From Bacteroidia bacterium (lineage in GTDB: Bacteria; Bacteroidota; Bacteroidia; Bacteroidales; JAPLDU01), in the NCBI GenBank assembly GCA_026391255.1, contig JAPLDU010000049.1, positions 2,714-37,375 of the forward strand: DNA of 34,662 bases, read 5' to 3'. The notes under the pieces were generated by a model. It worked only from the letters and a program-made list of their open reading frames with translations, was not told the origin of the DNA and did no database searches. Within the stretch, counting starts at the first letter, position 1; each line of letters starts with the position of its first letter. Below, in pieces: positions 1 through 34,662 of the stretch. The position numbers and the translations under genes were made by a program.

Positions 1-2770
1 CCTGGTTACTTACGGTGATTGACTGGCTGGTTGCTCCTGTTGACCAATGATAGGCAATTCCACCAACACCTGCATCCAGAGTGATGGATTGTCCGGCATC
101 AATTAAGAAGGTATCAGCGCCCAGATTAACCACAGGCGAAGGTAACAAACTGATGATCCTGTTGTCACTGATTGTTCCGCAGTAATTAGTAACTGTCACT
201 GAATAATCTCCGGCAGCTGTAATACTGATAGTCTGGGTATTCTCCCCTGTGGACCAGTGATAGCTTGATCCTGGGTGGCCGGCATCAAGGGTCAGTGAAG
301 AACCGTTGCATATGGATGTATCGTTGCCCAGGTTGATTGCCGGGTCAAAAACCATCACCACAATGGTATCGCTCTTGGTCTGGCACTGATTGGTCACTGA
401 AACGCTGTAAGTACCGGCATTGATGACCTGCAAGGTCTGTGAACTGGTTCCGTCAGACCATAAATAGCTTTGCCCGGGATTAGAAGCATTCAATAAAAGT
501 TCGCTGCCGGGACAGATGATTGTGTCAGGCCCAAGGTTTACATTCAGTTGAATAACCTGGAGATTGATAAGATCTGAGTATGTACCGCAGGCATTGGTCA
601 CATCTACCGAATAGCCATCATTCTGTGTAACTGCAATGGACGATGTGGTTGCCCCTGTCGACCAGAAATAACTGCAATCGGTGCAGGGATAGCTGAGTAA
701 ATATCCGGGGCAAACAGTGGTATCATTTCCAAAATCAACAATCAGAGGATGGTCTGCTGTTATAATGACTTCGTCTGAGGCCGAACCACACTGGTTAGTC
801 ACTGTTACTCCGTAAGTACCTCCGGTGTTCACAGCCAGACCTGGTGAAACTGATCCGTTTGACCAGTGATAAGTTCCATCGGGAGTAGTGGCATCCAGTA
901 TAACAACCTGTCCATTACAAATGGTGGTATCATTCCCGATATGGACAACCGGAATATTTATCTGGGAAATATTGATATTGTCATGATATGAACCACATGA
1001 ATTTGTAACAGTCAGAGAATAAGTACCGGGGTTGCTCACCACCATGCTCTGTGTAATTTGTCCGGTAGACCACAAATAAGTTGAACCGGGATAATTACCT
1101 GCATAAACTGTATCAGTAGAACCGGTACATACAAATTGGTCGGGGCCCAGGTCAAGAGTAATGGGACTTACAAAGGTGACAATTTTTGAATCGACTTCTA
1201 AACACAATCCTCTAGTGACAGAAACAGTATAAGTACCATTGGCAGTAACTGTAATGGTTGGTGTAATGGCTCCGGTTGACCAGTGATAAGTAACCGATGG
1301 ATAGCCTCCAAGAGGAGTTGTTGCATTTATAGTCACCGGTGTGGAAGAACAGACATTCAACATATCAACACCAAGGTCCAGACCTAAATTGTTATAGTGA
1401 ACCGTTATGGAATCAGAATAAGATCCACAGACATCGGTGGCGATAACCCAGTAAGTGGCTGGTTTATCAACAAGGTAAGTGGCTGTGGTGGCAACATTTC
1501 CGGTCAGGCTGTTGTGCCAGCTGTAAGTAGCGCCGGCATTCCCGCCATTATTCGAGGCATCGAGCAATAATGTGCCATCTGAACATAGAGTGGTATCCGG
1601 ACCGAGATTTACATATACAGTTGAAGGCTGAAAAGCAACCTGCACTGTGGAAGGCGAACTTACACATCCGTTAGCTGTTGCAATACAAGTATAAGTACCG
1701 GCATTGGCCTGGGTAAAACTGCTGAGTGTCGGGTTTTGTACTGAAGACGAATAGCCGACGGGACCTGTCCAGTGATAAGTGGCGCCCGCCAGGGCAAAAG
1801 CGGTAAGAGATAATGTTCCGTTTGTGCAAACCGGGCTGTTTGAAGTGAGCGTAGGAGCCGGAGGTATTGATGTTACCTGGAAATCAAGAATTCCATTCGG
1901 AGCAACATTTCCGCAAAGATCAGTCACTGTGTCAACCAGATTCAGGCTGTATGAACCGTTAGTACTAATAGCCGGCGAGAATACAATGGTAAATACCTTC
2001 TCCTGGTTACCACCTAAAGTACATGCATTCCCTGATACCGATGAAATAGTATAAGGACCACCAGGGCCCGTAAGCGTAAAATCGGTGGACTGAACGGTGC
2101 TGCACAGGACTTTTTCTGAAAACTGAAATGTGATAGATGTTGTGCCACAGGTTATGGTAGAAGTGATACTGTCAATCCAGGGACTTACATCATCAAAAAT
2201 AGTGGCTGTGGAGTTTGAAAAGTTAATGGTATAGCCATATTGGGAAGCAGTCCAGTTATCAATCATCATAACGTAAGTTCCACCTGCAAGCACAGGTATG
2301 TCCTGGTTCCACTCCGGGCCATTTGTATCACCGGGACCATTGCTGTTCCCGACTCCACCCATGGCAGTGCTTGCCCCCGTAGGCCCGTTATATCCCGATA
2401 ATGAACCCCACGAATTACAACTGAGGGGATTAATTGTATTATTCTGAATATCGGCACAGGAAGCATTGGTAATATCCCAGACTCCCCAGTCATAATCATC
2501 GGCCATGTTGTTGGGAGTAATAGAAAAGACAAGAAAACCTGATGTCTCAGCAGTAAAAATGTACCAGACCGAGTTATTTTCACCGTCAAGGCAGGTACTG
2601 CCAAAATACCCTATTTCACTATAGTTTCCTACGCCGGTATAAGAGTTGACCGTAGAATAAATATTCTGACAGATGGGAATGGCTCCAAGGCAGTCCTGAA
2701 CCGTCGGTACCTGAGAATACACCTGGCCTGATAATCCGGTTGCCAATAGTAAAATGTTAATATATTTCAT
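1..2770 (-). CDS. Adhesin-like repeat protein, C-terminus cut by window edge
   Basis: I read this frame by hand from an ATG at 2770 to the left edge with no stop (923 codons visible). It begins with a signal peptide (MKYINILLLATGLSGQVYSQ). Next comes a Cys-containing N-terminal domain of about 170 residues (DCLGAIPICQ, NSVWYIFTAE, DDYDWGVWDI), a type common at the start of Bacteroidota gliding/adhesin proteins. A bacterial Ig-like domain (SPWIDSI to CGNVAP) and an Ig/PKD-like domain follow. Then there are at least eight repeats of about 75 residues with LGPDTTIC, WSTGATTQ and TVTNxCG landmarks. These repeats line up one-to-one with those of the gene just upstream (44 bp away, same strand), so the two are tandem paralogues and probably one operon. 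A T9SS tail is expected beyond the edge but not seen. The role in surface attachment is inference. Confidence 0.85.
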   Translation of the reverse strand, partial: MKYINILLLATGLSGQVYSQVPTVQDCLGAIPICQNIYSTVNSYTGVGNYSEIGYFGSTCLDGENNSVWYIFTAETSGFLVFSITPNNMADDYDWGVWDITNASCADIQNNTINPLSCNSWGSLSGYNGPTGASTAMGGVGNSNGPGDTNGPEWNQDIPVLAGGTYVMMIDNWTASQYGYTINFSNSTATIFDDVSPWIDSITSTITCGTTSITFQFSEKVLCSTVQSTDFTLTGPGGPYTISSVSGNACTLGGNQEKVFTIVFSPAISTNGSYSLNLVDTVTDLCGNVAPNGILDFQVTSIPPAPTLTSNSPVCTNGTLSLTAFALAGATYHWTGPVGYSSSVQNPTLSSFTQANAGTYTCIATANGCVSSPSTVQVAFQPSTVYVNLGPDTTLCSDGTLLLDASNNGGNAGATYSWHNSLTGNVATTATYLVDKPATYWVIATDVCGSYSDSITVHYNNLGLDLGVDMLNVCSSTPVTINATTPLGGYPSVTYHWSTGAITPTITVTANGTYTVSVTRGLCLEVDSKIVTFVSPITLDLGPDQFVCTGSTDTVYAGNYPGSTYLWSTGQITQSMVVSNPGTYSLTVTNSCGSYHDNINISQINIPVVHIGNDTTICNGQVVILDATTPDGTYHWSNGSVSPGLAVNTGGTYGVTVTNQCGSASDEVIITADHPLIVDFGNDTTVCPGYLLSYPCTDCSYFWSTGATTSSIAVTQNDGYSVDVTNACGTYSDLINLQVIQLNVNLGPDTIICPGSELLLNASNPGQSYLWSDGTSSQTLQVINAGTYSVSVTNQCQTKSDTIVVMVFDPAINLGNDTSICNGSSLTLDAGHPGSSYHWSTGENTQTISITAAGDYSVTVTNYCGTISDNRIISLLPSPVVNLGADTFLIDAGQSITLDAGVGGIAYHWSTGATSQSITVSNQ

Positions 2771-2814
2771 GTATGTATATTTCAATAGAATTAATTCTCT
2801 TAATTGTATACAAC

Positions 2815-5800
2815 TTATTTATTTAGACAAACCGGTCTGACAAAAAGCTGCCCGTTTACCAGCACTATTTTTAAGATATAGACTCCATTTGGTAAATTGG
2901 TTGTATTTAAAGTCGCAATTTCCTGTCCCGGAGTTGCAAATATAAGCATCTGTCCAAGACAATCAAACAATTCAATCTTACCAATTTTTATATTTTTCGA
3001 TGATACCTGAAATTTATCTTTTGCAGGATCGGGAAAGATGACAACTGAAGTAGGGCTATCCACTGACTGAATCCCTGTTTTAACTGCCACGTATACCTTA
3101 GCAGCTGTCTGACAGCCATTGGCTGCCGTCACTGTAACATAATAGTATCCCTGGTCATGGGTCGTGATGGTCTGGGTAGTCGCTCCTGTTGACCAATAAT
3201 AACTTACATTGCCGTACCCAGCATCGAGCATGACATTTTCCTGTGGTTGTATCCAAATTGTATCCCCGGCAAAATCAACAACCGGCGAAGGTAATTCACT
3301 GATGAGTATTATATCCGATAAATTTCCGCAATAATTTGTTACTGATACCGAATATGTCCCCGCCTCATTAATTCCTATGCTCTGGCTGCTTGCACCTGTT
3401 GACCAGATGTACTGCGAACCGGGATGACCTGCATCCAGAACCAGACTTGCGCCTTCGCATAATGTGGTATCATTCCCTAAATTCAGGTTATTATCAAATA
3501 CATTTACCACGATTGTATCCCAAACTGTACCGCAGAGGCTGGTCACTGCCACATCATATTCACCCGGCATATATACATCGATGGTCTGTGTGAATGAATT
3601 AGTAGACCAGTAATAATAGCTTCCCGGGTTACCGGCATCAAGCGTTAAGTGACTACCTTCACAGATAGTGGTATCAGGTCCCAGGTTTACCGACATCTGT
3701 ATCAGTCCCAGGCTGATCATATCCGTGTATGTTCCGCAGGCATTGGTCACATCCACTGAATAAATATCCGGTTCATTGACCACTATGCTTTGGGTGGTTG
3801 CCCCGGTTGACCAGTTGTAGCTTGCTCCGGGGTAACCGGCATCTAAAACCAGTACGCTTCCGCACTGATTAGTGACCGTAACCACATAATTACCGCTACT
3901 TGTCACAGAGATGGCAGGTGCATCAGAACCTGTTGACCAATGATAGTTTTGTGATGAATTACCTGCAGTCAGAACGACCATATTACCTGAACATATCGTC
4001 TGGTCCGGACCAAGATCAACCACAGGTGTTGATATTTGATTCACCGTTACCTGACTGCTGACCTGACCACAGGCATTGCTCACAGTCACCGTATATGTTC
4101 CCGGATTTGTAACAGTTATCGCCTGAGTATTCAGTCCGGTAGACCAATGATAAGCTGCTCCGGGATTACCGGCATTTAAAACCAGTACGCTTCCCGCGCA
4201 AATTGCCGTATCCGTTGGAAGGATCACTATTACAGGTGTATCAAAATGAACCTGCACGGTATCCACATCGCTGCATTGTCCAAGGCTCACTGTTACTGAA
4301 TAAATTCCATTCTGAGTAACCGTGATGGCCGGTGTAAACTGTCCGGTTGACCAATGATAATTAGTAGTACCATAGATCGTATTCACATAAGTAGCATCCA
4401 GAACCTGAGAACCAGTTCCTAGGCATAAACCTGAAGTAATGTCATTTCCAAGGTCAGCTACCACATTGTTATAATGAACCACGATCTGGTCGGTTGCGGT
4501 TCCGCAACTTGCCTGGGTTACCGTTACTGAAAAGGTGCCGGGCTTGTCTACCAGCATAGTAGGCAAACTGCTTACAGTGTTGCCGGTACTTATATTGGCT
4601 GTCCAGTGGAAACTGCAATTCTGATTATATGATAAGTCATAACTGATGGTGGCATTGGTACACAAGGTAGTATCAGCCGGGCCGAGATTCACGAAAGGTG
4701 TTGCACCTGCCAGCGTAATCACCACTGAATCGGTAAGTGTGCAACTACCGGCTACAGCCTGTACTGAAAAAGTACCACCGGTTGATACGGCAATAGTCTG
4801 TGTTGTTGCACCATTGTTCCACAGGTATGAGTCTTTTCCGATACCGGCATCGAGGATAACGGTATCACCCTGGCAGATGGTGTGGTCAGGTCCCAGGTTC
4901 AGGCTGCTGAAATCAGAGAAATAACCATACCGGCATCCGCCTGAAGAAGTTCCATGTATAACACCCATGTGAAATAATCCTCCTGTATTCCTGATCAGGC
5001 TTCCGGTACCAACAGAAATTTGTGCTGTGGAAAATAACAACTGTGCCGTGACCCATTGATTAGAAGTTCCGGGAACAACAGTAAAGGCTGATGCCGGGAC
5101 TAAAGTTGAACTGCCATTGAGTATAAAATCACCCTGGAAACCGTTTTTTGTCATCAGGTTCATGTAAAAGGGTTCATCTACCGAACGGGTAAAGCCAATC
5201 TGGTACGAACCCGTACATTCGATGGACGGAAGCAATGAATAGCCAAGTTCACAGCCAAAACCCGACAGATGCAGAACATAAGCAGGGTTTGAAGTTACCA
5301 CATATGTTGAAGCTGCAGTTATGTCGAGTGTATAGGTTGCACCTGTATTGATAGTTGCAATTGGTACTGAACCACCATTTATAAAAATCGATGTATTATC
5401 CTGGGTTGCCAGCACGAATGCTTTTTCTATGTTGTTATTTAACATACCTTTCATCACAATGTACTGTGTCCCTATAATATCCACAGGTACAATCTGGTCA
5501 CCTCCAAGATCTGCACAACCTCCCCAGAAAGTTCCGGCCATCAGGTCATCACAAACAGTCACAGCTACCGGCTTATCAGACATTACCTTTGATCCTGCCG
5601 GATGCTGGTTTGCCGCCTGGCTGACTGCCCTTGCTGTGTAGGCCTGTCCTTTATTCAGCATTATATTATAGGCCACACCAGCCACATGTCCCACCACATC
5701 ATGTGTAGGTGTAATGTTTACCGTGGTATTATCTTCGGTGGCAACGATCTCAAAGGAACTATAGGGTAATGGATTATACGACGGCGAGTTATCGGTAAAT

Positions 5801-6264
5801 GTCTGAAAAGGGGTATAAAACAATGTTCCGAGGGCATTTTTCCCATTCATTTCAAAGATTTCCGGATTACAATAACAATAGGTGCTGGCTACCTCATAAT
5901 AACAGGAAATCAAAGCCGTGGCCGAAATTTTAAAACCATAATTCAACACAGTATTTGGCGGAGCGCATTCCACGGTACTCAGAAATGCAGACAAGTCAAC
6001 AGATGAAGAACTATTGGAGGGTAAATTAACTATAATAGGTGTGAATGAAGCATTGGCAGGCTGACTAATCGTTACAACCGAAGCCTGGTTAAGTGTTGAT
6101 ATCCTGAAGTATATCGGGATATCAAAATTTGCACTGCCATTGCTCGAAACATCGGGAGCCGCAAACCAGAACTCAGTATCTGTCTGACATATTCCCCTAA
6201 TAGTCAATATAATAAAAAATATTAAAAAAAATACTGATAAGGCATATTTTTGTTTCATGTGCAA
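2815..6264 (-). CDS. IgGFc-binding-domain repeat protein with T9SS sorting tail
   Basis: An 1149-residue exported protein. Residues 1-26 form a hydrophobic signal peptide ending ICQ. About 28-450 resemble the IgGFc-binding-protein N-terminal domain (TDTEFWFAAPDVS; AGSKVMSDKPVAVTVCDD). About 452-1060 hold nine serial beta-sandwich repeats with LGPDxTIC, WSTGATTQ and YSVxVTNxCG landmarks. About 1075-1149 form a T9SS type A sorting domain (VVIFPDPAKDKF, LPNGVYILKI). The family is secreted through the outer membrane by T9SS, then anchored or released. Repeat 6 is missing its front part: NQCG runs directly into SVLVLDAG, a 27-residue in-frame loss compared with the neighbouring paralogue. The stop lies 44 bp before the next gene's start, so co-transcription is likely. 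The ligand is unknown. Confidence 0.92.
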   Translation of the reverse strand: MHMKQKYALSVFFLIFFIILTIRGICQTDTEFWFAAPDVSSNGSANFDIPIYFRISTLNQASVVTISQPANASFTPIIVNLPSNSSSSVDLSAFLSTVECAPPNTVLNYGFKISATALISCYYEVASTYCYCNPEIFEMNGKNALGTLFYTPFQTFTDNSPSYNPLPYSSFEIVATEDNTTVNITPTHDVVGHVAGVAYNIMLNKGQAYTARAVSQAANQHPAGSKVMSDKPVAVTVCDDLMAGTFWGGCADLGGDQIVPVDIIGTQYIVMKGMLNNNIEKAFVLATQDNTSIFINGGSVPIATINTGATYTLDITAASTYVVTSNPAYVLHLSGFGCELGYSLLPSIECTGSYQIGFTRSVDEPFYMNLMTKNGFQGDFILNGSSTLVPASAFTVVPGTSNQWVTAQLLFSTAQISVGTGSLIRNTGGLFHMGVIHGTSSGGCRYGYFSDFSSLNLGPDHTICQGDTVILDAGIGKDSYLWNNGATTQTIAVSTGGTFSVQAVAGSCTLTDSVVITLAGATPFVNLGPADTTLCTNATISYDLSYNQNCSFHWTANISTGNTVSSLPTMLVDKPGTFSVTVTQASCGTATDQIVVHYNNVVADLGNDITSGLCLGTGSQVLDATYVNTIYGTTNYHWSTGQFTPAITVTQNGIYSVTVSLGQCSDVDTVQVHFDTPVIVILPTDTAICAGSVLVLNAGNPGAAYHWSTGLNTQAITVTNPGTYTVTVSNACGQVSSQVTVNQISTPVVDLGPDQTICSGNMVVLTAGNSSQNYHWSTGSDAPAISVTSSGNYVVTVTNQCGSVLVLDAGYPGASYNWSTGATTQSIVVNEPDIYSVDVTNACGTYTDMISLGLIQMSVNLGPDTTICEGSHLTLDAGNPGSYYYWSTNSFTQTIDVYMPGEYDVAVTSLCGTVWDTIVVNVFDNNLNLGNDTTLCEGASLVLDAGHPGSQYIWSTGASSQSIGINEAGTYSVSVTNYCGNLSDIILISELPSPVVDFAGDTIWIQPQENVMLDAGYGNVSYYWSTGATTQTITTHDQGYYYVTVTAANGCQTAAKVYVAVKTGIQSVDSPTSVVIFPDPAKDKFQVSSKNIKIGKIELFDCLGQMLIFATPGQEIATLNTTNLPNGVYILKIVLVNGQLFVRPVCLNK

Positions 6265-6364
6265 CTGTTATTTTGTCAATATGTCTCTAAGACGAAGAAT
6301 TTTCTCAAAGTAAGTGTCAAAATTAAAATAAATCTTCATTTTCATAATTTAACAAAATGATCAT

Positions 6365-6372
6365 TACCTTTG
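6365..6372 (+). promoter_or_regulatory. Candidate Bacteroidota -7 promoter element
   Basis: TACCTTTG matches the TAnnTTTG -7 consensus. It lies about 205 bp upstream of the plus-strand gene at 6577. I see no clear TTG -33 box at the right distance, so this is a weak call. Confidence 0.3.
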
Positions 6373-6442
6373 TTTTCAGATATTGTGATGATATATAAAT
6401 AGAGTCTGTCCATAATATTCAATATTTTGATAAACGAATATC

Positions 6443-6520
6443 GATTAACGATTTTAGATTTCTGATGTTATCACTAAATCAGATAATTACACTTACTTCA
6501 TAAATCAGAAATCGTTGATC
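6443..6520. repeat. Two facing degenerate heptamer arrays (inverted repeat)
   Basis: On the plus strand 6443-6470 reads as 7-mers GATTAAC, GATTTTA, GATTTCT, GATGTTA. On the minus strand 6520-6493 reads GATCAAC, GATTTCT, GATTTAT, GAAGTAA. The two sets face each other and together make an imperfect inverted repeat. The units belong to the same GANTTAY-like family seen in other gaps of the window. Confidence 0.6.
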
Positions 6521-6576
6521 CTTGTTCTTAAATCAAAAAAGAATGATTTTAAAGACAAATACTAAAAATACATTAA

Positions 6577-8493
6577 ATGATGAAAAATCGTTTCTTCCTG
6601 AGTCTGATCGCATTTGTTATGGTTTTATCAGTAGACGCACAATGTCCGGGTTGTATGGCTAATCTCAGTTGTGGTGTGGGATCGGTGGAACCTGCCATAT
6701 GTCCTGATACATTGCCGGGTGGAACAGTGTTACAAAATTACAGCCAGGATATCACTTTTTTCCTGCCCCACCAGGTGCCATACAATGTGCCGAATATTGG
6801 CCTGGTTAATATCACTGTTACCTGGGTTCTGATCAATAGTATCAGCGGGCTGCCCTTCGGTTTGCAATGGCAGTCAGGTTCATCAAATAATACATTTTAT
6901 CCCAGCAGTAATCCGCCCGCTTCAGAATATGGTTGTATCCGCATTTGCGGCACACCACTTGAAGCCGGAACATTCACTGTGACTGCTTCAATTACAGCAC
7001 ACGGAACATATGGCCTGATCAGTCAGAACCAGAACTTCACATATAATATTCCAATGGTGATATCTTCCACATCCGTAAGTTCGACCTTTTCTATGAATCC
7101 TTCGACCGGCTGCGGCCCGACCCTGGTCAGTTTTACCACCCTTATTGCCAGTAACGGAAATACAAATTATCATTATGCATGGAATTTCGGCAACGGTAAT
7201 TCCAGCTCTGTTGAAAACCCGCCTGCTCAGACTTACACAGCTCCCGGTCAGTATATCGTAAGCCAGGTGACTTCAATAGTCAACCAGCAAAATTTGTCCG
7301 ATACCGTACACTTCTCCAGTTCCGACACGGTAATTATTAATGCAATTCCTGCTATTTCATTAGATAACGATATGAATGTCACAAGTATGAATACATATAC
7401 CCTGGAAGCAGGCCCGGGATATGCAAATTATCTCTGGTCGACTGGCGCCAGTACAGAATCTATCACAGTATCAGTATCAGGAACCTATTCAGTGACGGTT
7501 ACTTCCGTCAATTCCTGTACAGCAAGCGATGACATCAATATAATTTTCGGAAGTTCAGAAATAGCCCTTGTCGGAACCGATGTATCCTGCATGGGCCTTT
7601 CAGATGGCGCTGTGGACCTGACAATCATTGGCCCCGGGCCTTATACTTACCTCTGGTCAAACCAGGCCACAACCCAGGATATCAGTGGCATTCTGCAGGG
7701 TAGTTACTCAGTAACTGTTTTCCAGGGAAGCATTCAGGCATATGTTCAGAATATCACCATCAATGTTCCTCCATTCCTGAACCCTCAGTTTTCAATTACT
7801 GATGCCGGTTGCCAGAGCTGTACCAATGGTGCTATTAATATGACACTCACCGGAGGTGTTCCGCCTTACATGTTTGGCTGGTCAAACGGTGCATCTACTG
7901 AAAATATTTCCGGTCTGACACCCGGAACTTATCATATTTACATTCTCGACAGCCATAACTGTTATACCTACGATAATATAACCGTTGGCTATGCCAGCGC
8001 TGTCACCCAATATATCAATCTTCCAGCCGGTTGGAGCATGTTTTCAACATATATTGATCCGGCTGACCCGGCTATCAATTACCTCTTTGCAGCTATCGTA
8101 AACCAAACCGTTATTGTTAAATCCGGCGACGGACTTGTTTTCTGGCCCCAGTATGGTGTGAACAACATAATCAACCTGGTGATTGGCAAAGGATACCAGA
8201 TAAAAATGACCAGCTCCCAGGTTCTTCCCGTTACCGGACCGGATGTTGTCCCTGAAGACACGCCTATTCCCCTGCCTGCAGGCTGGAGTATCATTGGCTA
8301 CCTGAGACAAAACCCTGGTTTGATTGCAAATATTATGTCTCAGGCAACAAACAATCTGATCATTGTAAAAAATGGCTCCGGCAATGTATTCTGGCCTCAA
8401 TTCAGTTTGAACAATATAATCAATATGAATCCCGGCGAAGGATACCAGCTGAAAATGACCTCGGCATTTGTGCTTACTTACCCTGCAAACTGA
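6577..8493 (+). CDS. Exported PKD/SprB-repeat protein with duplicated C-terminal PAGWS domain
   Basis: A 638-residue protein with a signal peptide (MMKNRFFLSLIAFVMVLSVDAQ). About 25-165 is an Ig-like region (GLPFGLQWQ, CIRICGTPLEAGTF). About 170-250 is a PKD domain (YHYAWNFGNGNSSSVENP). About 255-325 is a WSTGASTESI repeat like those of the adjacent adhesins. About 330-470 holds two SprB-type repeats (SDGAVDLTIIGPGPYTYLWS; TNGAINMTLTGGVPPYMFGWS). The end is a tandem duplication of about 75 residues starting at about 482 and 566 (LPAGWS, VIVKSGDGLVFWPQ, GYQIKMTS). No T9SS tail follows; the protein stops at TYPAN. SprB-like repeats occur in Bacteroidota surface and gliding adhesins. The start is chosen because the signal peptide begins there. 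It stands alone as a transcription unit. Confidence 0.88.
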   Translation: MMKNRFFLSLIAFVMVLSVDAQCPGCMANLSCGVGSVEPAICPDTLPGGTVLQNYSQDITFFLPHQVPYNVPNIGLVNITVTWVLINSISGLPFGLQWQSGSSNNTFYPSSNPPASEYGCIRICGTPLEAGTFTVTASITAHGTYGLISQNQNFTYNIPMVISSTSVSSTFSMNPSTGCGPTLVSFTTLIASNGNTNYHYAWNFGNGNSSSVENPPAQTYTAPGQYIVSQVTSIVNQQNLSDTVHFSSSDTVIINAIPAISLDNDMNVTSMNTYTLEAGPGYANYLWSTGASTESITVSVSGTYSVTVTSVNSCTASDDINIIFGSSEIALVGTDVSCMGLSDGAVDLTIIGPGPYTYLWSNQATTQDISGILQGSYSVTVFQGSIQAYVQNITINVPPFLNPQFSITDAGCQSCTNGAINMTLTGGVPPYMFGWSNGASTENISGLTPGTYHIYILDSHNCYTYDNITVGYASAVTQYINLPAGWSMFSTYIDPADPAINYLFAAIVNQTVIVKSGDGLVFWPQYGVNNIINLVIGKGYQIKMTSSQVLPVTGPDVVPEDTPIPLPAGWSIIGYLRQNPGLIANIMSQATNNLIIVKNGSGNVFWPQFSLNNIINMNPGEGYQLKMTSAFVLTYPAN

Positions 8494-8580
8494 TTTGCTG
8501 CAAACAGGTAAAATTTATAGTGCTGTTTGATTTTAATATTTGAATTCCTGTTGTCCGGTAAAAATAACAAAACAAATCTT

Positions 8581-8740
8581 AGTTTCCTCGCTACACTTCG
8601 TTTCGCTCGGAATGACAAGCATTTAAGAGGTGGAAGAGTGGGGTCACTGAAGGCTTCGCCTCCCGTAACCCCACTCCTTAATAAATCAACAGAACAGCTT
8701 GTCATTCTGAGCGAAGCGAAGAATCTCAAACATTTAACCG
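8581..8740. repeat. REP-like nested inverted repeat (GAATGACAAGC type)
   Basis: Outer arms at 8604-8620 and 8697-8713 match in inverted orientation with one mismatch in 17 (CGCTCGGAATGACAAGC). Inner arms GAGTGGGGT (8636-8644) and ACCCCACTC (8668-8676) pair perfectly around a GGCTTCGCC mini-hairpin. The CATTCTGAGCGAAGCGAAGAATCT word is a repeat I recall from many bacterial genomes. It has no transposase, so it is a non-autonomous element. Confidence 0.7.
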
Positions 8741-8769
8741 GACAACAATGATTTGAATTATTAGCACAT

Positions 8770-8889
8770 ACCACGGAAACACAGAGAACACGGAGTGCCA
8801 CGAAGATTGTGTATTGACGACTTTCAGAATTTCTCTGTGTTTCTCAATGCTCTCTCCCGAAAAATCGGGACAAGCTGTGCCTCCGTGGT
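8770..8889. repeat. MITE/REP-like inverted repeat (ACCACGGA type)
   Basis: Terminal ACCACGGA (8770-8777) pairs with TCCGTGGT (8882-8889). Inner AACACAGAGAA (8778-8788) pairs with TTCTCTGTGTT (8831-8841). A perfect hairpin TCCCGA-AAAA-TCGGGA sits at 8855-8870, perhaps a second insertion inside the right arm. It has no coding capacity. Confidence 0.65.
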
Positions 8890-8925
8890 TATTCAAAATT
8901 TCCTTAGACGCTTAGGAAACATAAC

Positions 8926-8998
8926 TTACCAACATGTTGTCGCTAATCTTATTCCCGTGAAACGGATATGATTTTCAAATTTTCAAATTAATTTAGTT
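8926..8998 (+). repeat. Dispersed repeat, copy A (ACCAACATGTTGTCGC element)
   Basis: It shares ACCAACATGTTGTCGCTA (from 8928), then GTGAAACGGAT (8957-8967), TTTTCAAAT units and a TAATTTAGT end with copy B at 26492-26580, in the same order and orientation. Both copies lie a short way upstream of a plus-strand gene. Confidence 0.7.
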
Positions 8999-9054
8999 TC
9001 TTTAATTGCTGTTGTTAAAATTATCCGGATTTTCAAATCCATTTATTCTTTTAC

Positions 9055-9062
9055 TAAATTTG
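9055..9062 (+). promoter_or_regulatory. Candidate -7 promoter element of the first peptidase gene
   Basis: TAAATTTG, followed by CA, fits the Bacteroidota TAnnTTTG consensus. It lies 94 bp upstream of the start codon. The same TAnnTTTGCA word precedes gpmI and the LamG-protein gene, which strengthens all three. A -33 TTG is not evident. Confidence 0.5.
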
Positions 9063-9155
9063 CATGATTTTTAATAATATGTTAATAAAATCCATATTTT
9101 TCCCGCAACCTGACCGGCAATAATAACGTCATAATATATTAAATACCATAATTTT

Positions 9156-12100
9156 ATGAAAAAATTTACTTTACTGTTTTCTTTATCATTGATTTTTATT
9201 GCATTAGTATCAGCTACCAATCCTAAAGAAATCAAACTGAATGCAAATTCCACCGGTTTAAAAGTGATCAGCAGTAATGAAACGTCATTAACTGTAAGTG
9301 TATCCCTTGAGTCAGTAAAATTCATTGATGTTAACAGTAGTGCAGGCGTTTTTGCCGAAATTATTTCAGATGGTTTAGTCAAACCGGTAAATTACGGAAT
9401 GCCTGAGTTACCTATGGTCAGCAGGCTGATTGAACTGCCTTATGGCGCTGATGCCGATATCACTGTGAATAATTACGACGAAAAAGATTATTCATTACAG
9501 GATTATGGTATCTCGGAAAAAATATTTCCCACACAGCCCTCCATTTCAAAAAGTGAGGATCCCTCCCATATCGTATTCCAGTACAATTCTGCTTTCTACG
9601 CAATTGATCAGTTCAGCCCAAACGGGGTGGCAACTGTAAAATCCCTTGGAATCATGCGAGGTGTTAGTATCGGGAGGCTAGAAATAATGCCATTCCGTTA
9701 CAACCCGGTAACCAATACCCTGAAAGTTATTAACAACATTACACTGACAGTTCATTTCAGGAACGGAGATATTTCAACCACCAACCAGATGAAGGAAAAA
9801 TTCTATTCTCCATTTTATACGAATACTTTTAAATCACTGATCAATTACAAACCACTGACAACAAAGAATCTCATCACTGTTGCCCCGGCTAAATATGTAA
9901 TTGTTTCTGATCCAATGTTTGAAACACAATTACAGCCTTTTATTCTATGGAAAACAAAAAAAGGATTTAACGTAATTGCAGCTTATACCAATCAGCCGGA
10001 AGTAGGCACTACCAGCACTTCCATAAAAAGTTACCTGGCGAACCTTTATAACAGCGCTAGCTCATCCGATCCTGCACCGTCATTCATTTTGCTGGTTGGC
10101 GATGTTGCCCAGATACCGGCATTTGCAGGCACACAGGGAAGCCATTTTACCGATTTATACTATGCAGAATATACCAGTGATTTTTTTCCTGAAGTTTTTT
10201 ATGGAAGATTTTCAGCTTCCACCGCAGAAGATCTGCAACCACAGATAGACAAAACCCTCGAATACGAACAATATCTGATGCCGGATCCTTCATTCCTGAA
10301 CGAGGTGGTAATGATCGCCGGTGTGGATGCAACAAATGGGCCGCTCTACGGCAACGGCCAGATCAATTACGGAACCACCTATTATTTTAATTCCACTTTT
10401 GGAATAACATCACATACGCACCTTTATCCCAATTCAGGGAATGATGTTGCACAGATCATCAGTGAAGTAAGCAATGGCTGCTCCTTTGCCAATTATACTG
10501 CCCATGGTTCTGAAACTGGCTGGTATAATCCCGCCTTTTCGGTCAGCGATGTGGCAACACTGCATAATATCCACAAATATCCGCTGATGGTTGGAAATTG
10601 CTGTCTGTCCAACACATTTGACTATCCTGTTTGTTTTGGTGAAGCGCTGTTAAGGGCTCCAAATGCAGGCGCCATCGGCTATATCGGCGCTTCCAACAGT
10701 TCTTACTGGGATGAAGATTACTGGTGGGGAGTCGGCGCCAGGGCAACTATTGTCACAAACCCGACCTATTCGGCAACACAATTGGGCTCATACGACTGCA
10801 TGTTCCATGCAAACGGTGAACCGACCAGCAGTTGGTTCATTACCAACGGACAAATGGTACAGGCCGGTGACCTTGCAGTTACGCAAGCTAACAGTTCCCT
10901 TCAAAATTATTACTGGGAAATATATCACCTGATGGGCGATCCCTCACTGATGACCTATTTCTCTGTACCTCCTGCCATGACAGCAAACTTTTATTCAGCC
11001 GTACCTGTCGGAACCAGTTCATTGACGGTCAGTACGGAACCATATGCCTATATTGCCATCTCGAAAGACAGTGTTCTTCTTGCTGCCCAGATGACCGATG
11101 CGACCGGGATTGCCACACTTACCTTCTCACCATTTAATTCTATTGGTAATGTGCTTGTGGTGGTCACCAAACAAAACCGTCAGCCTGTATTTGACACTTT
11201 ACATGTGATCACTTCCGATCTGCCGTTTGTTATTTACAACAGCTTCTCTATCGATGATGCCGAGGGTAATAATAACGGCCTTGCTGACTTTAATGAGCAG
11301 TTCAAACTAAATGTAGTGATAGGTAATCTCGGAACTATTGATGCTGCTGATGTTACCGCTGTTCTATCCACTGCTGATCCGGATATTACAATAATTAACA
11401 ATACCCTGGCCTGCGGTAATATTGCCGGAAACGCCAACCTGACATTCAATGATGCTTATGAATTAAAAGTTGCAGAATATGTCACCGACCAGCACCAGGT
11501 AACTTTCACTATAACAATTACAGATAATGCAAGCAATCAATGGGTTTCTTATTTCAATTTCAAACTGAATGCCCCCGTACTTTCTGTAAACAACGTAGCA
11601 TTCAATGATTCAGTGGGTGGAAACGGGAATCACCATTTCGATCCGGGTGAATCAATCCTGATCAGCAATTCAAACCTTAACAATGGACATGCTATTTCAT
11701 CTCAGGCAGTATGTACTTTGTCAACAACCTGCCCGTATGTGACGATTGTTGAAGCAGCTTATCCATTAGGCCCGCTGGGCATTCCATCTTCCACCCTGAG
11801 TAATTACATCATCATCATTGATCCTTCTACACCCGTAAATACTAATGTTGACCTGACATTTACCCTGGCTGCCGGTAGTTATACGGCCGCAATAACATTG
11901 AACAAAAAAGTTGGATTGACGGTCGAAGACTGGGAAACAGGTGGCTTCACAAGTTATCCCTGGCAGCAGTCGGGAACTTTACCCTGGATGGTGACCAGTG
12001 ACGAATTATACGAAGGTAACTATGCTGCACATTCAGGAGCCATCACCGATGACCAGAACTCTATCCTCTCAATTACCATACAGGCCAACCAGGACGACAG

Positions 12101-12935
12101 CGTTTCATTTTACAGGAAAGTATCGTGCGAACAGGGAGTTTCCGGTACTCCTTATAACTGGTACGACAACCTCGAATTCTTTATTGACAATGTTTCCAAT
12201 GGCAAGTGGGACGGCGAACAGGACTGGTTGAAAGTGATCTATCCCGTTACAGCCGGGTCACACACCCTGGAATGGGTCTATACCAAAGATCAATCAGTAT
12301 CAGCCGGCCAGGACCGTGCCTGGATTGATTTCATCCAGTTTCCTTCAGCCGGAACATCAACCAATAATGATCCTGTTTTCACCTCCCAGGGAGATACTGT
12401 GGCCTGTAAGAATAATATTTATACATACCACATCACAACGTCTGATGCCGATGCAGGCGATGATCTGGCCATTACCTGTGTTTCCAAACCCGGATGGATG
12501 ACTACATTCACTGATAACGGAGACAAAACGGCCATTCTGCAGGGTACTCCTTCGGATGCTGATCTGGGACTTAGCTTTCCGGTGGTGCTTTCAGTAAGCG
12601 ATGGAACCGCTCATACTCCGCAATTATATTATGTAAAAGTCACTTCGGGCATCCTGGTTCCGGACATATCTGATAATATCAGTCTTAGCATATATCCCAA
12701 TCCTGTGAAAGATCAGGCTTTCATCAGTATCAATTCAAATAAACCGAAAGATATTCAGATTTCTTTGTATGACGGCCTTGGAAGGGAGGTTTATCATTCA
12801 TCAGGACTGGTACATGTTTCCGGTGGTAACAACATTGTAACAATCAATACCGGGTCGTTCAATTCAGGAGTTTATTACTGCCGTGTAAGCGCTGCCAATG
12901 AAACCACAGGCAGAAAATTAGTGATTACGAGATAA
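9156..12935 (+). CDS. Gingipain-like C25 cysteine peptidase with T9SS tail (copy 1)
   Basis: A 1259-residue secreted peptidase. Residues 1-20 are the signal peptide. About 30-235 match the gingipain-type propeptide. About 245-600 form the C25 catalytic domain with LVGDVAQIPAF, catalytic His450 (TAHGSETGW) and Cys483 (GNCCLSN; the second Cys aligns with the Cys of ACVNG in the neighbour). About 605-900 are Ig/CARDB-like segments. About 918-1065 is a jelly-roll adhesin-type domain (VGLTVEDWETGG to AWIDFIQFPS). About 1068-1165 is an Ig/cadherin-like module. About 1176-1259 is the T9SS sorting domain (LSIYPNPVKD). C25 enzymes are extracellular endopeptidases; specificity cannot be read here. The gene is followed by a close paralogue after 169 bp of heptamer repeats. 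It begins 94 bp after a -7 element. Confidence 0.93.
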   Translation: MKKFTLLFSLSLIFIALVSATNPKEIKLNANSTGLKVISSNETSLTVSVSLESVKFIDVNSSAGVFAEIISDGLVKPVNYGMPELPMVSRLIELPYGADADITVNNYDEKDYSLQDYGISEKIFPTQPSISKSEDPSHIVFQYNSAFYAIDQFSPNGVATVKSLGIMRGVSIGRLEIMPFRYNPVTNTLKVINNITLTVHFRNGDISTTNQMKEKFYSPFYTNTFKSLINYKPLTTKNLITVAPAKYVIVSDPMFETQLQPFILWKTKKGFNVIAAYTNQPEVGTTSTSIKSYLANLYNSASSSDPAPSFILLVGDVAQIPAFAGTQGSHFTDLYYAEYTSDFFPEVFYGRFSASTAEDLQPQIDKTLEYEQYLMPDPSFLNEVVMIAGVDATNGPLYGNGQINYGTTYYFNSTFGITSHTHLYPNSGNDVAQIISEVSNGCSFANYTAHGSETGWYNPAFSVSDVATLHNIHKYPLMVGNCCLSNTFDYPVCFGEALLRAPNAGAIGYIGASNSSYWDEDYWWGVGARATIVTNPTYSATQLGSYDCMFHANGEPTSSWFITNGQMVQAGDLAVTQANSSLQNYYWEIYHLMGDPSLMTYFSVPPAMTANFYSAVPVGTSSLTVSTEPYAYIAISKDSVLLAAQMTDATGIATLTFSPFNSIGNVLVVVTKQNRQPVFDTLHVITSDLPFVIYNSFSIDDAEGNNNGLADFNEQFKLNVVIGNLGTIDAADVTAVLSTADPDITIINNTLACGNIAGNANLTFNDAYELKVAEYVTDQHQVTFTITITDNASNQWVSYFNFKLNAPVLSVNNVAFNDSVGGNGNHHFDPGESILISNSNLNNGHAISSQAVCTLSTTCPYVTIVEAAYPLGPLGIPSSTLSNYIIIIDPSTPVNTNVDLTFTLAAGSYTAAITLNKKVGLTVEDWETGGFTSYPWQQSGTLPWMVTSDELYEGNYAAHSGAITDDQNSILSITIQANQDDSVSFYRKVSCEQGVSGTPYNWYDNLEFFIDNVSNGKWDGEQDWLKVIYPVTAGSHTLEWVYTKDQSVSAGQDRAWIDFIQFPSAGTSTNNDPVFTSQGDTVACKNNIYTYHITTSDADAGDDLAITCVSKPGWMTTFTDNGDKTAILQGTPSDADLGLSFPVVLSVSDGTAHTPQLYYVKVTSGILVPDISDNISLSIYPNPVKDQAFISINSNKPKDIQISLYDGLGREVYHSSGLVHVSGGNNIVTINTGSFNSGVYYCRVSAANETTGRKLVITR

Positions 12936-12940
12936 TCTGT

Positions 12941-13069
12941 TATCAAGTATCAGGTATCAGGTATCATGATTAGTTATGAGTTTTGAGTTATGAGTTTTGA
13001 GTTATGAGTTATCACTTGTGACTTATGACTTACGACTTATGACTTATGACTTATGCCTTATGACTTATG
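12941..13069 (+). repeat. Heptamer array between the two peptidase genes
   Basis: From 12941 come TATCAAG, TATCAGG, TATCAGG, TATCATG. From 12972 to 13069 come fourteen 7-mers in exact phase (AGTTATG, AGTTTTG, AGTTATG, AGTTTTG, AGTTATG, AGTTATC, ACTTGTG, ACTTATG, ACTTACG, ACTTATG three times, CCTTATG, ACTTATG). The array ends 35 bp before the next start codon and fills most of the gap. Confidence 0.85.
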
Positions 13070-13104
13070 AATAATTATCTTTAAATTATATAAGCATTAA
13101 TAAA

Positions 13105-16100
13105 ATGAGACTTTTTAAACTTCATCTGCTGATCATCACCGGTTTTGTGTTTATCTCCAGCGCATACCCGTCGGATCTGATCTACACCGGTAAAAAACAT
13201 GATTCAAAAAATGACATCAGCCTGGTATCCGGTACAAAATCCGGTACAGTATTGAATGTCAAGGTGAATTGCTATTCACTGAAAGAGGTATTGGTGGATG
13301 GGAAAAAAGCCTTCGTGGTGGAATCACCGGGATGCCCGAGAATACAGTCGGCCGGCGCTCCTGATCTTCCCAAACTTGTGAGATCGGTGATCATACCTGA
13401 CAATGCAGAGATGCAAGCTGAGGTTATTTCGTCCGAATTCATTGAAATTTATGATATTGACATTGCTCCATCCAAAGGTGTGATCAGCCGGAACACTGAT
13501 CCCTCATCGGTAGCATACATGGTTGGAATTGAATATGCTCAGAACAGGTTTTATCCTGAGAACATCGCTCAACTTGACAAAGCTTATATCCTGCGTGATT
13601 TCAGAGGCCAGACGGTTGTTATCAATGCATTTCAGTATAACCCGGTGAAGAGGGTTTTAAGAATCTATACCGATCTGGTTGTAAAAATAAGTGCCAGACC
13701 CGGGATCACTTCTTCTGAAAATGTCATGTTCCGTAACCATCCTCTCACTTCTGTTGACAAAGAATTTGACCAGATTTACCAGGATCATTTTATCAATTAT
13801 GCCCATAACTACAAGTATATCCCGGTAGATGAGAGCGGTAAAATTCTGGTGATCTGCTATGACAGTTTCTTGCCGGCCATGCAGCCTTATGTTGACTGGA
13901 AAATCCTGAAAGGAATCCCTACTGAAATATTTCCTGTTTCAACAATTGGAACAACGGCAGCTGAGATAAAATCCTTCATAGCCAATGAGTACCAGACAAA
14001 GAACATCAAGTATGTACTGCTGGTTGGCGATGCAGCCCAGATTCCCACCAATACATACACCGGACTGGGTGGTTCGTCTGACAATGCCTACGGGTACATC
14101 AGCGGAAACGATCATTATGCCGAACTGTTTGTCGGGCGTTTTTCAGCAGAAGACACCATCCAGGTTGCCACTCAGGTGCAGAAAGTCATTGATTATGAAA
14201 AATACCCTTCAGCCACTTCCACCCACTGGAGCAAAAGCATAGGCATTGCTTCAGCCCTGGGCCCCGGCGATGACAATGAATACGATTACCAGCACGTAAC
14301 CAACATGCAAAACCTGATGCTGGGCTACACCTATACTTACAGTTTTGAAAATTTCGACGGCAGCCAGGCCGGCAATGATGCTGCCGGTGATGCCACCGCA
14401 GCCGAAATTACAAACTGCGTCAACGATGGCGGAAGCGTGATCCTCTATTGCGGTCATGGCGCCCAGGATGCCTGGGGAACCTCAGGTTTCTCAAATGCTG
14501 ATATGCCCAGCCTGACAAACGTGGGAAAACTGCCTTTCATCTGGTCGGTTGCCTGTGTGAACGGTGAATTCGACACAGGAACATGCTTCGCGGAAGCCTG
14601 GTTGCGCGCAACACACAACGGATCTCCTTCCGGTGCAGTTGCCACCCTGATGTCAACCATCAACCAAAGCTGGAGCTCACCCATGGAAGGCCAGGACCAC
14701 ATGGTCAACCTACTGGTTGAAAGTGTTGCCGGGAATATCAAAAGAACATTTGGAGGATTATCTATCAACGGCCTGATGGACATGATCGATGCCTACGGTA
14801 CCGATGGCGAGAACATGGCCGACACCTGGACAATCTTTGGAGATCCTTCACTGATGGTCTATACAAAGACTCCTGATGCGATGACGGTATCCCATCCATC
14901 TGTGGTTCCGCTTGGCACAACCCAGTTAACTGTCAACTGCAATACCGACGGCGCACTGGTATCACTTACCCTGAACGGCAGCATCCTGAACACCGGTATC
15001 GTTGCCGGAAATTCCGTTAATATCGTATTCCCGGCGCTTACAACTCTGGATACCGTTTACGTAACAGTCACGGCTTACAATAAACTGCCGTATTTCGGTA
15101 CGGTTGCCATCATCCCGGTTAACGGACCTTATATTAACCTCAATTCATACCTGGTAAACGATGCAATCGGGAATAATAACCAGTTAGCTGATTTCGGTGA
15201 GAATATTTCCCTTGACCTGCAGATTGAAAACCTCGGAGTGCAGATGGCACAAGGTGTTAATGCCACAATTTCAAGTACTGACACTTTCATTAACATTACG
15301 AATAATTCGGCTTCATTAGGTAATGTGGATATAACAAACATACTATCTTTTCCCGGTGTATTCGGGATCAGCATCGCAAATGATGTTCCTGACCAGCATG
15401 CTGTGACTATTCCAATGACCATTACCGATAATGCCTCCGACTCGTGGCCGGCTTCCATTAACCTGGTGATTAATGCTCCTTTACTAAAAGTGGACAATAT
15501 CACCTTTGATGATTCCCAGGGTGGGAACGGCAATCACCGTTTCGATCCGGGAGAAGCCATCGTAATCAGCAATGCAGATTTTAATAACGGCCATGCCGTT
15601 TCCGGGGATGCCATCTGCACATTAACATGCAGCAACCCTTACATCACCATTGTTGAACCCGATTTTGTGCTTGGTACTTTAGGCATTGCTTCTTCCACTC
15701 CTTCTTATTTCATCATCATCATCGATCCATCAACACCAACCAACACTGCGGTTGACCTGACCTTTACGCTGGTTGCCGGAAGCTATTCCGCCACCAGGAC
15801 AGTGAATAAAAAAGTGGGATTGACGGTTGAAGACTGGGAATCCGGCGGATTAACAAGTTATCCATGGCAGCAGTCGGGAACTTTGCCCTGGGTGGTGACC
15901 AATGATGAATTTTTTGAAGGTAATTATGCCGCTCATTCCGGAGCCATCACCGATAGCCAGAACTCTATCCTTTCAATTACCATCCAGGCCAGTCAGGACG
16001 ACAGCGTATCCTTTTACCGGAAAGTTTCATGCGAACAGGGAGTTGCGGGTACTCCTTATACATGGTACGACAACCTCGAATTCTTTATTGACAATATTTC

Positions 16101-16836
16101 CAATGGCAAATGGGACGGCGAACAGGACTGGTTAAAAGTGATCTATCCCGTCACTGCAGGTACACATACTTTGAAGTGGATATACACCAAAGACGAAGCA
16201 GTCTCTACCGGGCAGGACCGGGCATGGATTGACTTCATTCAATTCCCTTCAGTTGCTTCAACCAATAATGCACCGGTGTTTACTTCTTTGCCCGATACTC
16301 TGGCTCACAAGAATTGTGTTTATACTTATCAAATCACAGCTACCGATGCCGATGCCGGCGATGTACTGACCCTCACCTGTGTTTCCAGGCCAGACTGGCT
16401 GACAACTTTTTCTGATAACGGCGACGGAACAGCCATCCTGCAGGGAACACCAACTGATGCTGAATATGGACTTACTTTCTCTGTTGTACTGTCGGTAAGC
16501 GATGGTCATGTGAATACCCCGCAATTGTACTACCTGACGGTCACTTACGGCATTTTAGTCCCTGAACTTGCAGGCGGGCTGAAGATTGAAGTGTTTCCCA
16601 ACCCAACGACCGGCATGGCAAATATCAGTTTCTCACTTAAACAAGCATCACTGGTTAATCTTGGAATTTACAATATGCCCGGAGAGCTTGTATTGCCTGT
16701 CTTCACCGGCATTGACCTTGAAAACGGCAATCATTTTTATACTGTTGATACCCGCGATCTGTCCCCCGGCATTTATTTCATCAACCTGAACATTGACGGT
16801 GTCAGTCATGCCCGGAAAATAGTTATTGACCGGTGA
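13105..16836 (+). CDS. Gingipain-like C25 cysteine peptidase with T9SS tail (copy 2)
   Basis: A 1243-residue paralogue of the preceding peptidase. The signal peptide is at 1-22 (MRLFKLHLLIITGFVFISSA). The propeptide is about 35-230. The C25 catalytic domain is about 245-585 with LVGDAAQIPT, His451 (YCGHGAQDAWG) and Cys484 (VACVNGEFDTGTC), matching the gingipain His/Cys dyad. Ig/CARDB-like segments run to about 900. The VGLTVEDWESGG jelly-roll domain is about 905-1050, an Ig/cadherin-like module about 1053-1150, and the T9SS tail (IEVFPNPTTG, SPGIYFINL) about 1160-1243. The catalytic half is clearly diverged from copy 1, while the last 350 residues are nearly identical. Transcription may be separate or read-through from copy 1. 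It converges on the propeller gene at 16941. Confidence 0.93.
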   Translation: MRLFKLHLLIITGFVFISSAYPSDLIYTGKKHDSKNDISLVSGTKSGTVLNVKVNCYSLKEVLVDGKKAFVVESPGCPRIQSAGAPDLPKLVRSVIIPDNAEMQAEVISSEFIEIYDIDIAPSKGVISRNTDPSSVAYMVGIEYAQNRFYPENIAQLDKAYILRDFRGQTVVINAFQYNPVKRVLRIYTDLVVKISARPGITSSENVMFRNHPLTSVDKEFDQIYQDHFINYAHNYKYIPVDESGKILVICYDSFLPAMQPYVDWKILKGIPTEIFPVSTIGTTAAEIKSFIANEYQTKNIKYVLLVGDAAQIPTNTYTGLGGSSDNAYGYISGNDHYAELFVGRFSAEDTIQVATQVQKVIDYEKYPSATSTHWSKSIGIASALGPGDDNEYDYQHVTNMQNLMLGYTYTYSFENFDGSQAGNDAAGDATAAEITNCVNDGGSVILYCGHGAQDAWGTSGFSNADMPSLTNVGKLPFIWSVACVNGEFDTGTCFAEAWLRATHNGSPSGAVATLMSTINQSWSSPMEGQDHMVNLLVESVAGNIKRTFGGLSINGLMDMIDAYGTDGENMADTWTIFGDPSLMVYTKTPDAMTVSHPSVVPLGTTQLTVNCNTDGALVSLTLNGSILNTGIVAGNSVNIVFPALTTLDTVYVTVTAYNKLPYFGTVAIIPVNGPYINLNSYLVNDAIGNNNQLADFGENISLDLQIENLGVQMAQGVNATISSTDTFINITNNSASLGNVDITNILSFPGVFGISIANDVPDQHAVTIPMTITDNASDSWPASINLVINAPLLKVDNITFDDSQGGNGNHRFDPGEAIVISNADFNNGHAVSGDAICTLTCSNPYITIVEPDFVLGTLGIASSTPSYFIIIIDPSTPTNTAVDLTFTLVAGSYSATRTVNKKVGLTVEDWESGGLTSYPWQQSGTLPWVVTNDEFFEGNYAAHSGAITDSQNSILSITIQASQDDSVSFYRKVSCEQGVAGTPYTWYDNLEFFIDNISNGKWDGEQDWLKVIYPVTAGTHTLKWIYTKDEAVSTGQDRAWIDFIQFPSVASTNNAPVFTSLPDTLAHKNCVYTYQITATDADAGDVLTLTCVSRPDWLTTFSDNGDGTAILQGTPTDAEYGLTFSVVLSVSDGHVNTPQLYYLTVTYGILVPELAGGLKIEVFPNPTTGMANISFSLKQASLVNLGIYNMPGELVLPVFTGIDLENGNHFYTVDTRDLSPGIYFINLNIDGVSHARKIVIDR

Positions 16837-16845
16837 ACGCAGTTG

Positions 16846-16937
16846 GGACGCATGGCCATGCGTCCATATTAGGGACGCATGCCGTTGGGACGCATGCCGT
16901 TGGGACGTATGCCATTGGGACGCATGGCCATGCGTCC
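16846..16937. repeat. Palindrome - 3 x 15-bp repeats - palindrome, between convergent genes
   Basis: The perfect 20-bp palindrome GGACGCATGGCCATGCGTCC occurs at 16846-16865 and again at 16918-16937. Between them are three direct 15-bp units (GGGACGCATGCCGTT twice, then GGGACGTATGCCATT) at 16872, 16887 and 16902. The block fills the gap between the stops at 16836 and 16941. As RNA each palindrome would fold on either strand, so it may act as a two-way transcription end, though it lacks a U tract. Confidence 0.85.
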
Positions 16938-16940
16938 TTA

Positions 16941-19805
16941 CTATTTTATCACTACCTTCACCGGGTAACTTTTCTGCTCATTCGTCTGGAAACTGAAGGT
17001 ATAGGTTCCCCTGGAAAATTTTGATACGTCAAAATTACTGTTACAATTACCATTGACGAGTTCCAGCTTTTCCGAACCTATCACTTTGCCATTGGAATCA
17101 GAGATTTCCATGATCATCGATTTGTATTTCCCCGAAACAATGTTGATATTTACCATGCTGGTTGCCGGATTGGGATATATCATGATTTTGGTTTCATTCA
17201 CCGGTTCATTCACATTATTAATGACAGAAACAAAATTTTCTTCTATCCTGGTATCGCTGCCATAGGCATTGGTCACTGTCAGCGAAATGGAATATGTGGT
17301 ATAATCATTGAATATGATCACCGGGTTCTGGGAACTTTCAGAGCTGCCGCCGGTAAAGGAATAGCTGGACGGATAAACAGCCCATTGCCAGGTATCCGGG
17401 TTATATAAGGATAAATCTGTGAACTGGATGGGTACCCCGGCTTCATGGAGGCTCAGATCGGCTGAAAAATTCGCCACCGGCGGGTTATTCTGGTTTGAAT
17501 AGAGATCAGATTCCCATAATCCCCTGCCGTAGGTGGATGCCCTCAGGCGGCTGTTTGAAGGAGTTGATGCATCATAGAATATTTCCATTTCAGTCACTTT
17601 TGCAGCAGGGGGAAACCCATTATTGAATGCTATCCAGTCGGCCATGCTGTTATTCCGGTAAAAAACCCCGGCATCTGTGCCAAGGTATATTCCGCCTGTA
17701 TTACCAGGCTCACAAACCAGGGAATTTTCGGCCACTGCCGGAAGGGTACCATTGATATTTGTCCAGCTTAATCCTTTATCGACTGACCTGTAAACCCTGT
17801 TTGAGCAGATAATATATACAATATTCTGGCTGGTAGGATGGCACTTAATATCATATGGCCAGACTCCTGCAGGCAAATAGGATGAAATATTTGTCCAGTC
17901 AGGATTGGCGGAATTAACATCATCGCTGCGGTATAATTTATTATCTTCCCTGCTGAAATAAAGCACATTTGTGTTTGCGGGCGACTGGGCAATTACCCTG
18001 ATGTATACACTGTCAGTATTACTAATTGATGAAGTTATTTTTGTCCATGCAATATGATCATGATCAGGATTTTTCACATCGTTTGTTCTCCAGAGATTTT
18101 CAAGTCCGAGAAACATGGTATTCGGGTCGGAAACATGCAATTGGTAAGGGGAAACCCAGGCTCCCTGTTCCGTAATATTTCCATAACCCTTTCCTCCTAT
18201 CCAGTGAAAATGCGTGCCACCGTCCATCGAACGTTGAATGCTTCCGTAATAATAACTGCCATATTGAACTGACGTGTCGGCCGGATCGAACTGGCACTCC
18301 ATGCCATCCGCACCCAGAACAGTCCGCCAGTTTCCATTGTCATATACCGTACTACCGTTATCCTGGTTTCCATTGATAACCAGGTCACGATATACGGGCG
18401 ACTGGCCGATACGGTAAATCTGTGCAACTGACAATCCCTGGCTTTTGTTGTTCCATTGGTGGCCATGATCAGAAGTCATGAAAATGCCACCATCATTCCC
18501 GACATACAGGTTCTGATCAACCGGGGAAAAAGCAAGAAAATGCTGGTCAACATGAATGTAGGTGGAATCACTCAGGGAGCCGCCCACATTAAACTGCCAG
18601 CTCACACCCGAATCATGGCTGACCCAGATATTTATTCCACCGGTATAAATGGTTGCTGCATCCAGGGGATCAACAGTCACACACAGGTCATACCATGCCT
18701 GCCCGTTACTATCGCCTCCTGCTTTATCATAACCAAAAATATTCGGTGTATCTGATTGGAGGGTAAATGTCTGCCCTTCATCTGCAGATTTATAACATGC
18801 TTTAAATGAGTAGGTATTAGACGATAGCACGTACACAACCTCCGGGTTGGCAGGACTCACACCGATCAGTTTTTTATAAGAAGAAGTGAGTCCGGAAAGT
18901 ACATAATGAAAATTCTCACCTCCATCGGTTGACCTGTAAAAGGTAGACGATGAAGCATAAATGACAGACGGATCACCGGGTTTATAAGAAATATCTTTGA
19001 AATTGGCAACCCCGGTCACCAAATGCCAGTTCTCTCCTCCGTTAAAAGTTTTAAATACCCCGCCGCTGGTGGCAGCAAGAATGATATTATGATCAGAAGG
19101 ATGCATGGTCATTTTTGAAACGGTGACATAGCCCATTCCATTGTCGATAAAATCCCAGGTAAAGCCGCCATTAACTGTTTTCATCACTCCCATTCCGGGA
19201 GCATCACCGGCATCACGGTCACCGGTACCGATATAAATCACTTCCGGGTTTTCATAATCAACCAAAACGGCAGAAACACCTAAGGTTGGTAACTGATCGG
19301 TCTTACATACCCATGACATTCCTCCGTCATAGGTCACCCACAGGCCACCGGAAGGCGCACCTGCATAGATGGTCAATGGATCGGTGGGATGAAAAGCAAG
19401 AGCATTCACCCTGCCCATCCCGTTCGGACCGCCGGTCCAGTTGTCAGGAAGGTCTATTGGCCCAAGTGCATGCCAGTTACCGTTTAAACTCTTTTCTCCT
19501 TTGTGTTTCAGGTATTCATTGAAAACATATCTCGGCGCCCTCTGAAAACCATTGCTGTCAACCCTGTTCTCGGTATACCATTCCCAGCGTTTAAACACTT
19601 TGTACCCGTAACCCTTTTCCCATTTGTATTGTTTCCAATAATCGCGAAAACTTTTCTGCACATCAAAATAATTGGCATTCCTGTCCTGCATCATGCTTAC
19701 CCAGGCCGGTTCGTCAAATTTCCCGGGTCCTTTCTGGGCATTTGATGATAAACTAACCCAAAAAAACAACAATAAAATAATCAGTAATTCCCGGTTATTC
19801 TTCAT
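16941..19805 (-). CDS. Sortilin-like Asp-box propeller protein with PKD and T9SS tail
   Basis: A 954-residue exported protein. The signal peptide is at 1-24 (LLFFWVSLSSNAQ). About 110-770 is a sortilin/Vps10-like beta-propeller region with about ten Asp-box motifs (YDGGMSW, VNGGFTW, FNGGENW, TDGGENF, HDSGVSW, MDGGTHF, VDKGLSW). About 780-865 is a PKD domain (PPVANFSADLS, WQWAVYPSS). About 873-954 is a T9SS sorting domain (KIMIYPNPATS, SRGTYTFSF). Propellers of this class in Bacteroidota are commonly secreted and often annotated as glycosyl-hydrolase-like, but I see no catalytic signature and would not assign a reaction. It converges with the second peptidase gene and diverges from the phosphatase gene. 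Confidence 0.9.
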   Translation of the reverse strand: MKNNRELLIILLLFFWVSLSSNAQKGPGKFDEPAWVSMMQDRNANYFDVQKSFRDYWKQYKWEKGYGYKVFKRWEWYTENRVDSNGFQRAPRYVFNEYLKHKGEKSLNGNWHALGPIDLPDNWTGGPNGMGRVNALAFHPTDPLTIYAGAPSGGLWVTYDGGMSWVCKTDQLPTLGVSAVLVDYENPEVIYIGTGDRDAGDAPGMGVMKTVNGGFTWDFIDNGMGYVTVSKMTMHPSDHNIILAATSGGVFKTFNGGENWHLVTGVANFKDISYKPGDPSVIYASSSTFYRSTDGGENFHYVLSGLTSSYKKLIGVSPANPEVVYVLSSNTYSFKACYKSADEGQTFTLQSDTPNIFGYDKAGGDSNGQAWYDLCVTVDPLDAATIYTGGINIWVSHDSGVSWQFNVGGSLSDSTYIHVDQHFLAFSPVDQNLYVGNDGGIFMTSDHGHQWNNKSQGLSVAQIYRIGQSPVYRDLVINGNQDNGSTVYDNGNWRTVLGADGMECQFDPADTSVQYGSYYYGSIQRSMDGGTHFHWIGGKGYGNITEQGAWVSPYQLHVSDPNTMFLGLENLWRTNDVKNPDHDHIAWTKITSSISNTDSVYIRVIAQSPANTNVLYFSREDNKLYRSDDVNSANPDWTNISSYLPAGVWPYDIKCHPTSQNIVYIICSNRVYRSVDKGLSWTNINGTLPAVAENSLVCEPGNTGGIYLGTDAGVFYRNNSMADWIAFNNGFPPAAKVTEMEIFYDASTPSNSRLRASTYGRGLWESDLYSNQNNPPVANFSADLSLHEAGVPIQFTDLSLYNPDTWQWAVYPSSYSFTGGSSESSQNPVIIFNDYTTYSISLTVTNAYGSDTRIEENFVSVINNVNEPVNETKIMIYPNPATSMVNINIVSGKYKSMIMEISDSNGKVIGSEKLELVNGNCNSNFDVSKFSRGTYTFSFQTNEQKSYPVKVVIK

Positions 19806-19855
19806 AAATCATTAAAATTATTTTTAGTAAAATCAGGTCATTCATTCTAAAGATG

Positions 19856-19879
19856 AAGTCGTAAGTCATAAGTCCTAAG
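19856..19879 (-). repeat. Short heptamer array, minus orientation
   Basis: The plus strand reads AAGTCGT, AAGTCAT, AAGTCCT, AAGC. Its complement gives GACTTAT and GACTTAC units, the same as the plus-strand arrays elsewhere, so this one is inverted relative to the array at 20014. Confidence 0.6.
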
Positions 19880-19927
19880 CTATTTCTATAATAGTCTGTA
19901 ACTTCTCTCCTATTGAATAATAAAATT

Positions 19928-19935
19928 CAAAATTA
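19928..19935 (-). promoter_or_regulatory. Candidate -7 promoter element of the propeller gene
   Basis: On the minus strand this reads TAATTTTG, a match to TAnnTTTG, about 123 bp upstream of the start at 19805. No clear -33 box is visible, and such a word can occur by chance in AT-rich DNA. Confidence 0.3.
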
Positions 19936-20013
19936 CGGAATTTTTCTATTTAAAGGTTTATAAATTGTCTGACTTGACCAGGATTAATTCCGGCATTTGG
20001 CAATATAATGTGT

Positions 20014-20097
20014 ACTTACGAATTACGAATTACGAATTATGCCTTATAACTTATGCCTTATGACTTATGCCTTATGACTTACGACTTTCGACTAATA
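20014..20097 (+). repeat. Heptamer array upstream of the phosphatase gene
   Basis: Twelve 7-mers in phase: ACTTACG, AATTACG twice, AATTATG, CCTTATA, ACTTATG, CCTTATG, ACTTATG, CCTTATG, ACTTACG, ACTTTCG, ACTAATA. It ends 57 bp before the start codon at 20155. Confidence 0.8.
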
Positions 20098-20154
20098 ACC
20101 CGGATACTATTTTAAGAAATTTGCTTATTTTTACTTTTAGAAATTTCCTGAAAA

Positions 20155-22647
20155 ATGATGGGCTGGATAATATATTTGAGTTTCCTGATATCTAACGGTA
20201 TATTCAATCACTGTGATGTACTTACGGGAAAAATCCATTTTATCCAACCTGAAAAACCTGCCTCTGAAAAACGCGCAATTCTTTCAGATATACCGGTTTT
20301 ACAGCTAAATAACACAATCCCTGTTAATAATCGTGATACAGTTTACATCAAAAAACTGCTGAAATTATCTAACGATTATTCATTTAACAAACCTGACTTA
20401 AGCATCGTTTATGCTGATTCAGCCCTGCATATGTCTGAAAAAAAAGGATGGAAGAAAGGACAGGCCATGGCGTTGAACAAAATCGGAATAGCTTATTACT
20501 ACAAAGGGGAATATGATAAAGCCATAGAGCAGTATTCAAAAGGTCTTGAGATTGCCAAAGAAATTGAATACAGGTACGGGATTGGCCAGATCATGGGGAA
20601 CATGGGTGTTTCATACAAATGTATGTCAGATTACCAGAAAGCGATGGAATATTACAAACTGGCCCTGAATATCTGTGAGGACATGAAAGACAGTTCCGGT
20701 ATAGCTATTTACCTCGGCAGCCTGGGCAATATCCACGAAAGCCTGGCTGAATACCCGGAGGCTCTTGAATATCATCATAAATCATTACAGGTGGCCAGTG
20801 ATATCGGGGATTGGGCTCAGACCAGGATACAACTTACAGATATCGGGGTGGTGTACGATGATCTGAAGGATTACCATAAAGCGCTGGATTCTTATTCTGA
20901 AGCGCTTAAAATTGCTGAAGATCACAAGGACAGGAACGGAGAAGGATATTGCCTGAGCAACATTGGTATCAGTTACGATCATTTATCCGAATACGATAAA
21001 GCATTGAAGTTTTACCTAAAGGCACTGACTATTTCAGAAGAAACAGAGGATACATATGCCACTGCCAGAAACCTGGCCAATATCGGGATCATCTATGCTG
21101 AAAAAGCTGACTATAACGTTGCGCTTGATTATTACCACAAGGCTTTGAAACTCGCCGAAGATATGTCGGATAAGTGGGGATGTGGAATGAGGCTTGGAAA
21201 TATTGGCATGTTATATTTCAGGATGGCAAATGATACTGCATTGACAAAGACACGTGAAAAGAAGGATTCACTCCTGGCAAAAGCATCAGTTTACCAGACA
21301 ATGGCTGCAGATAAATTCAGGGAGACAGGCAGCCTTGACAATGAAAAAGAAGCATTGTTCGGTTTATCGGATACTTATTATGCTGCAGGAAATATTTTAA
21401 AAGCATATGACATATACAAACAGGCCACTGTTCTGAAAGATTCGATCTTTAACAGCAGTAATGCAAAAAAAATTGCCCGGCTGGAAGCAAAGCGTGAACT
21501 GGATATTAAAGAAAAACAGCTTGAAATACAAAAACTTCAGATCAGGAACCAGGACCAGCAACTGAATTTATTGCAGAGCGACCGTCAGATAAAGGAACTG
21601 GAAATGATGAAGCAGTTCAGCGAGATGAATCTTTTACGTGGTGAAAAGAATATCCAGGCATTGGAATTAAATAAAAAGAAGCTTGAATCTGAAAAGAATC
21701 AGAAGCAGATCAACCTGCTGAACAAAGACAAAAAATACCAGGAGGTAGTGAGCAGGTCATTGACCGGCGGGTTGGTGATCATCACACTTGTACTGGGTCT
21801 TACCTGGTTTTTCCTTGCCCGCAAACGAAGAGATAACCGCCGGCTGGCAGCATTGAACACTGACCTTGAAAATAAAAACCTGCTGATCACCAGACAAAAA
21901 TCAGAAATCGAAGAAAGTAATGCGATTATTTTCTCGGACATCAGCCAGGCAATAGCCTACGTATCGTCATTGCTTCCTGCCCCATTAACAGACGGGCCGG
22001 TAACTACCGACTGGTTGTTCATTCCCTCAAGCAAGTTGGGAGGAGATGCTTTTGGCTATCACTGGATTGATAATGATCACTTTGCTTTTTACATCCTTGA
22101 TGTTTGCGGACATGGGATTGGTTCTGCCCTGCATTCGGTTTCCATTCTTCATTTCATCCGTTCCGGCACCCGTCTTTCGGTCGATCCCCGAAACCCTGAA
22201 CTGGTGCTCGATGCCCTTAATAAAACTTTCCAGAGCGACGACAATAACGGGCTGTTCTTTACTATGTGGTACGGCGTATTCAATATTCCCGGCAGGTCGC
22301 TTTCCTATATCTGTGCGGGCCATCCCGCTCCTTTGCTTATTTCAGCCACAGGGAATACCCGGTTGTTAAATCCTCACCTGCTTTCAGTGGGTATTCTGCC
22401 AGACTACCATTACACAAAACAAATAATCCATGTACCTGAAAAGGCTGATATTTATCTTTTTTCCGATGGTGTTTATGAAGTTCAGCAGCCTGACGGAAAT
22501 ATGCTGCAACTGGATGAATTTTACAGGATAATCGGAGCTATGCAGGAAAATAATTCTGTATTGACCGGAATATATGATAAAGTCACGGGATTGCAAAATT
22601 CCCGGGTCTTTGCTGATGATTTTTCCCTCATCAGGTTAAACCTGTGA
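20155..22647 (+). CDS. TPR-coiled coil SpoIIE-type PP2C phosphatase, membrane-bound
   Basis: An 830-residue signalling protein. An N-terminal hydrophobic stretch (about 1-18) is probably a signal or anchor. About 55-430 hold tandem TPRs (NKIGIAYYYKGEYDKAIEQY and similar, about eight). About 435-530 is a long coiled coil. One TM helix lies at about 535-553 (LVIITLVLGLTWFFLA), and about 590-830 is a SpoIIE/PP2C serine-threonine phosphatase. Metal-binding acids are present: Asp631 (GGDAFGYH), Asp649 (DVCGHGIGSAL) and Asp821/822 (ADDFSLI). The catalytic domain is predicted to face the cytoplasm, with TPRs outside or periplasmic. Such proteins usually dephosphorylate anti-sigma-antagonist-type partners; none is encoded nearby. 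The stop overlaps the end of the convergent pseudogene by 12 bp. A second ATG directly follows the first. Confidence 0.9.
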   Translation: MMGWIIYLSFLISNGIFNHCDVLTGKIHFIQPEKPASEKRAILSDIPVLQLNNTIPVNNRDTVYIKKLLKLSNDYSFNKPDLSIVYADSALHMSEKKGWKKGQAMALNKIGIAYYYKGEYDKAIEQYSKGLEIAKEIEYRYGIGQIMGNMGVSYKCMSDYQKAMEYYKLALNICEDMKDSSGIAIYLGSLGNIHESLAEYPEALEYHHKSLQVASDIGDWAQTRIQLTDIGVVYDDLKDYHKALDSYSEALKIAEDHKDRNGEGYCLSNIGISYDHLSEYDKALKFYLKALTISEETEDTYATARNLANIGIIYAEKADYNVALDYYHKALKLAEDMSDKWGCGMRLGNIGMLYFRMANDTALTKTREKKDSLLAKASVYQTMAADKFRETGSLDNEKEALFGLSDTYYAAGNILKAYDIYKQATVLKDSIFNSSNAKKIARLEAKRELDIKEKQLEIQKLQIRNQDQQLNLLQSDRQIKELEMMKQFSEMNLLRGEKNIQALELNKKKLESEKNQKQINLLNKDKKYQEVVSRSLTGGLVIITLVLGLTWFFLARKRRDNRRLAALNTDLENKNLLITRQKSEIEESNAIIFSDISQAIAYVSSLLPAPLTDGPVTTDWLFIPSSKLGGDAFGYHWIDNDHFAFYILDVCGHGIGSALHSVSILHFIRSGTRLSVDPRNPELVLDALNKTFQSDDNNGLFFTMWYGVFNIPGRSLSYICAGHPAPLLISATGNTRLLNPHLLSVGILPDYHYTKQIIHVPEKADIYLFSDGVYEVQQPDGNMLQLDEFYRIIGAMQENNSVLTGIYDKVTGLQNSRVFADDFSLIRLNL

Positions 22648-24518
22648 CCTGAGTAACGACCGGATGGATTCCCTGTTCCTTGCATTGCAGATATCTTTCG
22701 CTTCCGGAGTATACAGAAAACTCATCAGGTCTGAATAATGTTCATTTATCTTTCCCCTCACCATTTTCAGTGTAGAATTTATCATTTGGTTTTGTTCAGA
22801 AAATGCTTCATTCAGAATACCTGTCGAAGCTGGCAGCCATCTTTCGGGGAAGATCCCTTCAAACGTTCCACCCGGCCTGTATTGATTAATTTCCGACCTG
22901 ATCAGGTTCAGAACTGCATCTTCCCTTTCAGAGTCCGATAAAGTCAAATGCTGATGTTCCATCCATCTTCGGATTGCCTCAGCATCAGGAACCAGTATGG
23001 CTACCGTGTAAGGATCCTGATTATTATGAAGCATTACCTGGCTGATAAACGGTGAATGCGCCGTCATGGCTTCTTCAATGCCCTCGGGACTGTATTTTTC
23101 CCCGTCATTCCCGATAAGCAGGCTTTTAAACCTGCCCAGCACATATAAAAATCCGTCAGCATCCATATAGCCGCCTCCTTTGTTGCACTTTCATTCTTCC
23201 AGTAGCCTGACATCACATTTTCACCTTTCACTAATATTTCTCCCTTCTCTCCTGCTGCCAATGCTTTACCTTTATCGTCACAGATTTTCAGTTCGAGGTT
23301 TTTGACTAAAAATCCTGATGAGCCAAGTTTATGTTTCTGAGGTGCGTTGGAAGATATCACCGGCGCCGCTTCCGTAAGACCATATCCCTGGAACATGGGT
23401 ATTCCGATTGCATAGAAAAACCTCTGCAGTTCAATATCGAGAAGCGCTCCCCCTCCAATGAAAAACCTGAGTTCACCACCAAAAGCTTTGCGGATTTTAC
23501 TGAATAACAATTTATCATAAAACCAGACCAAAGGTTTTTTCAATATCTGCATGCCTTTCCCCTTATTCCAACCATTTCCGTAGTACGAATAAGCTATATT
23601 TAACGTATGCCTGAATAGTTTTTCAGTTAATACTCCCTTTTCTGCAATTCCCTTTTCAATATTAATCCTGAAATTCCTTGCCAGGGCGGGTACGCTCATG
23701 AGTATGGCCGGTTTCACCTCCCTGATATTTACAGGTATGTTCCGTATTGACTCGGCTGCCGACCTGCCTTGTTTTACGGTAGCCACACCAGCTCCCATTT
23801 TCATAAAGCAATAGATGCCGGCCGTATGGGCAAATGCATGATCAAGGGGAAGTATCAGAAGCGTGCGGTATGTCTCGGGAATATTCATCAGAGTGACGGC
23901 CTGCTCCACATTGGCATAGTAATTAAGGTGACTGAGAATAATTCCCTTGGGCTCTGATGAAGTGCCCGATGTATAACAGATATTGGCCGGATCATTTTCA
24001 TTCAGTGATTGCCAGGTACTTTCAAACAAATTTCGTTTTGTCCCGAGAAAAGAATTTCCTTTCAGAATGATATCCTCAAAATAAAGCTCATTACCCGCAT
24101 ATGTCTCTTTCTGATCTAAGTAAATAATGTATTCAATTCCTCGTAATTCACCGGTTATCTCCTGTATTTTTGCCGCCTGGTTGAGTGAAATAATGATGAT
24201 TTTAACTTCGGCATGTGACAACCTGAACTTCAGCTCACGGGGCTCAAGCTTGACTGATAACGGTACATTCACTGCTTCGGCATATAAAATACCAAGTTCA
24301 GCAATGATCCATTCACTCCGGCCTTCGGAAATCAGCGCAATGCGATCAGCCTTTGCCACACCAAGGCTGAGAAGGCCTGCAGCAAATTGATACACACGCC
24401 CGTGCACCTGCCCGTAAGTCACTGACTCATATTTATCAGTCAGCTTCTCAAAGAGAAAAGGATTCCCTGAAAAACGGGCTACACTGTCTTCAAACAATCG
24501 AGGAATGGTTCGTTGCAT
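22636..24518 (-). pseudogene. Long-chain acyl-CoA synthetase (AMP-forming), disrupted
   Basis: An ANL-superfamily ligase that would activate fatty acids as acyl-AMP, then acyl-CoA. The first frame (from 24518) carries the P-loop (CYTSGTSSEPKG) and the acyl-adenylate motif (QGYGLTEAAP), and homology continues to GYWKNESATKEA. It then reads into unrelated sequence and stops. The rest resumes in another frame from about 23179 (GGGYMDADGFLYVLGRFKSLLI) to the stop at 22636. Between the two, about a dozen residues holding the expected GW.xTGD motif are absent. That motif's Asp binds the AMP ribose. The span is 1883 nt, not a multiple of 3, which fits a 3n+1 deletion at about 23170-23180. The gene is therefore probably dead. 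A sequencing error alone would not remove the motif. Confidence 0.85.
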
Positions 24519-24528
24519 AATTAAGTCG

Positions 24529-24840
24529 AAAGTTTGTAAAGTTCATAAAGTTTGTAAAGTTCGTAAAGTTTATAAAGTTTGTAAAGTTTATAAAGTTATT
24601 TCTATCGCTCATCGCTTAGTTCGTTTAGTTCGTTCTGTCACTTCGTCACTTCGTCTCTCAGTCACTCAGTCCCTTCGTCTTGCATCGTCGCCCCGTCGCT
24701 TAGTTCGCTTAGTTCGTTCTGTCACTTCGTCTCTCAGTCCCTTCGTCTATCATCGTCTCACAGTCGCTTAGTTCGCTTAGTTCGTTCTGTCACTTCGTCA
24801 CTCAGTCACTTAGTCACCTAATGCCTAGTGCCTAGTGCCT
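24529..24840 (+). repeat. Composite array of 9-, 8- and 7-bp repeats
   Basis: 24529-24600 is eight in-phase 9-mers (AAAGTTTGT, AAAGTTCAT, AAAGTTTGT, AAAGTTCGT, AAAGTTTAT and so on). From 24613, 24697 and 24765 a longer block repeats three times: 9-mers CGCTTAGTT and CGTTCTGTC followed by 8-mers ACTTCGTC, TCTCAGTC, ACTCAGTC, CCTTCGTC. It ends with 7-mers GCCTAGT, GCCTAGT before 24840. The block spacing is 84 and 68 bp. Confidence 0.85.
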
Positions 24841-24899
24841 TCCTTCGTTAATAATATGTAAATTCATGATTCAAAAGTAAATATTCTGATGCTAAATCC

Positions 24900-24907
24900 T
24901 ACTTTTG
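24900..24907 (+). promoter_or_regulatory. Candidate -7 promoter element of gpmI
   Basis: TACTTTTG followed by CA matches TAnnTTTG and lies 22 bp upstream of the gpmI start codon, giving a plausible short leader. It is the best-placed promoter word in the window. Confidence 0.55.
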
Positions 24908-24928
24908 CAATGTTCTAATTACAGATAA

Positions 24929-26455
24929 ATGAATGAACAAAAACGTGTAATACTGATAATTTGCGATGGTTGGGGAATTGGCGATCACACAAAATCCGAT
25001 GCTATTTTTTGTGCTGATACCCCGAATTTTGACCGGATCATTGCCCGTTATCCGAATGCCAGTTTGCTGACCAACGGTGAAAATGTCGGCCTGCCTGACG
25101 GACAAATGGGTAATTCGGAGGTCGGCCATATGAATATTGGCGCAGGCCGGATTGTTTACCAGGACCTGGTCAGGATTAACCTGGAAGTCAGGAATAACAA
25201 CATCTCAAAGAACCCGGTGATACAGGACGCTTTCAGCTATGCCAGGCAGAATGACAAAGCCCTGCATTTTATCGGGCTTGTTTCCGACGGAGGGGTGCAT
25301 TCGCTCAATACCCACCTTTACAAACTTTGCGACATTACCAAAGAATACGGACTTAAAAAAGTTTTCATACATGCTATCACAGATGGCCGCGACTGTGACC
25401 CGCGCAGCGGACTGGGCTTTATCAGGGAACTGCAGGATCACCTTCAGCATTCAAACGGTGTGATAGCAAGCCTTGCCGGCAGGTATTACCCCATGGATCG
25501 TGACAAACGCTGGGAAAGAATAAAAAAAGGATATGACCTGTATGTGCACGGAACCGGGAAAAAAAGCCGTGATATCCTTCAGTCAATCCGGGAATCTTAC
25601 GAACAGGGCATTACCGATGAATTCATCGAACCCATTGTAATGGTAAACGAAAAGGATGAACCGGTTGCTAAAATCACTGCAGGTGACGTGGTTTTCTGTT
25701 TCAATTTCCGGACGGACAGGCTCAGGGAGCTGACTACCGTCCTCAGCCAGAAAGACATGCCGGAAGCGGGAATGATGACCATTCCGCTGTATTATGTCAC
25801 CATGGCCAATTATGACGAGTCGTTTCACGAAATTAAAGTAGCATATGACAAATACAACCTGGTCAATACTCTTGGTGAAATAATATCGAAAAAAGGAATG
25901 AAACAGATCAGGATTGCTGAAACGGAAAAATATCCGCATGTGACATTCTTTTTCTCCGGAGGCAGGGAAGAAAAGTTTGAAAATGAATCACGCATCATGA
26001 TACCTTCCCCAAAAGTCGCAACCTATGACCTTCAGCCGGAAATGAGCGCTTTCCTTGTAAAAGATGCAATTAATGAAGAGTTGAAAAAACAGGAAGTTTC
26101 TTTCGTTTGCCTGAATTTTGCCAATTGCGATATGGTCGGGCATACAGGTGTTTATGATGCTATTCTGAAAGCTGTAAATGCCGTAGACAAATGCGTAGGC
26201 TCAGTGGTGGAGACTGCTCTTGCCAATGGCTACATTCCCATCATCACCGCCGATCATGGCAACGCCGATTACGCCATCAATCCCGATGGATCGCCCAATA
26301 CCGCCCATTCCCTCAACCCGGTGCCGTTCATCCTTGTTTCAGATAATTATCAGAAAGTTGAAAACGGAATACTGGCCGACCTTGCACCTACCATCCTTAA
26401 GATTATGGGACTTGATATTCCACCTGAAATGACAGGTAGATACCTGATCAAGTGA
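24929..26455 (+). CDS. gpmI: 2,3-bisphosphoglycerate-independent phosphoglycerate mutase
   Basis: A 508-residue cytoplasmic glycolytic enzyme that interconverts 3- and 2-phosphoglycerate. It is a member of the alkaline-phosphatase superfamily that needs two Mn ions. Family motifs are intact: ICDGWG with metal Asp13, [10 protein letters not shown] with the phosphoryl-accepting Ser63, [19 protein letters not shown] for substrate binding, CDMVGHTG and TADHGNAD near the C-terminus. The length equals the usual 505-515 residues. The start is supported by the [17 protein letters not shown]-terminus and a -7 element 22 bp upstream. The next plus-strand gene is 135 bp away, with a dispersed repeat between them. 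Confidence 0.98.
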
Positions 26456-26491
26456 TATCATTAATTTATAAAAGCGCTTTAGGGATAAAAC

Positions 26492-26580
26492 TAACCAACA
26501 TGTTGTCGCTAATCTTGTACATGTGAAACGGATTTAATTTTCAAATTTGCACATTTTCAAATTTTCAAATTAATTTAGTC
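26492..26580 (+). repeat. Dispersed repeat, copy B (ACCAACATGTTGTCGC element)
   Basis: The same ordered blocks as copy A at 8926: ACCAACATGTTGTCGCTA (from 26494), GTGAAACGGAT (26523-26533), TTTTCAAAT units (three here) and a TAATTTAGT end. It ends only about 11 bp before the start of the DUF3109 gene. Confidence 0.7.
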
Positions 26581-26590
26581 ACTTACTGCC

Positions 26591-27157
26591 ATGCTGCAAA
26601 TAGATCAAACCATAGTTAGTCCCGATATTATTGAAAAGAAATTCTGCTGTGATCTTGACAGTTGTAAAGGAATCTGTTGCGTATTGGGCGATTCGGGCGC
26701 ACCACTCCTTCCTGATGAAGCAGAAATTCTGGAATTTATTTATGATGATGTGAAGGAATTTCTTACTCCTGCGGGAATTACCACCATTGAAAAGCAAGGC
26801 TTTTTTATCTTTGACGGTGACGGCGATCTGGTAACTCCGCTCATTGACGGGAAAGAGTGTGCCTACACATTTTTTGAAGATGGAATTGCCCGCTGTGCAA
26901 TAGAAAAAACCTACTCCCTGATGAAGATTGATTTCCGCAAACCCGTTTCATGTCATCTCTATCCCATCAGGATCAAAGAATTAAAAAATTTTGATGCGGT
27001 TAACTACGAAAAATGGGAGAAATGCGACCCTGGCATTTATCTCGGTGAAAAAAACCAGGTGGACCTGTACAATTTTCTGAAAGACGCTCTCATCCGGAAA
27101 TATGGCCTGAGCTGGTACGAACAGCTTGATTATGCGGCACAACACCTGAAAAAATAA
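26591..27157 (+). CDS. DUF3109 family cysteine-rich protein
   Basis: A 188-residue cytoplasmic protein of the DUF3109 family, which is widespread in Bacteroidota and of unknown function. Nine or more conserved cysteines suggest a metal or Fe-S cluster site: Cys19, 20, 25, 29 and 30 (FCCDLDSCKGICC), then Cys in GKECAY, ARCAIE, SCHLYPIRI and KCDPG. The length is normal for the family. No signal peptide or membrane segment is visible. A dispersed repeat directly precedes the start. Its link to the flanking genes is only positional. Confidence 0.88.
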   Translation: MLQIDQTIVSPDIIEKKFCCDLDSCKGICCVLGDSGAPLLPDEAEILEFIYDDVKEFLTPAGITTIEKQGFFIFDGDGDLVTPLIDGKECAYTFFEDGIARCAIEKTYSLMKIDFRKPVSCHLYPIRIKELKNFDAVNYEKWEKCDPGIYLGEKNQVDLYNFLKDALIRKYGLSWYEQLDYAAQHLKK

Positions 27158-27225
27158 TAACAATTATCCGCAGGAAATTCAGGAATTGGCAAATTTCCGG
27201 TAATATTGCATGATCATATTTCATT

Positions 27226-27843
27226 ATGAGATACCATTTTTTTTCCAGGATAATTACAGTATTGATGCTCTTTCTGATCTTTACCTTCAGGCTTTCAGCC
27301 CAGGCACAGGATGAATATAAAAAGATCGTATACCAGGATAAAATTTACCAGACCGGAAGCTCATGGTTCACTATCGGCGCTGGAGCAGGCTTTGAGACCA
27401 GTCTGAAAGACCTTGAAAAAAATCTCAGCATGGGCATAAACTTCAGGATAAAAGACCAGTACTTTAATGTTGGCTATCATTTCTCAAGCGATGAAATGAT
27501 TTACAAAAGGTCAATGCAACGGCTAACTGACCTGCATGTGGGTATTGGCATACGCCGCGAAGACCTTAAACATAATGTCTATTTCTTCGGTGGGCCCAGT
27601 AACAGTTACGGATATATATACAATTACAGCGATTCCACGGGAACCAAGTATTACAAAGGATTCAACACGATCGGCATTTATACCGAATTTCAATATACCT
27701 GGAAAATATTTTACGACATCGGGATCGGCCCGTCTTTCTATGCCAATATCAATCAATACTATAAGGTTGTCGGAGTGCAGTTGCACCTGTATTTCTCCAC
27801 CGCCTACCGCAATAAGATCGATTTCATCAAAATGAATCCGTAA
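27226..27843 (+). CDS. Exported hypothetical protein, possible outer-membrane beta-barrel
   Basis: A 205-residue protein with a signal peptide (ITVLMLFLIFTFRLSAQAQ). The rest is rich in alternating aromatic and Gly strands (WFTIGAGAGFETSL, YFNVGYHFSS, LHVGIGIRRE, YDIGIGPSFYANINQYYKVV), a pattern typical of small outer-membrane beta-barrels of eight or so strands. I do not recognise a named family. It starts 68 bp after the DUF3109 gene and may be co-transcribed. Its stop lies at the edge of a heptamer array, convergent to tilS. Confidence 0.75.
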   Translation: MRYHFFSRIITVLMLFLIFTFRLSAQAQDEYKKIVYQDKIYQTGSSWFTIGAGAGFETSLKDLEKNLSMGINFRIKDQYFNVGYHFSSDEMIYKRSMQRLTDLHVGIGIRREDLKHNVYFFGGPSNSYGYIYNYSDSTGTKYYKGFNTIGIYTEFQYTWKIFYDIGIGPSFYANINQYYKVVGVQLHLYFSTAYRNKIDFIKMNP

Positions 27844-27853
27844 GTCGAAGAAG

Positions 27854-27979
27854 GAGTTATGAGTTATGAGTTATGAGTTATGAGTTATGAGTTATGAGTT
27901 ATGAGTTATGAGTTATGAGTCATGAGTTTTGAACTCTGAACTTTGAACTATTGACTATTGACTATCGACTATCGACTAA
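27854..27979 (+). repeat. Heptamer array filling the gap to tilS and entering its 3' end
   Basis: Eighteen 7-mers in phase: nine identical GAGTTAT (27854-27916), then GAGTCAT, GAGTTTT, GAACTCT, GAACTTT, GAACTAT, TGACTAT, TGACTAT, CGACTAT, CGACTAA. The last 18 bp lie inside tilS (stop at 27962-27964). Confidence 0.9.
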
Positions 27980-29296
27980 TTCAATAACCAGCACATTTTT
28001 ACTATTTGGGGTTACTTTGTAGCGGTCGTCAATGCGGTGGCCGGCTATCCAGACAATATGATCGCCGGATGCAAGTATCCAGGTCTGTTCTTTTTCTACC
28101 AGGGACATTTTCTGGTCAATAAAAAAATCGCTCAGTTTCTTGAATTCTTTCATTCCGAATGGCCTGAAATATTCTCCCTGCCTCCATTTGCGGAGTACAA
28201 GCGGGAAATCCAGCAAATCTTCATCCAGGTATGCAAACCTGGATTCACGTTGTATCACAAGGTCGGATGAATTATTTACACGGGTGAATGTTAATTTAAG
28301 CGGAATATTGATAATCACAGTTTCCTTTTCAATATAAACAAGAGTATCATCTCCGGAAGGAATAGCAGTAATAATAAGCTTATCCCTGTCTTTCACCAAT
28401 CTGTGAGTAGATGAGAAAAACTGTCTGCCTGATTCGCCGTGCAGAGAGGCAATGATCTCATCCGTTTCATCTTCATTAAAACCGTACGGATTGAGCATCT
28501 CGAACAGGTAACTGCGCAAGGGATTAAGTTCAAGTAATTCATTCACTGATATTTCCAAGACAATATCTGATTTATGAATAAGAAGTCTGTTTATTACCTC
28601 ATCCACAACCTGTCGGTAAATCATCTCGATTTCGTAAAACCTGTTGACATTTTCTATCATGGTTTCGTTGAAGTTGGGATTGATCTGCCGGAAGACCGGT
28701 AAAATATGGTGACGAATACGGTTGCGTGCATAGCGGGTGGTGGCATTGCTTGAATCTTCGCGGAATACCAGCTTTTGTTCATCAGCATATTCCTGTATCT
28801 GGTGCCTGGTGGCAAACAATAAAGGTCTCACCAGCAGGCCGGATTTAGGTTTTATACCAGTTATGCCTCTTATTCCGGTTCCCCGCGAAATATTGATCAG
28901 GAATGTTTCAACGATATCGTCCTTGTGGTGTGCCAAAGCAATATAATCGAATCCATATAATTGTCTCACCTCTTCAAACCAGTCAAACCTGAGTTTACGT
29001 GCTGCCATCTGAATGGAAATACCATTTGATTCAGCATATTCTTCAGTGTCAAATTTTTTAACATATATAGGAATTCCTCTCTCATCAGCCAGTCCTGTGA
29101 CAAATTCTTCGTCAAGGTTCGATTCTTCATCCCTCAGCATGAAATTACAATGAACAATGGCGCAACGGTACCCGGCCTGAATGAATAAATCGAGCATTAC
29201 CACCGAATCGAGACCACCACTTACAGCCAGCAATATCCTGTCGTTCTTCCCAAACAGATGGTGCTGTTTGATAAAACCGCAAAAGATCTCAATCAT
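27962..29296 (-). CDS. tilS: tRNA(Ile)-lysidine synthetase
   Basis: A 444-residue cytoplasmic enzyme that uses ATP and lysine to change C34 of tRNA-Ile(CAU) to lysidine, so it reads AUA. The ATP PP-loop SGGLDS is at residues 26-31 in the N-terminal N-type ATPase domain. ALAHHKDDIVETFLINISRGTGIRG and NRIRHHILPVF are typical TilS signatures. The C-terminal substrate-binding domain (LRKWRQGEYFRPFGMKEFKKLSDFF) is complete. The final five codons and the stop are made from a heptamer repeat array, so the natural C-terminus may have been replaced, but the loss falls after the conserved domain. It is transcribed in the same direction as the peroxiredoxin gene, which has its own terminator. Confidence 0.97.
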   Translation of the reverse strand: MIEIFCGFIKQHHLFGKNDRILLAVSGGLDSVVMLDLFIQAGYRCAIVHCNFMLRDEESNLDEEFVTGLADERGIPIYVKKFDTEEYAESNGISIQMAARKLRFDWFEEVRQLYGFDYIALAHHKDDIVETFLINISRGTGIRGITGIKPKSGLLVRPLLFATRHQIQEYADEQKLVFREDSSNATTRYARNRIRHHILPVFRQINPNFNETMIENVNRFYEIEMIYRQVVDEVINRLLIHKSDIVLEISVNELLELNPLRSYLFEMLNPYGFNEDETDEIIASLHGESGRQFFSSTHRLVKDRDKLIITAIPSGDDTLVYIEKETVIINIPLKLTFTRVNNSSDLVIQRESRFAYLDEDLLDFPLVLRKWRQGEYFRPFGMKEFKKLSDFFIDQKMSLVEKEQTWILASGDHIVWIAGHRIDDRYKVTPNSKNVLVIELVDSR

Positions 29297-29364
29297 GATT
29301 GTTTTTTGTGGTAAACATAATACAATTAAATATAAAATGACTAATCAGGCAAATAGGCTTATTA

Positions 29365-29463
29365 AAGTTACGAATTACGATTTACGATTTACGATTTACA
29401 AGTTACGTATAATGACTTATCACTTTTTCCCTTTTGACTTATGACTTATGACTTACGACTTCT
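29365..29463 (+). repeat. Heptamer array between tilS and the peroxiredoxin gene
   Basis: In-phase 7-mers AAGTTAC, GAATTAC, GATTTAC three times, AAGTTAC, GTATAAT, GACTTAT, CACTTTT. After an 8-bp step come GACTTAT, GACTTAT, GACTTAC, GACTTCT. The array ends 36 bp from the peroxiredoxin terminator and 68 bp from tilS on the other side. Confidence 0.8.
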
Positions 29464-29499
29464 ATCAATAATCTAAATATCCTGAATTGATTTCAACAT

Positions 29500-29528
29500 A
29501 AAAAAAGCACCCCGGTTTCCCGGAGTGC
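29500..29528 (-). terminator. Rho-independent terminator of the peroxiredoxin gene
   Basis: On the minus strand GCACTCCGG-GAAA-CCGGGGTGC forms a 9-bp stem (one T-G wobble), followed directly by seven T. It lies 29 bp after the stop at 29558 and is the clearest terminator in the window. Confidence 0.9.
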
Positions 29529-29557
29529 CCAAAACTTAAATTAACCATGAAAAAGAA

Positions 29558-30190
29558 TTACTTCTTGCTTAAATATTCTGCAACACTCTCGTGAGTTTCT
29601 TTCATTCCGATATCGCCTTTGTGCCATCCGGCCGGACAAACTTCGCCATTTTCTTCATAAAACTGTAAGGCATCTACCATGCGGATAGCTTCGTCAATGT
29701 TTCTTCCCAATGGAAAATCGTTTACCAGCATATGGCGGACAATACCCTCTTTATCAATAAGGAATAATCCCCTGTAAGCCATGGGCGAACCTTCATATTC
29801 ACTCTCTCCTTCTTCGTTATAGGTATATTCACCGGCAAGTACTCCAAAGTTCTCTGAAATAGTTTTTGCCGAATCGGCTACAATAGGATATTTGACTCCC
29901 TTAATACCACCATCTTTCAACTCAGTTTGCAGCCATTTCCAGTGAGAATGTTCACCATCAGTGGAACAGCCCACCACTGCCACATTACGGGATTCAAATT
30001 CTGCCAGTTTTTCCTGAAAAGCAAGCAATTCAGTTGGACAAACAAAAGTAAAATCGGCAGGATAAAAGAAAAATACAACATATTTCTTACCGATAAACTG
30101 TTCAAGAGAGAAGTTTTTCACTATTTCACCCCCGTTAATAACCGCTTTAGCTGTAAATGCCGGGGCATTCTTTCCGACTAATGTACACAT
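29558..30190 (-). CDS. ahpC: 2-Cys peroxiredoxin (AhpC/Prx1 type)
   Basis: A 210-residue cytoplasmic thiol peroxidase that reduces hydrogen peroxide and organic hydroperoxides. The peroxidatic Cys51 sits in FYPADFTFVCPTE and the resolving Cys185 in GEVCPAGWHKGD, with the usual C-terminal arm (SVAEYLSKK). Other family marks are CSTDGEHSHWKW and PIVADSAKTISENFGVL. The length fits typical 2-Cys members. No ahpF is next to it, so thioredoxin is the likely reductant (inference). It is monocistronic with a strong terminator. A MITE-like element ends only 20 bp upstream of the start codon, so its promoter must lie in or beyond that element. The symbol is by type; a non-ahpC name is possible. Confidence 0.95.
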   Translation of the reverse strand: MCTLVGKNAPAFTAKAVINGGEIVKNFSLEQFIGKKYVVFFFYPADFTFVCPTELLAFQEKLAEFESRNVAVVGCSTDGEHSHWKWLQTELKDGGIKGVKYPIVADSAKTISENFGVLAGEYTYNEEGESEYEGSPMAYRGLFLIDKEGIVRHMLVNDFPLGRNIDEAIRMVDALQFYEENGEVCPAGWHKGDIGMKETHESVAEYLSKK

Positions 30191-30210
30191 AAAAATTATT
30201 TTTTTTATTA

Positions 30211-30439
30211 AGAAACTGTTTTGAATTAAATTAAGTGTTTGATTATTAACGTATAATTTTAATTTATGTACCCTCCCCTTCGTCCCCTCCCTGCTGGCAG
30301 GGAGGGGATTGTCCGTTAAGTTATTTGTATTAATTGGCAGAACTCAGTTCCCCTCCTTGCTCGCAGGGAGGGGTTAGGGGTGGGTAAAAAGTAAAATATG
30401 GCAAAATTTTTATATGTTAATAAATTCAAAACAGTTTCT
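30211..30439. mobile_element. MITE-like element with perfect 17-bp terminal inverted repeats
   Basis: AGAAACTGTTTTGAATT at 30211-30227 is the exact inverse of 30423-30439. Inside lie two hairpins: 30284-30307 (CCCCTCCCTGC-TG-GCAGGGAGGGG, perfect 11-bp stem) and 30350-30373 (same with one wobble pair). Outer ACCCTCCCC / GGGGTGGGT arms surround them. No transposase is present, so it is non-autonomous. A target-site duplication is not clear. Confidence 0.75.
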
Positions 30440-30611
30440 AAACAATATTAAAGAACGCAAAATATAATAAATTGTTCAATCATTGAAGAAACTTTTTTAA
30501 AATTTTGCCGGATGATTTTCTGCATTTAATATTTTATGCTTCGCACTCTTTTATTATGTTAATATGATTGAAATTAAATGGCTCCTTCCATAAACTTATC
30601 ACATTAATTTA

Positions 30612-30738
30612 ACCACGAAAGCCCTGTGCGTTGGCTGTCCACGAAAGGTGCGGAATACAACATGCCATTTCGACAGGCTCAATGGCCGGTTACCAAAAGA
30701 ACTGGGCGTTGAGCTTGTCGAAACGTCTCGTTCGTGGT
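30612..30738. repeat. Nested inverted repeat (ACCACGAA / TTTCGACAGGCTCAA)
   Basis: Outer ACCACGAA (30612-30619) pairs with TTCGTGGT (30731-30738). Inner TTTCGACAGGCTCAA (30668-30682) pairs with 30709-30723 with one mismatch. The inner word is a repeat I recall as common in environmental bacterial genomes. It has no coding content. Confidence 0.7.
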
Positions 30739-30937
30739 GACCTTTTGCTTTTGGGCATGCAAAAGAAGTTGAATATGAATTATATAAAAAAAATAATTTA
30801 AATTTTGAAAAGTTTGTTAGTAATTTTTAAAATAAATGAATAAACAATTAAATACGATTATTTCAGCAAACAGGAAGATTGTTGAAAATTTGTAATATCT
30901 GCGATACTATGATTTTCTGCCATATAAACTTATTTTT

Positions 30938-30945
30938 TACCTTTG
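30938..30945 (+). promoter_or_regulatory. Candidate -7 promoter element of the LamG-protein gene
   Basis: TACCTTTG followed by CA matches TAnnTTTG. An ATG at 30947 touches this element and so would lie at or before the expected transcript start. This favours the next in-frame ATG at 30965 as the true start. Confidence 0.5.
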
Positions 30946-30964
30946 CATGAAATTAGCGTTGAAA

Positions 30965-33898
30965 ATGAATAAATTTAATATAAACCGGTTATCAGTTCTG
31001 AATTATTCTCTGATATTCGTTGTTTTATTATTCCGCTTTAATTCAACAGTACTGGCAACAGTCAACTACTGTGATTCCATCAATCTGACTACAAGTCTTC
31101 CTGCCACTCTTTATTTGTGTGATGTATCCTCGGCAACACTCAATGCCGGGCCCGGATTTGCGACATATCTATGGAGCAACGGTGCGACCACTCAGAGCAT
31201 TCAGGTTAGTTACTCGGGTTTCTATTCGGTTACCGTTACAAATGACAGCGGCTGCATAGCCATTGATACTGCTGCCGTGAGCCTTATTCATACTTCGTTA
31301 TCATCCATCAATTCGAATGTTTGCCAGGGAACACAGACTTCTGTTTCAGTTACATCCACTTCAGCTAATATCAATAGTCTATCTTTCAATGGCATAAACA
31401 ATTATTTTACCGCAAGCGATGCCGGATTTCCCACGGCTAACATGGTTCGAACCTTTGAAGCATGGGTTTACAACAGCGGTCAGGCAACCAGGGGATACCT
31501 TTTCAGTTACGGCAACTGGGCTACCGACCAGGCTTTTGCCCTATATATTGACAGCCTGAACCAGTTGAAACTAACCATCAACCAATCAACCTACACCTGC
31601 AGCAATACAATACCTCTCAATAGTTGGGTTCAGATATCGGTGTCCACAGATATTGACAGTAAATACAATTTCTACATAAATGGCATTTTCATAAACTCGG
31701 GTTTCATTACCAACTATAATACTGTATCAAATACGGTAATGAATGTTGGCAAAAGCGGTAATGCCCCGAATCAGGGTTACTTTAATGGTAAAATGGATGA
31801 GATTCGTGTATGGAATTTTGGTTTATCAATCGATGATATTCAAAGTTATTACTATGTCCGCCTGAACAATGGCATTAACAGCCATCTTTTAAGATACTGG
31901 GATTGTAATTATCTGTCAGGTTCAACAATGTACGATATAAACTGGCATATTGCCAATGTTAACGGTGCAATTCTCTCTGCATCGGTACCATATAATATTT
32001 ACCAGTTTATCTATTCATGGAACACAGGTGCGACGGGCAGTTCATTGAGCCTGCTACCGGCTCAGACGAGTACTTATCATCTGAATGCTTGGGATGGCAT
32101 CAGTACTTGTAGTGACAGCATCATCATCACAGTAATAAACTCCCCTGTTCTGCCTGATACACTCCTACTTTGCAATACCCCGGTTTACATCCTTAATGCC
32201 GGCAATGGATTTACAACTTATCACTGGAGCAACGGATACACTGGCCAGTCGTTCAGCGCAACCCTGACAGGCAGTTATTCCGTGACAGTTACCGGGCAAG
32301 GTTGTACATTTAATCATACAAGTTACCTGAATTTTCTCAGTTCAAACATCATTGAAGGAGACACCGTCATTTGCAACGGTAACAGCATAACACTTCACAG
32401 CAGTCCGGCAGGTTCTTCAGGCTATTACTGGAATTCAGGCCAGACGAGCCAGAATATTACGGTAACTCCGGCATATACGACATTATATGTGCTTACCACT
32501 TACAATTCACTGAATACCTGTAATGACAGCGTATTGGTATATGTTACCAATCCAATAAACAGTGACCTGCCTGCCACTGATTTCGCCTGTAATACCAACT
32601 CAATTACCCTAAGTGTTCCGAATCAGATCTATGTCTCTTACCTCTGGAGCAACGGTGCTTCAACACCTGTCATCACTATCTCCGGTTCCGGGCTTTATAT
32701 TGTTACGGTCACTGATGTGATGGGATGCTCAAGAAGCGATTCTACACTGGTTACCATGTATAATATTGATATTGTTCAGAATGATACTACAACTTGTTCA
32801 GGGCTTCCCATCACATTGCATGCAAATGCCAACAACCCCTCAATTCTATGGTCTGATGGAATGACAGGCTCGTCAATCACTGTGAACCCGGCTACAACAA
32901 CCACTTATTCCGCCACTCTGACCAGCGGATCCAATACCTGTTCCGACCAGGTGACAATTTTTGTCGGACCTCCCATTAACCTGAATTTCCAGGATTCGGT
33001 ATTTACCTGTAACGAGTCCTTCATTTCGCTTGATGCTGCCTCACCAAGTGCAACGTATCACTGGAACAACGGGGCAACTACCCCTTCCATTCAGGTAACA
33101 AATTCAGGAATGTATTCAGTGTCGGTCACCAACTCTGCCGGATGTACTGCAACAGCCCAGAGTGTTGTTAGCGTTATTAATGTCAATATTACAGCAAGCG
33201 CTGATAATATCTGTGCTGACAGTCTCATTATCATCAGTACCAATTCCAGCGGCTACACATATCACTGGAGCAATGGCGCTGTTGACCCTGTTATTTTCGT
33301 TACACCCTCCATGTCCACAGTTTATTTCGTAACGGTTACCGATGGTTATAGTTCATGTATTTATTCCCAGCCCATAGTTGTAATCCCCGTCAATACCGGC
33401 CTGATTTACGGGCCAACCGTTGTATATGCAGATACTACTGTGACATATTATGTTAATCCTCATGCCGGATCTACCTATTCATGGTATATTTCGGGAGGGT
33501 TGTACACTGCTTCGTTCATTGACAGCATTACTATCCATTGGGGTATCGGAGATACTGGTTATGTTGCAGTTGTCGAAACCAATATCTATGGTTGTACCGG
33601 CCCCCTTGTCGAATTATATGTTCATATTCATTTCCATCAGGGAGTTCCTGAATATTTCACTACCAATCAATTCAGAGTTATTCCAAATCCTTTTAATGAT
33701 GAAGCTCTGATTATGCTTCCCGAAGACGACAGGAACGGTATTATCAGAATATATGATATTACCGGAAAATTGATACTTGAAATTCAGGAATCAAACCGGG
33801 ACGGAATCATTTTACATGGAAACAAAATTCCCCGGGGAGTCTTTATTATCAGGCACAGCGGTAAAAATTCCTTCTATCAGAAGATGATCAGGTATTAG
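30965..33898 (+). CDS. LamG-domain repeat protein with T9SS sorting tail
   Basis: A 977-residue exported protein from the ATG at 30965; an upstream in-frame ATG at 30947 would add six residues but overlaps the promoter. Positions are counted from 30965. The signal peptide covers about 1-31 (LIFVVLLFRFNSTVLA). The first WSNGATTQSIQV-type beta-sandwich repeat is about 35-100. A LamG/concanavalin-like domain is about 135-305 (LSFNGINNYFTASD, FEAWVYNSG, GKMDEIRVWNFG). Further Ig-like repeats with YxWSNG/WNSGQTSQ and YSVTVTxxxGC marks run to about 790. Another beta-rich module follows, and the T9SS sorting domain is about 900-977 (FRVIPNPFNDEAL, PRGVFIIRHSG). Repeats resemble those of the proteins at the left end of the window but are further diverged. 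Likely a surface or secreted binding protein; the ligand is not deducible. Confidence 0.9.
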   Translation: MNKFNINRLSVLNYSLIFVVLLFRFNSTVLATVNYCDSINLTTSLPATLYLCDVSSATLNAGPGFATYLWSNGATTQSIQVSYSGFYSVTVTNDSGCIAIDTAAVSLIHTSLSSINSNVCQGTQTSVSVTSTSANINSLSFNGINNYFTASDAGFPTANMVRTFEAWVYNSGQATRGYLFSYGNWATDQAFALYIDSLNQLKLTINQSTYTCSNTIPLNSWVQISVSTDIDSKYNFYINGIFINSGFITNYNTVSNTVMNVGKSGNAPNQGYFNGKMDEIRVWNFGLSIDDIQSYYYVRLNNGINSHLLRYWDCNYLSGSTMYDINWHIANVNGAILSASVPYNIYQFIYSWNTGATGSSLSLLPAQTSTYHLNAWDGISTCSDSIIITVINSPVLPDTLLLCNTPVYILNAGNGFTTYHWSNGYTGQSFSATLTGSYSVTVTGQGCTFNHTSYLNFLSSNIIEGDTVICNGNSITLHSSPAGSSGYYWNSGQTSQNITVTPAYTTLYVLTTYNSLNTCNDSVLVYVTNPINSDLPATDFACNTNSITLSVPNQIYVSYLWSNGASTPVITISGSGLYIVTVTDVMGCSRSDSTLVTMYNIDIVQNDTTTCSGLPITLHANANNPSILWSDGMTGSSITVNPATTTTYSATLTSGSNTCSDQVTIFVGPPINLNFQDSVFTCNESFISLDAASPSATYHWNNGATTPSIQVTNSGMYSVSVTNSAGCTATAQSVVSVINVNITASADNICADSLIIISTNSSGYTYHWSNGAVDPVIFVTPSMSTVYFVTVTDGYSSCIYSQPIVVIPVNTGLIYGPTVVYADTTVTYYVNPHAGSTYSWYISGGLYTASFIDSITIHWGIGDTGYVAVVETNIYGCTGPLVELYVHIHFHQGVPEYFTTNQFRVIPNPFNDEALIMLPEDDRNGIIRIYDITGKLILEIQESNRDGIILHGNKIPRGVFIIRHSGKNSFYQKMIRY

Positions 33899-34202
33899 AG
33901 TCTTCATAATGACGATCTATAAGCCTACAACCCAAACTGAACGAACCCGAACCAAACAAGAAATCACAAATCTCAAAATACAAATAACAAATAAATATCA
34001 ATCAACAAAATAACAAATTCAAAGACGTTCATTTCGTATTTGAAATTTTGACATTGTTTATTATTTGTTTTTTGTGATTTGTTTTTTAGAATTTTTTGCC
34101 AAAAAGCGTCAAGATTTCAGAAATAAAATACTAAAGGTCTGAGTAGTTACTAAATAATTTATTCATTATAAGTATTTTATTGATAATAATCACATTATAT
34201 CA
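33899..34202. other. Intergenic region dominated by an AT-rich inverted repeat
   Basis: This 304-bp gap contains the inverted repeat at 33959-34090 and AT-rich flanks leading to the lipoprotein start. No gene, RNA or clear -7 element was found. Confidence 0.55.
33959..34090. repeat. AT-rich imperfect inverted repeat (AAATCACAAAT / ATTTGTGATTT)
   Basis: The left arm has AAATCACAAAT and CAAATAACAAATAAA words. The right arm (about 34055-34090) has TTTATTATTTG and TTTTTTGTGATTTG, its rough inverse. It could fold as a long weak hairpin after the LamG gene. Confidence 0.55.
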
Positions 34203-34662
34203 ATGAGAAAAATATCAATTCCCAAAATATTTCGCCTCACAGTTTTATATGTCCCGGTTTTATTAATACTTCACTCTTGCCAGACTTATAATTACAGACA
34301 TAATTATAAAAATGTAAATGCATTAATTCACAGTTCTGATTCATTGCAAACAAAACCTTTCCTTAAAGCTCACATGAAAAACGGGGATGTATGTATATTT
34401 CAGGATAAATGGGAAGTGAATGAAACTAAGGAACAGGTGAGCGGATATGCCACCAGGTATGACTTTAACAGGTCAAAAACATATGAGGGAAGCATTTTGA
34501 TTCCGGCAGACAGTGTTGCCATTTTTGAAACCAATATCAAACCTGAAAATCCTGAAAGCTCCAGGATTGCATCATTATGCATTATTACAGGTATTGATGT
34601 TATCATGGGTGTCTATTGCATTTTGAATCCAAAGGCATGTTTCGGATCCTGCCCTACCTTTT
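34203..34662 (+). CDS. Putative lipoprotein, 3' end cut by window edge
   Basis: I read an open frame of 153 codons from the ATG at 34203 to the right edge with no stop. It starts MRKISIPKIF and has a hydrophobic stretch ending in a lipobox-like LILHSC, so Cys at about residue 26 would be lipidated and the protein sent to the membrane. The visible part has no known domain. Its last residues, NPKACFGSCPTF, are a Cys-containing motif I recall from hypothetical Bacteroidota lipoproteins. GC and codon use look like the neighbours'. The function is unknown. Confidence 0.8.
   Translation, partial: MRKISIPKIFRLTVLYVPVLLILHSCQTYNYRHNYKNVNALIHSSDSLQTKPFLKAHMKNGDVCIFQDKWEVNETKEQVSGYATRYDFNRSKTYEGSILIPADSVAIFETNIKPENPESSRIASLCIITGIDVIMGVYCILNPKACFGSCPTF

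Follow-up and report, generated by a model that had tools for sequence, protein, structure and literature searches.

A heptamer array encodes the end of tilS in a Bacteroidia genome and may act as a passive stop trap

The window, a stretch of 34,662 nucleotides from a draft Bacteroidia genome, contains a convergent pair of genes whose 3’ ends are separated by a tandem repeat. On the minus strand lies tilS (27962-29296), encoding a tRNA lysidine(34) synthetase of 444 aa, and on the plus strand lies an ORF of 205 aa (27226-27843) that has no Pfam match and weakly matches an outer-membrane beta-barrel family of NCBIfam. Positions 27854-27979 are fully occupied by a tandem array, 18 heptamers long and in phase throughout. 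Read on the plus strand from 27854, the array starts with nine identical GAGTTAT units (27854-27916), continues through the mixed units GAGTCAT, GAGTTTT, GAACTCT, GAACTTT and GAACTAT (27917-27951), and ends with TGACTAT, TGACTAT, CGACTAT and CGACTAA (27952-27979), a block that carries one TAG per unit on the minus strand. The GAGTTAT block begins 10 bp past the stop of the plus-strand neighbour and finishes 45 bp before the stop codon of tilS. The longest identical run in the array spans 9.6 units, as compared to a maximum of 3.6 in the window’s remaining heptamer arrays, and the nine units are therefore, among heptamers, the least decayed stretch, as had been claimed. They are presumably the youngest part of the array.

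The array overlaps the tilS reading frame by 18 nt. Positions 27979-27962, read on the minus strand, are TTA GTC GAT AGT CGA TAG, which gives the last five residues, LVDSR, and the stop, so that the ORF closes with ELVDSR. The original prediction had read this gene end exactly. The TAG in frame is the third that the array offers on the minus strand. Because each of these units contains one TAG, and because 7 is coprime to 3, reading along the tilS strand meets a stop in any of the three frames after no more than 21 nt. The effect of copy number was assessed by deleting or doubling each of the 18 units singly. TilS remained 444 aa long in all 36 cases, and LVDSR was kept in 33 of them. With only one or two units left the protein would be 457 or 494 residues long, and with none, the flanks being joined, 447. 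The array is thus a self-buffering cap and not a switch. In-frame tandem repeats are a classical substrate of phase variation, and an array of this kind could in principle be a contingency locus in which copy-number change switches or alters TilS. However, no one-unit change alters the length of the product, only three alter a residue, and the array sits at the very end of the protein, past the conserved TilS core, which makes such a role hardly credible.

The tilS product was identified as a genuine family member by its PP-loop N domain (PF01171, E 9e-51) and its TilS C domain (PF11734, E 1e-8), and both TIGR02432 and TIGR02433 scored above cut-off. The Pfam TilS_C match stops at residue 435, and the last residue aligned in most relatives lies between 436 and 442. 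Similarity to the family is lost after about residue 440, where the final strand has its last hydrophobic position, and a tail of four residues is left. L440 is itself encoded by the array and occupies a position that is mostly hydrophobic across the family. TilS was detected in 58 of 60 genomes of the order (the present one included), from which 49 loci were read; 48 were complete, namely the present gene and 47 relatives. Past position 440, the relatives’ tails span -1 to 21 residues. It had been predicted that TilS would have a longer C-terminus where the array is absent, but the tail is shorter than the present one in 35 of the 47 relatives, equal in four and longer in eight, which does not support that expectation. 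None of the 47 ends in LVDSR. An LVDSR ending in relatives free of the array would have spoken against a rewritten gene end, but the tails are so variable that its absence says little, and by the same token a four-residue tail requires no special history. A TilS scan of genome contigs returned 12 loci, the closest 54% identical, a search across the order (393 genomes, E-value cut 1e-140) returned none above 55% apart from the present genome, and a search confined to the family recovered the present genome alone. Among these relatives, none of which is more than about 55% identical, no array-free ancestor of the tilS end was found; with the nearest at about 54%, rewriting of the gene end cannot be shown directly. 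In a Draconibacterium MAG (L034), the DNA past the tilS stop resembles, by eye, a degenerate heptamer run that falls below the detection threshold.

Similar arrays are abundant in this genome. Segments repeating at a lag of 7 with a score of at least 14 numbered 86 in 347,691 bases (six of them runs of N), as compared to two in a Markov shuffle. Three copies of GASTTAT, with up to three mismatches, matched 1247 times in the whole genome and 31 times in a reversed control. The sample used for the array counts comprised 709,523 bases, or 41 stretches of the 4,082,173-base genome, the stretches having been picked in part because they hold arrays. It contained 122 arrays of 7 nt, 70 of 8 nt and 37 of 9 nt, and at most three arrays at each of the lags 4–6 and 10–13. 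In the first 348 kb, 56 of 70 lag-7 arrays lay entirely between ORFs. Neighbouring units are more alike (6.36 of 7 positions) than distant ones (5.90 of 7), which fits stepwise duplication. In 120 of 122 arrays the commonest unit closes all three frames on one strand or on both, as compared to a share of 0.80 among shuffled units (with weighting by array size), an excess to be read with the shared unit ancestry of the arrays in mind; closure of all frames on both strands was seen in 40 of 122, against 32.7 expected from base-shuffled units, which is no clear excess. Among relatives, GASTTAT with up to three mismatches had at least one match in 27 of 60 genomes, many of which barely differ from the reversed control. 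The present genome has the most matches and is followed by G046, a genome of another family (208 against 59 in the control), in which 42 arrays of 7 nt, 12 of 8 nt and one of 9 nt were counted. Four contigs of the present genome (C27, C58, C76 and C98) terminate within heptamer arrays. It is therefore probable that arrays interrupted the assembly and that the longest of them are missing from it. Elsewhere in the window, the divergent gap at 24529-24840 is full of 9-, 8- and 7-nt arrays and holds a 68-bp duplication (89% alike), and a 15-bp repeat, GGGACGCATGCCGTT, is present in 3.7 copies at 16872-16926, directly past the 3’ end of the ORF at 13105-16836.

The gap between tilS and its neighbour can be folded on the plus strand, and on that strand only, as a single long imperfect RNA hairpin (27841-27985; -48.2 kcal/mol, z -6.4), and none of 200 shuffles folded as well. 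Such a fold could be expected of a selected 3’ element, serving both convergent genes as a bidirectional transcription terminator or as an RNA-stabilising hairpin. However, the minus strand of the gap folds with a z of only -0.7, no intrinsic terminator (a G+C-rich hairpin followed by a T run) was found in 27700-28100, and the gap has no Rfam match. In a comparison set of 93 array clusters of at least 60 nt, folding below -0.25 kcal/mol per nt was seen in 2 of 19 convergent, 9 of 50 tandem, none of 10 divergent and 2 of 14 stretch-edge clusters. Arrays also sit in every type of gap, tandem (39 of 99), convergent (17 of 30) and divergent (10 of 33). The folding of the gap probably follows from units like GASTTAT being nearly self-complementary when G-U pairs are allowed. 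The hairpin was dropped as an explanation of the array because the fold is not special to convergent gaps, and a selected element of this kind is improbable here.

In the sample, SR-TAG written on the same heptamer terminates four ORFs of known family, tilS and three that are unrelated to it: a PAP2 phosphatase (L082, ending VVSR), a type I methionine aminopeptidase (Map; L118, ending VESR) and a ribulose-phosphate 3-epimerase (Rpe; L106, ending ENSR). SR before the stop ends 8 of 478 ORFs, where 1.85 would be expected; four of the eight are these array-borne ends and the other four lie off arrays. When arrays of the TAGTCR type were picked by their unit alone (19 distinct arrays), 10 were found to terminate an ORF, 80 or more codons long and read on the TAG-carrying strand, either inside the array or right at it. 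The Rpe of this genome exceeds the most frequent length of its relatives by three residues. The C-terminus of Map is too variable among 21 other copies to show lengthening caused by an array. That gene ends are made by the repeat, and that tilS is no coincidence, is best supported by this recurrence of SR-TAG. A gene that merely happens to end beside an array, or an artefact of an assembly in 161 contigs, several of which end in arrays, is accordingly very unlikely: besides that recurrence in unrelated genes, the 18 units run unbroken in phase and the array is internal to a contig of 104,988 bases.

The position of arrays relative to gene ends was then compared with that relative to gene starts, genes in these counts being the longest ORFs of at least 100 codons, uncurated. 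Array edges that overlap a gene or lie within 10 bp of it were found on the stop side in 55 of 201 cases (24.4 expected under random placement in the gap) and on the start side in 19 of 157 (17.4 expected), a significant contrast in the sample from this genome (Fisher p 0.0004). Overlaps of at least 6 nt numbered nine on the stop side and six on the start side. In G046 the corresponding counts were 20 of 37 and 12 of 29, a difference that is not significant (p 0.33). At edges overlapping a stop codon, the array carries a stop on the gene’s strand in 25 of 27 cases, on that strand only in 21 and on the other strand only in one, whereas at edges at least 30 bp away 34 carry it on the gene’s strand only and 45 on the other only. 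Of the 58 edges within 10 bp of a stop, 16 have the stop of the gene as an in-phase copy of the array’s own stop, as compared to 4.3 expected with random phase. Start codons are in phase at 1 of 16 edges (0.4 expected). In G046, the gene stop is in phase at 10 of 20 edges (1.5 expected) and the start codon at none of 14. Edge positions peak at -5 to +2 around the stop. Where array and stop overlap by at least 3 nt, the stop in use is the first that the array offers in 17 of 23 cases in this genome and in 11 of 12 in G046, which suggests that arrays often start at an existing stop and do not overrun it. In one further case, an octamer array at L079:7289-7354 overlaps both 3’ ends of a convergent pair, covering the last 20 nt of a fabH-like gene and the last 6 nt of the ORF facing it.

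These data bear on the possibility that the tilS array was seeded by the stop itself, the original terminal sequence of tilS with its TAG serving as the founder unit that was copied outward, so that the gene end would be the source of the repeat. The in-phase native stops of both genomes, the peak of edge positions, the frequent use of the first array stop and the location of the identical GAGTTAT block at the end away from tilS all speak for seeding of this kind. Plain outward copying, however, would keep the first TAG in use. tilS belongs to the minority of 6 of 23 that do not use it: its stop is the third array TAG on its strand, and the two earlier ones fall in other frames inside the coding overlap. 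This fits an array that passed an earlier stop and not one that grew outward from the current one, and for tilS we consider seeding by its own stop rather unlikely, though it is the rival with most in its favour. For the 7–9 nt arrays of Bacteroidales-like genomes as a group, we tentatively raise a related possibility. They might nucleate on stops, with a native stop and the four to six bases after it as the founder, in phase and pointing away from the gene, and some might creep back and rewrite the last residues, as in tilS, to leave the shared SR tail.

The reading that we favour as probable is that the tilS array is one of the many degenerate intergenic arrays of 7–9 nt in this uncultured, Bacteroidales-like genome and that its tilS-side edge acts as a passive stop trap. 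Such arrays would be created and lengthened by replication slippage, a presumption drawn from the likeness of neighbouring units and from general knowledge. The array would have overrun an earlier tilS stop, and whatever the frame of entry the gene would be closed after at most six array-made residues, with the tail set by that frame and not by copy number. The end would be tolerated because the tail, which is likely neutral, comes after the final conserved strand of TilS. The anatomy of the array, the frame arithmetic, the position of the tail, the recurrence at other genes and the stop-side bias are direct observations. The original prediction, that the array grew up to the gene end and rewrote it, stands in part: the array does supply the end of tilS, the same SR-TAG end occurs in unrelated genes and the third stop is the one used. 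The young nine-unit block, on the other hand, lies at the end far from tilS, so growth is not located in the portion that overlaps tilS, and recent growth did not extend up to the gene.

The arrays conform to a general definition of bacterial heptamer repeats, with head-to-tail 7-nt units at many loci that are mainly intergenic. In cyanobacteria, STRR sequences are tandem heptamers attributed to replication error, with units that differ from those described here. The closest published cases place the tilS array within a kind already known, heptamers that overlap stop codons (PMC4679880, PMC4692102). The first (PMC4679880; MacGregor 2015) concerns TAACTGA direct repeats in Beggiatoaceae, some Cyanobacteria and five Bacteroidetes, which are likewise heptameric and mostly intergenic and which, in a Beggiatoaceae genome, overlap the stop codons of 13 coding regions; the paper makes the same three-frame argument and gives an 18-nt limit. 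The present unit is not TAACTGA, which accounts for 2 of 1137 units in the sample and none in the tilS array, while the TAACTCA class accounts for 83; the present arrays also have degenerate units and occur with units of 8 and 9 nt. In the BOGUAY genome of that paper, most repeats lie directly upstream of start codons, whereas the bias seen here is toward stops. The second paper (PMC4692102; Xanthomonas 2015) describes abundant intergenic GGGAATC-type heptamers near or overlapping stop codons in Xanthomonas and Nostoc. These are G-rich and quadruplex-forming, whereas the present arrays are A+T-rich, and the tilS units (GAGTTAT, GAACTNT and NGACTAW) contain no G runs. Bacterial heptamer satellites, tandem and thought to result from replication error, are the subject of PMC6749651, the available part of which gives other unit sequences and no stop-codon analysis. 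Our literature search found no report of Bacteroidales arrays anchored on stop codons, which does not prove that none exists, and it found neither in-phase stop anchoring nor a tail shared by unrelated proteins of one genome.

If nucleation on stops is correct, stop codons would be a birth hotspot for bacterial satellites. The tilS locus suggests that a neutral repeat can close the gene for a key enzyme of tRNA modification with no apparent harm, since units with a length not divisible by three bring stops in every frame. Should the stop-anchoring bias hold in more genomes, it would give both the place and the phase of tandem-array birth, and it would account for some of the short, gene-independent C-terminal tails in predicted proteins.
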